Part shown: piece by piece, positions 1 to 39,094 of the stretch
Layout: every line of letters starts with the position of its first letter
Position numbering within the stretch: the first letter of the stretch is position 1
DNA from: a virus
Virus record (IMG/VR): IMGVR_UViG_3300009790_000028
Location: 1-39,094 of that record
Reading direction: 5' to 3' (one strand)
Length of the DNA: 39,094 bases
Made by a program: the position numbers and the translations under genes
Notes under the pieces: model-generated
Told to the model about the DNA's origin: nothing
The model's input: only the letters and a program-made list of their open reading frames with translations
Databases searched by the model: none

Positions 1-135
1 ATATACAGCATAAAGCCAATACAATGGAGAACAGCTTGTCCCACACATAGAGAAGTTTAATTCTAAATTTAACTCTTCTGCTATTTCCTTGGGCCAGTTA
101 TAGTATTGATCTGCTATAACGTGAAGTTTATTCAC
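1..135 (-). CDS. Hypothetical protein, N-terminal part only (runs off the left edge)
   Basis: An open reading frame starts at a GTG (135-133) that overlaps the TAG stop of the preceding lipoprotein gene (TAGTG), so it is probably translationally coupled to it. It stays open to the window edge, giving 45 residues that begin (M)NKLHVIADQYYNWPKEIAEE and contain two cysteines (CGTSC). I do not recognise the family. Coupling to the lysis cassette is the only hint of role. The GTG start is inferred from the overlap. Confidence 0.5.
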   Translation of the reverse strand, partial: MNKLHVIADQYYNWPKEIAEELNLELNFSMCGTSCSPLYWLYAVY

Positions 136-584
136 TAGTCACCTAACGGGTTAACTTTATCCCATAAGCTCTTGTTAGCTTCTTCCTCGAGGTCTTTTCT
201 AACTTTGTCGTTTTCTAATTGAGCGTTGTCTAAAGCATTCTCGGCATCCTCATAGTAGTTCTTATAAGCTACTATAATTGCCTGTTGTTGTTGAATATGT
301 GCCATTAAATCTGATAAGTTCAAAGCAAGTGTTTCGTAACCGTCATCAGTCAGTCCAAACAGGACTATATCTTTTTTATCATCTGATATACGTTTCCATA
401 CTTCTTCTACATTATTTTCATTAATAACAATCCATTCAACTTCTTTTAAATTTAGTACACTAGCATCAGGTACTACTAATGTTGGTTTATCGATCGGTTT
501 AGCACTAACCTCAATTTTTTGAGTAGTTGTACTACAGCCGGCCAAAATTACAACACAAAATAAAGCTAATATTATTTTCTTCAT
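135..584 (-). CDS. Small lipoprotein, probable outer-membrane spanin (Rz1-like)
   Basis: A 149-residue protein with a classical lipoprotein signal: MKKIILALFCVVILAGCS, with lipobox LAGC and a serine at +2, which would sort it to the outer membrane. The C-terminal third is charged, helical and coiled-coil-like. I chose the ATG at 584 because it forms an ATGA overlap with the stop of the upstream Rz-like gene; a start 18 bases upstream (602) would put six charged residues before the signal. Its place after the endolysin and a membrane-anchored coiled-coil protein suggests an o-spanin that completes lysis by joining inner and outer membranes. It is longer than typical Rz1, so another lipoprotein role is possible. 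Confidence 0.6.
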   Translation of the reverse strand: MKKIILALFCVVILAGCSTTTQKIEVSAKPIDKPTLVVPDASVLNLKEVEWIVINENNVEEVWKRISDDKKDIVLFGLTDDGYETLALNLSDLMAHIQQQQAIIVAYKNYYEDAENALDNAQLENDKVRKDLEEEANKSLWDKVNPLGD

Positions 585-1078
585 AAGTTTTTCTTTTTCC
601 ATGCTTCTGATTGAATAGAAGGATCAAAGTTAGGATTAGCTTTTTCCCAACATTCGGGATTAATTTCGCTAGGCTTTGTTGCTTTAATTTCACTCTCTGT
701 TAAAGGAGAACCTGAAATAATTTCAAAACATCTAAGAGCATTATTACTTGCTCCATTTAAAATGTCCTCAGTATTTCCAGGTCTAGCAACACCTAAGTTA
801 CCGATGTCATGTCTACTTAATTTATTCTCGAGTCGTCTGTTTCTTGATTCAATTTCAGTGAAAGCTTCTTGTAGCTTTTTGTTTTCCACTACCATTGCTT
901 CAAACGATTTTCTTTGAGCTTCTAGAGCCGCCTCGTTAGTTTGAACTGCTGTTTCGAGTTTAGCATTATTCTCATTTAAGATAGCCATTCTCTCTTGTGT
1001 ATCATTGTAATACCAATAGGCACCACCGCCCATGGCACACATCAACACAAACATAATCAAAGATAACTTAAGACCCAT
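581..1078 (-). CDS. Membrane-anchored coiled-coil protein, probable inner-membrane spanin (Rz-like)
   Basis: A 165-residue protein with one N-terminal membrane segment (about residues 4-23, rich in L, M, F and A), then a long coiled coil (about 28-90) with regular heptads and no proline. The C-terminal part has two cysteines (ALRCFEI and PECWEKA) that could form disulfides in the periplasm. This N-in, type II layout matches Rz-type i-spanins. It lies 4 bases after the endolysin gene and overlaps the lipoprotein gene by ATGA, the usual order lysin, Rz, Rz1. The assignment rests on architecture and order, not on sequence similarity. Confidence 0.6.
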   Translation of the reverse strand: MGLKLSLIMFVLMCAMGGGAYWYYNDTQERMAILNENNAKLETAVQTNEAALEAQRKSFEAMVVENKKLQEAFTEIESRNRRLENKLSRHDIGNLGVARPGNTEDILNGASNNALRCFEIISGSPLTESEIKATKPSEINPECWEKANPNFDPSIQSEAWKKKNL

Positions 1079-1082
1079 AATT

Positions 1083-1928
1083 TTATCCTAATAATTTTCC
1101 TAATGATTTAGGACCCATAATTCCATCTGGTGTTAAGCCATTGCTTTGTTGCCAACGTTTAACGTGTAATTCAGTACCAGGACCATAGTCACCATCTGCT
1201 GGTGTAATGTTTAATGCCTTTTGTACTTTCATAACAGTTGGACCTTTAGATCCTTTTCTAACAGTTTCTAATGGAGCTTCTACCTTGGAGGGATCATAAT
1301 GTTTGCCAAATACTTCTAAAGCATGAGCATAATGTTTCTTACGATCTTCTAGCCCTATTGTTCCACCGTTAATTCTTTTAGTCATGCCAACAATATCTTG
1401 TCCGTCAGCATATCTATTTAATCCGTTTGTACTCCAGAACCAACAAGCACTTTCTAAAGCACCTTGTTTAGTTTCTAAATATTCTACTACTTCTTCTGGG
1501 GACTTACTAATTGACTTACCAAAGTTTGTGTAGTTTGCTCTACCAGTCAATTGAATAACGCCTCTGCCTCTAAATCTATAACCATCACCAGACGCTGTGT
1601 CACCGTTGTCCATTCTGTTGGCATAAATTACATTGGCAATTTTTTCAGGCTGTCTGTGATACTCTGTAGCATCTCTTCCAGCACGTTCAAAGTATTTTGG
1701 AAATACTCTGTTCAAAGCATCTGAGCTATAGTTTAAGTTTTCTTTTAGTACTGTGAACTCTAAACTTTCGTGTCCACATTGTGCTAAGAACCCTGCTACT
1801 CTGCTTTCTGTATTAATGTCGTATTTAGGTAGCATTTTATTCATAAGTGAATACCACTCTGCTACTTCTTTATTTTTAGATAATATGTTCGCCAGTTTAT
1901 CTTGTGTAAATTCAAATTTAAAGCTCAT
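1083..1928 (-). CDS. Endolysin: GH19 chitinase/lysozyme-type domain plus peptidoglycan-binding domain
   Basis: A 281-residue cell-wall hydrolase that cleaves glycan strands at the end of infection. Residues about 10-210 are a GH19 domain: the helix with AQCGHESLEF carries the likely catalytic Glu, and GYRFRGRGVIQLTGRANY is the family's substrate-binding signature. Residues about 218-281 form a PG_binding_1 domain (VRKGSKGPTVMKVQKAL, then DGDYGPGTELHVKRWQ and DGIMGPKSLGKLL). There is no signal peptide, so export would need a holin; candidates are the small membrane proteins in this window. The ATG is preceded by AGAAGGATC. It heads the lysis cassette. Confidence 0.92.
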   Translation of the reverse strand: MSFKFEFTQDKLANILSKNKEVAEWYSLMNKMLPKYDINTESRVAGFLAQCGHESLEFTVLKENLNYSSDALNRVFPKYFERAGRDATEYHRQPEKIANVIYANRMDNGDTASGDGYRFRGRGVIQLTGRANYTNFGKSISKSPEEVVEYLETKQGALESACWFWSTNGLNRYADGQDIVGMTKRINGGTIGLEDRKKHYAHALEVFGKHYDPSKVEAPLETVRKGSKGPTVMKVQKALNITPADGDYGPGTELHVKRWQQSNGLTPDGIMGPKSLGKLLG

Positions 1929-1945
1929 TGTTTTTGATCCTTCTA

Positions 1946-1967
1946 ATTTGGTATATTGCTACCAAAT
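1946..1967 (-). promoter_or_regulatory. Inverted repeat upstream of the endolysin gene
   Basis: An 8-bp perfect stem (ATTTGGTA/TACCAAAT) with a 6-base loop lies just ahead of the endolysin ribosome-binding site. In the minus-strand transcript it is not followed by a U-run, so it looks like a leader hairpin or RNA-processing site rather than a terminator. The function is not known. Confidence 0.4.
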
Positions 1968-1978
1968 ACTTATAGCGA

Positions 1979-2413
1979 TCAGTTTACGTTAATCGCTCTT
2001 TTGATATTGTCTATTACCTTAGAATCAGCTAAAAAAGATGTGTAACTATCTTTGGAGTTTGGGATTTGTGATAAAGTTTCTTCCGAAACTTCTCTACTAA
2101 TTGGACTTTTGCCATATCTCATAAACCAGTTCTCAGTTTCAGATACTTTACTAACTTCTTTAAGCATATAGCCAACATTGTCTAATAGGTCTTGGTCTCG
2201 TTCTACTTCTACGAAAACCATGTGTTTGCCGTGTTTGTTTGTTCCTGGGGATATCGCGGCATCAAGTATCCATTCATAACCTGTTTCTAAAAAGTCAACT
2301 AGGTCTTGTCCAGCTTCTTTATTTTCAACAGCGAAGTTAATAACACAAACGTCTTCGTCAGTTCCCATCTTTGCTTTATAACGATCTACTTCAATATGAT
2401 CGCTAATTGTCAT
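1979..2413 (-). CDS. Conserved-looking phage protein of unknown function
   Basis: A 144-residue soluble protein with no membrane segment, starting MTISDHIEVDRYKAK. I chose the ATG at 2413 because GGAG sits 8 bases upstream, and because the longer frame (from 2500) would overlap the preceding gene by 70 bases. It has acidic and aromatic stretches (ENKEAGQDLVDFLETGYEW, VFVEVERDQDLLDNVGYML) that look like an alpha/beta fold. I do not recognise it. It is probably co-transcribed with the gene at 2430-2945 from a late promoter, so a virion or assembly role is plausible but unproven. Confidence 0.6.
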   Translation of the reverse strand: MTISDHIEVDRYKAKMGTDEDVCVINFAVENKEAGQDLVDFLETGYEWILDAAISPGTNKHGKHMVFVEVERDQDLLDNVGYMLKEVSKVSETENWFMRYGKSPISREVSEETLSQIPNSKDSYTSFLADSKVIDNIKRAINVN

Positions 2414-2429
2414 TCTAAGGTCTCCGTGA

Positions 2430-2945
2430 TTAAGTCCCATCAGATACTCCTGTGTCTTGTACTGTTTCTTCTTGTGCTGTATTAATGTCTTGAGCGTCAA
2501 AGCTATCGCCTTCTATCTCAACACTACCTCTGTAAATTTCAGACATTAATGTTTTTGGCATTGTAATTTCTACAACCCAAACTTTGTCTTTTAACATTTT
2601 AGGATAGCGTCCGCCCTCTTCCATATTGTTCATATCAGTTTGAGGATCACCTGTCATTTTAGCAGGAGTTTCTAATGTATCTCTTCTAAATGAAACTTTG
2701 GCACCATAGTCTAATAATCTTCTAGCACCATCTGGATCAGGCATCTTCTTTTCAGGCCACATAAATGAAGCTGTTACCCAATGTCTTTCAGTAACAGGAC
2801 CTAGCACTAACTCACCTTCCTTCCAATTCTTATAACCATAAATGTGTACAGCATCTAGTACTCTTTCAAAGTCTACTAGTGTTTCTGTAAAGCTATCTGA
2901 ATTGTATAGTGATTTAAGTGTTTCTGCTATGTCTAATGCTTTCAT
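2430..2945 (-). CDS. Unknown protein under a late promoter
   Basis: A 171-residue soluble protein starting MKALDIAETLKSLY. It has Trp-rich segments (YKNWKEGELVLGPVTERHW, FMWPEKKMPDPDGARRLL) and a basic, then acidic, tail. No known domain is apparent. It is the first gene after a T4-type late promoter (ATAAATAC at about 2970-2978), so it is expected to be made late, with the gene at 1979-2413 next. A structural or assembly function is an inference from timing. Confidence 0.6.
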   Translation of the reverse strand: MKALDIAETLKSLYNSDSFTETLVDFERVLDAVHIYGYKNWKEGELVLGPVTERHWVTASFMWPEKKMPDPDGARRLLDYGAKVSFRRDTLETPAKMTGDPQTDMNNMEEGGRYPKMLKDKVWVVEITMPKTLMSEIYRGSVEIEGDSFDAQDINTAQEETVQDTGVSDGT

Positions 2946-2969
2946 TTTTAATCCTATTAAATGTATACT

Positions 2970-2978
2970 GTATTTATG
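2970..2978 (-). promoter_or_regulatory. T4-type late promoter (CATAAATAC) for the 2945 gene
   Basis: CATAAATAC followed by AGTATAC lies about 25 bases upstream of the ATG at 2945. It matches the T4 late -10 element TATAAATA read by gp55-loaded polymerase. Very similar CTAAATACAGTATAC occurs ahead of the tail-fibre-like gene at 20794, which supports a shared late signal. Confidence 0.6.
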
Positions 2979-2985
2979 TCTTAAA

Positions 2986-3007
2986 ACAGGAATATTGTAT
3001 ATCCTGT
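2986..3007. repeat. Inverted repeat in the divergent intergenic region
   Basis: ACAGGA and TCCTGT flank a 10-base AT-rich spacer that is itself partly symmetrical (ATATTGTATA). It sits between the divergent late promoters for the minus-strand 2945 gene and plus-strand phoH, so it may be an operator or a hairpin. There is no direct evidence for a binding protein. Confidence 0.35.
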
Positions 3008-3026
3008 ATGTTTCTGTGTGTCCTTC

Positions 3027-3053
3027 TTAAATACTTATAGTGGAAAGTAAATA
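3027..3053 (+). promoter_or_regulatory. Putative late-type promoter elements upstream of phoH
   Basis: Two TAAATA motifs in plus orientation lie at 3028-3033 (TTAAATAC) and 3048-3053 (GTAAATAT), 62-87 bases before the phoH ATG. Either could be a T4-like late -10. A weaker TATATT at about 3085 could be a host-type -10. Which is used cannot be told from sequence alone. Confidence 0.4.
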
Positions 3054-3114
3054 TCCGCTGAACAAATGGATAGTTATTGGCCACTATATTTAGACATTGT
3101 TTATAGGAGGCACT

Positions 3115-3837
3115 ATGTCAAAGAAAAATCGAAAAAACAAGCATAACCTAGCTTATGCTGACAATACACTAAATTTCGAGAATATTCGGAATAAACCACC
3201 ACATATAATCCCAAGGTCATTAGCACAAGAGCATTATGTTGATATTTTAACAGATATTAACTGTTCTATTGCTATAACTAGCGGGCCAGCTGGTACAGGT
3301 AAAACTTATCTTGCTATGCTGGCGTCTATTAGAGCTTTGAGATTAGGCCAAGTTGAGAAAATAGTCTTAACTAGACCAGCTGTGGGGGTTGACGACGAGC
3401 GTCATGGTTTCTTACCGGGTGATTTAAACGCCAAGATGGAACCATGGACAAGACCCCTATTTGACGTGTTAAAAGAATACTACAGTCCTAAAGAAATTAC
3501 CAGAATGTTAGAAGAAGAAATAATTGAAATTAGTCCACTGGCATTCATGCGAGGAAGAACTTTTAAAAAATCGTGGATCATAGCAGATGAAATGCAAAAT
3601 GCCACTCCAAGTCAGATGAAGATGTTACTTACCCGCTTAGGTGAAGATTCTAAAATAGTAGTAACTGGTGACGTCAAGCAGGCCGACAGGAAAGATGTTA
3701 ATAATGGATTGTTAAATCTTACATCTTTAACAGATGAAAAAGAGATGACATACATTAGAACCTGTCAGTTCACTAACAAAGATATAGAACGGCACCCGGC
3801 AGTAGCGGAGGTATTGACTTTATATGGCGAGAGTTAG
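3115..3837 (+). CDS. phoH: PhoH-like P-loop ATPase
   Basis: A 240-residue PhoH family ATPase. After a basic N-terminus comes a Walker A motif GPAGTGKT (about residues 57-64), a conserved LTRPAVGVDDERHGFLPGD block, a Walker B-like SWIIADEMQNA and a sensor GDVKQADR, all in PhoH order. I chose the ATG at 3115 because a strong AGGAGG lies 5-10 bases before it; an upstream ATG at 3097 has none. PhoH is widespread in marine phages, often linked to phosphate stress, and in bacteria PhoH-like proteins are associated with RNA metabolism. The true role in phages is unsettled. A large hairpin follows the stop codon. Confidence 0.95.
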   Translation: MSKKNRKNKHNLAYADNTLNFENIRNKPPHIIPRSLAQEHYVDILTDINCSIAITSGPAGTGKTYLAMLASIRALRLGQVEKIVLTRPAVGVDDERHGFLPGDLNAKMEPWTRPLFDVLKEYYSPKEITRMLEEEIIEISPLAFMRGRTFKKSWIIADEMQNATPSQMKMLLTRLGEDSKIVVTGDVKQADRKDVNNGLLNLTSLTDEKEMTYIRTCQFTNKDIERHPAVAEVLTLYGES

Positions 3838-3851
3838 AGTTTAACACAAAA

Positions 3852-3897
3852 AGTGGATTAACTGGTCACATAACCTGTGAATAACAGTTAATCCACT
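3852..3897 (+). terminator. Long nested hairpin after phoH (terminator or RNA-stabilising element)
   Basis: A perfect 13-bp stem (AGTGGATTAACTG with CAGTTAATCCACT) encloses a second 5-bp stem (TCACA/TGTGA). Downstream is AAAATTTCATTTTC rather than a clean U-run, so termination may be partial. A smaller hairpin CACC/GGTG follows at about 3917-3931. The element separates phoH from the small membrane gene. Confidence 0.6.
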
Positions 3898-4024
3898 AAA
3901 ATTTCATTTTCAAAATCACCATTTTCGGTGGCTAAAACCATTTCAGGTATTATAACTATTGGTTGGCGAACCTTTAAATAATTACACTGATTACTTTTAT
4001 CAGTTTAAAAAAGGAGATCCAATT

Positions 4025-4258
4025 ATGGAAATCATGGCAAAAATAAAAGGCTGGGCATCGACTCTAGCTGACACAGGCGTAAGCCTAATAGCTTTAGGCA
4101 TCGTGCTTGAAGTACTTTTTAACGGCCAAGGCATTCCGTTCTGGCCGAACATTAGTGTAATAGCTAACGTTCAAGGCATTCTAGGAGGCTTCTCAGATCA
4201 AGGGTTACTTGGTTTGGTTGCTGTATGGATTCTATATCACATTTACAATCGCAAATAA
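4025..4258 (+). CDS. Small membrane protein with two hydrophobic segments
   Basis: A 77-residue protein starting MEIMAKIKGWASTLADTGVS. Two hydrophobic stretches (about residues 17-33 and 56-72) are joined by a Gly/Pro/Asn-rich loop, a holin-like topology. I chose the ATG at 4025 for the strong AAGGAGAT just upstream; a longer frame from 3959 has no such signal. The segment DTGVSLIALGIVL resembles HGGLGLIAVGVIM in the 50-residue membrane protein at 26199-26351, so the two may be related. A holin or virion membrane role is possible but not shown. Confidence 0.65.
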   Translation: MEIMAKIKGWASTLADTGVSLIALGIVLEVLFNGQGIPFWPNISVIANVQGILGGFSDQGLLGLVAVWILYHIYNRK

Positions 4259-4285
4259 GATAGAACCAAATTATAAACCTTGACC

Positions 4286-4347
4286 TGGGTATGGGTTTCG
4301 ATTATGATTCGTTTTTCACGTAAACATAATTCTGACACCCTTACCCA
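4286..4347 (+). ncRNA. Structured RNA element between two small membrane genes
   Basis: An outer stem pairs TGGGTATGGGT (4286-4296) with ACCCTTACCCA (4337-4347) with one mismatch. Inside it ATTATG (4301-4306) pairs with CATAAT (4325-4330) around an 18-base loop. It lies wholly between stop and start codons and is not followed by a U-run, so it is more likely a processing, stability or regulatory element than a terminator. No known RNA family is recognised. Confidence 0.45.
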
Positions 4348-4376
4348 ATCTTCATTTATAAAGGAGGAAGATTAAT

Positions 4377-4490
4377 ATGAATTTATTGAAAAACAAATGG
4401 GTATGGGCAGGAATAGTCATCGTGGCCGCTATAGTTTTATGGCAGTCTGGACTAGTTGGTCCTACACCAGCTGAAGTACCAGCAGGGTAA
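4377..4490 (+). CDS. 37-residue single-pass membrane microprotein
   Basis: Encodes MNLLKNKWVWAGIVIVAAIV followed by LWQSGLVGPTPAEVPAG. A basic N-terminus and one membrane span (about residues 9-24) lead to a Pro-rich outside tail. An excellent AAGGAGGAAG precedes the ATG, which makes translation convincing despite the size. It ends just before a strong terminator. No family is recognised; small holin-like or superinfection-related roles are speculative. Confidence 0.65.
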   Translation: MNLLKNKWVWAGIVIVAAIVLWQSGLVGPTPAEVPAG

Positions 4491-4501
4491 TTACCTTATA
4501 G

Positions 4502-4535
4502 AAAGAGTGGAGCTACCGAACTCCACTCTTTTTTT
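4502..4535. terminator. Strong rho-independent terminator, probably bidirectional
   Basis: An 11-bp stem (AAAGAGTGGAG with CTCCACTCTTT) with an 8-base loop is followed by a run of seven or more T. It lies between the convergent 4490 (plus) and 4541 (minus) genes, and A-runs on the other side let it work on both strands. Confidence 0.9.
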
Positions 4536-4540
4536 ATGAC

Positions 4541-5500
4541 TTAAAGACCGTTTGGTACAATAACATAGTGTATGGCTAGAACTACACCAACACTTGCTCC
4601 TAGTCCTATCATCATTTTAATGAAGTCTTTAGTTACTAGGGGGAATACTGTTTTAAACTTTTCCTTGCCTGTCATAGTTGCCATAGCAAGTTCACGTCCA
4701 CAAAGTAATCCAACAAACACCCAAGTTGTTGACATTGGAATATCATTAAGTTCTTTAAAGAACAATAGTATTAAAAAATAAACGGCATCAATTATTGTTG
4801 CTGATCTAACATATCTAGTGTTGTGTTTTTCAATAACAATGTTTTGAATTTTACCTCCGCCTTCTTTAAACATAAATGCCAGGCCGGCTACAAATACAAG
4901 AGAAATAATAACCATTAAGTCCCAAGGTATTTGTCTTGGTAAGAATACGGCAATGTTTGCCATGTCATGACTTAACCAAGTAAACCATAAGAAGCTAGTT
5001 GTTACCCATTGACCTATACGCCAATATTTTTTATGTTCTTCTTTAACGGGCTTGGCCTCGTTAAGTATTTTAGTAACACCAATCCAAATAACATACGCCG
5101 CCACAGCCGCGACAGCATATCCCATCATAGATTTAACTAGCATTTTTTCTAATACAAATGTACTAGCGAAAGCACTTAAAACTAAGAAAGATGTACTAAC
5201 TGGTACACCTATTCGTGTTAAGATTAAAAGTAATCCTGGTGCCATAGCATGGTACCATTGTATCTCTTGAAAAGGTATTTTATTAAGTCGTCCGTAACTG
5301 ATGTCACCACCATTTACTGTCCACCCATACCACAGAGTGTATAAGAGTACTGCCGAGGCGGCACCCCACATAATTTTCCAATTAAACTTTTCGTTGTTTG
5401 AAGCAATCCAAGTACCGAGAGTTTGTACTGAATCGTTGGCTATAACGGCGTATCCTGCGAAGAGGAACCCTATAGCCATCCATAGAGTGAGAGCATCCAT
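4541..5500 (-). CDS. PiT/PHO4-like inorganic phosphate transporter (short form)
   Basis: A 319-residue protein with about nine hydrophobic segments. Residues 20-31, IANDSVQTLGTW, resemble the PiT signature GANDxANxxGT, with the key Asn-Asp kept. Residues 100-106 (PVSTSFL) and 256-264 (MSTTWVFVG) look like the paired PiT STT motifs of the two half repeats. Bacterial PitA is about 500 residues, so this is a compact member, and the second half lacks a clear GAND motif. Phage phosphate uptake genes are considered host-metabolism genes that feed nucleotide synthesis. It lies near phoH but on the opposite strand. The start codon follows a run of ten A. Another permease family is possible. Confidence 0.65.
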   Translation of the reverse strand: MDALTLWMAIGFLFAGYAVIANDSVQTLGTWIASNNEKFNWKIMWGAASAVLLYTLWYGWTVNGGDISYGRLNKIPFQEIQWYHAMAPGLLLILTRIGVPVSTSFLVLSAFASTFVLEKMLVKSMMGYAVAAVAAYVIWIGVTKILNEAKPVKEEHKKYWRIGQWVTTSFLWFTWLSHDMANIAVFLPRQIPWDLMVIISLVFVAGLAFMFKEGGGKIQNIVIEKHNTRYVRSATIIDAVYFLILLFFKELNDIPMSTTWVFVGLLCGRELAMATMTGKEKFKTVFPLVTKDFIKMMIGLGASVGVVLAIHYVIVPNGL

Positions 5501-5581
5501 TTTTTTTTTCTTCTACCTTATGTTACAGAATTATTTAACTATTATTTCAAATAGAAGTGTTAAATGTGTATTAAAGTTTGA

Positions 5582-6160
5582 TTAAGATTTTGTTACAATG
5601 TCGTACACGTCTTTCCAGTTTTTAGCTACTGGAAATTTATGTTTCTCATTCATGTTAAAGCCATGCTCAATAACAATAGGCTTTAGTCCTGCTTTAAGAC
5701 CAGCTTGAGCATTTTCTACTTTATCCTCAATCCACCACATTCCGCTATCTTTGTATTTTGCTAGTGCCTCATCTTTATCAGCACCTGTGCCTAAACAATT
5801 AATTTCAGTAAACACACCTTCTCCAAATAGTTTGTCTAAGTTTTGTTTACGAAGTTTTCTAGCATGGTATTGAGTACTTAAACTAGTAATAGCATGGAAC
5901 GTCCATCCTTCATCAGCCATTTTGGTTACCCATTGTACAGCATCACGTAAAGGAGGAAGAAATCCTATCACAGCACTTTCATTGAATATTTTAATTAGCT
6001 TCTTAGCTTGTTGTCTTTCGATGCCATATCGGTCACCCATGTTGTATACAAATTGTTCGCCGTCTACAGTTTTGAATCCTTGTTCGTTCATCCAAGTATC
6101 AAAGGCGTATTCCCAATTTAATAAAACACCATCTACGTCTGTTAAAATCACTTTTTTCAA
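5582..6160 (-). CDS. HAD-superfamily phosphatase
   Basis: A 192-residue protein beginning (M)KKVILTDVDGVLLNWEYAF. D8-V-D10-G is HAD motif I (nucleophile and acid/base Asp). ITSLS at about residue 93 is a motif II-like Ser/Thr, and WWIEDKVENAQAG near 140-152 is motif IV. The best start is a TTG at 6160 with AAGGAG 6-11 bases upstream; an in-frame ATG at 6220 lies in the -35/-10 region of its own promoter. Substrate is unknown: 5'-nucleotidase or 3'-phosphatase activities are common for phage HAD proteins. Confidence 0.8.
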   Translation of the reverse strand: MKKVILTDVDGVLLNWEYAFDTWMNEQGFKTVDGEQFVYNMGDRYGIERQQAKKLIKIFNESAVIGFLPPLRDAVQWVTKMADEGWTFHAITSLSTQYHARKLRKQNLDKLFGEGVFTEINCLGTGADKDEALAKYKDSGMWWIEDKVENAQAGLKAGLKPIVIEHGFNMNEKHKFPVAKNWKDVYDIVTKS

Positions 6161-6187
6161 TTCTAGCTCCTTATTGTTTATATTACT

Positions 6188-6216
6188 ATAATAGCATAAC
6201 ATCAGGTAGTTGTCAA
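6188..6216 (-). promoter_or_regulatory. Early sigma70-type promoter for the HAD gene
   Basis: TTGACA (6211-6216), a 17-base spacer and TATTAT (6188-6193), with an extended -10 TG one base upstream (TGCTATTAT). It is one of a family of near-identical promoters in this window that share GGTTGACA and TGC/TGT before the -10. Confidence 0.8.
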
Positions 6217-6262
6217 CCAATTTTTCATAATATGACCGTAAAATTCTTTACAGTTTTACCAG

Positions 6263-6268
6263 TAAATA
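6263..6268 (+). promoter_or_regulatory. T4-type late promoter (GTAAATAC)
   Basis: GTAAATACAACAGT lies 25 bases before the ATG of the membrane coiled-coil gene at 6293. AGGAG follows at about 6281. It matches the late -10 element seen before the structural genes. Confidence 0.5.
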
Positions 6269-6292
6269 CAACAGTAATTTAGGAGAAACTAC

Positions 6293-6745
6293 ATGAAAAT
6301 ACAACAATGGCTTGGGGGAATAGCTTTAGTAATTCCGCTGATAGCAGGACTATATGGATCTTTAGTATACATTACTAAACTTCAAAATACTCTGGAGCAA
6401 AATACTATAGCCATACAAGCATTGTCAGGGCAAATCTCTAGCAATGACAGTAGTGTTCACCAAAAATTAGATAACGAAATAGAGAAATCAAAGATTGAGC
6501 TAGAAGCATTAGAAGGACTTTACAACCAAGGCAGAGAAAGTTTGGTTATAGAGATGACTGAATTTGCTAAAAGAATTGCTCAAATAGAAGCTACCGTTAG
6601 GACTCTACAAGATGGGTCATATAAGTTAGCCAGTGAAGCTGAACTAAGAGCATTAGAATCAACGTATTACACTCTACGAGATTCAGTATCACAGTTAACA
6701 TTTGATATGAAAGAACTTGCTAGAAAACTAGACGGGGGCTATTAA
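6293..6745 (+). CDS. Membrane-anchored coiled-coil protein
   Basis: A 150-residue protein with an N-terminal hydrophobic segment (about residues 8-28, GGIALVIPLIAGLYGSLVYI) and then about 110 residues of coiled coil rich in Glu, Leu and Ser. It starts after AGGAG and lies under a late-type promoter, with the next gene overlapping its stop by one base. The layout is like a type II spanin or tail/virion membrane protein. A spanin pair is already found at 135-1078, so a different envelope role is equally possible. Confidence 0.65.
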   Translation: MKIQQWLGGIALVIPLIAGLYGSLVYITKLQNTLEQNTIAIQALSGQISSNDSSVHQKLDNEIEKSKIELEALEGLYNQGRESLVIEMTEFAKRIAQIEATVRTLQDGSYKLASEAELRALESTYYTLRDSVSQLTFDMKELARKLDGGY

Positions 6746-7218
6746 TGAACGATTGGATAAATTGGTATAAAGAATTTAGAGAAACACATCCTACAATGAG
6801 TTCTCTTATATCTTTTCTAAAAGGATTGTTAATAGGTTTAATTGTTACTTGGTTATTTTGTGCTACTATGAGACCAGCACAGGCGGCCAACGAATACTTA
6901 AACAGCTACGGTCAACATTGTTCATCAGCTACATTAGAACCTTACATAGAATATAATGTAGACGAAAGTAGCAATAATGACAATTATAAAAGTGATACTA
7001 ATAGAGGAACTGTAGGTCTTAGATTATCTATTCCATTAGGATCAACTTGTTCAAAGAAGTATAAAAAGGTTTTCACTGAAAACGAGTTGCTACGTCAACA
7101 ATTAGAACTTCTAAAACTATGTGCTAGGTATCAAGACTTAGAACTAGGTGAAGCATTTGCTGAAGTAAGAGACAAGTGTGCCCAAGTTAGCAAAAAAGAA
7201 GAAAGTAAAGACAAGTAA
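6745..7218 (+). CDS. Exported or membrane protein with conserved-looking cysteines
   Basis: A 157-residue protein with an internal hydrophobic segment (about residues 23-40) ending MRPAQAANEY, which looks like a signal-peptidase site (AQA). The exported part has four cysteines and a short beta-like stretch GTVGLRLSIPLG, then a helical Leu-rich tail. It overlaps the stop of the preceding coiled-coil gene (TAATG), so the pair is likely to act together in the envelope. It might be an unusual spanin subunit or virion protein. Family not recognised. Confidence 0.6.
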   Translation: MNDWINWYKEFRETHPTMSSLISFLKGLLIGLIVTWLFCATMRPAQAANEYLNSYGQHCSSATLEPYIEYNVDESSNNDNYKSDTNRGTVGLRLSIPLGSTCSKKYKKVFTENELLRQQLELLKLCARYQDLELGEAFAEVRDKCAQVSKKEESKDK

Positions 7219-7277
7219 TGGACCCAATAGCTATAATTTTTATCAGTCTATGGCTGGTAGGCGTACTATCGGAATAA
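7218..7277 (+). CDS. 19-residue hydrophobic microprotein
   Basis: Encodes MDPIAIIFISLWLVGVLSE, a single short membrane helix. The ATG overlaps the stop of the preceding gene (TAATG), which would allow coupled translation. Without comparative data it could be a chance ORF, but similar coupled hydrophobic ORFs recur in this genome. Confidence 0.35.
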   Translation: MDPIAIIFISLWLVGVLSE

Positions 7278-7300
7278 ATATACTGATACAATAAAAACTC

Positions 7301-7332
7301 AGTCAACATTTTTTTTTGACTAAATTTTTTTT
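7301..7332 (+). terminator. Possible rho-independent terminator before the synthetase gene
   Basis: AGTCAA (7301-7306) can pair with TTGACT (7316-7321), with a T-rich loop, and AAATTTTTTTT follows. The stem is AT-rich and weak. It lies between the membrane genes and the aminoacyl-tRNA-synthetase-like gene. Confidence 0.45.
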
Positions 7333-7369
7333 GATCATTTTTTAACTACTATCAAAAAGGAAAAAAGAA

Positions 7370-8185
7370 ATGACTCAATTAATAAACCCCACGAAGTTTA
7401 CAGATACAGTTGGCCTTTTAAGGTCATTTTTTTTGAGCAAAGGATTCTTAGAAGTCCATACTCAGAATAGACTATCAATACTCGCCGCTTGTGAAGATCC
7501 ATTCAATGTAGCGACTTACAATTACGAAGGGCAAGTTTGGCCCTTACCACAAACGGGCCAGATGTGGCTCGAACACGAACTATTAAGTAGCCCCTCTAGT
7601 AAGGGGTTTTTTTGTGTCTCCACTTCCTATAGGCAAGAACCAAATGCTATCCCAGGTAGACATGATACAATATTTCCAATGTTTGAATTTGAAATGCCAG
7701 GAACATTAGATGATCTAAAAGCAATGGAAGTAGAATTATGTAAGCATTTAGGATTTGATGACTTAACAGAAAAGACATATAAAGAATGGCAAGAACACTT
7801 TGGTGTTGATGGAGAGCTAGAAGCAAGACATGAAGAAACTATGTTTGAAAAGTATGGTAGTTGTATGATTACTAACTTTCCAGAGTTTACAAGTCCATTC
7901 TGGAATATGAAACGTTATGAAGATGGCGTTACAAGTAAGAAAATAGATGTAATACTAGGTGGAATGGAAACAATAGGTTCAGCAGAACGTTCAACTGATG
8001 TAGAACAGATGAGAGATACGTTTCATACAATTACTGATGGTGCTTATAGTAAGTTGCTATTCGAATTGTTTGGTAAAGAAAGAGTAGAGGCAGAGCTAGA
8101 GAAGTTCTTAGAGTTTGATTTCTTTCCACGTGTAGGTGGGGGAATTGGAATGACTAGAATGATTAGTGCCTTGGACACCCTATGA
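7370..8185 (+). CDS. Stand-alone class II aminoacyl-tRNA synthetase core, AsnRS-like (or AsnA-like)
   Basis: A 271-residue protein with the complete class II catalytic core. Motif 1-like FLSKGFLEVHTQ is at residues 21-32. LPQTGQMWLEHEL (59-71) corresponds to the AsnRS/AspRS amino-acid site. Motif 2 YRQEPNAIPGRHD (87-99) carries Arg88 and Glu90 and is followed by FPMFEFE. Motif 3 is GGGIGMTR (256-263) with Arg263. SPFWNMKRYEDG and GMETIGSAERS resemble AsnRS. Full AsnRS is about 430-470 residues; the N-terminal OB-fold anticodon-binding domain is absent. It may charge tRNA with Asn, or make asparagine like AsnA. AAAGGAAAAAAG precedes the ATG. A chimeric GUU tRNA follows 62 bases downstream, and a terminator-like hairpin lies inside the gene. 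Confidence 0.82.
   Translation: MTQLINPTKFTDTVGLLRSFFLSKGFLEVHTQNRLSILAACEDPFNVATYNYEGQVWPLPQTGQMWLEHELLSSPSSKGFFCVSTSYRQEPNAIPGRHDTIFPMFEFEMPGTLDDLKAMEVELCKHLGFDDLTEKTYKEWQEHFGVDGELEARHEETMFEKYGSCMITNFPEFTSPFWNMKRYEDGVTSKKIDVILGGMETIGSAERSTDVEQMRDTFHTITDGAYSKLLFELFGKERVEAELEKFLEFDFFPRVGGGIGMTRMISALDTL
7527..7560 (+). promoter_or_regulatory. Two mutually exclusive hairpins inside the synthetase gene
   Basis: AAGGGC (7527-7532) pairs with GCCCTT (7540-7545), or TGGCCC (7538-7543) pairs with GGGCCA (7555-7560). They share bases 7540-7543, so only one can form. They lie just upstream of a terminator-like hairpin, an arrangement like an attenuator switch. They are also coding sequence, so the pairing might be fortuitous. 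Confidence 0.4.
7591..7613 (+). terminator. Terminator-like hairpin inside the synthetase coding region
   Basis: CCCCT (7591-7595) and AGGGG (7602-7606) pair around CTAGTA and are followed directly by seven T. This is an intrinsic-terminator shape about 220 bases into the ORF. The codons are CCC and GGG, both rare in this AT-rich genome. It may attenuate transcription of the synthetase and of the tRNA downstream. Confidence 0.5.
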
Positions 8186-8244
8186 GTAAAGAAGAATATA
8201 AAAAGTACGTTGAGCTATTAAAAAGGATAGCAAACGTAAAATAA
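8182..8244 (+). CDS. 20-residue ORF coupled to the synthetase gene
   Basis: Encodes MSKEEYKKYVELLKRIANVK, a short basic amphipathic helix. Its ATG overlaps the synthetase stop (ATGA) and it ends 3 bases before the tRNA. It could be a real microprotein, a helper that binds the tRNA or synthetase, or merely a translated spacer. No known family. Confidence 0.4.
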   Translation: MSKEEYKKYVELLKRIANVK

Positions 8245-8247
8245 TAA

Positions 8248-8334
8248 TCTAGGGTGGTGGAATTGGTAGACACGATAGACTGTTTATCTATTACTCAAAC
8301 GAGTGTGGAGGTTCGAGTCCTCCCCCTAGAGCCA
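8248..8334 (+). tRNA. Chimeric tRNA: leucine-type body with Asn anticodon GUU and encoded CCA
   Basis: The cloverleaf is clear. Acceptor TCTAGGG (8248-8254) pairs with CCCTAGA (8324-8330). D-arm GTGGAATTGGTAGACAC is nearly identical to bacterial tRNA-Leu. Anticodon stem ATAGA/TCTAT (8275-8279, 8287-8291) closes loop CTGTTTA, anticodon GTT at 8282-8284. The long variable arm (8292-8306) has stem ACTC/GAGT, and the T-arm is GGAGG-TTCGAGT-CCTCC. Discriminator is G73 (8331), as in tRNA-Asn, not A73 as in tRNA-Leu, and CCA is encoded. Position 37 is U, where a purine is normal. The anticodon and G73 are AsnRS identity elements; the body is class II. It sits in the synthetase transcript and must be excised from it. 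Confidence 0.88.
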
Positions 8335-8351
8335 AATAGAAGGACAAATAA

Positions 8352-8744
8352 ATGAAATTATTTCAAGATGGAGATTTTACAAGTCATGCTGGGCTACCTT
8401 TAAAATGGAAGTTAGAGTGTGATGCTATTACAGACGAAGAATGGAGATGTATAGCAAAGATGATTATGGATTATCAAACGGAGCCTTTTTCTAAAGCGGT
8501 AGGAATACCTAGAGGTGGATTAAAATTAGCAGAAGCATTACAACCTTATGCTTCTAATAATTCCAGTGATCAAGTTTTAATTTGTGATGATGTGTTTACT
8601 ACTGGAACAAGTATGGTAGACTTTATTAAAGAACATTATCCTAACTGGACTAGGGCTATGGGACATAGGTGGGTAGTATTTGCTCGTAATAAATCTTATG
8701 TTGATCCTTATTATACAAGAGCTTTGTTTCAAATGCCTGTATAA
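8352..8744 (+). CDS. Phosphoribosyltransferase-like protein
   Basis: A 130-residue protein with the PRPP-binding signature VLICDDVFTTGTS at residues 75-87 (two acidic residues followed by TTGTS) and an upstream SKAVGIPRGGLKLAEAL that forms the family's flexible loop region. This is the type I PRTase fold, found in orotate, adenine and hypoxanthine phosphoribosyltransferases; the base cannot be chosen from sequence alone. GAAGGAC precedes the ATG, 17 bases after the tRNA end. It probably belongs to the synthetase-tRNA transcript and could serve nucleotide salvage. Confidence 0.8.
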   Translation: MKLFQDGDFTSHAGLPLKWKLECDAITDEEWRCIAKMIMDYQTEPFSKAVGIPRGGLKLAEALQPYASNNSSDQVLICDDVFTTGTSMVDFIKEHYPNWTRAMGHRWVVFARNKSYVDPYYTRALFQMPV

Positions 8745-8748
8745 GTTT

Positions 8749-8823
8749 TGGTATTCCCTAGGAGAATCGAACTCCTCTTTTCAGGATGAAAACCTGATGT
8801 CCTAACCGATAGACGAAGGGAAC
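8749..8823 (-). tRNA. tRNA-Glu (UUC) with encoded CCA
   Basis: Acceptor GTTCCCT (8823-8817) pairs with AGGGAAT, with a G-U pair at 1-72. D-arm region CGTCTATCGGTTAGGAC is typical of tRNA-Glu. Anticodon stem TCAGG/CCTGA closes loop TTTTCAT with anticodon TTC (plus-strand 8788-8790 reads gaa). The T-arm is GAGGAGTTCGATTCTCCT. CCA is encoded (8749-8751). The discriminator is A73, where bacterial tRNA-Glu usually has G. It lies convergent to the phosphoribosyltransferase gene. Confidence 0.92.
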
Positions 8824-8826
8824 ATA

Positions 8827-9798
8827 TTAAACTTTAGCATATACTTCTTCCCATTTCGTAGCTATAGCTTTAGGTGAGTATGTTCTTTCAATAAACTTTT
8901 GTGCCTTTTCAATCTTTTTAATTACTTCTTCTGGATGATCTATCATCTGTTGATACTTTTTACCTAAGTCACCAATGTATAAAAACTTTTCTAAATCATG
9001 GTAACTTGGTATGCCAGGTGTTGTTAATACTATTCTACCTTGTTGTAAAGCATCAACGGGTCTATTGTTACCTTTACAAGATGAATGCCTATCACTAACA
9101 ACAGGCAATAAAACAAAATCAGCTTCTTCTACTAGCTTACCTTGTTCGTTAAAGTCCCATGGGATTAATGTTTTATGCTCTTTTAAGATTTGCTTATCTA
9201 CAATTTTTCTTTCTTCTACAGTTTTGTTAAAATACCCAGGAATCTTTTTGACAATTTTATATAGCTTAGGCACATCACCTGTTATGTTTGTCATTATTTT
9301 TACATTAGTTTTTCTAACTCTGTTTAAAATTTCTTTAATAACTGTCCATCCTAATTTAGCATGATTGCCATCAGACCCATAGTAAAAAGCATTCATAGTT
9401 TTTTTAACTTTGAACTTTGGTTTTCCTTTAGGTCTTTCTGTAGGATCAGGTATAACAATTGAATCAGTTTTTGTTTCTTGTTTTATTAGATCTTTTAATG
9501 TATAACAAGTTGTAGTAACGGCATCGGCATTTGGTATAGTAAAATACCAATGTTTAAAAGTTTTAAACTTATCGTCGGCAATATCTACAATGTATTTTAT
9601 ATTGTTTGACATACAATACTCAGCATCTTCTTTGGTATGCTTTTTACCCAATACTGCTACATCGTCTGGCTTTAAAGATGTTATATCATCTGTAACCCTA
9701 CTGTCATTTATTTTGCTTGAAGGTATCGTAGCTCTTGCTCTATAAGAATAAGGCGTTGGACGATCACTTTCTAATATAGGTGTGATGAATACGAGCAT
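8827..9798 (-). CDS. Glycosyltransferase (GT4-like)
   Basis: A 323-residue protein. The C-terminal half has the GT-B nucleotide-sugar layout: YYGSDGNHAKLGW, then WDFNEQGKLVEEADFVLLPV, NRPVDALQQGRIVLTTPGIP and a C-terminal helix EKAQKFIERTYSPKAIATKW typical of group 1 glycosyltransferases. It may glucosylate phage DNA, virion proteins or the host surface; the acceptor is unknown. Its ATG lies exactly 5 bases after a late-type TAAATA (9804-9809), so the mRNA could be leaderless, or it is expressed by read-through from upstream genes. Confidence 0.75.
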   Translation of the reverse strand: MLVFITPILESDRPTPYSYRARATIPSSKINDSRVTDDITSLKPDDVAVLGKKHTKEDAEYCMSNNIKYIVDIADDKFKTFKHWYFTIPNADAVTTTCYTLKDLIKQETKTDSIVIPDPTERPKGKPKFKVKKTMNAFYYGSDGNHAKLGWTVIKEILNRVRKTNVKIMTNITGDVPKLYKIVKKIPGYFNKTVEERKIVDKQILKEHKTLIPWDFNEQGKLVEEADFVLLPVVSDRHSSCKGNNRPVDALQQGRIVLTTPGIPSYHDLEKFLYIGDLGKKYQQMIDHPEEVIKKIEKAQKFIERTYSPKAIATKWEEVYAKV

Positions 9799-9803
9799 AA
9801 CAG

Positions 9804-9809
9804 TATTTA
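9804..9809 (-). promoter_or_regulatory. Late-type element (TAAATAC) directly before the glycosyltransferase ATG
   Basis: TAAATA, five bases, then ATG at 9798. In T4 the transcript starts five bases after this hexamer's last A, so the start codon would be at +1. The same spacing occurs at 23148-23142. The element overlaps the end of the preceding gene, so chance is possible. Confidence 0.4.
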
Positions 9810-10118
9810 CTAAACTGTTTCTATTTCAGCTGTCGTTATTGATATGACATTAGCCCAGATAAAACTACGCCAACCCTCTGCTTTAATATCCCAAACACTT
9901 TGGTTGTCTGGATTGCTTGGTTTGGGTTCTTCACCTTCTGCTAATGGTTTAGGTCTTGCTTCTAACGGAATAGCACTTGTCATAAGTGTACAAGTCATTA
10001 CACGTTTCTCGCCATTCTTCTTTGTAAAAGTAACTTCTAAGATCTTACTTTGTAAATCTTCCTTAATTTCAGCTTGACGAGTTACATCATCAAACCCTAC
10101 ATCTTCAAAAATACTCAT
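9810..10118 (-). CDS. Small protein with a probable SH3-like beta-barrel
   Basis: A 102-residue protein. It has the pattern VTFTKKNGEKRVMTCTLM, later VWDIKAEGWRSFIWANVISI, known from small phage proteins annotated as SH3-type beta-barrel or DUF2693-like. The middle is Pro/Glu-rich (PKPLAEGEEPKPSNPDN). It begins 11 bases after the 10462-10130 gene. Biochemical role is unknown. Confidence 0.6.
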   Translation of the reverse strand: MSIFEDVGFDDVTRQAEIKEDLQSKILEVTFTKKNGEKRVMTCTLMTSAIPLEARPKPLAEGEEPKPSNPDNQSVWDIKAEGWRSFIWANVISITTAEIETV

Positions 10119-10129
10119 TTAAATCTCCG

Positions 10130-10462
10130 TTAAAAGTTGTGTCCACATTCAGGACAAGTATGTTGTTGAGTGTGTTTCATTGCTTGTGGTGAATCTTTTG
10201 TAAACCACAATTCAAATAACGTTGCTACGGCAGGATCCTTAAACATATAACAATACTCGCCCGTAGTCTTATCAGCCGTAAAGTCGTAGTCTTTGTATTT
10301 CTTTTGACCACACCCTACTAAAAATTCTCTGGCGTGAGGTAAAGGCCTTACTTTACTTCCCCATACCATTTGGCCTTGTTGATTTTTAAATGTAAAAGAA
10401 TAAGTCATATCCTTTTTACTTTCTGCTTTAACTATTACGTCAGTCCACTTGTTTAGTTTCAT
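10130..10462 (-). CDS. Unknown protein with a C-terminal half zinc-ribbon
   Basis: A 110-residue protein ending CPECGHNF, a Cys-X2-Cys-Gly-His knuckle, with another Cys near residue 51 (GCGQKK) and histidines between (MKHTQQHT). This looks like a partial or single zinc-binding site. The body is basic and rich in aromatics. It overlaps the stop of the upstream membrane gene by one base. Nucleic acid binding is a possibility only. Confidence 0.5.
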   Translation of the reverse strand: MKLNKWTDVIVKAESKKDMTYSFTFKNQQGQMVWGSKVRPLPHAREFLVGCGQKKYKDYDFTADKTTGEYCYMFKDPAVATLFELWFTKDSPQAMKHTQQHTCPECGHNF

Positions 10463-10779
10463 TATACACCTCCGAAGTAGTATTTTAATAAACCCATAAA
10501 GATTAGTGTTACTAAGACACCATTAAGTAATATCAATGCTCTATCGTGCCACAAGTAACCAACCCAGAACCAACCTACTGTTCCTGCTAATCCAAACCAT
10601 AAATCAATATGTGGTAATGTTCCTGTTGCTCTAGCCGATGTGGCTATTAGAATTAGTATAACTGAAATCCATTTAACAAACCAAGATAAATCACCCTTAG
10701 GTGTTATCTTCTTAAACACTCTTGTTGAGTCAAGAGCTTTAATTTTATCGTTAAGTTTTAATCTTTTATTCTCCGCCAT
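10462..10779 (-). CDS. Small integral membrane protein, three hydrophobic segments
   Basis: A 105-residue protein. After a basic 30-residue N-terminus come three hydrophobic stretches: WFVKWISVILILIATSA, IDLWFGLAGTVGWFWVGYLW and ILLNGVLVTLIFMGLL. The second has a Trp/Gly pattern reminiscent of SWEET or PnuC-like small permeases, but it is too short to assign. It overlaps its upstream gene by 14 bases, as expected in an operon. Confidence 0.6.
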   Translation of the reverse strand: MAENKRLKLNDKIKALDSTRVFKKITPKGDLSWFVKWISVILILIATSARATGTLPHIDLWFGLAGTVGWFWVGYLWHDRALILLNGVLVTLIFMGLLKYYFGGV

Positions 10780-11518
10780 CTATTACCTTTACATAATTTA
10801 AACTTGTTTCCCAAGCACCTTGGTACATTTTACTTTTACCTAAACGTTTGATCTTTGCTTTAATATTAATAACATCATCTTTTTCGCCTAAGTTGTTTCC
10901 GTTCCAAAAGTTAACAAGAAACTTGTCGTTGTATATTCCTGTATAAATGTAAGACTCATAGTTCCTAGAGTAAAATACATTTACTAGCTTAACAGTACCT
11001 TCTATTGAATCTTTAACTGAGCCTATGTATTCGTCAGCACACTCAGAAGTAATAATATCTTCAAGGCTTTCTTTAGCTAAATCTCTGTAATAAGCTGATG
11101 GTGTACTAACTAACAAGCCTACTTCTTGAGCAGATACTTCATCTTTATCTAGTACTTTCCAAATATTTTCTGTGTATTGATCTAACTGTCCGCCCATAGC
11201 ACTAAACAGTTTGCCTTGAAAGTGTCCGTGAATTTCGTTAACAGTTTGCTTGTCATCTTCTGTAATTGTTAAGTCTAATGTCTTAACAAATTTAGCATCT
11301 TTCTCATCACGACAGTTGCCTAGTAAGTGAGCATAAACTATACTTTTGTTAGCAAGTTTAGTTACAACCCATTCAGTTGGCTCATCGCCGTTTTTAATAT
11401 ATTTTGTTTGAGATTCTTTTAGATACTCGCCGTTAATTCGTTGTGCCATAACAGATGCTTCAAGTACTTCTCTAGCATCATACATTTTTAATGGCCTTTG
11501 AGTTTTTAGGAACATCAT
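10766..11518 (-). CDS. Unknown protein with a possible C-terminal OB-fold
   Basis: A 250-residue protein starting MMFLKTQRPLKMYDAREVLE. The C-terminal part (VINIKAKIKRLGKSK, then GAWETSLNYVKVID) follows the strand pattern of small OB-fold nucleic-acid-binding modules attached to phage replication enzymes. I chose the ATG at 11518 because it overlaps the upstream stop (ATGA) with AAGGATGGCGG ahead; the longer frame begins deep in the upstream gene. A DNA-metabolism role is suggested but not shown. Confidence 0.5.
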   Translation of the reverse strand: MMFLKTQRPLKMYDAREVLEASVMAQRINGEYLKESQTKYIKNGDEPTEWVVTKLANKSIVYAHLLGNCRDEKDAKFVKTLDLTITEDDKQTVNEIHGHFQGKLFSAMGGQLDQYTENIWKVLDKDEVSAQEVGLLVSTPSAYYRDLAKESLEDIITSECADEYIGSVKDSIEGTVKLVNVFYSRNYESYIYTGIYNDKFLVNFWNGNNLGEKDDVINIKAKIKRLGKSKMYQGAWETSLNYVKVIDGGE

Positions 11519-11904
11519 GCCGCCATCCTTGCTTCTGCTATAGCATGAATACAAATTTTATAATTTTCTTGTGTAGGCTTCATACCGTTTTGCTTACACA
11601 ATTTCTTTGCTTGAGGAGTCATAAAACCTTTTGCCTCTAGCATATCTAATGGTGACTTACCAGCTTTATATCCTTCAGCAAATTCTTCAACTGTGAAGTT
11701 TTTAACTAGGAAGTTTTTAAAAGCACCTTGAAAGAATACATACTTAAACCTAGCAATAAAAAGTTCTACTGGCATACCGTAACGTGATGGATGAATACCT
11801 TTTCTACCATACACTTCTTCATATGTAGGCTGTCCTTCATATGTGCCATTATACATTAAATATCCACCGTGGTAACTAAACTTTGTTTTGTCAAACTGTG
11901 TCAT
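11515..11904 (-). CDS. Unknown small protein, first gene of an early operon
   Basis: A 129-residue basic protein starting MTQFDKTKFSYHGGYLMYNG with a clear AAGGAGCAAAA before the ATG. It contains EEFAEGYKAGKSPLDMLEAKGFMTPQAKKLCK, a helical region ending in Cys-rich KICIHAIAEARM. No known domain. It is first after the promoter at 11934-11961 and leads the unit to 8827. Confidence 0.55.
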   Translation of the reverse strand: MTQFDKTKFSYHGGYLMYNGTYEGQPTYEEVYGRKGIHPSRYGMPVELFIARFKYVFFQGAFKNFLVKNFTVEEFAEGYKAGKSPLDMLEAKGFMTPQAKKLCKQNGMKPTQENYKICIHAIAEARMAA

Positions 11905-11933
11905 TTTTGCTCCTTTTTATTAACTATACATAT

Positions 11934-11961
11934 AGTATAGCATCTTTTGGAGGGAAGTCAA
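11934..11961 (-). promoter_or_regulatory. Early promoter for the 11904-8827 unit
   Basis: TTGACT (11956-11961), a 16-base spacer and TATACT (11934-11939), with extended TGC before the -10 and the shared GGTTGACT context at the -35. Confidence 0.75.
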
Positions 11962-11995
11962 CCAAAAATGTGGTATTTTTATGGTATTTTAGTGA

Positions 11996-12376
11996 TTATT
12001 CTGGAAGATCGGGTGTAAGTAGCTTCAAAGTGATGTGTTTTTCTACTTCTTGCTCGTATTTTTCAGCCAACTTTTTAATATGAGGATATTCTTTTTCTAT
12101 TTCCTTGTTTCTTTTAAGATCTTCTGGAATACCTAATGCTTTTTCAATTTTAGATAATCTTGACCCAATATGTTCAACTTTTTCTAAAACTTCTGTGTTT
12201 GCTGTACTTTCCATTGTGTCTGAATCGTAGCTAAATGAAACGTCAAGTCCTGACGAGTTTGTCACAGTAGTATAACTTGGACTCAAGGTGTACTCTGATT
12301 TATCATCCCAAGAATCTAATGTTGTTTTAACGTCTTCTAGGTCTAGCTCTAACTGATATTGATCTTCGGGATTCAT
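11996..12376 (-). CDS. Unknown acidic protein with a C-terminal coiled coil
   Basis: A 126-residue protein. The N-terminal half is Ser/Thr/Asp-rich (SPSYTTVTNSSGLDVSFSYD) and the C-terminal half is charged and helical (VEHIGSRLSKIEKALGI, then KRNKEIEKEYPHIKKLAEKY). It overlaps the lectin-fold gene's stop by 4 bases and is last in a late-type unit with the radical SAM gene. It may be a structural accessory protein. Confidence 0.55.
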   Translation of the reverse strand: MNPEDQYQLELDLEDVKTTLDSWDDKSEYTLSPSYTTVTNSSGLDVSFSYDSDTMESTANTEVLEKVEHIGSRLSKIEKALGIPEDLKRNKEIEKEYPHIKKLAEKYEQEVEKHITLKLLTPDLPE

Positions 12377-13095
12377 GTTATAGGTTCTCCTTTTTTTATA
12401 TAAGATTCTGTTACATAGCTTTCAATTCCATTTTTATCTACGTACGGATAAAGAGGTAGAGGCACTTCCGCCACCTCTTCTTTATTAACAGGTTGATATT
12501 CAACTTTTACATTATGAAATATATGTGTAATGTCACATTTAGATTCTAGAGTATAAACTCCAAATTTGAAATAAGGTGGTGATGTTATTAGTTTTCTAGT
12601 AGATGCTAGGTATTTGTTGTCAATGTAAAAATCAACATTAATAAAGTCTTTACGATATTTTATCTCTACTCTAAGATTAAATAAGTTTGTTGCTTTAACA
12701 TCTGGTATGTCTCTTGGTTCAATACGAAACTCTTTATGCTCATTAATAACTAGCTTGATATAATTCTCAGGTTCTTCATAGCCATCTTCCCAATGTAATT
12801 GCCACATACAATTACTATTTCCTTCTATTTGATCAGCTTCTATACGAATGTCGCCGGACCAGATATAATCTCCTTCAACAATAGAAGATGACGTGGCTTC
12901 ACATCTTTCTTTAAAATTATACAATAAGTTACCTTCTGGATCATATGCTGGAAGATCGTCACCAGGGCTTTTTCCAGGAACACCTTTTTTAATTTTAAAA
13001 ACAAATTTATTATTTGTATTGTCGTGTTCGTCTCGAGTGTATAGATATTCGCTGTCACAACTGGGCCTCCAAAACTTATCGTTGGATAATATCAT
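12373..13095 (-). CDS. Concanavalin-like (polysaccharide-lyase type) beta-sandwich protein
   Basis: A 240-residue protein. The pattern KERCEATSSSIVEGDYIWSG, then NCMWQLHWEDGYEEPEN, LRVEIKYRKDFINVDFYIDN and YFKFGVYTLESK matches the jelly-roll arrangement of heparin-lyase-like or glucanase-like domains (Gln/His/Trp strand, then a short ligand-side strand and a final lysine/tyrosine strand). It could bind or cut surface glycan, perhaps as a tail-associated protein. It overlaps the radical SAM gene by 4 bases. Catalytic residues cannot be confirmed. Confidence 0.5.
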   Translation of the reverse strand: MILSNDKFWRPSCDSEYLYTRDEHDNTNNKFVFKIKKGVPGKSPGDDLPAYDPEGNLLYNFKERCEATSSSIVEGDYIWSGDIRIEADQIEGNSNCMWQLHWEDGYEEPENYIKLVINEHKEFRIEPRDIPDVKATNLFNLRVEIKYRKDFINVDFYIDNKYLASTRKLITSPPYFKFGVYTLESKCDITHIFHNVKVEYQPVNKEEVAEVPLPLYPYVDKNGIESYVTESYIKKGEPIT

Positions 13096-14390
13096 GTTGT
13101 AAGACCGCCATCTAATGAAATTCTATCTTCTTTTTTGTTTCTAAGTTCTTGTACAATACTTCCACAGTTGTCTACACAAATTTCCATTCTAGGTTTAACA
13201 GGATCATCAGTACGATTGTTCCAACTGTCTTGTAAGTCTGTTTGAAAAAACTTATGTCCTAGTACATCTTCTAATGTGTGATGACTAGTATAGTTCCACT
13301 TGTCATCATATTTAGAAACATAGTTGTTGTGGTATGTATTGTTAGGTGTACCATCTGGGTTAGCTACATCTTTACGCCATGCTCTAGCAAAGTATGATGT
13401 AAAATGACAACAAACGTGTACACGACCATCCCATTCAATTTGTAACTTACCTTCGTTACCCCATGAGCACCAAATGTTACAGTTGTTGGCATAGTCTTCC
13501 ATACTGTTATCAAACTTTTCTACAACAAGTTTTTTAGCTTTCGCCTCCATAGACTTGTAATGATCTTCAGGTGGCTTATGTGATTTGTTTTCAAACTTTT
13601 TCTTTTTAACTTTACTAAAGCCTTCATGATCAAAGTCTGTTTCTTTTTCTTTTACACTTACTACACCTGTTTCAATTGCTTTTTCTCTCAATTGATTACT
13701 AATTCTTTCAGCCCATCTACTACGTCTTACATCAATTCTAACAAAGCCTAATTCTTTTGCTAATCTTTTTGCTTCTTCTATTTGATGTTTGTTATGATCA
13801 AACTCAATAATTTGCCATATAGCTTTACCACCAGCCTCCATAAAGTAACGAGCATTTTCTAATACTTTTTCATATGAACAGCCTCTACGATATAGTTGAT
13901 GTGTTTTATCATCAGTACCATCTAAAGCAAATATTAATTCTGAGTTGTTAGGGTTATATCTTTGACTTGCTAAATGTCCTAGGTCAGTCCAAAATTCTTT
14001 GTTTCTCATAGCACCGTTAGTACTAACCCATAAGTCAGTTCTACTGTTACGACCATTCTTTAATCTCTGTGACTTTACACTATCACTTACGTCAGCAATA
14101 TAATGAAGTATCTCAATCATATCTGGGTGATTAATAGCGTCACCAAATGAACCATTTAAGTCTAATGTTTTAAGTCCACCCATTACTGTAGGAGTAAAGA
14201 TATTCTTAATAGTACTCATAGGCATATTACCAGCACTACCTACTTTAATAGCTGGGTTAGGGTCGCCTTCTTTTAAATCTAAATGTGGTATGTCGCCTGA
14301 AACTCTTCTAAGACATTGTGGACAGAAACTATTACAGTTTGCTGTAATTTCTATTGTAATTCTTCGGAGTAATTTAGGGTCTAAGAACAT
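13092..14390 (-). CDS. Radical SAM protein with SPASM-like C-terminal cysteines
   Basis: A 432-residue radical SAM enzyme. Cys19-X3-Cys23-X2-Cys26 in EITANCNSFCPQCLRR binds the 4Fe-4S cluster for SAM cleavage. DGTDDKTHQLYRRG and the basic VRRSRWAERI are shared with a paralog at 26370-27614. A C-terminal cysteine set (CNIWCSWGNEGKL, RVHVCCHFTSY, ICVDNCGS) suggests an auxiliary cluster as in SPASM proteins that modify peptides. A late-type promoter precedes it, and a lectin-fold gene follows with overlap. The substrate, perhaps a virion protein, is unknown. Confidence 0.85.
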   Translation of the reverse strand: MFLDPKLLRRITIEITANCNSFCPQCLRRVSGDIPHLDLKEGDPNPAIKVGSAGNMPMSTIKNIFTPTVMGGLKTLDLNGSFGDAINHPDMIEILHYIADVSDSVKSQRLKNGRNSRTDLWVSTNGAMRNKEFWTDLGHLASQRYNPNNSELIFALDGTDDKTHQLYRRGCSYEKVLENARYFMEAGGKAIWQIIEFDHNKHQIEEAKRLAKELGFVRIDVRRSRWAERISNQLREKAIETGVVSVKEKETDFDHEGFSKVKKKKFENKSHKPPEDHYKSMEAKAKKLVVEKFDNSMEDYANNCNIWCSWGNEGKLQIEWDGRVHVCCHFTSYFARAWRKDVANPDGTPNNTYHNNYVSKYDDKWNYTSHHTLEDVLGHKFFQTDLQDSWNNRTDDPVKPRMEICVDNCGSIVQELRNKKEDRISLDGGLTT

Positions 14391-14407
14391 GATTAACTTA
14401 CTTTTAA

Positions 14408-14415
14408 GTATTTAT
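14408..14415 (-). promoter_or_regulatory. Late-type promoter (AATAAATAC) for the radical SAM unit
   Basis: AATAAATAC lies between the clamp-loader stop and the radical SAM ATG. If the start is five bases after the hexamer, the leader is only about 12 bases. There is no strong Shine-Dalgarno sequence, which fits short-leader late transcripts. Confidence 0.5.
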
Positions 14416-15335
14416 TAGGCCAGTTCAGCAAGTTCTACCAATGTTGCTGATAGGTTAATCTCTGGATCACTTACCATAGCATGATTAACTAATCCTTTTC
14501 TAATTGTTAAAATTGCTTTGTCTTGTCCTTCTACAGAGTCACTCCACAATTCTAAGTTATCATACATCCAACGAAACACATCTTCCATTTCATCTGGACG
14601 TACTTGACTACACAATAGTTGTCTAGCTTCTCTAATTTTACCAGCTTTAATCATGTCAACCATTTGTAGTTTATAATCTGCTGTAGCATTATCACTTTCT
14701 TGAGGATTTTGTAATACATTATCAACTGTATTCATTTGACATAAGTTTAAACATTTTCTCAAGTCTGGATACGTTGCTTTTACATAACTGTCTAAAACAT
14801 CTAAGTCAGGTGTTATACCTTCGTCTAACATTACCTTAGCTATTCTAGTTGTAAATTCTGTTACGTCTAGTTTCTCAATATGGAAACCTTGACATCTACT
14901 ATGTAATGCTGGAATAACTCTATTAGGATAGTTACAAGTTAAAATAAATCTTGCTGTGTTGGCATACATTTCCATAACACCACGTAATGCCGCCTGTCCG
15001 TTTGGACTAATATAATCTGCTTCGTCTAGTAGTACAACCTTAAAGTCACCAAATGGCATTGTTTGTACAAAGCCTGTAATCTTATCTCTAATTGTATCTA
15101 CAGAGTTTTCTCTACTAGCATTAATTTCTAGTATGTCATACTCGTCTACTTCTAATATGTTTAATAAAACTTTTGCTAGTGTTGTTTTGCCTACGCCTGG
15201 AGCACCACTAAACAATAAGTGTGGAATACTTTTCTCACTAACCCATCCTTGAACTTGATTCTTTTGTGCTTCATCTCTAAACACATAGTCTTCGATTGTT
15301 TTAGGTCTATACTTTTCAGTCCAAAGTTGTTTCAT
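14415..15335 (-). CDS. 44: Clamp loader ATPase (T4 gp44-like)
   Basis: A 306-residue AAA+ ATPase of the clamp-loader small subunit family, which loads the sliding clamp at replication forks. It starts MKQLWTEKYRPKTIEDYVF, as RFC/gp44 proteins do, with Walker A GAPGVGKT (44-51), Walker B VVLLDEADYI (100-109) and the SRC arginine-finger motif HSRCQGF (145-151). Length is like T4 gp44. The ATG follows GGAG at a good distance. The small subunit gp62 is not seen adjacent. A 51-codon ORF overlaps its start. Confidence 0.95.
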   Translation of the reverse strand: MKQLWTEKYRPKTIEDYVFRDEAQKNQVQGWVSEKSIPHLLFSGAPGVGKTTLAKVLLNILEVDEYDILEINASRENSVDTIRDKITGFVQTMPFGDFKVVLLDEADYISPNGQAALRGVMEMYANTARFILTCNYPNRVIPALHSRCQGFHIEKLDVTEFTTRIAKVMLDEGITPDLDVLDSYVKATYPDLRKCLNLCQMNTVDNVLQNPQESDNATADYKLQMVDMIKAGKIREARQLLCSQVRPDEMEDVFRWMYDNLELWSDSVEGQDKAILTIRKGLVNHAMVSDPEINLSATLVELAELA

Positions 15336-15471
15336 TTTGCTTTATGCTCCATTTTCTTGTAAAGAATTTAGTGTCGTATACTATCCAACCCCACATTCCG
15401 ATTTGATATAGTAACCCTGTTATCAAACAGAAATACATATAAAAGTTCCAGTCTTTAAAATACTCTAACAT
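15316..15471 (-). CDS. 51-residue membrane microprotein, possibly from a leaderless mRNA
   Basis: Encodes MLEYFKDWNFYMYFCLITGL and continues with LYQIGMWGWIVYDTKFFTRKW, an aromatic single membrane helix with a basic tail. The ATG lies 7 bases after a perfect TATAAT (15479-15484), so the transcript would start at or one base before it. An internal ATG at 15438 is an alternative. It overlaps the clamp-loader start by 20 bases. Not recognised. Confidence 0.45.
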   Translation of the reverse strand: MLEYFKDWNFYMYFCLITGLLYQIGMWGWIVYDTKFFTRKWSIKQNETTLD

Positions 15472-15478
15472 AACAAGT

Positions 15479-15508
15479 ATTATACTATAAACACTGGCTA
15501 CTTGTCAA
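15479..15508 (-). promoter_or_regulatory. Early promoter upstream of the clamp loader
   Basis: TTGACA (15503-15508), an 18-base spacer and a perfect TATAAT (15479-15484). It drives the 51-codon ORF and the clamp loader. Confidence 0.8.
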
Positions 15509-15721
15509 CTATTCTTTTGAAGATTTCTTGGAGAAATCGATATCCAAATCAACCAATCCATGGCTGACTTCTCTTGCTAATGCTCTAACGTCATCTAATA
15601 GGAATTGGCACCTTGCCTTATCATAAGATCCTGATGTCTTATATCGTTCTCTGTGAAGTTCAATGCCTCGCTCATGAAGAACGGATATCTTTTTATATAG
15701 GTGTTCAACACTATGTGACAT
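15509..15721 (-). CDS. Unknown small helical protein
   Basis: A 70-residue charged protein, MSHSVEHLYKKISVLHERGI, with a second helix QFLLDDVRALAREVSHGL. There are no membrane segments. It starts 6 bases after the GroES-like gene, so the two are probably co-translated. No family assigned. Confidence 0.6.
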   Translation of the reverse strand: MSHSVEHLYKKISVLHERGIELHRERYKTSGSYDKARCQFLLDDVRALAREVSHGLVDLDIDFSKKSSKE

Positions 15722-15727
15722 AATAAT

Positions 15728-16144
15728 CTAGTTGCCCGCCATTGGGTTTGCTGGTTCAAATGTTGCTATAGAACCAAACACTTCTTCTGGACATTCATCT
15801 GATACTGCTAGAATATCTTTTGGGTCAGCTCGTCTAAGTTTTCTAATTTCACCAGTATCAGAATCTTCAAAGTCAATTCCTCTACTCCAACGACCGTGGT
15901 CAATTAATATCCAATCGCCAACTTTGTAGTCGTCTTTGTTTGCTGGTCCTTTAGCATAGACTCTACCCCAACGAGCTTTAATCCCTTCGTCTGTTCCATC
16001 ATCTGATTGAATAATAATTCCACCTGATGTTGTTCTTTCTCCGAAGTTCATATCTTCGATGATAACATTATCCTTTATAGGAATAAGTTTACCTTTGATG
16101 GCGTTTAATTGTTGTACTTTGCCACCGATCTTACTAGTATCCAT
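15728..16144 (-). CDS. GroES-like co-chaperonin (T4 gp31 counterpart)
   Basis: A 138-residue protein with the GroES fold pattern: LIPIKDNVIIEDMNFGERTT and a mobile-loop-like GGIIIQSDDGTDEGIKARWGRVYAKGP, followed by YKVGDWILIDHGRW and ILAVSDE. GroES is about 95 residues; extra N- and C-terminal tails are present here as in T4 gp31, which replaces GroES for folding the major capsid protein with GroEL. It overlaps the upstream acidic protein by one base. Confidence 0.88.
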   Translation of the reverse strand: MDTSKIGGKVQQLNAIKGKLIPIKDNVIIEDMNFGERTTSGGIIIQSDDGTDEGIKARWGRVYAKGPANKDDYKVGDWILIDHGRWSRGIDFEDSDTGEIRKLRRADPKDILAVSDECPEEVFGSIATFEPANPMAGN

Positions 16145-16770
16145 TATACTCTTTTTACTCCGGGCTTATCTTTTATTTGTTGTGATTCGGTCTTCTCTTT
16201 CACAACAGGTTTAGTAGTTTTAACTTTTGCTACTGCTGAAGCTAAACCACCACGTGGTTGTTCTATTGACTCTTCGCTAACAGTCTCTTCCTCAACCTCG
16301 GGGGTACTTTTAACTTCACTATCATCTTGACTGTGGTTGTCTTCTTCAGGAACTTCCACCGCTGGCTTTTCGTTTGTTTGTACTACTTGAGCCGTTGATG
16401 CTAATGCTGATGCTAGATCATTACTTGAGATAAAATCCTCAGGGTTTTCATCTTCTACTTCAGCAAGAATAGGATCTTTTGCTACTGCTGATTTAACATT
16501 AACTGAGTCTGCTTGGGGAACATCTGGTTGTACGTTTTCTACTGTGCCATCTGGGATAGGACGATCTTGTGGAATAGTACCATTGTGAATTCTGTAATAG
16601 TCTGCCATTACTTCCTCACGTTTTTTTACTACTTCGCCGCCTTCTCCTAGCTTGTCTCCACGAGCATTTACACCCATGTTACCCACAGCAATAGTTTCTT
16701 CGCCTTTAAGAGCTAAAGTGTCAAAGTCAATTCTTTTGCCACTTGCTGTCTTATATTCTCTTTTTGCCAT
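16144..16770 (-). CDS. Acidic, largely disordered protein of unknown function
   Basis: A 208-residue protein that starts MAKREYKTASGKRIDFDTLA. After a small basic N-terminus it becomes Glu/Ser/Val-rich with no fold pattern (VPEEDNHSQDDSEVKSTPE). The C-terminus is basic. It lies just upstream of the GroES-like gene with overlap, so it may be an assembly or scaffolding partner; that is only inference. CTAGGAGAAAA precedes the ATG. Confidence 0.6.
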   Translation of the reverse strand: MAKREYKTASGKRIDFDTLALKGEETIAVGNMGVNARGDKLGEGGEVVKKREEVMADYYRIHNGTIPQDRPIPDGTVENVQPDVPQADSVNVKSAVAKDPILAEVEDENPEDFISSNDLASALASTAQVVQTNEKPAVEVPEEDNHSQDDSEVKSTPEVEEETVSEESIEQPRGGLASAVAKVKTTKPVVKEKTESQQIKDKPGVKRV

Positions 16771-16798
16771 GTTTTTCTCCTAGTTATATATGTATATA

Positions 16799-17308
16799 TT
16801 ATCTTAAGAACTCAGAGAAGTCTAAACTGTAATATATAGGATTAATCCTATTAATTCCAATTTTGTACAATACAAAACTAGATACACTTGAACCTCTGCC
16901 AACTCCCCAAACTACATTGTTTTTCTTCATAGTTTGGACAAGATAATACATAAAGTTTAATAAAGGTAATAAACCTCTATCCTGATAAGCCATTAGTTCT
17001 TGCCCAGCTCTTTGTAACTCAGCATCACCTTCACATTGTTCTAATACCCATTTAGCTATGTCAAAGTCAACATACTCTTTAGGCATAAACCAATCTTGTT
17101 GTCTGGCTTTATCAAATTCTTCTATACTTACATCTAAATCAGTATACTGTTTTATATTTGGTATGTCACTATATAAATCTTCTACTGCTTTATTAAATTT
17201 AGTAGGGTCTTCTAATAACAGATCTTCTAGCGATACTTTTGGCTTTTTATAGACCAAACGTACTGCTTCATTTTCTGTAAAATATACTCTACCAAACTTA
17301 TCTTTCAT
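16799..17308 (-). CDS. Fragment related to bacterial DNA polymerase III alpha (DnaE)
   Basis: A 169-residue protein whose C-terminus, GVGRGSSVSSFVLYKIGINR and on to YSLDFSEFLR, matches the DnaE palm segment GPGRGSGAGSLVAY..FERFL. In full DnaE this is directly followed by the catalytic DFD motif, but here the ORF stops at a TAA right after FLR. So it lacks catalytic aspartates and cannot be a polymerase alone. It may bind nucleotide phosphates or compete with the host polymerase. The ATG at 17308 lies six bases after a perfect TATAAT (17315-17320), so a leaderless start is likely; the longer frame to 17332 would start inside the promoter. Confidence 0.75.
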   Translation of the reverse strand: MKDKFGRVYFTENEAVRLVYKKPKVSLEDLLLEDPTKFNKAVEDLYSDIPNIKQYTDLDVSIEEFDKARQQDWFMPKEYVDFDIAKWVLEQCEGDAELQRAGQELMAYQDRGLLPLLNFMYYLVQTMKKNNVVWGVGRGSSVSSFVLYKIGINRINPIYYSLDFSEFLR

Positions 17309-17314
17309 ATTATT

Positions 17315-17343
17315 ATTATACTGTATTTCCAACGTAATGTCAA
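17315..17343 (-). promoter_or_regulatory. Early promoter with start codon at +1 (leaderless)
   Basis: TTGACA (17338-17343), 17-base spacer, TATAAT (17315-17320), six bases, then the ATG at 17308. Sequence around it is nearly the same as the promoter at 17578-17606 (GATTGACATTAC and AATACAGTATAATAAT in both). Confidence 0.82.
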
Positions 17344-17540
17344 TCTATCTCTGATCTGACTATATGTTTTCTTAATGCTCTAACAAGTTCTTCTATCTTG
17401 TCTACTACTGCTATCATATCTTTATCAGTAATATACTTTTGTCTTTCTCTCAACTTGTCATATTCCTTTAATGGTATTGTTACCATACTTTGTTCATTTT
17501 CGTATGTTTTGTCGCTGTCGTAATCGTCAACACTTGTCAT
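17340..17540 (-). CDS. Unknown small coiled-coil protein
   Basis: A 66-residue protein, MTSVDDYDSDKTYENEQSMV, followed by a helix LKEYDKLRERQKYITDKD and VDKIEELVRALRKHI. The ATG follows AGGAGGGTT. Its promoter is at 17578-17606. No family recognised. Confidence 0.65.
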   Translation of the reverse strand: MTSVDDYDSDKTYENEQSMVTIPLKEYDKLRERQKYITDKDMIAVVDKIEELVRALRKHIVRSEID

Positions 17541-17577
17541 AACCCTCCTAGGTTATTGTTAGTTTGTTTTTGCCATT

Positions 17578-17606
17578 ATTATACTGTATTTTTATAGTAA
17601 TGTCAA
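17578..17606 (-). promoter_or_regulatory. Early promoter for the 17540 gene
   Basis: TTGACA (17601-17606), 17-base spacer and TATAAT (17578-17583). It overlaps the end of the upstream 17603-18271 gene. Confidence 0.8.
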
Positions 17607-18271
17607 TCTTTTCCGCCCGGAATAACTTTTGGTTGCCATCTCCAAGGTCCTTTTATTACCTTTTTAGCTAACTCAGATACTTTTTTATCTATTGGGTTTT
17701 CTTTGGCTTCCCAACCCAATCCAATGTCTTTCCATTTAAAATTACCGTCATACCATTCTACTTTTTGATCTTCTTTTTTCTTACTAACCTTATCATATGT
17801 TGCCAAGTCTGGCCTAAACCACCAAGGGTCTAAAAACTTATATTGCTTAAACCATTTAGCTTTCTCATACATTAACAAAGGTTGATCGTCTTCAAATACA
17901 TATGAAACATTATCGCCTACATCACTTGATACTTCAATTGCTTTAATTTCAAAAGCACCTTCACATATTGTTTCAAGTTTACAAAATAAAGCAATAGCCA
18001 CAGCTTGATCAAATACATGGCTTGGAAGCTCTATTAAATTTAAGGCAGGAAACTGTTTCCTAATGCTGTTCTTTCTTTTTGATTTATAATCTATAAAAGC
18101 AGAGTTGTGTAGTATGAAGTCAGTAAAGAATTTAATACGTTCAAAGGCAATGTTTTGGTGTAGTAAGTTATTAGTTTTAATTAAGATGTGTAACCTAATG
18201 TCATAGTTATTAGGTAAAATTGTTTTCTCAGAAATTACAAGTGATGTGAATTCTCTTGTCCAGTTAATCAT
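17603..18271 (-). CDS. Unknown protein of 222 residues
   Basis: Starts MINWTREFTSLVISEKTILP, rich in Phe, Tyr and Lys. It has a Trp-rich late part (YKFLDPWWFRPDLATYD, KWKDIGLGWEA, GPWRWQPKV). I chose the ATG at 18271, which overlaps the upstream stop (ATGATTAA), over one 12 bases earlier. No domain is recognised. It belongs to the MazG-RpiB unit by spacing. Confidence 0.6.
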   Translation of the reverse strand: MINWTREFTSLVISEKTILPNNYDIRLHILIKTNNLLHQNIAFERIKFFTDFILHNSAFIDYKSKRKNSIRKQFPALNLIELPSHVFDQAVAIALFCKLETICEGAFEIKAIEVSSDVGDNVSYVFEDDQPLLMYEKAKWFKQYKFLDPWWFRPDLATYDKVSKKKEDQKVEWYDGNFKWKDIGLGWEAKENPIDKKVSELAKKVIKGPWRWQPKVIPGGKD

Positions 18272-18533
18272 TTTCGCCAACATCTAAAGGGTCCAGGTTC
18301 TCCGGATCTCGTCTGTTCTTTGGCTTATCTTCGTCTTCTGGTTTCTTGTTGAGATCACGGCTTCTTTTAGACAGTTCTTCTGAAGTTTCAAATAGCATAT
18401 TACGAACTTGGTCTACTACTTCTTGTCTTCCGAACTGAATTGCTTCTGCCAGTCTGGCATTAAGTTTACTAATACGTTTAGTTAAATCATCTATACTTAA
18501 CTCTGATAAGTTTGGTGATAGTGGGTTAAACAT
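18264..18533 (-). CDS. Small charged helical protein
   Basis: An 89-residue protein. A helical N-terminal part (LSELSIDDLTKRISKLNARL, EVVDQVRNMLFETSEELSK) is followed by a disordered Lys/Glu/Asp/Pro tail. It overlaps the kinase-like gene by 8 bases and the next gene by 8 bases. Function unknown. Confidence 0.6.
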   Translation of the reverse strand: MFNPLSPNLSELSIDDLTKRISKLNARLAEAIQFGRQEVVDQVRNMLFETSEELSKRSRDLNKKPEDEDKPKNRRDPENLDPLDVGEND

Positions 18534-19071
18534 TTAATTTTCCTATTTTATTAAAACCTATTTCTCTACATACATTATTTAAGCCTTGATCTAATGAGTC
18601 ATACCCATTAACGATATTCCAAGAATCAGGATCAATTACTTTAAAACTAAAATCTTCTAACACTAATACATTCCATGTTTCTAAATCACAATGGCACCAA
18701 AACTTATTATCTGGCAAACTTTTACTAAACTCTAATCCATCATTCCAACAAGTAGTTAATGTCTTTAACAAGTTTATTCCATGTTCTTTAGTAAATGGAA
18801 CGTCTTGTAGTATTGTTTTATGATCGATCCATTGTGCTACTGTGCCATAGTTGGGTATGTATTCCATAGAATAATAATCATCACCTATCTCTTCTACTCT
18901 AAGGTATTTGTTATTTTGCTGTTGAAAACGTCTGTAACAATCGTACCATTCGACTGATGGTTTACGTTGTAATAACTTCTTAACCATAACGTTTTTATTA
19001 GCATCATACCTTACTAACGACACATTGTCGTTCTTAAATATTTGATCAGGGCTTGGCTTAACGATATCCAA
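18526..19071 (-). CDS. Kinase-fold protein (aminoglycoside/choline kinase-like)
   Basis: A 181-residue protein with a short kinase-like C-lobe. His127-Cys-Asp129-Leu-Glu-Thr-Trp-Asn134 is a Brenner-type HxDxxxxN catalytic loop, and VIDPDSW (145-151) supplies the metal-binding Asp as DFG equivalent. KNVMVKKLL (26-34) and YYSMEYIPNYGTVAQ resemble the N-lobe and hinge of APH/choline-kinase-like proteins. It is shorter than typical members (about 260+), so the N-lobe is minimal. The substrate (small molecule or protein) is unknown. It overlaps RpiB by 14 bases. Confidence 0.7.
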   Translation of the reverse strand: MDIVKPSPDQIFKNDNVSLVRYDANKNVMVKKLLQRKPSVEWYDCYRRFQQQNNKYLRVEEIGDDYYSMEYIPNYGTVAQWIDHKTILQDVPFTKEHGINLLKTLTTCWNDGLEFSKSLPDNKFWCHCDLETWNVLVLEDFSFKVIDPDSWNIVNGYDSLDQGLNNVCREIGFNKIGKLNV

Positions 19072-19540
19072 ACTTCTTTAACCTTTTAGTGTGCCTACCA
19101 CCTTCAAAGTCAGTAGTTAAAAATGCTTCTACTATTTTGTTTGCTTGTCTAGGAGTAGTAAAGTCAGCACCTAAACAAAGAACGTTGGCGTTGTTATGTA
19201 GTCTAGCCATTTTTGCTTCTTGTGTTGTTCTTACTGTAACAGCTCTAACATAAGGAAGTCTATTAGCGGCCATACATACACCAAAGCCTGATCCACATAT
19301 TAAAATGCCTCTGTTAAAACATTGCCAGTCTGCATTTTTCTTATCTGGTGTTTCTAATTCTTTAGCTAAAGCCTGAACTGTATCAGGATAGTCTACATTA
19401 ATTAATTCAGTATGTGGTCCAGTATCTAAGAAAGTTGTAATATTAAATTTTGTTTCTTTATCGATAGGTGTTAAATAATTTGTTAGATGTTCTTTAAGTT
19501 CGTAGCCTCTGTGATCTGAGCCAATTACTAAATCAATCAT
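19058..19540 (-). CDS. rpiB: Ribose-5-phosphate isomerase B-like (RpiB/LacAB family)
   Basis: A 160-residue protein with RpiB landmarks: IGSDHRGYELKEHL at the N-terminus (phosphate/substrate loop), LICGSGFGVCMAANR (79-93) with the catalytic Cys region and Gly loop, and ARLHNNANVLCLGADF. RpiB interconverts ribulose- and ribose-5-phosphate, which feeds PRPP and nucleotide synthesis. It overlaps MazG (ATGA) and the kinase-like gene, so the three form a tight unit. A host-derived metabolic gene. Confidence 0.92.
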   Translation of the reverse strand: MIDLVIGSDHRGYELKEHLTNYLTPIDKETKFNITTFLDTGPHTELINVDYPDTVQALAKELETPDKKNADWQCFNRGILICGSGFGVCMAANRLPYVRAVTVRTTQEAKMARLHNNANVLCLGADFTTPRQANKIVEAFLTTDFEGGRHTKRLKKFGYR

Positions 19541-19941
19541 AGGTCCCCTTCTTTACGATTCTCTGAATAGTGTACATCAAATTCTCCACCAGGGTAACGT
19601 GACTTTAGTTTGTTTACGTTTTCCTCTATCACTTCATTTGGGTCAAGACCCAATGCCCTACAAGAATTAACCCAGTACCACATAATATCACCAAGTTCTC
19701 GTTTAGCATGAAATTTAGTTTCATCATCCAATGGCTTACCTTGAAATATACATTTCTTAACAATTTCAGCAAACTCTCCTCCTTCACTAGCTAATCCGAT
19801 AGCACCTGTTAGAAGTAACGCCATGTTATTTCCAGTAGTAGCATCTAATATCTTCAGGTGAGTTGTTAAAGCGTCTGTGTTACCCGATTCCTTACTTGTA
19901 ACTTCTTTAACAAAATCCGAATAGTTGTTTAAAATAGTCAT
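19537..19941 (-). CDS. mazG: MazG-like nucleoside triphosphate pyrophosphohydrolase
   Basis: A 134-residue all-helical protein. GGEFAEIVKKCIFQGKPLDD and KRELGDIMWYWVNSCRALGL carry the EExx(12)ExxD metal-binding pattern of the MazG/HisE-like fold, and EENVNKLKSRYPGGEF is the usual C-terminus. Phage MazG enzymes hydrolyse dNTPs or ppGpp-like nucleotides. The ATG follows GGAGGAAA and the gene is first after a good promoter. Confidence 0.9.
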   Translation of the reverse strand: MTILNNYSDFVKEVTSKESGNTDALTTHLKILDATTGNNMALLLTGAIGLASEGGEFAEIVKKCIFQGKPLDDETKFHAKRELGDIMWYWVNSCRALGLDPNEVIEENVNKLKSRYPGGEFDVHYSENRKEGDL

Positions 19942-19973
19942 TCATTTCCTCCATGAGCTTATAATATTGTTTA

Positions 19974-20003
19974 ATTATAACAGACTCGGAGGGCCGAAGT
20001 CAA
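19974..20003 (-). promoter_or_regulatory. Early promoter for the mazG-rpiB-kinase unit
   Basis: TTGACT (19998-20003), 18-base spacer and TATAAT (19974-19979), followed by a roughly 27-base leader with GGAGGAAA. Confidence 0.8.
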
Positions 20004-20032
20004 GTAAAATATTTCAATTAATTGGATTAGTA

Positions 20033-20794
20033 TTAAGAACTTGCGGCTAGTGTAGCCTTTTTCCAAATGTTAGCTGAACCATCGTAGTCATTTGTACAAA
20101 CATATATAGCATTGGCGTCAATGGCTATCATTCCTGCTTTGTCGCCTGCTGAACCAACACCTGTTTTGGCAGAGGAAGCCAAACCAATTTGAAAAGTGTC
20201 ACCGTGTACTTTATTTGGAGATCTATTTAAGTCTTCAATAGCAATACTTGTTCCACTATCATATGAAGAAAACTTAAATCTGTATTTGCCTGTTGTAGCA
20301 AATGAAATTTTTCTATTTGAGCTGTTATAATCAGCTAGTTCACTAACGCCAATTGTACAAGTTGTAGGTAATTCTACTTTATGTCCTGTACTTGCTACGT
20401 TAATTTCAACTGTAACGTGACCTATTTTGCCACTTGCTGGAAAGTTAGAAAATGCTAAAGCAATATCACCACTTGTTTGAACAGTTTGGAAGTGGCCGGA
20501 TTGAAAGTCAATTGCTACTGAACCTGAGTTAGTACCTTTGTCCACTTTCGTTTCGGACATATCTTTAAGTTCAAAGTCTTCTAATACAGCACCAGCACCG
20601 TCATTTGATAATGATGAACCAGTTAAAGCACTTTTTAATAATGCTTTGCTCTGTAAGTCTTCTAATTCTGTTTTAGCTGACGTTAAATTCGTCTTGATAT
20701 TATTAAAATTATCTCTAAAGCCCTGTGAATCATTGTCTTGCCCAGCTACTGGGAAAGTTACACTGATGTTATTTGGGTTAATGCTACTTGCCAT
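20033..20794 (-). CDS. Tail-fibre/virion-associated protein (small)
   Basis: A 253-residue protein. It starts MASSINPNNISVTFPVAGQD and has DSQGFRDNFNNIKTNLTSAK, an attachment-like N-terminal helix region like the modules of the next two fibre genes. The rest is Ser/Thr/Gly/Asn-rich beta structure with no membrane span. A late promoter overlaps the end of the preceding 774-residue gene. It is probably a fibre or baseplate-decorating protein. Confidence 0.7.
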   Translation of the reverse strand: MASSINPNNISVTFPVAGQDNDSQGFRDNFNNIKTNLTSAKTELEDLQSKALLKSALTGSSLSNDGAGAVLEDFELKDMSETKVDKGTNSGSVAIDFQSGHFQTVQTSGDIALAFSNFPASGKIGHVTVEINVASTGHKVELPTTCTIGVSELADYNSSNRKISFATTGKYRFKFSSYDSGTSIAIEDLNRSPNKVHGDTFQIGLASSAKTGVGSAGDKAGMIAIDANAIYVCTNDYDGSANIWKKATLAASS

Positions 20795-20813
20795 TTTCTA
20801 TTCTCCGTATACT

Positions 20814-20821
20814 GTATTTAG
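20814..20821 (-). promoter_or_regulatory. T4-type late promoter (CTAAATAC) for the 20794 gene
   Basis: CTAAATACAGTATAC, 20 bases before the ATG, with GGAGAA between. Its flank matches the late promoter at 2970-2978. Confidence 0.7.
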
Positions 20822-23142
20822 TTCGGTGTGTCCATAATTGTTTCTCTCGGGAACTTCAAATACTGATCGCCTTCGTTCCAAGTTTGCTCACGTTTATCAA
20901 CATTACCAAAAAAGCTAGTGTATGAGCCCTCAAACGTGGTAGAATCACTATCATATGTAGTTTCTGGCGTCTTATTCCACTTTTGAGTAGTCTTATTAAA
21001 GTTTTTACTTCTACTATTGTCCCAAAGTAACCTGTCTACAGTAAATGTATTAGTTCTTAAATCAACGTTAGTATCATTGTCTAAATAATACTTAATTTGA
21101 GCTGATTTACCAGGTTTAGCATAACATAATACTACTGCTGGAACATAGCCTAAAACCTTACCATCTGTTTGAGCTGTTCTCATCCATAATGGTAATACTC
21201 TACTATCCAATTGTCCTACACCTGCTACTATGGCTGTTCTCATTATTTCAAGTCCGCCTGGGAATAGGTTGGTTTTGTTTTTAACATCACCGGTTATTAA
21301 ATTAGTGTTACCTTTAGTTATCTCATCAACTGTTAGTGCCGCACTATAATTGGATATAGTTGTAGCTGAATTGGCCTTAATTGCTACGTTGCCAGGTATC
21401 ATTTTTCCAGTTGTTGGACTGTATTCTGTATTCCTATCTACTATCTCAGAGTATACTACTTCGTATACTACTTTATCAGTATTAGGATCTATAGCTTTGG
21501 CTGTTTTCAAAGGACCAAAGTTAAAGTCTACCTTATAAAAATTCTTCTGTAATACTTTCATATATTCTGAACTTAACTTTGGATTCAATCCGTGTGCTAA
21601 TAGCATCTTAGGATCACGTTGTATTCCAAAGAAAGGATCGTTTGGTCTATAAACAAATTCATGAGGTATATTGTCTGAGTTATTAACAATGTCTAACCAT
21701 TTAGTACGTTCTGTTTGACTTGATTGATTTACCAAGTAAACGTTTTCGTATGGTTTATAGTTTTCATTCTTAACGTTTATAGTAAATTCTCTTTCAGCTC
21801 TAATACTACCCGCGGCATTAATTGCCTGTATTGTTATCTTAAATTCTTTATCCCAGTTAGTTGTTCCGCCGTCATATATAGTTGTATTATTATCATTTGA
21901 GAAACTAGCAAAACTAGGAACACCTGATATGGTTCCATCTGTTTCTAGTTGTAAGCCTTGAGGTAAACCATTTGGAATACCAGACTTAACTTTGTAAGTA
22001 AATGATTCTAATTGATCACTAACTGCTTCAACATAAAGTCTACTTGCTTCTCCACTTATAACTGTTCCTAGTTTAGAAGGTGTATTCCAAGTAGGTGTAA
22101 TGTTACTATCAATAACAAGGTTAAGTGTAAATTCTTTTTCTGAATAATATTCTGGGAAACTTTGTTTTGTAACTCTTACTGTAAACTTATATTCTTTTTT
22201 AATGTCAGTAATAGCAGGTAAGTTTCCTGTTACCCATCCTGAGCTAGTATCTAATGCCATGCCTGGAGGTAATGCTCCAGCACTAATACTATAATCAATT
22301 ATGCTGTCATCAAAATCAAAACCTTCTACTTTTAAAAACCATGAGTTACTATGTATAACATTATTAAATGTTAAAGTTTTGTTTTTTATAACAGGTGGAT
22401 GTCTTTCTGCGGCGTCTGCCGTAAACAATGTACTAGAAGCTTTTAAAACATCATATGACGCTCTAAGGTTAGTTGTAGCTACCACATCAATAAAGAACTT
22501 TCTAATTGCTGTGTCTTTACTGTCTGTTACTTCTACTGTAAATTCGTATGCTTTACTAATAAAGTTGTTAGTAAAGTCCCAAGCATATTGATCATACCAT
22601 GTTTGATCATAACCTGCTGTAGGTGTGCCTGGAATTTTGTAAGGCGTAATGTATCCTGTAATCTTACCTGATGAATCCATTGATACACCTGGAGGTAACT
22701 CACCACCTATTTGTTTAAAAGTGTATGTGTCATCTGGGTCTGGATCGTGTGCTGTTAGTTGTAAGTCTACTTCAGCACCGTCAATACCTGTATGTATTTT
22801 ACCTGCTGATGTAGTAAACACAGGAGCATCTTGTCCTGTTACTGTTAAAGTAAATGTTCTATCTGTTACAAACCCATCTACTGAAGCTCTTATGGCAAAC
22901 GTACTTGAAACGTCTTGTCCTACTTCACTAGGAATACCAGCAACATCAACCTTACAAGTAGGTTGTCCTTCTAGTATACCATCTCTTCTTATGATAATTC
23001 CTTGTGGTAATGACCCAGCAATAAGAGTGTATACGATATCATGCCTTGTACCGTTATCACATTCAATAGGAAGGCTGTAATATTCGTTCTCTTGGATAGT
23101 ACCTAAACTACCCGCGGGTGTTGTCCATATGGGTTTACTCAT
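20818..23142 (-). CDS. Large Ig-like-repeat virion protein (putative adhesin or tail fibre)
   Basis: A 774-residue protein with at least four Ig/cadherin-like repeats of the putative-Ig (He_PIG) type, marked by SLPQGIIIRRDGILEGQP (44-61), ELPPGVSMDSSGKITG (148-163), ALPPGMALDTSSGWVTG (290-306) and GLPQGLQLETDGTISGVP (392-409). Each has the motif LPxGxx-(L/I)xxDG-x(I/V)xG. The C-terminal third is different and Asn/Thr/Lys-rich. There is no signal peptide, consistent with a virion protein that binds host glycan or protein. Its ATG is five bases after a late-type TAAATA. Confidence 0.82.
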   Translation of the reverse strand: MSKPIWTTPAGSLGTIQENEYYSLPIECDNGTRHDIVYTLIAGSLPQGIIIRRDGILEGQPTCKVDVAGIPSEVGQDVSSTFAIRASVDGFVTDRTFTLTVTGQDAPVFTTSAGKIHTGIDGAEVDLQLTAHDPDPDDTYTFKQIGGELPPGVSMDSSGKITGYITPYKIPGTPTAGYDQTWYDQYAWDFTNNFISKAYEFTVEVTDSKDTAIRKFFIDVVATTNLRASYDVLKASSTLFTADAAERHPPVIKNKTLTFNNVIHSNSWFLKVEGFDFDDSIIDYSISAGALPPGMALDTSSGWVTGNLPAITDIKKEYKFTVRVTKQSFPEYYSEKEFTLNLVIDSNITPTWNTPSKLGTVISGEASRLYVEAVSDQLESFTYKVKSGIPNGLPQGLQLETDGTISGVPSFASFSNDNNTTIYDGGTTNWDKEFKITIQAINAAGSIRAEREFTINVKNENYKPYENVYLVNQSSQTERTKWLDIVNNSDNIPHEFVYRPNDPFFGIQRDPKMLLAHGLNPKLSSEYMKVLQKNFYKVDFNFGPLKTAKAIDPNTDKVVYEVVYSEIVDRNTEYSPTTGKMIPGNVAIKANSATTISNYSAALTVDEITKGNTNLITGDVKNKTNLFPGGLEIMRTAIVAGVGQLDSRVLPLWMRTAQTDGKVLGYVPAVVLCYAKPGKSAQIKYYLDNDTNVDLRTNTFTVDRLLWDNSRSKNFNKTTQKWNKTPETTYDSDSTTFEGSYTSFFGNVDKREQTWNEGDQYLKFPRETIMDTPN

Positions 23143-23147
23143 ACAAA

Positions 23148-23153
23148 TATTTA
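23148..23153 (-). promoter_or_regulatory. Late promoter with start codon at +1
   Basis: GATAAATATTTGTATG: TAAATA, five bases, then the ATG at 23142. This would give a leaderless late mRNA, and the spacing is the same as at 9804-9798. Confidence 0.55.
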
Positions 23154-23171
23154 TCTAAAATTTGGATTGGA

Positions 23172-24395
23172 TTATAATGCCGCTATACGGCTTTTAAAGT
23201 CAGCAAAGTCGGCACTTGCCGCAACAGTTGCCTTTAATGTAGCTAATGGTATAGCACTTGTATTAATTCTTAATATGCCACCACTTGTAGTTGTACTAAT
23301 AGTACCGTCACCGTATACTTTAGTAACTGCTGATGCTGTAGAGTCATCACCTTCTAAAGTAACAGCATCTGTAATTCCATAGCCTGCTATTGTAGTTGGC
23401 TTGCCTGTAAGTGAAGCAAACGTTTGAGCTGGTACTGAACTGTTAATAGTTAAAGTATCTCCAGCTAATGATGTAGTAACATTTGTACCACCAGCGATTT
23501 TTAAATCTTCGCCATTACTAATTGTTCCAGCATTTGAACCATCGTCAACTACTGTCCAACTAGTCATAGAGCCATAACCAGAATCGTTAGTCCATTGACT
23601 AATATTACCTGACTTGTTTGTAAATGCTGTTGTTGAACTTGCTGTAACTGTTCCTGGAGATGAGTTAGTAATAGTTAAAGTATCGCCACTCATTGATGTA
23701 GTAATACCTGTACCACCGGCAATCTTTAAGTCTTCTCCGTTGCTGATTGTTCCAGCATTTGATCCATCGTCAACTACGTTAAATGTTACACTCTGTGGGT
23801 TACTTGTATTATTAATAGTTAAAGTGTCACCACTTATTGATGTACTAATACCTGTTCCACCTACTACAGTTAATGTATCTGTTGTTGAATTAGTTGTAGT
23901 TGATCCAGACTCAGCATTAAAAGTTGTCCACTTATTGTCAGAACCAACAGCAACCGTTTGAAAGTTTAACCAGCCACCATTAACACGACCAACAAATTTA
24001 TCTGTTGATGTATTGTAATACAAGTAACCATCTGCTGGACTACTTGGGTCTGATGTTAGTGGGTTTAAAACTAAAGCGTCTGTTGTTAATAAGTCTGAAT
24101 AGACATTTGTAAATTCTTTACTAGATGAACCTAATGACTGTGTTGCTGTAGTGTCAGGTTCAATACTGCTTTTTACTACAATTTTACCAGTGCCTGAAGG
24201 ATCTAAAATTATGTCTTCATTAGTAACTGTACCTGCTATTGTTGATCCTGATATATCTAAATTAGAATCAACAGCACCAACTTGCCATAGGCTTTCAAAA
24301 TTTTGGTTTGCTTTGATTAAAGCGTCACGTAAGTAATCACCAGATCCATCGTCTGCTGTAGTTCCTACGTTTATAATCTGTCTTGTGTATGCCAT
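23172..24395 (-). CDS. Repetitive tail-fibre-like protein
   Basis: A 407-residue protein. The N-terminus (VGTTADDGSGDYLRDALIKA) resembles that of the neighbour at 24408-25076. Then come LDPSGTGKIVV and SLGSSSKEFTNVYS modules. Residues 207-242 and 282-317 are near-identical copies starting VVDDGSNAGTISNGEDLKIA, and residues 177-204 are a partial third copy (GGTGISTSISGDTLTI). A C-terminal helical tail ends the protein. Such modular fibres bind host surface structures; the exact receptor is unknown. Confidence 0.8.
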   Translation of the reverse strand: MAYTRQIINVGTTADDGSGDYLRDALIKANQNFESLWQVGAVDSNLDISGSTIAGTVTNEDIILDPSGTGKIVVKSSIEPDTTATQSLGSSSKEFTNVYSDLLTTDALVLNPLTSDPSSPADGYLYYNTSTDKFVGRVNGGWLNFQTVAVGSDNKWTTFNAESGSTTTNSTTDTLTVVGGTGISTSISGDTLTINNTSNPQSVTFNVVDDGSNAGTISNGEDLKIAGGTGITTSMSGDTLTITNSSPGTVTASSTTAFTNKSGNISQWTNDSGYGSMTSWTVVDDGSNAGTISNGEDLKIAGGTNVTTSLAGDTLTINSSVPAQTFASLTGKPTTIAGYGITDAVTLEGDDSTASAVTKVYGDGTISTTTSGGILRINTSAIPLATLKATVAASADFADFKSRIAAL

Positions 24396-24407
24396 TAGTA
24401 AAACCTA

Positions 24408-25076
24408 TTAATGTAAGTCAACCCAAGCACCATTGGCTCTGCCTTTGAATTTATGAGCTGTACTATCATAATAGATCATACCATTAGTTGGTGTACCTGG
24501 AGCTGTACCCGGATTGTGTAGTGTGTAACCAGCACTTACTGAAGCACTTGCTGTTACTGTGCCACCAAATATTGTTAGCCATTGTTTCGTAGCACTACCT
24601 AAACTCTTTTGAGCATCATCAGTAGGTCTAAGATCACTTGCTATTGCTACGTGGCCTGTTCCAGCTGGATCAAGTGTAATACTTTCATTAGTTGTAGTAG
24701 ATGAAATTGTACTAGCATGGATTGACAAATCTTCAACTGTAAGTGTTCCTGATGTAGAATTCCATGTCATTCTAGAATCGTTGCTTACATCACCTGCTGA
24801 ATCTGAGAATAGGATGGCATTGTCTGTATGATCAGCTATGTTAAGTTTAGCACCAGTATTAACTACGACTTTACCAGTTCCATTTGGATCTAAAGTAATG
24901 TTACCGTTAGTGTCTACTGAAGTTATGCTGTTTCCAGTAAGGTCTAAGTTTGTACCTGCCGCCCCAGCACTATATAATTCATTAAAATTATCGTTAATTT
25001 TATCAAAGGCTGTTCTTAACGGATCACCTGTACCGTCATTTGCTGAACTACCTAAATTTACAGTTTGTTTTGCCAT
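24408..25076 (-). CDS. Tail-fibre-like protein, shorter paralog
   Basis: A 222-residue protein that starts MAKQTVNLGSSANDGTGDPL and shares with the 407-residue protein the LDPNGTGKVVV, SLGSATKQWLTIFG and PGTPTNGMIYYDSTAHKFKG blocks. This looks like a duplicated fibre module, with no long repeats. A late promoter lies 20+ bases before the ATG (25101-25108). It ends just ahead of the paralog. Confidence 0.78.
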   Translation of the reverse strand: MAKQTVNLGSSANDGTGDPLRTAFDKINDNFNELYSAGAAGTNLDLTGNSITSVDTNGNITLDPNGTGKVVVNTGAKLNIADHTDNAILFSDSAGDVSNDSRMTWNSTSGTLTVEDLSIHASTISSTTTNESITLDPAGTGHVAIASDLRPTDDAQKSLGSATKQWLTIFGGTVTASASVSAGYTLHNPGTAPGTPTNGMIYYDSTAHKFKGRANGAWVDLH

Positions 25077-25100
25077 CGTTCGTATCCTATTTTATATATT

Positions 25101-25108
25101 GTATTTAG
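25101..25108 (-). promoter_or_regulatory. T4-type late promoter (CTAAATAC) for the fibre genes
   Basis: CTAAATACAATATATAAAAT precedes the ATG at 25076, with AGGATACGA just before it. It overlaps no gene. Confidence 0.65.
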
Positions 25109-25122
25109 TATGATTAAATATC

Positions 25123-25455
25123 TTAAACGGCGAATGATTCGCCACAACCACAAGACGCTTTTGCCTGTGGATTCTTTACAGCTAGGTATGATCCGCCTAG
25201 TTCTGTAATATAGTCAATAGTACTACCTAAAACATACATTTCGGCTATACGAGCAATTAATAACTTGTTCTGTGAGCTCTCGCTTAAAGGTACTTCAATC
25301 CAGTCCTCATTAGCGTCTTTTTCGTTAGCAAATTTCCATTCATATGTAAAACCACTACAACCTCCACCTTTTACTGTAAAAGTGGCGTATCTACTGTTGT
25401 TATCACCAGTAGCTTTTAATAGATAATCTTTTGCTTTGTCTGTTACTTGTATCAT
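25123..25455 (-). CDS. A-type Fe-S carrier (IscA/SufA/HesB-like)
   Basis: A 110-residue protein of the HesB/IscA fold. The three cluster cysteines are Cys33 in GGGCSGFTYEW and the pair Cys102/Cys104 in SCGCGESF at the C-terminus. Such proteins carry 2Fe-2S or 4Fe-4S clusters to apo-enzymes. It overlaps the DUF59 gene by 4 bases and lies in a unit with a ferredoxin and a radical SAM enzyme, which need clusters. Confidence 0.92.
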   Translation of the reverse strand: MIQVTDKAKDYLLKATGDNNSRYATFTVKGGGCSGFTYEWKFANEKDANEDWIEVPLSESSQNKLLIARIAEMYVLGSTIDYITELGGSYLAVKNPQAKASCGCGESFAV

Positions 25456-25883
25456 TTAAAATTCCAACTGTCGAAGCTAGGTTCAGGCGTTTCATATCCC
25501 ATTCCTAACTCTAATTGTGCCAATTCGCTGGCGTGTTCGGGTCCGAAAGTAGGTTGAAATGTCATCTCTACCTTAACTGTATTTATTGTTGTTACCTTCT
25601 CCACTGCTTCTTTTACCCATTGTGGCATCTCTCCTGCTACTGGACAAAATGGGCTAGTTAGCGTCATTATTATATCACAGTTGTTATCATTATCAATATC
25701 CATTTTATATATAAGACCTAAGTCATGAACATTAATATGAATTTCAGGATCAAATACTTTCCTTAAATTAGCTTTAACGTGTTCTGCTTGTTCTACATTT
25801 CCGTTTGTAGTAATCCAATCAAATGTACCATCTTCACTTCGATAACGATTATGGAAGTCTGGTTTTCTATCTGTATTAGTCAA
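25452..25883 (-). CDS. DUF59/MIP18-like Fe-S assembly factor
   Basis: A 143-residue protein. DPEIHINVHDLGLIYKMDID and MTLTSPFCPVAGEMPQWVKE, with Cys80, match the DUF59 (PaaD/SufT/MIP18) family involved in Fe-S protein maturation. It ends ELAQLELGMGYETPEPSFDSW. It lies between the IscA-like and ferredoxin genes with 4- and 8-base overlaps, so a coupled Fe-S function is likely. Confidence 0.88.
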   Translation of the reverse strand: MTNTDRKPDFHNRYRSEDGTFDWITTNGNVEQAEHVKANLRKVFDPEIHINVHDLGLIYKMDIDNDNNCDIIMTLTSPFCPVAGEMPQWVKEAVEKVTTINTVKVEMTFQPTFGPEHASELAQLELGMGYETPEPSFDSWNFK

Positions 25884-26196
25884 TGTGATTCACTTTCACG
25901 ACTAGTGTTTTATCTGGTACATCTCTAAGGTCAATTTGACAGCCTAGTCGACTACTGCCTTCTTTATATCCTGAAGCGAATTCTACTAGATACAATTCAT
26001 TTTCATCAGGACCTCCTGGTGGCATACCTTCTAATACTTCAACGTGGCAAGTGGCACATACACAAGAACCTCCACAAGTACCCCAAGGGTCTTTGCTAAA
26101 GTAATCGTATAGTGCCACCATAACGTTGTCGTTCGAGCCATACTTAACATCAAGCTCTCTGCCTGATCTAGTAATACACTTGAACGTCTTATCCAT
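25876..26196 (-). CDS. 2Fe-2S ferredoxin (adrenodoxin-like)
   Basis: A 106-residue protein with Cys41-X5-Cys47-X2-Cys50 (CGGSCVCATCH) and Cys86 (RLGCQI), the cluster ligands of vertebrate-type/adrenodoxin-like ferredoxins, plus an extra Cys45. It probably donates electrons to the radical SAM enzyme or to Fe-S assembly. It begins 2 bases after the upstream microprotein stop. The N-terminus is basic. Confidence 0.92.
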   Translation of the reverse strand: MDKTFKCITRSGRELDVKYGSNDNVMVALYDYFSKDPWGTCGGSCVCATCHVEVLEGMPPGGPDENELYLVEFASGYKEGSSRLGCQIDLRDVPDKTLVVKVNHID

Positions 26197-26198
26197 TA

Positions 26199-26351
26199 TT
26201 AACCTTTTGTAGCTACTTGATAAGCGCCAAAGATAATTGCCGCGTATGCTACCAAATCAACAGGTGCTAATAACATAATTACACCTACAGCGATTAAACC
26301 TAGTCCACCGTGTGATGCTTTTTCTTTAAGTCTATCTAAAATCCAAGTCAT
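26199..26351 (-). CDS. 50-residue membrane microprotein
   Basis: Encodes MTWILDRLKEKASHGGLGLI and AVGVIMLLAPVDLVAYAAII, one or two hydrophobic helices, with AAGGAGGTC ahead. HGGLGLIAVGVIM resembles part of the 77-residue protein at 4025-4258. It is located inside the Fe-S and radical SAM unit. Function unknown. Confidence 0.65.
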   Translation of the reverse strand: MTWILDRLKEKASHGGLGLIAVGVIMLLAPVDLVAYAAIIFGAYQVATKG

Positions 26352-26369
26352 ATCTGACCTCCTTTTATA

Positions 26370-27614
26370 TTAAAGTTTTTCAACATCATAGCTTGAGATG
26401 TTGTTGTGACCTTCGCCACAATGTTCAACACAAACACTTAACTTCGGTAGGGTTAAATCTGTAGTAGAGTTACCCCAACTTTCTTCTAAGTCGTTCCTGT
26501 AAAACTTATGAGATAATATATCCTGTAACGGATTGTAATTTAGATTATTCCAATTACTGTTATAGGAGTCTGTCATCATCTCATATTCTCCACCATCAAA
26601 ACTACTGTCGATATTCTTACTCCAGAAGTTATTCATATAGTGGTTAAGGAAACAACATGGATGGACGAGTCCGTTAAATTCCACGTTAATCTTTCCTTTG
26701 TTACCCCAAATACAAGATATACTTGTATTCTCTTGGTAATCTTTATAATTCTTGTACTTGCTTTGTACTTCTTTTAGTTCTTTTTCTACTTTACTAGAAT
26801 CAGTAATGTATTTAATGTTTCCTGTTTTGGCATCGTCATATTTGACACGTTTATCTACTGATTTGGATTGGTATAGTTCTACAGTTTTTTCTTCTGCTTT
26901 TACATTTTTACCTAAATCTTTTATAGTATCTTGTATACTTAAACGTTCACCTCTACTACCTCGTAACCAAAATTCAGCAAAGCCTAAATCAGTTGCCATT
27001 TGTTTAGCGTCTAGTGTTTGATGTTTGTTATGATCAAACTGTAACCATTGCCATACAGCTCTACCACCAACACTCATATATGCTTTAGCATTTTCCATTA
27101 GCTTTGGCCAACTAACTGCTCTTCGGTACATTTGGTGTGTCTTATCATCTAATCCATCTATAGCAAATATAACTTTAGTCCAAGGTTGATGGAACTGTTT
27201 AGTTAGCTCTGCCATTTGTTTCCACCAATCAGGATTATGTAAACCTCCATTGGTAGCAATTTCTAATCCACATCTATCATTGCCAGCTTCTTTTAGTGTG
27301 TCAATTAAATGTTGAGTAAACTTAAAAATATCAGGATGTAATATAGCATCACCCCAAGTACCATTGTAGGTAATCATTTGTAAGTTTTTCATTGTTGTAG
27401 GATTGAATAAGTTTTGCCAAGCCTCCCAAGTAAAATGTCCTTTACTTCCTTGGAATGGTTTTATAGTAGGATTTAAATCACCTACCTTTAATGTTTTATC
27501 TTTGTTATCAGTATCACGTACCCAACGGTCACAAGCAGGACACATAGCATTACAATTGGCTGTTAGCTCTACTTGTATTGTTGTTGTACTTTGTAAACTG
27601 TATAACTTACTCAT
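26370..27614 (-). CDS. Radical SAM protein, paralog of the 13092-14390 enzyme
   Basis: A 414-residue radical SAM enzyme. Cys21-X3-Cys25-X2-Cys28 is in VELTANCNAMCPACDRW. The NGTWGDAILHPD, DGLDDKTHQMYRRAV and FDHNKHQTLD blocks match the paralog closely. The C-terminal Cys set (ISCIWGNKGKI, VHPCCFLNHY, VCVEHCGEG) suggests an auxiliary cluster. It is next to ferredoxin, IscA- and DUF59-like genes, consistent with a private Fe-S supply. The ATG overlaps the lysin stop. Substrate unknown, perhaps a phage or host peptide. Confidence 0.87.
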   Translation of the reverse strand: MSKLYSLQSTTTIQVELTANCNAMCPACDRWVRDTDNKDKTLKVGDLNPTIKPFQGSKGHFTWEAWQNLFNPTTMKNLQMITYNGTWGDAILHPDIFKFTQHLIDTLKEAGNDRCGLEIATNGGLHNPDWWKQMAELTKQFHQPWTKVIFAIDGLDDKTHQMYRRAVSWPKLMENAKAYMSVGGRAVWQWLQFDHNKHQTLDAKQMATDLGFAEFWLRGSRGERLSIQDTIKDLGKNVKAEEKTVELYQSKSVDKRVKYDDAKTGNIKYITDSSKVEKELKEVQSKYKNYKDYQENTSISCIWGNKGKINVEFNGLVHPCCFLNHYMNNFWSKNIDSSFDGGEYEMMTDSYNSNWNNLNYNPLQDILSHKFYRNDLEESWGNSTTDLTLPKLSVCVEHCGEGHNNISSYDVEKL

Positions 27615-28269
27615 TTTCTAATATTTTACGAACCGATTCTACCTTTTGTTTTACTAACGTTGTATAGATAGGATTAGTACTCCATTTATTGAGAAGATCT
27701 ATTTGTTTATCGAGGTCAATTGTGTGATTAGCTAGTTGCTCAGCCCTTTCTATCCTAAAGAGCTCATAAGCATGATGTGTATTAATATTATTTACCATAT
27801 CTTTTACTGAGGAACATTTGGTTTTATATGCTTTTACACCCCACTTAACGTCAGGATTTCCTAATGGTTTTAGTTGTGGTGTACTTGGTTCCCAGGTTCT
27901 AATACCAAACAAGTTGTTACCTTCTTTAGCAAATCTACTCTTACCATAGCCTGTTTCTAATACAGCCATTGCTATAATAATTTCTCTATGTACTCTGTCT
28001 TCGTGTTTAATTGTTAAGTTAATATATTGAATACATTTTCCTACTGCTAATACAAATTCTTTGTTGTTAGAATATTCTATTGCTGGCTCTTCAAATCCAA
28101 AGTCTTTAAATATTTTAATATGATCAGCTTCTAGTTGTTTTATAATCTTATTTTTTACAATGAAGTTAGGATTAAATGTTCCATATGAGTAAGCAATAAT
28201 AACACCTACAATAAATCCTGTTATGGTATAGAGCCATAGCTTGACTCTTTTAGTAAAAAGTTTTTTCAT
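27607..28269 (-). CDS. Bax/FlgJ-like membrane-anchored glucosaminidase
   Basis: A 220-residue protein with one N-terminal membrane span (about residues 11-28) and a Bax-type lytic domain: IIIAMAVLETGYGKSRFAKE has the catalytic Glu105, then GNNLFGIRTW and VNNINTHHAYELFRIERAEQ. It is thus a second peptidoglycan hydrolase in this phage, anchored in the inner membrane with the enzyme outside. It may help entry, release or local wall opening. It overlaps the radical SAM start by 8 bases. Confidence 0.8.
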   Translation of the reverse strand: MKKLFTKRVKLWLYTITGFIVGVIIAYSYGTFNPNFIVKNKIIKQLEADHIKIFKDFGFEEPAIEYSNNKEFVLAVGKCIQYINLTIKHEDRVHREIIIAMAVLETGYGKSRFAKEGNNLFGIRTWEPSTPQLKPLGNPDVKWGVKAYKTKCSSVKDMVNNINTHHAYELFRIERAEQLANHTIDLDKQIDLLNKWSTNPIYTTLVKQKVESVRKILENE

Positions 28270-28270
28270 A

Positions 28271-28729
28271 TTAAACTTTTTTGCCGGCCGTCTTTAGTTC
28301 GTCTTTTGACACAACCATATAAGGACCTTTGTTGTATGCTGGAACAATTGAATATTGTTTGCTAATCTCTAAACGTTCTTGTTGTTCTTTCCAATTACGT
28401 TTAGTTCCACCGTTACCTGGAACACTATTTGTACTCTTAGGTGTAGGTTGTATGCTTGGAACTTCCTGAGTTTCTCTAACCTTAGGCTTTGGTTGAACTC
28501 TATAGCTTTGTGTGTATTGATGAGTTTGTCTAGGCTTAAAATATCCTTGTACATAATCGACATACTCATCTAATGTCATACAAAGATTATGACAATGGTT
28601 TTGTTTCATTCGCTTGTTGTAATCACGTAGATCAACTTTTAACTTCTCTCGTTGTGCTACTGATAACATCTTACGTTTACGTTTCTTGGTATTCAGTGTA
28701 GTCATACCACGTACTAAACCCATTGTCAT
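28271..28729 (-). CDS. Basic protein of unknown function
   Basis: A 152-residue protein, strongly Lys/Arg/Gln-rich, with a basic N-terminus (TLNTKKRKRKMLSVAQREKL) and a Pro-rich middle. HCHNLCMTLDEYVDYVQGYF has a small Cys/His set. It is likely to be nucleic-acid binding by composition only. It overlaps the upstream gene by ATGA. Confidence 0.55.
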   Translation of the reverse strand: MTMGLVRGMTTLNTKKRKRKMLSVAQREKLKVDLRDYNKRMKQNHCHNLCMTLDEYVDYVQGYFKPRQTHQYTQSYRVQPKPKVRETQEVPSIQPTPKSTNSVPGNGGTKRNWKEQQERLEISKQYSIVPAYNKGPYMVVSKDELKTAGKKV

Positions 28730-28908
28730 TTTCTGTTACCTTTTAGTTTTGTGTTCAAGTCTTCTAGTCGGTTGTCAATGTATTTCTTAACAACGACCAT
28801 TTCGTCTGGGTTTAAATCTAATTCTTTAGGATCTAATGAATCTATCCTAGACTTTTCGTTTTCTAAAGTAGACTTAACTGCCCATTCAACGCCTGACAGC
28901 CACCCCAT
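28726..28908 (-). CDS. 60-residue small protein with a coiled-coil end
   Basis: Encodes MGWLSGVEWAVKSTLENEKS and a charged helical tail (DNRLEDLNTKLKGNRK). The ATG at 28908 forms TAATG with the upstream stop, which I preferred to an ATG 27 bases earlier. Function unknown. Confidence 0.5.
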   Translation of the reverse strand: MGWLSGVEWAVKSTLENEKSRIDSLDPKELDLNPDEMVVVKKYIDNRLEDLNTKLKGNRK

Positions 28909-29339
28909 TATTTTACAAAAGAAACTGAATGCCACCTACCTTCGTATTCAAACTCTAAGATACTGTGACTATAAACTTCCCTCTGTATTTCGTTGTAACG
29001 TGTTTCAATGAAACATTTATTATATGTTCCACCACTACCTTTTTTCTTCTCATTTTCGATACCAATGATAGCACCAATAACGGCACCAGCTTCTCCGGCA
29101 TTCTTGCCTTCCATTTGATTACCAATAACACCTCCAATGATCCCACCAATGATAGCACCTGATGTAGGGTCGCCGCCTTTGATAGTAACTTGTTGACAAA
29201 CTTCTACTTGGTATGGTGAACGATCAATAACAGTTTTGTAATGGTCTACTACAACACCTCTACTGATAGGGCTTTTAGCATAAGCCGTAGTCGAAATAGC
29301 TATTGTTAAAAGTGATATAATTGCTAGTAACTTTTTCAT
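28908..29339 (-). CDS. Exported glycine-zipper protein
   Basis: A 143-residue protein with a signal peptide (MKKLLAIISLLTIAISTTAYA) and a glycine-zipper block GAIIGGIIGGVIGNQMEGKN followed by AGAVIGAIIGI, typical of 17-kDa antigen/Rcs-like outer-membrane proteins. No lipobox Cys is seen at the signal end. Two further cysteines flank the zipper (EVCQQ, NKCFIE). It may change envelope integrity or block superinfection; this is speculative. A GAGGAGAAGACT site precedes the ATG. Confidence 0.75.
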   Translation of the reverse strand: MKKLLAIISLLTIAISTTAYAKSPISRGVVVDHYKTVIDRSPYQVEVCQQVTIKGGDPTSGAIIGGIIGGVIGNQMEGKNAGEAGAVIGAIIGIENEKKKGSGGTYNKCFIETRYNEIQREVYSHSILEFEYEGRWHSVSFVK

Positions 29340-29350
29340 AGTCTTCTCCT

Positions 29351-29539
29351 CTATTTAAATTTAAGGCCAACTCGTTGTAAAGACAAGTCACGTTCTAATT
29401 GACGTAACCATATCTCTGAAATGAATTGAACCCATTTGTTATCTTTATTAAGTTCTCTCCAGACTTTTACATTCAACAGCCTATCTTCTGTGCTAGGCTT
29501 CGTAGGATATTTAGGATGTATGTTTTTATCTGTTACCAT
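29351..29539 (-). CDS. 62-residue unknown protein
   Basis: A basic small protein, MVTDKNIHPKYPTKPSTEDR, with Trp-rich helix KVWRELNKDNKWVQFISEIW. The ATG overlaps the stop of the gene upstream by one base. Not recognised. Confidence 0.55.
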   Translation of the reverse strand: MVTDKNIHPKYPTKPSTEDRLLNVKVWRELNKDNKWVQFISEIWLRQLERDLSLQRVGLKFK

Positions 29540-29775
29540 TATACAGCCTTTCTAAATTCTACTTCGTCGAATTTGTTTTGGTCTATTTCAACATCTGATT
29601 TAAGTTCAGGTATTAAAGGTGCCATAGTATCTTCAAATAGTTGTAGCTCTTCTTTCTTAGAGTCGAGCATTTTTTGTAACATACTAATTCCAGCACGTTT
29701 CTCATCACTAGCACCTTCATTGATATAGATTAGTGCCGTTTCAAGAGTCTCGATATCCTTTACTACTTCAATCAT
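29539..29775 (-). CDS. 78-residue acidic helical protein
   Basis: An acidic helical protein, MIEVVKDIETLETALIYINE, with heptads through GISMLQKMLDSKKEELQLFE. First gene after the promoter at 29806-29833, with AAGGAGAACAA before the ATG. No known family. Confidence 0.6.
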   Translation of the reverse strand: MIEVVKDIETLETALIYINEGASDEKRAGISMLQKMLDSKKEELQLFEDTMAPLIPELKSDVEIDQNKFDEVEFRKAV

Positions 29776-29805
29776 TTGTTCTCCTTTATAAAAATATATA
29801 CTAAT

Positions 29806-29833
29806 ATAATAGCATATTATAAGATTTTGTCAA
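29806..29833 (-). promoter_or_regulatory. Early promoter for the 29775 gene
   Basis: TTGACA (29828-29833), 16-base spacer and TATTAT (29806-29811), preceded by TGC (extended -10). The -35 carries the shared GGTTGACA. It likely drives the unit down towards the Fe-S genes. Confidence 0.75.
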
Positions 29834-29838
29834 CCAAA

Positions 29839-30612
29839 TTATAGGTTGGAATGGCGATAGAACCACCAATAATTGTCGTCTTCTTCGTTGTTTGGAATTG
29901 AGTTTGTATCCAAATATTTGGATAGATATTGCCAAGTTTGGCCTTCCATATCGTCCATATCCATATAACAATACTCTTTGCTATCACGGATTCGTTGGTT
30001 AAAACTTTCAAATTGAATTCCTTTTTGGAACCCTTCGTGTATTAATACAGAACCACCATGTTCTTTAAGGTTGGAATCTAAGAAACCGTTGGAACCCTTT
30101 ATCCAATGTGGAGTATAGTCATCATGATGATTACCCAAACTTCTTTCAAAATTGGTCCATGGTTTCCCTCCAATTCCTCCGTTGGGTCTGTATCCTGGTA
30201 AAACTTTATTGCCTTCTTTTCTTATAACGTTATGAATAACATTCATAGCTTGAACATTTATAAAGTAACAAGAATTAAACATTCTTAGGTAAACTCCAGA
30301 CTTAACACGATCTAAGAAATGTCCTAAAGCCCACCAAGTTTTAGTACCTACTTGTTGCTTCACAAGTTCAAATGTTAAGTTAGGCTTTAAAAAGATATTG
30401 CCTGATGTTACTACACATACCACATCAAGTTTATTTTTGTTTAACTCTATGTCATCCCATACATTTTTTTGACGGTAGTCCTCTTCAAATGATGCCCAAG
30501 TATCTACATCTGGATACATTTTTAACACGTTGTTTACTGTAAGATTGTATAGACGTTCAGTTAACTCGTTCTGTGGATACGGATTACTGATGTAAATTTT
30601 ACTTAGGTTCAA
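29839..30612 (-). CDS. Unknown protein, possibly glycan-related
   Basis: A 257-residue protein starting at a TTG (30612) with AGGAG 6-10 bases upstream: (M)NLSKIYISNPYPQNELTERL. This replaces a longer reading that overlaps the preceding gene. The strand-helix pattern DVVCVVTSGNIFLKPN and RMFNSCYFINVQAMNVIHNV plus the basic/aromatic C-terminal half recall small glycosyltransferases, but no signature is clear. Trp- and Tyr-rich. Confidence 0.5.
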   Translation of the reverse strand: MNLSKIYISNPYPQNELTERLYNLTVNNVLKMYPDVDTWASFEEDYRQKNVWDDIELNKNKLDVVCVVTSGNIFLKPNLTFELVKQQVGTKTWWALGHFLDRVKSGVYLRMFNSCYFINVQAMNVIHNVIRKEGNKVLPGYRPNGGIGGKPWTNFERSLGNHHDDYTPHWIKGSNGFLDSNLKEHGGSVLIHEGFQKGIQFESFNQRIRDSKEYCYMDMDDMEGQTWQYLSKYLDTNSIPNNEEDDNYWWFYRHSNL

Positions 30613-30625
30613 GAGCCTCTCCTGA

Positions 30626-31111
30626 CTAGTGTACTGTGTTGTTATTTTTGTTCTGAGGTAGCATGATAGGTTTGATGGCGTTACGAGTTTGATATATGTG
30701 AGTAAGAATACTATCATACTCTTCTTGTGTTAAAACTGTTCTATATAACTTTAAGCCATTTGCCATTAATGGACCTGCTACTACCAAAGCACTTGTATTT
30801 TCTAAATACTGGTCCATAACTTCTTTAATTTTTAAATCAAACTCACCCATAACATCATCTCCACTAGGAGGAATATCAAAATCAATATCCCTGCTTAACA
30901 AGTCTGGGTCAGCTAACATAACAGGGTCTAGCTTTTCGCCTAGTTTAAGTTTTATTTCTTCTTGTATAGCTGGAGCATTATTTGGATTAATTGGTGGGTT
31001 TGGATTATGTTTTATTTCTTTCGCTAACAATTTTTCTAAGATCTTTAATAAAAAATTAACTGTGAATAACTTAATTCTTTCGGGGATTGTTTTCTTATTT
31101 TCTTTTGACAT
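30626..31111 (-). CDS. Unknown 161-residue protein
   Basis: A charged protein that starts MSKENKKTIPERIKLFTVNF and has a helical N-terminal part, a Pro/Asn-rich linker (NPNPPINPNNAPAIQ) and an acidic region (PDLLSRDIDFDIPPSGDD). The C-terminus is helical. It overlaps the DUF2061 membrane gene by 17 bases. No family. Confidence 0.55.
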   Translation of the reverse strand: MSKENKKTIPERIKLFTVNFLLKILEKLLAKEIKHNPNPPINPNNAPAIQEEIKLKLGEKLDPVMLADPDLLSRDIDFDIPPSGDDVMGEFDLKIKEVMDQYLENTSALVVAGPLMANGLKLYRTVLTQEEYDSILTHIYQTRNAIKPIMLPQNKNNNTVH

Positions 31112-31343
31112 TCGAGGTCCACCATTTATCTAATATAAAATACCAAATTGAATTAGCAATTGGTTCCACAATAGCATCTGTCATAGCTTCTCTAAAAGAA
31201 ACATCAGCTATCAACATTAAACAAACAATGGCAATAACAAAGTGTCCAATAGTATAAACTACTGTTCTAAGTAAGGAGCCTTTATTCTTTTTTATGATTG
31301 ATATAAAACTATGTGTAAATTCTGTTATCATATTAGACATCAT
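31095..31343 (-). CDS. DUF2061-like small membrane protein
   Basis: An 82-residue protein. LLRTVVYTIGHFVIAIVCLM, then AMTDAIVEPIANSIWYFILD and KWW fit the DUF2061 pattern of two membrane helices with a His and a C-terminal Trp. It overlaps the basic protein at 31333-31542 and the 161-residue protein. Function of the family is unknown. Confidence 0.7.
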   Translation of the reverse strand: MMSNMITEFTHSFISIIKKNKGSLLRTVVYTIGHFVIAIVCLMLIADVSFREAMTDAIVEPIANSIWYFILDKWWTSNVKRK

Positions 31344-31542
31344 TTTTTGATTTTATAGACTGTATTTCCATTCCGTCTTTAAGCTGGCCTTTACGAGCCA
31401 TTTCTTTTGCTGTCTTTTTATAGATTTTATAGGCTATCTTTGCCGTCTTTCTACGTTCAGCTCTACTGTACTCCTGTGGCTTAGGACCTGTGTCTGATTC
31501 GTCATTTTGCCAACCGTACATAAAATCGCCAACCTTTGGCAT
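31333..31542 (-). CDS. 69-residue basic protein
   Basis: Encodes MPKVGDFMYGWQNDESDTGP and a Lys/Arg-rich helix (SRAERRKTAKIAYKIYKKTA). Function unknown. It begins 4 bases after the stop of the 47-codon gene upstream. Confidence 0.5.
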   Translation of the reverse strand: MPKVGDFMYGWQNDESDTGPKPQEYSRAERRKTAKIAYKIYKKTAKEMARKGQLKDGMEIQSIKSKNDV

Positions 31543-31546
31543 AGTA

Positions 31547-31690
31547 TTATCCTTTTCCTTGTCCTCGATATTTTTTATAAGAACGTCTTTTGTGCTTATT
31601 CATCGATGACTTTTTAAACTTTCCTCTTCCTATTGAAGTGCCTTTCGGCTTATGGTCTATATTACTCGAAGTCCCAAATAGTTTTGCCAT
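31547..31690 (-). CDS. 47-residue very basic protein
   Basis: Encodes MAKLFGTSSNIDHKPKGTSI and ends KHKRRSYKKYRGQGKG. It is rich in Lys/Arg/Gly/Ser, so nucleic-acid binding is likely. It is preceded by AAAGGATTT and by a structured leader (31691-31865). Similar tiny basic proteins are seen in marine T4-like phages; the function is unknown. Confidence 0.65.
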   Translation of the reverse strand: MAKLFGTSSNIDHKPKGTSIGRGKFKKSSMNKHKRRSYKKYRGQGKG

Positions 31691-31865
31691 AAATCCTTTC
31701 TTTTGATTACTAACATTTATTGCTAGTAAAGTATAATAGTGACCCCCACATACGCCGTCCTATTATCGATAGTTCCTGCCCGTTTCCGATCTGTTCAGCC
31801 CACATAACAAATAGCGAACTTTAACTATCTTACCAAACTGTTAAACTTTTATTTACAGTATTAAT
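31691..31865 (-). ncRNA. Structured 5' leader or small RNA, 175 bases
   Basis: The region from the promoter to the 47-codon gene is richer in G and C than its flanks and predicts several stems: GATAGTT (31823-31829) with AACTATC (31768-31774); inside it GTTC (31816-31819) with GAAC (31793-31796); ATAATAG (31760-31766) with CTATTAT (31733-31739); ACTAGC with GTTAGT near 31710-31728; and a promoter-proximal ACTGT/ACAGT stem. No known riboswitch is recognised. A 31-codon ORF (MWAEQIGNGQELSIIGRRMW...) could be read in it. Confidence 0.45.
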
Positions 31866-31870
31866 TATTT

Positions 31871-31900
31871 ATTATACTATAATTATAGCCTAAAAGTCAA
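31871..31900 (-). promoter_or_regulatory. Early promoter for the structured leader and basic protein
   Basis: TTGACT (31895-31900), 18-base spacer and TATAAT (31871-31876). A second TATAAT (31882-31887) lies in the spacer. Confidence 0.75.
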
Positions 31901-31917
31901 GACTTTTTTAGAAAAGT

Positions 31918-32133
31918 CTAAAAATTATAATCCGGTTCCTCCATCTTATAACTAGTACAGGCAAATTCCAATGCCTTACGAGCTTGTTTCACATTAGACC
32001 CTTTAACATTACGAAGAATAAAACGTATTGCCTTGTCTTTACTTAATTGAAGTCCAAATACTGCCTCAGTGGCGGCATCTTTGAGCTCCTTGGCTTGAAT
32101 TTTCTGTTTTACGGGTTGAAAAATACTATTCAT
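31918..32133 (-). CDS. 71-residue unknown protein
   Basis: Starts MNSIFQPVKQKIQAKELKDA with AAGGAGAAACATC ahead; I preferred this to an ATG 18 bases upstream. A helical protein with Cys near the end (EFACTSYKMEE). Not recognised. It ends at the poly-A rich region upstream of the leader promoter. Confidence 0.6.
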   Translation of the reverse strand: MNSIFQPVKQKIQAKELKDAATEAVFGLQLSKDKAIRFILRNVKGSNVKQARKALEFACTSYKMEEPDYNF

Positions 32134-32147
32134 GATGTTTCTCCTTA

Positions 32148-32441
32148 TCATGCTACAAGTTTACTAAGATATGAGGCAGATACTTTCCAGCTTTCGCTAT
32201 GGCCTCCTCGGTTGACAGTCACTACGACTGTTTTCGGATTGATCTTTTTAATAACTCCTGTTATTGTACGACCACTGTTTTTAAATGAAACTGACTCTCC
32301 AACAACGAATGATCTTCGTGCTTGGTTATTGAGCCATGTTCTACGAAGCTGGTACATTTCAGCAATCTCATTTAGATCATCTAAACTCACAGTTTGAAAT
32401 AGTGATTTAATTGTATCCATTTGTGATCTGCTTAATGCCAT
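32148..32441 (-). CDS. 97-residue protein with a KOW/SH3-like C-terminus
   Basis: Starts MALSRSQMDTIKSLFQTVSL with an AGG-rich site upstream; a longer frame from 32528 runs into the 58-codon gene. The C-terminal half SFVVGESVSFKNSGRTITGV and KKINPKTVVVTVNRGGHSE looks like a small beta-barrel (KOW/SH3-type). A nucleic acid or ribosome-linked role is possible. Unconfirmed. Confidence 0.6.
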   Translation of the reverse strand: MALSRSQMDTIKSLFQTVSLDDLNEIAEMYQLRRTWLNNQARRSFVVGESVSFKNSGRTITGVIKKINPKTVVVTVNRGGHSESWKVSASYLSKLVA

Positions 32442-32445
32442 GATT

Positions 32446-32622
32446 TTATACCTGCCTTGTTTGAATTGAAATAATTGAATCGCCTGATATGTTTTGATTC
32501 GAACAATTATCAAGAGCTTTTTGTACACTCTCGTTTTCAGTTGTTCCTTCCCAGGCTTCTGTTGTTTCGACGTGAGTGCCGAAGTTAGTTTTTTTGTTGT
32601 ATTCTACTGTAGTAATAAACAT
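32446..32622 (-). CDS. 58-residue unknown protein
   Basis: Encodes MFITTVEYNKKTNFGTHVET and ends SIISIQTRQV. GAAGAAAGGTAAG precedes the ATG and the promoter is at 32650-32677. Acidic and Thr/Asn-rich. It ends 5 bases before the next gene. Not recognised. Confidence 0.6.
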   Translation of the reverse strand: MFITTVEYNKKTNFGTHVETTEAWEGTTENESVQKALDNCSNQNISGDSIISIQTRQV

Positions 32623-32649
32623 ATCTTACCTTTCTTCAATGTTTAATTT

Positions 32650-32677
32650 AATATAACATCTTTTGACATAATGTCAA
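32650..32677 (-). promoter_or_regulatory. Early promoter overlapping a perfect palindrome
   Basis: TTGACA (32672-32677), 16-base spacer and TATATT (32650-32655). TGACATAATGTCA (32664-32676) is a 6-1-6 palindrome that covers the -35 and could be a repressor site. Confidence 0.65.
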
Positions 32678-32685
32678 CCACTTTG

Positions 32686-32853
32686 TTAATCTTTTTCATG
32701 AATTATTTTTATTGTTTTTGCTTTCTTAGGATATAATTGATCTTGAATATGTTCCTCACTAAAGCCACTCATCTTAATATGTTTTCCATTAACATAAACC
32801 TTCCACATATAAGGTGGGCCTTTGTATGGTTTTAAATTCATTTTGAATTCCAT
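32686..32853 (-). CDS. 55-residue small protein
   Basis: Encodes MEFKMNLKPYKGPPYMWKVY and VNGKHIKMSGFSEEHIQDQL. Basic, probably soluble. The ATG begins one base after the stop of the secreted lyase-like gene. Function unknown. Confidence 0.6.
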   Translation of the reverse strand: MEFKMNLKPYKGPPYMWKVYVNGKHIKMSGFSEEHIQDQLYPKKAKTIKIIHEKD

Positions 32854-32854
32854 A

Positions 32855-34165
32855 TTAATTCAACCTCAATGCTGAAGCATCAGCAATACCAAAGTGTATC
32901 ATTCTTCTAGATTCAATTGGCATCTTAAGAGCATAGTTTGTATTAAAAACTGTATCATATAAATTCATCCAACCAGTTGTATTATACTCGTTAGGGTTAT
33001 TACTCATAAACCTTAAATTGTTATTCTGTCCACCACCTGATGGCTTCTTATACTTTTTAGAACAGTAAGCAACCAGTTTGTCTATCTTAGGAAAGTCCTT
33101 TTGTATATCATACCCTTGATTGTGTAATAAGATTGCCATAGTTATCATACCTTGTGCTACTTTATTACCTGAGTTGATACCGTAGTTTTGTCCATTACCT
33201 GATTTGTGTTCTCCCTTTAAACTTCCATTGTTTCTCATAGTACTATAAAAGTCTTTGAATCCATTAAAGCCTGCCGTAAAGTAAACCTCATTCTGATCAG
33301 CAATACCCCATAACATATAGGCTACTTTTTTATTAATAGTTTCGTGGTTACCAGGCTCAAAGAAATGTTTCCAACCCCACCTACTAGATAATAATCCATC
33401 CATAGGTCCTTGTTCTAAAGCCCATACTCTTTTCTCTAACCAACTATGTACTAACTCAAATTCTTCTTTAGTGTAAAGGTTGTTTTGTTGTAATACAATG
33501 TGAGCTTCTATCAAAGGTATAATTGTAGGATAAAACCAATTTAAACTATTACCAAACAGTTGATAATCTGTGGCTGTACTTTTATATAAAAACTTATCTG
33601 ATTCTAAGATCCTAATCCAATCACCTTCTGCTCCAGATACCATACCGTCCTTTAATCCTGTTAGGTTACCTGTTTGTAGTAAGTGAGAGATAGGGTGTGA
33701 GTGTCTCCAATCATTTCTCATTCCACCATCTACTGCTTCATTTTCAAACTGTTCATTTTTCCATATCATTTCATCATCGGAACCTGAAGGAGAGGAAATT
33801 ATATTAATGTCATAATATTCCTTCCATACTAAAGTTTTACAAGATATAGAACCTTGGCATTCATCAGAAACATCATATTTAGAATTGTTGTTTATAAGGT
33901 TACCCCAGATGCCTATCATTTCAGTAGGTTTGATTAGTGGTCCTTTGTCGGCTATATTGATAGCTTTATTATTACCATTAAAATTACTTTTACCAATAAA
34001 CAATTTTGGTTCTTTGTGTAATGAAGTTATATCTAAATCACAACCTCCTTCTGTTACACATTTAATAGCAAACTTCTTACCAGTAGGCCAGTCAGCTCTC
34101 GCCATATCAACCCAAGCCAAAGTTAGAAACAATGCTACTATAAACATAATAGTATTTCTACCCAT
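32855..34165 (-). CDS. Secreted polysaccharide (alginate) lyase-like protein
   Basis: A 436-residue protein with a signal peptide (MGRNTIMFIVALFLTLAWVDMARA, likely cut before DWP). RNDWRHSHPISHLLQTGNLT, FFEPGNHETINKKVAYMLWG, FKDFYSTMRNNGSLKGEHKS and QGMITMAILLHNQGYDI follow the helix pattern of alginate-lyase-type (alpha/alpha toroid) enzymes, with the Asn-His and GSL blocks. Substrate not known. I chose the ATG at 34165, which sits after AGGAGG and overlaps the upstream stop. An exported lyase from a phage could clear host or particle polysaccharide on release. Family level only. Confidence 0.5.
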   Translation of the reverse strand: MGRNTIMFIVALFLTLAWVDMARADWPTGKKFAIKCVTEGGCDLDITSLHKEPKLFIGKSNFNGNNKAINIADKGPLIKPTEMIGIWGNLINNNSKYDVSDECQGSISCKTLVWKEYYDINIISSPSGSDDEMIWKNEQFENEAVDGGMRNDWRHSHPISHLLQTGNLTGLKDGMVSGAEGDWIRILESDKFLYKSTATDYQLFGNSLNWFYPTIIPLIEAHIVLQQNNLYTKEEFELVHSWLEKRVWALEQGPMDGLLSSRWGWKHFFEPGNHETINKKVAYMLWGIADQNEVYFTAGFNGFKDFYSTMRNNGSLKGEHKSGNGQNYGINSGNKVAQGMITMAILLHNQGYDIQKDFPKIDKLVAYCSKKYKKPSGGGQNNNLRFMSNNPNEYNTTGWMNLYDTVFNTNYALKMPIESRRMIHFGIADASALRLN

Positions 34166-34664
34166 TTTCCCTCCTGTATAACACCTCATCTAATGATATA
34201 GGTGTGGCGTTTATTTGTTCTACACTAACATTAACATACCTCTTATCAGGTATCTTCCTATCGTGTATATGTCCGTGAATGTTAGCATCAAACCTATTCA
34301 ACTGATCTGGGTGTATAGGAATATGAGTTAACATCATTTTATATAACTCGTGAGCACCTCTAATATCTTTAAAGTACTTCACATAATCTTTAAGGTCAAA
34401 CAAATCGTGATTACCTTTGATAAGAATCTTCTTACCATTTAATTGCTCAAGTAATGCTAACTTCCTTCTAGGAAATGCTACATCACCTAAGTGATAAACT
34501 TTGTCTTGTGGTTTAACAACAGAGTTCCAACGATCAATCATTACTTGGTCACCTTCTTCAGCCGTGTCGGCAAAGTCCCTAACTCTAGAACCATCAAAGT
34601 TCTTAAAAGTATAGACGGCATCGTGTCCAAAGTGTGTATCGCTTATAAAATATCTCTCAGCCAT
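34158..34664 (-). CDS. Calcineurin-like metallophosphoesterase
   Basis: A 168-residue protein. It carries the phosphoesterase motifs in order: SDTHFGHD (8-15), HLGDVAFPRRK, KGNHDLFDL, THIPIHPD and HGHIHD. The size and motif set match the YfcE-like family. Substrate may be a nucleotide or phosphodiester. It overlaps the lyase-like gene and follows the 74-codon gene directly (TAA then ATG). Confidence 0.85.
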   Translation of the reverse strand: MAERYFISDTHFGHDAVYTFKNFDGSRVRDFADTAEEGDQVMIDRWNSVVKPQDKVYHLGDVAFPRRKLALLEQLNGKKILIKGNHDLFDLKDYVKYFKDIRGAHELYKMMLTHIPIHPDQLNRFDANIHGHIHDRKIPDKRYVNVSVEQINATPISLDEVLYRRENG

Positions 34665-34889
34665 TTATCGCTCCAATATTATGTAATCGCCAAAATGTTT
34701 GTCGAATGTTTGTACTAAATGTTCATAGTCGCCTAGCTTCATTTCTTCAATAACGCCATCAACGGCAAGTTTCGACCAACCAAGTTGACGACCTAAGTTT
34801 TGAGCATTAGCCATTAAACTAAAAGCATTTCCATCAGGTCCTGTTAAATCTATAACAAGTTCTTTTGTTTCTGTTTTCGCTCTAATCAT
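34665..34889 (-). CDS. 74-residue unknown protein
   Basis: Starts MIRAKTETKELVIDLTGPDG and looks like a small alpha/beta domain (TGPDGNAFSLMANAQNLGRQ, GDYEHLVQTFDKHFGDYI). It begins in the TAATG overlap with the 40-codon gene. Not recognised, though similar short proteins occur in marine T4-like phages. Confidence 0.6.
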   Translation of the reverse strand: MIRAKTETKELVIDLTGPDGNAFSLMANAQNLGRQLGWSKLAVDGVIEEMKLGDYEHLVQTFDKHFGDYIILER

Positions 34890-35011
34890 TATAAATTAAT
34901 CCCTGTTATTATTCCTGTTAAATATAAAAGTCCTATGACACCACCTACTAAAGGTAATCCTAATATCATTGCTTGAGTAAATGATGTCATTATTGAAATT
35001 GCTATCCTCAT
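34889..35011 (-). CDS. 40-residue membrane microprotein
   Basis: Encodes MRIAISIMTSFTQAMILGLP and LVGGVIGLLYLTGIITGINL, highly hydrophobic. Both ends use TAATG overlaps with the neighbouring genes, which supports a real coupled gene. Function unknown. Confidence 0.5.
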   Translation of the reverse strand: MRIAISIMTSFTQAMILGLPLVGGVIGLLYLTGIITGINL

Positions 35012-35355
35012 TATTTTAAGTAATGTGGTCCAGTCCAAGCAACACTATAGCCACCATCTAGAATATTACCTCTAGCTTGGTTTAAAGCAGGAGCATTCCA
35101 ACCCGCCGCCTTAAGTATATCGCCTTTTCTAAAATGTTTAAAGTCTTCTTTTGCTATAAAACCCCAAACACTATTTTCTCTAATAATTTTGATGTATTTT
35201 TTACCTTCGGTAACCCTAGTAGTAGAGTCGAAGTTGTTTACTACTTCTTGTGAGTAGTTTGATAATGGTTTAGTACCATTTGATGTAGACCATTTAATAT
35301 AATCTTGCTTAATAGCATTTTTTAACTGGTCTATTGCTTCATTTAAGTTTTTCAT
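35011..35355 (-). CDS. 114-residue unknown protein
   Basis: A soluble protein starting MKNLNEAIDQLKNAIKQDYI, ending GNILDGGYSVAWTGPHYLK. It has a beta-rich C-terminal half (KKYIKIIRENSVWGFIAKED, FRKGDILKAAGWNAPALNQA). AAAAGGAGCAAAC precedes the ATG; promoter at 35385-35412. Not recognised, but likely conserved in this phage group. Confidence 0.6.
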   Translation of the reverse strand: MKNLNEAIDQLKNAIKQDYIKWSTSNGTKPLSNYSQEVVNNFDSTTRVTEGKKYIKIIRENSVWGFIAKEDFKHFRKGDILKAAGWNAPALNQARGNILDGGYSVAWTGPHYLK

Positions 35356-35384
35356 TGTTTGCTCCTTTTATTAACTATACTATT

Positions 35385-35412
35385 ATAATAACATCTTTAG
35401 CCAATTTGTCAA
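35385..35412 (-). promoter_or_regulatory. Early promoter for the 35355 gene
   Basis: TTGACA (35407-35412), 16-base spacer and TATTAT (35385-35390), with extended TGT ahead of the -10 and GGTTGACA context. Confidence 0.78.
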
Positions 35413-35444
35413 CCAAAAAGATGGGCTAAAAAGTCGCTATTTTA

Positions 35445-35567
35445 CTAGTCTTTTGAGAGAAATCCAATGATAAACGGCATAGAAATTAGCACAATTAGGT
35501 ACATTTCAACGGTTGTTAACTCCATTTGTTGACACCCAATTATACATTCACCGAAAAAATTAATCAT
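35445..35567 (-). CDS. 40-residue membrane microprotein
   Basis: Starts MINFFGECIIGCQQMELTTV; the second half (EMYLIVLISMPFIIGFLSKD) is a membrane helix. The ATG overlaps the upstream stop (ATGATTAA). An internal ATG at 35525 would give a 26-residue form. Function unknown. Confidence 0.4.
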   Translation of the reverse strand: MINFFGECIIGCQQMELTTVEMYLIVLISMPFIIGFLSKD

Positions 35568-35769
35568 TCAGTCTAGGATGATCCTTTCCCTTTGTTACAG
35601 TAAACGGAAATGGCTTCTCACCTTTTTCCTCTGCTTTTTTTGACTTGTTCCATTTGTCCCAAGTATCCTTACAAAGTTCGTTTCTTTTAGCTTTAGCATC
35701 AGCTTTTTTATCAAAGCCTGACTCTACGATTTTGTGTGTCGTCATGCTTTTTACAGAATAGTAATCCAT
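35560..35769 (-). CDS. 69-residue basic protein
   Basis: Starts MDYYSVKSMTTHKIVESGFD with AAAGGAACATA ahead; I preferred this ATG to one 30 bases upstream. Lys/Asp-rich, soluble. It begins just after the cupin stop. No known family. Confidence 0.55.
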   Translation of the reverse strand: MDYYSVKSMTTHKIVESGFDKKADAKAKRNELCKDTWDKWNKSKKAEEKGEKPFPFTVTKGKDHPRLND

Positions 35770-35770
35770 A

Positions 35771-36163
35771 TTATGTTCCTTTCGTTGTATACATATCAAT
35801 TATTTCATTTCTAGATTTTTCAATAGCTTCAGTTTCTTCTGTGTGTCTAATGCCATCGAAAACACATACAAAATAAATCCCATCTGGACCTGCTTCAACT
35901 TTATGAAATAATCCATCTGGAATAGGTACTATATCGTTTGCTTGTACATCAAAAGTTTCCTCACCTACAGTCATTCTTCCTGTACCTTTAACAAACATAT
36001 AAATTTCTTCTTGGCCCTCGTGTAAGTGTCCACTAGTTGCCTTGTTGGCGTTAAGTTTTGTAGAACTTAATACCAAACGATTAAGTGTGGTGTTATCTTT
36101 AACAACATACCTATCATCTTCTTTTATCACTTTACCACCAATATCATCTATTGTTACTTTCAA
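35771..36163 (-). CDS. Cupin-domain protein
   Basis: A 130-residue single-domain cupin. GHLHEGQEEIYMFVKGTGRM gives the first cupin motif (His, His, Glu) and DIVPIPDGLFHKVEAGPDG the second (His). It probably binds a metal; the reaction is unknown. The best start is a TTG at 36163 with AAGGAG 7-12 bases upstream; an in-frame ATG at 36181 lies at the end of the preceding gene with poor signals. Confidence 0.8.
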   Translation of the reverse strand: MKVTIDDIGGKVIKEDDRYVVKDNTTLNRLVLSSTKLNANKATSGHLHEGQEEIYMFVKGTGRMTVGEETFDVQANDIVPIPDGLFHKVEAGPDGIYFVCVFDGIRHTEETEAIEKSRNEIIDMYTTKGT

Positions 36164-36174
36164 TATCTTCTCCT

Positions 36175-36606
36175 TTAACAATCTGCTATAGGGTCGTGTG
36201 TTAGACTTTCCATTTGTTCTAATCTATTTTTAGGTTCCTTTGATTTAGGTTCCTCATCTTTCCATCTAAATTGATCTGTTGTCCATTCAGGGTCTTCGTA
36301 GTTTAGCATTTCCTCACCTGTGTCGATATCACTATCCTCACACGGAACACACTCTGCTACTTTTTCACAAGACTCTGAATCATGGAAATTCCAATCACTA
36401 GCATAAACTTCTACAGGCTCATCTTTGTGATAACCCTCTTGCCAGTTTATGTTTTCAACTCCTCCATTTTCAATAACGGCATCAATTGCCTCATCTTTAT
36501 TATCAGCAACAACATCATATTCTACCCAAACGTTGTAATGCTTTCTTATTCTGAACTTTTGTTTGCCAATGTCTTTGTGTGGCTTATCTTTCATATATTC
36601 AATCAT
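36175..36606 (-). CDS. 143-residue acidic protein with several cysteines
   Basis: A protein with a beta-like N-terminal part (FRIRKHYNVWVEYDVVADNK) followed by Cys/Asp/Glu-rich SESCEKVAECVPCEDSDIDT and a final Cys. It starts at the ATG that overlaps the upstream stop. No family recognised; possible metal binding by the cysteines is a guess. Confidence 0.55.
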   Translation of the reverse strand: MIEYMKDKPHKDIGKQKFRIRKHYNVWVEYDVVADNKDEAIDAVIENGGVENINWQEGYHKDEPVEVYASDWNFHDSESCEKVAECVPCEDSDIDTGEEMLNYEDPEWTTDQFRWKDEEPKSKEPKNRLEQMESLTHDPIADC

Positions 36607-36841
36607 TATTAGCCTCCAAATCTGATTTTGCTTTGTTTAATGCTAATACTAAGAAGTCTCTGATAGTTTCATCTATCTCGTCTTTACTATCTGGTCCTGT
36701 CATAGGTTGATTACCTTTTAATGGAATCATACAAGTTGGACAGTCGTTAATAACTTCATCATGAATCTCTTTAACCATAAATGTGATGTACACCATAAGA
36801 CCCAGGATAACAATACTAACTAATTGATTTACTTTGTTCAT
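36599..36841 (-). CDS. 80-residue membrane-anchored protein
   Basis: One N-terminal membrane segment (LVSIVILGLMVYITFMVKE) is followed by an outside-like part with a Cys-X2-Cys (DCPTCMIPLKGNQPMTGPDS) and an acidic helical tail. Overlaps the next gene by 8 bases. Function unknown. Confidence 0.6.
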   Translation of the reverse strand: MNKVNQLVSIVILGLMVYITFMVKEIHDEVINDCPTCMIPLKGNQPMTGPDSKDEIDETIRDFLVLALNKAKSDLEANND

Positions 36842-36853
36842 TTGTTTTCCTTT

Positions 36854-37117
36854 CTAGTTGTCGTAATAAATCGCGAATGTTTCCGCGAATTCTTTAATAA
36901 TGTAATCTCTTGGTCTTGTATAACCATATCTACTTCTACCTCTGTATCTTATTCTTCTTTTCTTACTAGGTAGCATTTTAGTAAACTGGTCATATAATGA
37001 CATTGGAATTCCTTTGAAACTAGAACATTCATATTTGTTCTTAGTCAAGTATTTGTTTAATAATTCTTGCTCTTCAGGCTTAAACATAGCAAAGATATCA
37101 AAAGCATCTAACTTCAT
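36854..37117 (-). CDS. 87-residue basic protein
   Basis: A basic protein, MKLDAFDIFAMFKPEEQELL, with an Arg/Tyr-rich region (KKRRIRYRGRSRYGYTRPRD) that could bind nucleic acid. It overlaps its upstream neighbour (ATGA). Unknown function. Confidence 0.6.
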   Translation of the reverse strand: MKLDAFDIFAMFKPEEQELLNKYLTKNKYECSSFKGIPMSLYDQFTKMLPSKKRRIRYRGRSRYGYTRPRDYIIKEFAETFAIYYDN

Positions 37118-37239
37118 GTAAGCCTCATTAATATTATAACTTGTAGAATAATAATCACAATAGGAAGAATTGTTCTAATCAATTCCATTGTATGATTATA
37201 CTCATCTAGTTTTCTTTCTAATTTACTTCTCTTTTTCAT
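37114..37239 (-). CDS. 41-residue membrane microprotein
   Basis: Encodes MKKRSKLERKLDEYNHTMEL followed by a C-terminal membrane helix (IRTILPIVIIILQVIILMRL). The ATG at 37239 follows AAGGAGTAT; an upstream ATG at 37296 lies inside the lipoprotein gene. Function unknown. Confidence 0.6.
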   Translation of the reverse strand: MKKRSKLERKLDEYNHTMELIRTILPIVIIILQVIILMRLT

Positions 37240-37246
37240 ATACTCC

Positions 37247-37447
37247 TTATTGTTGCTCGTTCCACGACTCTTCGTCGTCGGATATTTGTTTTTCAAATGT
37301 TTCTTTTTGTTCTTTGTTCATGATATCTTTACATTTACTACTATCGCCTAAACAGTCAAAGAACTTGTCCATAGTGCCTGTTCTTTCTTTAACAGTACCA
37401 CAGCCTGTTAACAATAACACTAACAATAATAGTGAAATAGATTTCAT
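37247..37447 (-). CDS. 66-residue lipoprotein
   Basis: Encodes MKSISLLLLVLLLTGCGTVK with lipobox LTGC and a Gly at +2. The rest is acidic with two further cysteines (FFDCLGDSSKCKDIM). Its start overlaps the stop of the 34-codon ORF upstream (ATGA). Perhaps an envelope or immunity-type factor; unknown. Confidence 0.65.
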   Translation of the reverse strand: MKSISLLLLVLLLTGCGTVKERTGTMDKFFDCLGDSSKCKDIMNKEQKETFEKQISDDEESWNEQQ

Positions 37448-37548
37448 AGCCCTCCGTAAAACTCACATTGGTTACAATTTGTTAATATTACAGTAAGCAT
37501 TGTTGCTAATGCTAATACTACAAATAAAATTTGAATATTCGTTGACAT
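37444..37548 (-). CDS. 34-residue hydrophobic ORF
   Basis: Encodes MSTNIQILFVVLALATMLTV ending with Cys-rich NCNQCEFYGGL. It begins in a TAATG overlap with the ligase stop and ends in an ATGA overlap with the lipoprotein. This double overlap suggests coupled translation. Unknown function. Confidence 0.45.
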   Translation of the reverse strand: MSTNIQILFVVLALATMLTVILTNCNQCEFYGGL

Positions 37549-38879
37549 TATATTTTCTCTCCTACTTCAAAACCTCTAAATGTTTTAAATCTCGGAAACC
37601 TTAAACTGTATGTTCCATCTTGATTTTGTGTAACGGCATCAGCTCTTACTTCTGCTATTTGACCAATTAGTGCTTGTTTGTCTGCCCAGAAGCTATCTCT
37701 CTGATCATCTGTTAAGCCACTACCAACATTAACTTTAATATTCTTACCATCATCAGTTCCTTCACAAACCAAAGCACCTAACTTACCTACGTTCTTACCT
37801 GTGCCTTCTTCTGTTGCTTTTACTTCTAATGATACTTCTATAAAAGGTTTCATCTTTAACCAATCATGACTTCTTTTACAAGTATAACCAGCATCAAGGT
37901 TTTTAATCATTACACCTTCGTAACCACCTTCAACTGCTAGTTTATTAATTTCTGTGAATCTTGCTTGACCTTGTGGGGTGTCGAGGTCAACATCTTCCCA
38001 CTCTAAACCTCTAACGTGTTCAAGTGCTTGGCTATTTGCTTCGACCCAGACCTTAACACTTTCACTTCTTTTGCTTTGAGGCTCGTCCCACATACCTTTT
38101 TTAAAGTCTGCTAACGGAATTAGGTCAAACAAGTACAACACGGCATCTTTGGCGCCAGTTGAACTCTTTCTGTGAACTTGTTTCATTAAATCTTGAAAGT
38201 TGTCACTCATTACTTCGCCATCTAATACCATGTCTTCATCAAAGTCTGCTACTGCTTTAATTTCATCACATATATGATCGAAGTTATGAAACTGCTTACC
38301 ATTTCTACTAAACATTTCAACTGAATCTTTCTTAACAATAGTAATAACTCTTACACCGTCAAGTTTAATTTCAATTTGCTTTTTACCACTCATCTTCTTT
38401 TCGTGATTAGCTGAATCGTGTGCTAATTGACAAGTAAATGTAGGAACTATGTAATGTGGAGTCTTCGCTTTCTTGGCGACATTGTTAATAGTCTTTTCAC
38501 TAACACCACATTTTAAATCTTTAATAAGAATAAGTCTGTACCAGTTGTTCCATTGTTCAACTGTTGCTTGATTCATTATTTCAATAATTTTATCTCTTGC
38601 TTCGTGTCCTGTTATTTTTCTATTCTGTAACGGTGTAGCCAAGTTAGCAACAAACTCACTCCAAGGTAAGCCAGGACCATCTACTTTTGCTTCAGGCACT
38701 TGTTTAACACCAAATGTAATTAATTTGTCTAGAGCCAGTTTAGCACCAGCAAAGAAAATATGATTCTCACAACCAATTTCACCTAATATAACAGTTTCTT
38801 TAAATATTCTACTGTTATCAGAACCTAACTTTTGTATTACTTCCCAAGGTTGAAGTTTGTGATTGCTATCTAATTTCAT
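37548..38879 (-). CDS. ATP-dependent DNA ligase (T4 gp30-like)
   Basis: A 443-residue ligase that seals nicks with ATP. EIKLDGVR (170-177) is motif I with the adenylated Lys172. Other nucleotidyltransferase motifs are EMFSRNGKQFHNF (III region), DEDMVLDGEVM (IIIa/IV region), GYEGVMIKNL and KRSHDWLKMKP (IV-V). An OB-fold follows (EVRADAVTQNQDGTYSLRFP). It starts at 38879 after AAAGGAGCAA; the frame upstream to 38942 would run through its own promoter. It acts in replication and repair of phage DNA. Confidence 0.95.
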   Translation of the reverse strand: MKLDSNHKLQPWEVIQKLGSDNSRIFKETVILGEIGCENHIFFAGAKLALDKLITFGVKQVPEAKVDGPGLPWSEFVANLATPLQNRKITGHEARDKIIEIMNQATVEQWNNWYRLILIKDLKCGVSEKTINNVAKKAKTPHYIVPTFTCQLAHDSANHEKKMSGKKQIEIKLDGVRVITIVKKDSVEMFSRNGKQFHNFDHICDEIKAVADFDEDMVLDGEVMSDNFQDLMKQVHRKSSTGAKDAVLYLFDLIPLADFKKGMWDEPQSKRSESVKVWVEANSQALEHVRGLEWEDVDLDTPQGQARFTEINKLAVEGGYEGVMIKNLDAGYTCKRSHDWLKMKPFIEVSLEVKATEEGTGKNVGKLGALVCEGTDDGKNIKVNVGSGLTDDQRDSFWADKQALIGQIAEVRADAVTQNQDGTYSLRFPRFKTFRGFEVGEKI

Positions 38880-38910
38880 ATTTGCTCCTTTTTCTTTAAC
38901 ATATACAAAC

Positions 38911-38938
38911 ATTATAGCATCTACAGGATGTTTGTCAA
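38911..38938 (-). promoter_or_regulatory. Early promoter for the ligase gene
   Basis: TTGACA (38933-38938), 16-base spacer and TATAAT (38911-38916), with extended TGC before the -10 and GGTTGACA at the -35. Confidence 0.85.
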
Positions 38939-38940
38939 CC

Positions 38941-38956
38941 AAAAAGACGTCTTTTT
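38941..38956 (-). terminator. Perfect 16-bp palindrome, possible terminator of the upstream gene
   Basis: AAAAAGACGTCTTTTT sits between the stop of the partial gene at 38984 and the ligase promoter. As RNA it can form a short stem ending in U5, a weak terminator; as DNA it may be a dyad operator next to the -35. Confidence 0.45.
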
Positions 38957-38983
38957 TTATGGAAAATCGTGGTTTAAGGGTGG

Positions 38984-39094
38984 TTAAAGCGTGGTTTTAG
39001 TGAATATTTCGTCGAAATACTTGGATAATTTGGCTAAATGCTGTGAATGTACGTGAGCACCATTATCATAACAGTATTTGTTGAACTTTTTTTC
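38984..39094 (-). CDS. C-terminal end of an unknown protein (runs off the right edge)
   Basis: A reading frame enters from the right edge and ends at TAA (38984-38986). It gives 36 residues ending LAKLSKYFDEIFTKTTL. It is helical and basic. The visible part is too short to identify. Confidence 0.55.
   Translation of the reverse strand, partial: EKKFNKYCYDNGAHVHSQHLAKLSKYFDEIFTKTTL

Follow-up and report, generated by a model that had tools for sequence, protein, structure and literature searches.

The analysed window, that is, the whole 39,094-base stretch of an IMG/VR virus record, contained a gene for a synthetase-like core protein of 271 residues, a tRNA gene 62 nt downstream on the same strand, and directly behind the tRNA a gene for a short phosphoribosyltransferase (PRTase). 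The features of this locus were as follows.

7370..8185, + strand: AsnRS-like class II catalytic core, phrog_29758 (ORF of 271 aa; from Pfam and active-site motifs)
8248..8334, + strand: dedicated RNA of tRNA(Asn) identity (from ARAGORN, Rfam and cassette comparison)
8282-8284, + strand: anticodon G34U35U36 of the window tRNA
8285, + strand: U37 of the window tRNA
8292-8306, + strand: variable arm of the window tRNA, 15 nt
8331, + strand: G73 of the window tRNA, with an encoded CCA
8352..8744, + strand: short PRTase, probably an orotate PRTase (family shared with bacterial core-pyrF-PRTase-pyrD operons)

The synthetase-like core and its tRNA

The sole Pfam match of the core was tRNA-synt_2, the class II family of D, K and N synthetases (1.4e-15), and the Pfam search found no N-terminal OB-fold anticodon-binding domain in the 271 residues. 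The protein also matched a phage family of unassigned function, phrog_29758 (4.8e-137). Motif 2 was composed of YRQE (residues 87–90) and FEFE (residues 105–108), and motif 3 of GGGIGMTR (residues 256–263). The signature QTGQMWLE (residues 61–68) aligned with QSSQLYLE of AsnRS rather than with QSPQLYKQ of AspRS, and SAER207 was aligned onto the AsnRS arginine in GGSMRI. The AsnRS-type residues Glu68 and Arg207 were invariant across the core family, and presumably correspond to the glutamate and arginine with which AsnRS reads the side chain of asparagine.

An AlphaFold2 model of the core, for which a 37-sequence alignment of the window protein and the locus proteins was used, had a mean pLDDT of 92. 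The nearest solved structures in a Foldseek search were AsnRS (1x54 and 2xgt), and VIA-align matched the model to AsnRS 8h53 with a Z score of 27.1 over 245 residues. AspRS, the archaeal asparagine synthetase A (3rex, Z 23.9), and EpmA/GenX followed. By sequence and by model, the window protein was a class II DKN core with an Asn-type active site, and its AsnRS-type fold and signature were evident at that level. The description in the first-pass annotation, an AsnRS-like core with class II motifs 1–3 and without the anticodon-binding domain, was thereby confirmed.

The curated AsnRS families TIGR00457 (cut-off 342.6 bits) and PRK03932 were not matched by the window protein, and its cellular homologs scored 17–26 bits against AsnRS family cut-offs of 414 and 342.6. 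For PRK06462, the archaeal AS-AR family, the window protein scored 19.7 bits against a cut-off of 389 and lay under all the NCBIfam cut-offs for it, while the best score among the cellular homologs was 33.6 bits. With AsnRS (class IIb, TIGR00457) the core shared the catalytic fold, motifs 2 and 3, and the QxxLE-type Asn signature, but it differed in the missing N-terminal anticodon-binding domain, in an identity of about 20%, and in its pyrimidine gene context. The archaeal asparagine synthetase A, or AS-AR (PRK06462; 3p8t, 3rex), is likewise an AsnRS-derived, single-domain paralog recruited to metabolism, but the core was far under the cut-offs of that family and stood in another gene context, and AS-AR has no known tie to a tRNA. 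EpmA/GenX, HisZ, and GluQ-RS also have a core-only aaRS fold and a non-translational job, but they act on another class of substrate (β-lysine on EF-P for EpmA) and have no link to pyr genes or a dedicated tRNA. The 271-residue protein may best be explained as a member of an AsnRS-derived core family that differs from the AsnRS of translation, which forms part of the reading given as a whole below.

The tRNA gene was called by ARAGORN with the anticodon GUU and scored 51.7 bits with the Rfam tRNA model, and so the GUU tRNA with G73 that had been noticed 62 bases downstream in the same direction proved to be real. Its acceptor stem was UCUAGGG/CCCUAGA with a U1–A72 pair, and its anticodon loop was CUGUUUA, in which U33 was present. 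The tRNA was indeed unusual, with U37, a variable arm of 15 nt in place of the short class I loop, and a D arm of the tRNA-Leu type; at another locus, L002, an identical D arm was found in that phage's own tRNA-Leu. When 29 homologous cassettes were compared, all 20 stem pairs held in each sequence and 15 of the 20 showed compensatory changes, which together indicate that the tRNA fold is maintained.

Gene linkage in viruses and bacteria

At least 595 relatives were found when IMG/VR was searched with the core protein, and among the best 80 of these a tRNA was located within 4 kb downstream in 76, usually 10–130 nt away. In the reverse test, loci were gathered from tRNA DNA patterns alone (n = 79), and the core was found within 400 nt upstream of the tRNA in 77. 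The remaining two loci were cut by the locus end and carried the core on the whole contig, which gave 79 of 79. The core and the tRNA form a real cassette, paired far beyond chance; the synteny that the first-pass annotation had proposed to look for was conserved, and its alternative of a coincidental tRNA beside an AsnA-like enzyme was ruled out in respect of the coincidence. The core family is carried by marine phages, almost always beside its own tRNA.

Cores without the tRNA, which had been named beforehand as evidence against a joint system, did occur. They were found in four of the 80 close loci (L008, L026, L032, and L068), in the huge phages LR756501 and LR756508, and in all cellular homologs apart from phage-like contigs; elsewhere the linkage was strict. 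An ordinary class I tRNA(Asn) was present elsewhere in the whole records of the 146-kb L026 phage and of the huge phages (735 and 484 kb), and no tRNA was seen in the 72-kb contig of L008. A 20-residue ORF at 8182-8244 of the window (MSKEEYKKYVELLKRIANVK) overlapped the synthetase stop codon, and a similar ORF was located at the same place in the tRNA-less L008.

The same pair was held by the cyanophages P-SSM2, P-SSM5, and P-SSM7, in which it was annotated as 'tRNA ligase' and tRNA-Asn; the 'tRNA ligase' genes of P-SSM2 and P-SSM7 belonged to the core family. In Sullivan et al. 2010 (PMC3037559), the gene is T4-GC194 'tRNA ligase', and one tRNA is given for the whole of P-SSM2. The core and T4-GC194, as well as the synthetases of huge phages (Al-Shayeb 2020, PMC7162821), are alike in that tRNAs and synthetases are carried by phages. 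In the parts of these two sources that were consulted, such genes are taken as translation support or given by name alone, and neither a cassette nor a non-decoding tRNA nor a link to pyrimidines is described.

A genome scan with the core gave 125 relatives, 80 of which were kept, and some of the relatives were phage-like contigs binned into MAGs. True cellular cores were found in Pasteurella atlantica (complete genome), Aureispira, Midichloriaceae, other Bacteroidota, Myxococcota, Dependentiae, and Patescibacteria. They were 51–61% identical, about 270–324 residues long, and composed of the core alone. No adjacent tRNA was found beside cellular cores, phage-like contigs excepted, and no plasmid homologs of the core were found.

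Genes of the pyrD, pyrE, or pyrF type were located within 3 kb of the core in 22 of 71 cellular loci. When 338 windows of the same size were taken from the P. atlantica genome, one had such genes, and that one was the core module itself. The operons of cellular cores held OMP decarboxylase, a short PRTase, dihydroorotate dehydrogenase, and PRPP synthetase. The gene order was core-pyrF-PRTase-pyrD-prs in Midichloriaceae, core-pyrF-PRTase with a divergent pyrD in P. atlantica, and core-pyrEF-pyrD in Myxococcota. This pyr neighbourhood was plain from the gene order of the cellular loci, and the link between the core and the pyrimidine pathway is strong. In several Patescibacteria (L242, L255, L259, L262, L282, and others), dnaX for DNA polymerase III γ/τ followed directly after the core, and dnaX was matched by eight of 73 scanned neighbour ORFs. 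A lyase-family gene was located directly upstream of the cellular core in L246, L284, L308, and L311; that of L246 was argininosuccinate-lyase-like (ASL_C2), from a pathway that is also linked to aspartate.

In the window, the PRTase behind the tRNA was 39% identical to the Midichloriaceae PRTase (5e-25), and is probably an orotate PRTase. Three phage loci (L079, L071, and L160) had operons of the order pyrD-core-tRNA-PRTase, and in L375 a PRS...pyrF-PRTase arrangement stood beside the core. The core was present in 11 of 48 viral loci found through the PRTase. No PRTase homologs were found in sequenced phage records, most phage contigs had no pyr genes within 4 kb of the core, and phage pyrD also occurred without a core nearby.

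The upstream steps of the pathway were compared between 21 core-bearing genomes, many of them MAGs or reduced genomes, and 14 controls that were not lineage-matched. PyrB was over the cut-off in two of the 21 core genomes and in all 14 controls, while PyrF was present in 18 of the 21. Within the PyrF-positive genomes, PyrB was found in two of 18 against 14 of 14 controls (Fisher 5e-7, with controls not matched by lineage). PyrC_multi of the TIGR00857 type was over the cut-off in one of 21 core genomes and in 11 of 14 controls; weaker matches were found in eight more, and nine of the 21 had weak pyrC-like matches of about 60–300 bits. The MAGs and reduced genomes in this set might lack PyrB in any case. 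All 2,301,649 bases of the complete P. atlantica genome were searched with E. coli K-12 queries at a threshold of 1e-3. No match was found there for pyrB, pyrI, pyrC, or pyrE at this threshold; carA and carB gave weak partial matches of 45 and 54 bits at best, and argI was present. The pyrD, pyrF, and PRTase genes detected were the copies flanking the core. With carAB, pyrB, and pyrC undetected, the core was the sole gene in the cluster left for dihydroorotate.

Charging identity and decoding features of the cassette tRNAs

The cassette tRNAs were tallied as 129 distinct tRNAs from 325 core-bearing loci. U1–A72 and G73 were invariant in all 129. The anticodon GUU was read directly in 124, was located one base over in four more (read by eye), and was replaced by GUC in one. 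In bacteria, the anticodon and G73 are the Asn identity elements for charging, and U1–A72 is that for tRNA-dependent amidation (PMC9976931). The cassette tRNAs thus carried the identity elements of an elongator tRNA(Asn), namely GUU, G73, and U1–A72. In the cassette tRNA of L497, located 9–10 nt after the core, the loop was CUGUCGA, corresponding to GUC (Asp), and U1–A72 and G73 were kept.

The decoding features followed a different pattern. When the phage loci were parsed more strictly, 133 cassette tRNAs were compared with 73 other tRNAs from the same loci, and a pyrimidine at position 37 was found in 110 of 133 against none of 73. The purine-37 associated with t6A37 and the decoding of ANN codons was accordingly missing from these copies, including that of the window with its U37. 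U33 was kept in the window copy and in 121 of the 133, and was lost in 12; the lone exception among the other tRNAs was a misread cassette tRNA. On the protein tree this loss required nine changes, at least five of which were forced by starred branches. Copies without U33 were missed by ARAGORN, which also miscalled long-arm cassette tRNAs as Glu, Asp, Ile, or unknown type (for example in L002, L012, L016, L029, and L030); inventories of phage tRNAs are misleading in this respect. At 9381-9545 (− strand) of L375, the cassette RNA had a degenerate anticodon stem, and its D loop contained an inserted hairpin; the same contig also carried PRPP synthetase, pyrF, and PRTase.

Across the cassettes, charging identity was retained and decoding features were lost, as read from the aligned tRNAs. 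Because the Asn identity was kept while the decoding features were relaxed, selection appears to act on charging of the cassette tRNA with Asn by the host and not on its reading by the ribosome. A non-decoding role of the phage tRNA is thus probable on this pattern of conservation, although some cassette RNAs might still decode, since U33 was kept in 121 of 133.

These results bear on the orthogonal Asn charging pair that had been suggested in the first-pass annotation, in which a minimal AsnRS would charge only its own tRNA to decode AAY codons in phage proteins and escape host attack on tRNAs. Such a pair would agree with the strict linkage, the AsnRS-type fold, the almost invariant GUU, the U33 kept by most copies, and the identity of the single tRNA of P-SSM2 with the cassette tRNA. 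Against it, the position-37 pyrimidines and the repeated loss of U33 are unlike a decoding tRNA, and the cellular cores are located in pyr operons of PyrB-less genomes. The variable arm, proposed as the identity signal that would substitute for the anticodon domain, was not conserved: it ranged from 5 to 39 nt among homologous cassette tRNAs, with 5–8 nt in some, and was rejected as a general identity element. A translation pair of this kind is therefore improbable.

A proposed entry into pyrimidine synthesis

The gene context and the tRNA pattern are best explained by a core that feeds UMP synthesis, most likely by turning Asn into dihydroorotate; the phage tRNA would be a carrier of Asn that does not serve the ribosome. 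We give this reading as a whole a probability of about 0.5. Its parts differ in strength. Participation of the core in UMP synthesis is likely; the conversion of Asn to dihydroorotate stands at roughly even odds; and the role of the phage tRNA as an Asn carrier is tentative. A non-ribosomal transfer of Asn was among the possibilities named in the first-pass annotation, and was the one that agreed with the present reading.

Dihydroorotate is asparagine plus one carbonyl that bridges the α-amino and side-chain amide nitrogens. Five of the six atoms of the ring are already present in Asn, so that a single-step route from it can be proposed. The core would bind Asn and ATP and yield L-dihydroorotate, the substrate of PyrD. 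In this step, Asn, HCO3−, and ATP would form an N-carboxy-Asn adenylate, and the side-chain amide would close the ring, so that one reaction would take the place of CarAB, PyrB, and PyrC. The threonylcarbamoyl-AMP of TsaC offers a chemical analogy for the proposed adenylate; we know of no earlier case in which a class II aaRS fold forms dihydroorotate. The proposed route and the canonical CarAB-PyrB-PyrC route would share their product and the subsequent PyrD, PyrE, and PyrF steps. They differ in the genes at hand, since PyrB was absent or below the cut-off in 19 of the 21 core genomes, and CarAB, PyrB, and PyrC were undetected in the complete P. atlantica genome. The family would accordingly act in de novo UMP synthesis of PyrB-less bacteria and marine phages.

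The phage tRNA would serve as an Asn-tRNA co-substrate or carrier that is separate from the translating tRNA(Asn) pool, and would be charged by the host through AsnRS, or through ND-AspRS and GatCAB. Bacteria may use housekeeping tRNA(Asn), of which P. atlantica has two normal copies, or free Asn. The GUU anticodon should not be needed by a core that has no anticodon domain, and dependence on the tRNA could be specific to phages, because the cellular cores function with no tRNA gene next to them. The full scheme, in which Asn on a non-decoding phage tRNA (housekeeping or free in bacteria) would enter pyrimidine synthesis as dihydroorotate and bypass carbamoyl phosphate, PyrB, and PyrC, is more doubtful than any of its parts.

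UMP might also be made directly from free Asn, with the phage tRNA as a sensor or regulator whose charging would, for example, report the Asn pool to the enzyme. Cellular cores without a dedicated tRNA and the tRNA-less phage cores are consistent with such a role, but the near-obligate coupling in phages and the strict aminoacylation identity agree equally well or better with a substrate, and no regulatory element was identified; we regard a sensor as rather unlikely. Least probable is an AS-AR-like asparagine synthetase that combines Asp with ammonia to give free Asn, with the pyr linkage due to shared aspartate and the tRNA boosting the Asn-tRNA supply: AS-AR is itself AsnRS-derived, lacks the anticodon domain, and is structurally close to the core, aspartate feeds both pathways, and six of the 21 core genomes had neither AsnB over the cut-off nor AsnA, but the PRK06462 score was far too low, the signature was of the AsnRS type (QxxLE), AsnB was present in 15 of 21, and neither the absence of PyrB nor the gene set of P. 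atlantica would be explained. A general replacement for a missing asparagine synthetase was rejected on the same AsnB count. Replacement of a missing host AsnRS was ruled out, as a true, full-length AsnRS was found in 12 of the 21 core-bearing genomes.

No phage Asn synthetase–tRNA pair and no Asn-based pyrimidine route was found in the open-licence PMC literature. The core family and its pathway link are therefore undescribed as far as these texts and general knowledge reach. If the proposed conversion of Asn to dihydroorotate is true, one of the oldest pathways of the textbooks has an unrecognised second entry, made from a tRNA synthetase that has taken on a new task. This would help explain how many PyrB-less bacteria (Aureispira, Midichloriaceae, some Bacteroidota and Patescibacteria) make UMP. 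In phages, a tRNA gene would then serve metabolism instead of decoding, and a 'tRNA-Asn' call in a phage genome need not signify codon supply.

Elsewhere in the window, the ORFs at 13092-14390 and 26370-27614, both on the − strand, appeared radical-SAM/SPASM-like by eye, with CxxxCPQC and CxxxCPAC motifs near the N-terminus.

Follow-up and report, generated by a model that had tools for sequence, protein, structure and literature searches.

The sequence analysed here, hereafter the window, comes from IMG/VR, where it makes up a viral record of 39 kb that consists of a single contig (39,094 nucleotides). Two adjoining genes are the subject of this report. One encodes a minimal class IIb synthetase of 271 amino acids with an AsnRS-like catalytic core, which we call mini-AsnRS (7370-8185, + strand); the other, which begins after 62 bases, is a chimeric class II tRNA-Asn(GUU) with an encoded CCA end (8248-8334, +). 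The synthetase gene, absent from the original prediction, turned out to be the key to the locus.

The tRNA is named tRNA-Asn(gtt) by ARAGORN. Its cloverleaf is not reliably recovered by single-sequence folding. Covariance models recognise it, with scores of 51.7 bits for Rfam RF00005 (positions 8248-8331; E = 2.1e-8) and 95.9 bits for a custom model. The stems of the RF00005 alignment fix the anticodon as GUU, and the alternative register that the original prediction had allowed for was not found.

The anatomy of the molecule was read from the sequence. The acceptor stem is UCUAGGG/CCCUAGA (5' side at 8248-8254, +), in which U1 pairs with A72 (8330), and it is followed by the discriminator G73 (8331, +) and CCA. 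The stretch from U8 to position 26 (8255-8274, +) contains a leucine-type D-arm (GTGGAATTGGTAGACAC); the D-arm itself reads GUGGAAUUGGUAGACAC. The anticodon stem AUAGA/UCUAU closes a loop of seven nucleotides (C32 U33 G34 U35 U36 U37 A38), with the GUU anticodon at 8282-8284 (+) and U37 at 8285 (+); t6A is impossible when position 37 is U or C. The variable arm (8292-8306, +) is long (15 nt, with the 4-bp stem ACUC/GAGU) and has the architecture of tRNA-Leu, with one unpaired nucleotide on the 5' side and two on the 3' side. The T-arm is GGAGG-UUCGAGU-CCUCC, and every stem pair of the molecule is standard.

Other genes of the window deserve mention. A possible ORF of 20 codons (MSKEEYKKYVELLKRIANVK; 8182-8244, +), read from the sequence, overlaps the stop codon of the synthetase gene, and a similar ORF is present in only two other viral loci (L008 and L287). 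Directly after the tRNA lies a small gene (8352-8744, +) that resembles phosphoribosyltransferases and has a PRPP motif; its relatives are found in 17 loci, window copies included. An ordinary tRNA-Glu(UUC) follows on the opposite strand (8749-8823, −; ARAGORN, Rfam 56.6 bits). Also on the − strand are genes for two radical SAM proteins (13092-14390 and 26370-27614), one with a weak SPASM match; three consecutive iron-sulphur genes (Fe-S_biosyn, FeS_assembly_P and 2Fe-2S ferredoxin; 25123-26196); and genes for a GroES-like Cpn10 (15728-16144), an RpiB-like ribose isomerase (19058-19540) and a MazG pyrophosphohydrolase (19537-19941).

A catalytic core of AsnRS type that lacks the anticodon-binding domain

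The mini-AsnRS of the window matches the Pfam family tRNA-synt_2 (class II D, K and N; E = 1.4e-15) and belongs to PHROG 29758, a family of unknown function (E = 4.8e-137). Pfam, the length of 271 amino acids and an AlphaFold model made with the family alignment (mean pLDDT 90.7) agree that the protein is a catalytic core only, from which the N-terminal OB-fold anticodon-binding domain is absent. When the model was compared with the PDB using Foldseek, the top nine folds were all AsnRS, the first being Pyrococcus AsnRS with Asn-AMP (1x54). A sequence profile search of the PDB also placed AsnRS first (51 bits), and archaeal asparagine synthetase came last (23.7 bits).

The NCBIfam models of AsnRS did not match the window protein and scored far below cut-off for its relatives, while those of AspRS, LysRS and archaeal asparagine synthetase matched it only far below their cut-offs (for the last, NF005055, 19.7 bits versus 389 bits). 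In the phylogenetic tree the mini family is monophyletic (support 100/100), and its long branch lies within the AspRS/AsnRS group, inside neither of the two.

In AspRS, the lysine of the motif QSPQLFKQ binds the side chain of aspartate. Alignment with reference enzymes shows that mini-AsnRS carries QTGQMWLE at this place, matching the QxxQxxxE of AsnRS; that the aspartate of AspRS QIDVE (the D233 position) is replaced by glutamate (E106), as AsnRS has; and that ETIGSAER resembles EIIGGSQR of AsnRS. We take E106, QTGQMWLE and ETIGSAER to be substrate-recognition sites, on the basis of what is known of AspRS and AsnRS. The motif 3 acid of AsnRS is replaced by T, N, Q or P in the mini family, and the active-site residues could also be compatible with an asparagine synthetase or another ligase.

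All 242 complete enzymes found with the tRNA (175 distinct sequences) are intact and retain the active-site motifs, and a median dN/dS of 0.08 over 57 unsaturated pairs shows that the enzyme is under purifying selection. The enzymes of phages that carry the pair are acidic and have no obvious gained tRNA-binding element.

Conservation of the tRNA and its linkage to the enzyme

Among 143 distinct homologues of the tRNA from marine phages, the GUU anticodon, G73 and the U1:A72 pair are each found in 143. The anticodon triplet G34-U35-U36 shows zero variation, while its surroundings change. There is free variation at loop positions 32 and 38; position 37 has U in 123 homologues, A in 15 and C in 5, making it a pyrimidine in 128/143; and at position 33, 133 have U, 9 have C and one has G (non-U in 10/143). 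A cyanophage-like group has C33 in place of the near-universal U33, in the loop CCGUUUA, with GUU kept (downstream of the enzyme in L119, L140, L146, L151, L154, L168, L182, L188, L193 and L197). Variable arms span 11-44 nt across the homologues, and 140 of the 143 have the leucine-type geometry (one unpaired nucleotide 5' and two 3', or this arrangement plus an additional closing pair).

The pairing of the stems goes beyond chance. In an alignment of 34 sequences, 100% of the 680 stem cells pair, compared with 79% in shuffles; 15 of the 20 stem pairs have changed on both sides; and stem covariation is 0.59 versus 0.17, a level reached by none of 500 shuffles. As to the source of the scaffold, the D-arm region of the chimera in L002 is identical at 20/20 bases to that of a tRNA-Leu(UAG) on the same contig, which argues that the body of the chimera is derived from tRNA-Leu.

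These results uphold the features that the original prediction had singled out, namely a leucine-like D-arm, a long class II variable arm, and GUU and G73 as asparagine markings; U37, regarded there as abnormal, is confirmed as well and is typical of this family. The prediction had also considered that the homologues might have a normal leucine anticodon and that this copy might be a mutated pseudo-tRNA. Neither was borne out, as every homologue has GUU and stems covary around an invariant triplet. The related idea of a decayed tRNA-Leu or an annotation artefact, favoured by nothing other than the oddness of the tRNA, has a negligible probability: 143 distinct homologues, paired and covarying stems and the invariant triplet refute it.

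Standard tRNA callers miss or misname the long-arm members of the family, and the pair may have gone unnoticed for this reason. Beside the enzyme, ARAGORN gave the names tRNA-Asp (atc), tRNA-Ile (aat), tRNA-Glu (ctc) and an anticodon 'ttat'. We discarded these as mis-registrations caused by the long variable arms, since inspection by hand yielded GUU in all of them.

When IMG/VR was searched with the enzyme, at least 595 relatives were confirmed. From scans with the enzymes of the window, of P-SSM2 and of jumbo phages, 162 viral loci were retained, 157 of which have the tRNA or room for it; a scan with the enzyme of jumbo phage LR756508 gave no matches. Among the matches listed, the tRNA lies just downstream of the enzyme on the same strand in 151 of these 157 usable loci, and the median gap in the 151 is 16 nt. 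The reciprocal scan, which used a DNA pattern of the tRNA only and was thus blind to the enzyme, retrieved 116 contigs: the enzyme is directly upstream on the same strand in all 111 that have room for it, and in the remaining five the contig ends within 73 nt of the tRNA. Linkage is therefore nearly obligatory in both directions.

Six usable viral loci among the matches listed have the enzyme without the tRNA. Two of them (L087 and L088) are jumbo-phage relatives found on another branch of the tree, while the other four (L008, L026, L032 and L068) are inside the marine-phage clade and have probably lost the tRNA. An ordinary tRNA-Asn(GUU) was detected in three phages that bear the enzyme and not the chimera: the 146-kb phage of L026 and both jumbo phages. 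In L117, too, an ordinary tRNA-Asn follows the enzyme, at a distance of about 200 nt; a terminator-like hairpin lies between them, and we did not count this arrangement, which may be a coincidence. In another unpaired contig, L093, the tRNA has apparently been deleted leaving a remnant: downstream of a related enzyme, positions 6866-6885 contain the joined halves of an acceptor stem with the middle missing (TCCGGGG-TCCCCCGGA-G-CCA).

The phages that carry the pair fall into two or more deep branches, whose enzymes share 56-62% and 68-89% identity with that of the window; their group has a support of 95/94 and includes one unpaired cellular contig, L099. The cultured Prochlorococcus phages P-SSM2, P-SSM5 and P-SSM7 have the pair, labelled only as 'tRNA ligase' and 'tRNA-Asn'. 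In P-SSM7 it is located beside gp23 and other tRNAs, and in P-SSM2 between other genes. Because the genomic settings differ, the enzyme and tRNA genes move as a unit. The P-SSM2 enzyme is PSSM2_198 (YP_214430). For this phage, a single tRNA gene is listed in the 252 kb of its genome (PMC3037559), and it is the chimeric one. The RefSeq version of P-SSM2 (NC_006883.2) has its tRNA-Asn feature at 164094-164179, inside a CDS, about 2 kb off the real tRNA at 162083-162171; in the GU071092 version the feature is placed on the correct sequence.

Relatives of the enzyme are also found in Bacteroidota, Patescibacteria, Chlamydiae and Woesearchaeota, with 43-60% identity. No chimeric tRNA was found beside the enzyme in these bacterial and archaeal loci. 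When candidates elsewhere in the same genomes were considered, the best model matches that ARAGORN could name were ordinary tRNA-Leu. A full AsnRS over the cut-off is present in 16/25 of the cellular genomes with the mini enzyme, and GatB in 16/25. In 9/25 loci (L094, L095, L096, L101, L104, L106, L108, L110 and L115) the enzyme adjoins UMP synthase and/or dihydroorotate dehydrogenase. The unpaired state of the cellular relatives, the frequent presence of full AsnRS or GatCAB and the pyrimidine-synthesis neighbours suggest that the ancestral role of the family may have been metabolic rather than tRNA charging, and that the phage lineage may have adapted the core to serve a tRNA. A more specific proposal, that the cellular enzyme stands in for aspartate carbamoyltransferase where pyrimidine genes are nearby and PyrB is lacking, was rejected because PyrB is missing in 18/20 of the bacterial family considered next, whether or not the enzyme is present.

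A tRNA-like RNA of class II was observed in one Bacteroidota family of Chitinophagales type (L208, positions 1501-1618, and L355, L357, L361, L363 and L364). It has U1:A72, G73, a leucine-type D-arm and GUC in the anticodon loop; its variable region is about 45-65 nt or more, and two or three tandem copies are often present. ARAGORN did not call it, and in the four loci tested Rfam gave no match. We have left this RNA out of the evidence because its distribution is not tied to that of the enzyme: among 20 cases in this family the RNA occurs in 13, the enzyme in 6 and both in 4.

A proposed dedicated aminoacylation pair and its rivals

The interpretation that we favour, and regard as moderately probable, is that enzyme and tRNA make up an aminoacylation pair owned by the phage, in which a dedicated mini-AsnRS supplies Asn-tRNA for AAU and AAC codons and which is probably orthogonal to the host. 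One of two possibilities raised in the original prediction, charging of an altered tRNA by a synthetase that the phage itself encodes, is now strongly favoured because an intact gene for an AsnRS-like core lies directly upstream and is nearly inseparable from the tRNA across marine phages. It also speaks for a charging pair that phages with the enzyme and no chimera can have an ordinary tRNA-Asn(GUU), and that the chimera is the one tRNA listed for P-SSM2. From the linkage of the two genes we infer that mini-AsnRS forms Asn-tRNA. The enzyme would activate asparagine with ATP and, as it has no domain to read the anticodon, would recognise the acceptor end (U1:A72, G73) and probably also the leucine-type body of the adjacent tRNA. 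The Asn-tRNA(GUU) thus produced would decode AAU and AAC, and might allow asparagine codons to be read even if the host's tRNA-Asn, or its charging, becomes limiting or comes under attack.

Identity rules described in the literature are in line with this proposal. Asparagine identity in bacteria resides in the anticodon and G73, and transplanting just these elements moved the identity to another tRNA; A73 is crucial for leucine identity in E. coli, whose LeuRS needs it; and the GatCAB amidotransferase is directed by U1:A72 without U20a (PMC9976931). A class II body with G73 should thus keep the chimera off host LeuRS and perhaps off host AsnRS and AspRS, so that the pair would probably be host-orthogonal. 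Escape from host tRNA-cutting defences is a plausible reason for possessing a private set, since phage tRNAs with altered anticodon loops have been proposed to be tRNase-resistant (PMC10264068). An enzyme without the usual means of reading the anticodon would not keep GUU invariant, so either decoding of AAU and AAC or a reader from the host must be supposed; U37 (123/143) and C33 (9/143, in one lineage), on the other hand, are poor for decoding and count against the interpretation that we favour. The separate clade of the mini family, the acidic enzymes of paired phages and the unpaired cellular relatives weigh against it as well.

A host reader is the core of one alternative, which we consider rather unlikely: the tRNA would be charged by host AsnRS, or by a non-discriminating AspRS and then GatCAB, and mini-AsnRS would help in another manner, for instance in asparagine synthesis. 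This would account for the invariant GUU; the chimera displays every element of the host identity set, among them the amidotransferase determinants, U1:A72 and no U20a (PMC9976931), and asparagine synthetases are likewise an enzyme core without an anticodon domain (PMC3532385). However, the leucine-type, long-arm body and the tight gene linkage would be left unexplained, the active site is of AsnRS type and not of AspRS type, and archaeal asparagine synthetase scored far below AsnRS (23.7 vs 51 bits). Class II synthetases, in addition, approach the tRNA from the side of the variable arm, and a long arm may clash with this approach. An indirect route in which mini-AsnRS itself loads aspartate and a host amidotransferase converts it to asparagine on the tRNA seems quite unlikely. 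The U1:A72 pair in 143/143 and a D-loop GGUA without U20a are what GatCAB selects (PMC9976931), but U1:A72 is the normal pair of bacterial tRNA-Asn anyway, and the lysine of QSPQLFKQ and the aspartate at the D233 position have given way to AsnRS-type residues, with AsnRS-type motifs kept in all 242 intact enzymes.

The other possibility raised in the original prediction, a non-decoding job, admits two forms: the charged tRNA might mainly supply an amino acid to some reaction outside the ribosome, or might divert anticodon nucleases as a decoy. Drift at decoding positions (a pyrimidine at 37 in 128/143, non-U at 33 in 10/143) fits this idea, as do the altered loops proposed to protect phage tRNAs from host tRNases (PMC10264068). 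The strict conservation of G34-U35-U36 in 143 sequences speaks against it, as a donor would not need that triplet, and nuclease resistance is compatible with decoding and overlaps with the dedicated pair. We thus regard a mainly non-decoding function as unlikely. It is decidedly unlikely that something other than plain asparagine is loaded, making AAU and AAC conditionally ambiguous during infection; if true, some phage proteins would contain a different residue at asparagine codons. Outright mistranslation, with host LeuRS or SerRS charging the chimera so that leucine or serine is inserted at asparagine codons, as proposed for nematode nev-tRNAs, is very improbable. The leucine-type body and variable arm speak for it, nev-tRNAs accept leucine in vitro despite their alien anticodons (PMC4300185), and a change from A73 to G73 can switch leucine to serine identity (PMC9976931). 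Nevertheless, A73 is missing in 143/143, making leucylation unlikely; most bacterial tRNA-Ser conserve G1-C72 (PMC9976931), unlike the U1:A72 found here in 143/143; the variable-arm geometry is leucine-type in 140/143; and the paired AsnRS-like enzyme would remain unexplained.

Comparison with known systems

The usual explanation of phage tRNAs is that they supplement the codon supply and rely on host enzymes for loading. In this case the virus appears to carry both components, and the tRNA is built on a scaffold that should not be easily accepted by either of the normal partners. The pair therefore offers a clean test of what phage tRNAs are for, codon supply or escape from tRNA-cutting defences, and its presence in cultured cyanophages makes it testable now. 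It also illustrates a natural transfer of tRNA identity between scaffold classes, and it is a small candidate orthogonal pair, probably blind to the anticodon, that would be useful for codon reassignment. In a literature that was mainly open-licence, we did not find a class II tRNA-Asn or its pairing in phages with an AsnRS-like core lacking the anticodon domain. Precedents do exist singly: for a synthetase and its tRNA encoded as a gene pair, for tRNAs in phages, and for class II tRNAs that bear a foreign anticodon.

The chimera shares GUU, G73, U1:A72 and a D-loop without U20a with bacterial tRNA-Asn(GUU), whose loop CUGUUAA is common to some members of the family. It differs in having a long arm and a leucine-type D-arm instead of a class I body with a short variable loop, and mostly U37 (A37 in only 15/143) instead of A37(t6A). 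With tRNA-Leu it has in common the D-arm, the variable-arm architecture (one plus two unpaired nucleotides) and the 7/5 geometry; tRNA-Leu, however, has A73 and a leucine anticodon in place of G73, U1:A72 and GUU. Nematode nev-tRNAs (PMC4300185) also combine class II bodies with anticodons other than those of Leu, Ser or Tyr, but they accept leucine in vitro and lack a synthetase of their own, whereas the phage chimera has G73 and a linked private synthetase.

On the enzyme side, mini-AsnRS has the class IIb catalytic fold and the Asn-type binding residues of AsnRS, from which it differs by the lack of the N-terminal OB-fold, by its separate long-branch clade and by scores far below the NCBIfam cut-offs. 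The archaeal asparagine synthetase AS-AR (3p8t) and EpmA are also catalytic cores without an anticodon-binding domain, and their similarity to mini-AsnRS is only weak; we know of no partner tRNA gene for either. A parallel in organisation is provided by PylRS and tRNA-Pyl, a mobile, dedicated and host-orthogonal synthetase-tRNA gene pair. Both are dedicated pairs, but PylRS/tRNA-Pyl is devoted to UAG and a non-canonical amino acid, while the phage pair combines a sense anticodon with an AsnRS-like core.

Follow-up and report, generated by a model that had tools for sequence, protein, structure and literature searches.

A ferredoxin–carrier block with facultative radical SAM neighbours in a lineage of large marine T4-like phages

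Described systems close to the locus

Marine T4-like phages with an A-type iron–sulfur carrier, IscU, paaD and up to 12 radical SAM (rSAM) enzymes were reported in 2017 by Nishimura et al. (PMC5332604), and TARA_ERS488813_N000010 (183 kb) is an example genome of that study. IscU was found in 6 genomes of the 2017 set, and the idea of viral proteins as the clients had already been put forward there. The stretch of DNA analysed here (the window) comprises the 39,094 nucleotides of IMG/VR record IMGVR_UViG_3300009790_000028 and is a fragment of a marine bacteriophage genome, designated G000 in the contig comparison. In its lineage, as in the 2017 genomes, an A-type carrier, a protein of the DUF59 family (there PaaD) and many rSAMs occur together in one large phage, a likeness at the level of published gene descriptions, so the window is a variant of an already known kind (PMC5332604). 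The passage of that paper dealing with these genes makes no mention of a ferredoxin, IscS, a ferredoxin–DUF59–carrier block, its placement between lysis and tail genes or facultative rSAM neighbours.

With the bacterial ISC system (IscS, IscU, IscA, ferredoxin, HscA/HscB) the window shares an A-type carrier and an adrenodoxin-type ferredoxin (Fdx) with Isc-like cysteine spacing, and IscS, IscU and a true Isc ferredoxin occur in relatives of the window. Unlike this system, the window has neither IscS nor IscU, and no HscA/HscB was recognised; the J-protein of relative G009 is of the DnaJ_C type. The window DUF59 protein matches the SUF-associated model TIGR02945 (SUF_assoc; E=1.6e-34, 118.2 bits) but falls short of its equivalog cut-off of 143.4, and PF01458 (SufB/SufD) gave no match in the window at E<=0.001. 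SUF membership was rejected; in two relatives PF01458 scored 12 bits (cut-off 27), the match lying at the gp10-like gene.

Several rSAMs in one large phage, as in the window lineage, are also found in Campylobacter phage CP220 and Aeromonas phage 332-Vera (PMC12390700). For rSAM_A and rSAM_B of the window, INPHARED yielded matches (24–26%) only in CP220 and its relative F379, and the full CP220 record has no PF01521 match, i.e., no A-type carrier. In the 332-Vera text, the words 'ferredoxin' and 'iron-sulfur' have zero occurrences (PMC12390700).

Composition and conservation of the block

An earlier note on this DNA had described a self-contained Fe–S module, in which a carrier, a maturation factor, a [2Fe-2S] ferredoxin and an rSAM enzyme with SPASM-like cysteines were encoded by four tightly overlapping genes of one pathway, with a membrane microprotein between them. 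All five open reading frames at 25123–27614 were borne out on the minus strand (Table 1), and the carrier, DUF59, ferredoxin and rSAM assignments hold, with Pfam matches over the cut-offs. The tight overlaps are real for carrier/DUF59 (4 bp) and DUF59/Fdx (8 bp) and do not extend to rSAM_B, which lies 18 bp from the gene of a 50-aa protein and shares an 8-bp overlap with the upstream endolysin gene, not with the Fe–S genes. Promoter and terminator scans were uninformative (31 promoter-like sites vs 29.7 expected and 2 terminators vs 3.7 expected, respectively), and an Rfam scan revealed only two tRNAs.

Table 1. Position of the block, its flanks and the rSAM_A locus in the window
Feature	Position	Strand	Basis or remark
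gp9/10-like baseplate/tail-fibre connector, flank	24408..25076	-	PF07880 26.2 bits, cut-off 25; phrog_677 E=2.6e-18
A-type Fe-S carrier (IscA/ErpA-like)	25123..25455	-	110 aa; PF01521 and TIGR00049
DUF59/SufT-like Fe-S maturation factor	25452..25883	-	143 aa; PF01883
[2Fe-2S] ferredoxin (Fdx), adrenodoxin/Isc type	25876..26196	-	106 aa; PF00111
50-aa hydrophobic protein, probable holin-like lysis protein	26199..26351	-	endolysin adjacency of homologues
rSAM_B, radical SAM enzyme, twitch-like C-terminal cysteines	26370..27614	-	414 aa; PF04055; facultative here
Endolysin with N-terminal hydrophobic stretch, other flank, lysis cassette	27607..28269	-	PF01832 E=1.5e-13; hydropathy
rSAM_A, conserved paralogue of rSAM_B	13092..14390	-	38% identity to rSAM_B
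Clamp loader (gp44-like), marks the rSAM_A locus	14415..15335	-	phrog_168 E=7.5e-78

A-type carriers have three conserved cysteines, one C plus CGC close to the C-terminus. The window carrier has all three (C33, C102 and C104, invariant in the 3 sequences aligned) and matches PF01521 (E=3e-10, 40.7 bits, cut-off 26.3) and TIGR00049 (77.3 bits, cut-off 58.8), while it remains below each equivalog cut-off, namely those of ErpA (78.8 vs 117), IscA (46.3 vs 150.6) and SufA (57.3 vs 136.2). The DUF59 gene starts with TTG, and its product belongs to PF01883 (FeS_assembly_P; E=1.9e-13, 50.9 bits, cut-off 23.5). In [2Fe-2S] ferredoxins of the adrenodoxin/Isc type, the cluster ligands are arranged as C-x5-C-x2-C-x35/36-C, and the ligands of Fdx (PF00111, E=3.8e-6, 27.2 bits, cut-off 21) fit this spacing as C41-x5-C47-x2-C50-x35-C86. 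Its sequence relatives in the PDB are adrenodoxin homologues and putidaredoxin, and its score with the Isc-ferredoxin equivalog TIGR02007 is far under the cut-off (30.8 vs 132.1 bits); the same cut-off is clearly exceeded by the ferredoxin of the sister-lineage contig G030, an Isc ferredoxin (172 bits). Comparison with relative G001 showed purifying selection on the carrier, Fdx and DUF59 (dN/dS 0.08, 0.09 and 0.25, respectively).

The block was surveyed in 10 contigs bearing it, window included, which represent 8 distinct genomes after merging of near-identical ones. Because rSAM, Fdx, carrier and DUF59 were themselves the starting points of the survey scans, the co-occurrence figures are conditional on this choice, and since all IMG/VR records used are fragments of unstated completeness, absences are weak. 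Fdx and carrier genes are present in 10/10 contigs and, with or without DUF59 between them, are neighbours in 8/8 distinct genomes, DUF59 being present in 6/8. The block is placed between lysis genes and the tail-fibre connector, and 1–9 rSAM genes were found on every contig bearing it. One four-gene unit is not supported: rSAM_B, which looks like an insertion separating the endolysin gene from that of the 50-aa protein, occurs in only 4/8 distinct genomes, and 2/8 have no rSAM at the block. An unlike, twitch-type enzyme, rSAM_C, lies beyond the carrier in 2/8. An rSAM gene adjoins the block in four of six contigs tested (27 rSAMs in 532 crude genes), with a post hoc binomial P=0.001, or P=0.006–0.025 when only two insertion events are counted; this test was devised after the data had been seen, relied on crude ORF-based gene counts and covered 6 of the 10 block contigs, the window, G001 and the near-duplicates G003 and G006 being left out.

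Separate occurrence of the genes in most relatives had been named in the earlier note as the result that would speak against a common pathway. Within the lineage the block is conserved, but outside it the genes also occur apart: 6 of 15 Fdx loci are on contigs without a carrier, and 10 of 16 carrier loci, mostly short fragments, are without such Fdx. Single Fdx and carrier homologues were found in other phage contigs showing no rSAM. The reading as one pathway was partly right.

Neither PF00266 (IscS) nor PF01592 (IscU) matched the window, itself a fragment; IscS is present in G009 and IscU in 4 of the 7 other contigs, both over equivalog cut-offs. Without a desulfurase or a scaffold, clusters cannot be built by the window genes alone, and with no IscS, IscU or SufBD match in the window, a self-contained module is not supported. 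The three largest contigs of the IscS/IscU-bearing relatives have 8, 21 and 25 rSAM matches. The presence of enzymes starting the assembly in related phages points to a cofactor supply that is partly handled by the viruses themselves. INPHARED matches to IscS and IscU were set aside as phage evidence, as they come mostly from unannotated or bacterial-looking records; Phage C48C1, with IscU among phage genes, is the exception.

Radical SAM enzymes of the window

rSAM_B is barely over the cut-off of PF04055 (E=8.6e-7, 29.7 vs 29.5 bits), and its CX3CX2C motif (C21/C25/C28) is invariant in 21/21 homologues. The SPASM domain has seven cysteines. C-terminal cysteines, taken earlier for SPASM-like, are indeed present in rSAM_B (C301, C320, C321, C395 and C399), but this set is incomplete and the SPASM model PF13186 gives only 15.2 bits, under the cut-off of 21.5; a one-cluster twitch is the better fit. 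NF033640 (twitch radical SAM) was absent among the matches of rSAM_B at E<=0.01, and rSAM_C of G008 passes it (175.5 bits, cut-off 170).

The predicted model of rSAM_B has a pLDDT of 86.1, and PDB searches gave near-ties between MoaA, SuiB, ChlB, anSME, DesII, SkfB and BlsE. The CX3CX2C barrel and C-terminal cysteines are common to rSAM_B and SPASM/twitch enzymes (SuiB, ChlB, anSME, SkfB, BlsE, BtrN, MoaA), with VIA Z of 15.0–17.8 and rmsd of 3.2–5.3 over 226–272 residues for the named entries; identity is 10–18%, the SPASM cysteine set is incomplete, and the substrate class is not readable. The first genome scan for cellular homologues of rSAM_A and rSAM_B matched 19 stretches with 0 relatives among them, and the second gave 9 weak loci (18–34% identity), two of which, L128 and L131, have several phage-type neighbours, so no function of these enzymes can be read from cellular homologues.

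The homologous rSAM_A, missing from the earlier note, is more conserved than rSAM_B and adjoins the clamp loader in 7/7 lineage contigs where the latter was found. Both enzymes are under strong purifying selection (dN/dS of rSAM_B vs G001 is 0.05), and rSAM_A is likely the main client of the Fe–S block. A small gene at 11996–12376, which at its start shares 4 bp with rSAM_A in G002, G005, G008 and G009, was considered as a candidate substrate gene of rSAM_A and set aside; its product resembles a common T4-like accessory protein.

Role of the block

A-type carriers, DUF59/SufT proteins and adrenodoxin-type ferredoxins have an established chemical role in cluster delivery. In our opinion, the Fdx–(DUF59)–carrier block rather probably provides late Fe–S maturation and electrons for phage rSAMs, rSAM_B being optional and the 50-aa protein belonging to lysis. 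In the large marine T4-like phages that keep the block, the carrier and DUF59 would take clusters started during infection by host IscS/IscU or Suf, and in some relatives also by phage IscS/IscU, and would pass [4Fe-4S] clusters to phage rSAMs, chiefly rSAM_A and in this genome also rSAM_B, an optional enzyme beside its cofactor supply. Fdx may donate electrons to cluster assembly or to reduction of the SAM-cleaving cluster, and the target of the rSAMs could be a protein, a peptide or a small molecule. From the observed family membership, cysteines, synteny, purifying selection and IscS/IscU in relatives, we infer the service to phage rSAMs, the electron-donor role of Fdx and all of the chemistry. 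This role is favoured by the constant Fdx–carrier adjacency, rSAM genes on every block contig, the position of rSAM_B and rSAM_C on opposite block sides, selection on rSAM_A and rSAM_B, and IscS/IscU together with many rSAMs. Against it are the two genomes without an adjacent rSAM, rSAM-rich phages without a carrier (CP220), single Fdx or carrier homologues without rSAM, the low Isc score of Fdx and the fact that the block could equally serve host Fe–S enzymes.

The last point leads to an unlikely, though not negligible, explanation, according to which the carrier, DUF59 and Fdx are auxiliary metabolic genes loading host Fe–S enzymes of respiration, nucleotide synthesis or lipoate formation, with incidental rSAM neighbours. 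It agrees with the same two genomes, with single phage carriers and Fdx on contigs where no rSAM was found and perhaps with IscU in Phage C48C1, but rSAM genes on every block-bearing contig and two unlike rSAMs flanking the block argue against it. It is improbable that Fdx has no part in cluster assembly and instead passes electrons to some unrecognised redox enzyme, P450-like or an oxygenase, with the carrier and DUF59 serving only to mature it: the distance of Fdx from the Isc equivalog and the P450 partners putidaredoxin and adrenodoxin among its PDB relatives would suit such a donor, but Fdx and carrier are neighbours in all distinct genomes, the G030 ferredoxin is clearly of the Isc type, and the scan of window proteins brought up no recognisable partner oxygenase.

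The 50-aa protein, which has no family match in profile searches, is probably a holin of the lysis cassette, judging by its gene neighbours. Its homologues adjoin three unrelated endolysin types: within the block, it is next to the endolysin or one gene off, and the neighbours are M15_4 in G030 and GH108 in G031. The membrane microprotein of the earlier note is present as a hydrophobic ORF, but it fits the lysis cassette better than the Fe–S module. That it would be a RiPP-like precursor modified by rSAM_B, as its gene directly downstream of rSAM_B and the RiPP maturases SuiB, SkfB and ChlB among the fold relatives might suggest, is very improbable and was demoted to a minor alternative because of its persistence without rSAM_B in G005, G008, G009 and G020 and its adjacency to endolysins in all lineages, and its gene is the least constrained of the block (dN/dS 0.34 vs G001).

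The clusters needed by radical SAM enzymes are sensitive to oxygen, and an electron donor is needed as well; for a phage with many such enzymes, cofactors are therefore a bottleneck in a short infection. If the carrier, the maturation factor and Fdx, and in relatives also a desulfurase and a scaffold, are supplied by these phages themselves, cofactor supply becomes a viral trait, and the question of why some phages hold >20 rSAM genes would become directly testable. It may tentatively be suggested that the lineage possesses a near-complete ISC line (IscS, IscU, A-type carriers, Isc ferredoxin, DUF59 and/or Nfu, in sets varying between genomes) whose purpose is to serve a phage 'radical-SAM factory' with as many as 20–25 enzymes per genome. 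The targets of chemical modification by this factory would be virion proteins, host-surface polysaccharide or peptides, and the phage would gain partial independence from host cofactors. If so, the window would represent the part of this line where the carrier, DUF59 and Fdx form one block with rSAM genes settling beside it.

Gene order and conservation of the block

The window (39,094 bases, GC about 35%) contains T4-like and other phage genes, among them those for a clamp loader, a gp9/10-like connector, DNA ligase, PhoH, MazG and an endolysin. The carrier, the DUF59 protein, the [2Fe-2S] ferredoxin and the radical SAM enzyme beside the block, rSAM_B, passed the curated Pfam cut-offs, and the SPASM score of rSAM_B was below its own. 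Among the curated NCBI models, the carrier belongs to TIGR00049, above cut-off, and the best models for the ferredoxin and the DUF59 protein were fdx_isc and SUF_assoc, respectively, both under their cut-offs. Comparison with the relative G001 (dN/dS) indicated purifying selection on the carrier, DUF59, ferredoxin, rSAM_B and 50-aa genes, with the strongest constraint on rSAM_B (0.05) and the weakest on the 50-aa protein (0.34).

Genes of the block region in transcription order, and the second radical SAM gene of the window
Feature	Position	Strand	Remark
endolysin	27607-28269	-	first in transcription order
rSAM_B	26370-27614	-	after endolysin
50-aa hydrophobic protein	26199-26351	-	after rSAM_B
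[2Fe-2S] ferredoxin	25876-26196	-	after 50-aa gene
DUF59 protein	25452-25883	-	TTG start; after ferredoxin
A-type carrier	25123-25455	-	after DUF59
gp9/10-like protein	24408-25076	-	last, after carrier
rSAM_A	13092-14390	-	near clamp-loader gene

Elsewhere in the window, a short class II aminoacyl-tRNA-synthetase-like gene (7370-8334, +; 271 aa; PF00152, E=1.4e-15) lies immediately ahead of a tRNA-Asn gene. Two proteins (32855-34189 and 12373-13095, both -), which by eye we take to resemble polysaccharide lyases, had no Pfam or NCBIfam family match in the scans made.

IMG/VR was queried with rSAM_B, rSAM_A plus rSAM_B, the carrier, the ferredoxin and DUF59, and the window genes were then mapped onto the fetched loci and contigs. 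The block was found on ten contigs (the window, G001-G006, G008, G009 and G020), which represent eight distinct genomes once near-duplicates are merged: in the sections aligned, identity is 99.9% between G003 and the window and at least 99.97% between G006 and G009. The ferredoxin, the carrier, the 50-aa protein and the endolysin are present in all eight, and DUF59 in six (missing from G002 and G006/G009). In four genomes (window/G003, G001, G002, G004) rSAM_B stands between the endolysin and 50-aa genes; in two (G008, G006/G009) a twitch-type enzyme, rSAM_C (NF033640, 175.5 bits, cut-off 170), stands between the carrier and the gp9/10-like gene; G005 and G020 have no radical SAM gene at the block. 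None of the block-bearing contigs is without a radical SAM gene. Of the four-gene unit described in the earlier note, the ferredoxin and the carrier proved constant, but DUF59 and rSAM_B did not. These counts point to an ancestral unit in which ferredoxin, optional DUF59 and carrier followed a lysis pair; rSAM_B seems to have entered between the two lysis genes. The occurrence of two unlike radical SAM enzymes on opposite sides of the block is suggestive; post hoc, their adjacency gave P=0.001 by contig (6 contigs counted) and P of about 0.006-0.025 when only two independent insertions were counted.

The alignment of the 50-aa protein with its homologues spans their length. Its endolysin partner is a glucosaminidase in the window lineage, an M15_4 peptidase in G030 and a GH108 lysin in G031. 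Such persistent pairing with endolysins of three different folds is the pattern expected of a holin-like protein, and we regard it, from sequence, as a putative one.

Cluster-assembly genes within and outside the lineage

The block had been considered self-contained, which could not be upheld, as the window has no match to PF01592 (IscU), PF00266 (IscS) or PF01458 (SufBD). The block-bearing contig G009 has, next to a gene for a DnaJ-type protein, one for IscS (711 bits, cut-off 643.2), as well as two additional carrier-family genes, and its IscS served as a lead to further contigs. IscU was present in four of the seven contigs searched and adjoins IscS in G027, G028 and G031. Three contigs of 138-192 kb (loci L091-L119) are rich in PF04055 matches: G028 (192 kb; IscS, IscU, 8 matches), G029 (138 kb; IscS, Nfu-domain protein, DUF59, carrier, 21 matches) and G030 (184 kb; IscS, IscU, an Isc ferredoxin above its own cut-off, 25 matches). 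The assembly genes sit among phage genes, and the clamp loaders are 56-57% identical to that of the window, so the contigs are treated as a sister lineage.

A run of genes in G009 (L059, 7068-11860) codes for a ClpA-like protein, a peptide deformylase, IscS and a DnaJ-type protein; DnaJ-type, deformylase and ClpA genes also adjoin in G002 and G005, without an IscS match. Small ORFs of phage contigs (L064 of G002, 521-856; L128, 9681-9917) are presumably acyl-carrier-protein-like, judging by a motif seen by eye. Acyl carrier protein is connected with the ISC machinery in the abstract of a 2026 paper (PMC13343975).

The synteny survey suggested in the earlier note confirmed that the genes stand together within the lineage, but outside it they occur separately, on mostly short contigs. 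Nine of 15 ferredoxin loci are in the block, and the contigs of the other six have no carrier, DUF59 or radical SAM match; six of 16 carrier loci are in the block, and the remaining ten lack a window-type ferredoxin, with no radical SAM or DUF59 match on their contigs.

Radical SAM enzymes and their neighbourhoods

The enzyme rSAM_A, missing from the gene list of the earlier note, is 38% identical to rSAM_B. It lies near the clamp loader in all seven lineage contigs where a clamp loader was found, including the window, and evolves slowly (dN/dS 0.03-0.07).

The predicted model of rSAM_B (pLDDT 86.1, pTM 0.87) comprises a radical SAM barrel and a C-terminal region. Its top structural matches, namely MoaA, SuiB, ChlB, anSME, DesII, SkfB, the sactipeptide enzyme 5why, which we take to be of the CteB type, and BlsE, differ by no more than 1.3 Z units (16.5-17.8), so that the fold does not reveal the substrate class. 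Residues C301, C320, C321, C395 and C399 are invariant in 10/10 close homologues. The phage collection yielded only Campylobacter phages (24-26% identity), and neither there nor in the prokaryote genome collection did neighbouring genes indicate a substrate.

In G009 (53-66 kb, L061/L062) and G002 (15-26 kb, L064/L065), radical SAM genes alternate with small proteins bearing what we take to be a 'GAGxxFxG'-type motif, in cassettes that presumably also hold a dioxygenase-like and a sulfotransferase-like ORF; these may form a pathway that modifies a surface or small molecules. In Campylobacter phage CP220 (L137, 65452-83949), a cluster of radical SAM genes is accompanied by genes for two nucleotide-diphospho-sugar transferases and what may be a glycine amidinotransferase. 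Amidinotransferase-like genes of G028 and G030 are similar to one in L130. Since several genes of L128 and L131 (genome_contigs, labelled Pacearchaeota and Methylophilaceae MAGs) are like those of these phage contigs, both are probably of phage origin and were assigned to MAGs by binning.

Place among known phage Fe-S genes

That marine T4-like phages have Fe-S assembly genes and many radical SAM enzymes is already known. PMC5332604 gives 16 marine viral genomes with such assembly genes (A-type carrier in 14, IscU in 6), one of them T4-like, of 183 kb, with a carrier, paaD and 12 radical SAM genes, and proposes viral proteins among the clients. Two other papers mention radical SAM cassettes for pelagimyophages (PMC7029224) and call eight radical SAM genes in a single phage highly unusual (PMC12390700). 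Titles and abstract openings of papers on radical SAM, ferredoxin and Fe-S assembly genes in phages, covering few subscription journals and no bioRxiv, contained neither a phage IscS in such a setting nor such an operon. In our opinion, it is somewhat probable that the conserved phage block acts in late Fe-S maturation and supplies electrons, with phage radical SAM enzymes as its most likely clients and rSAM_B, one of these, as a facultative neighbour.
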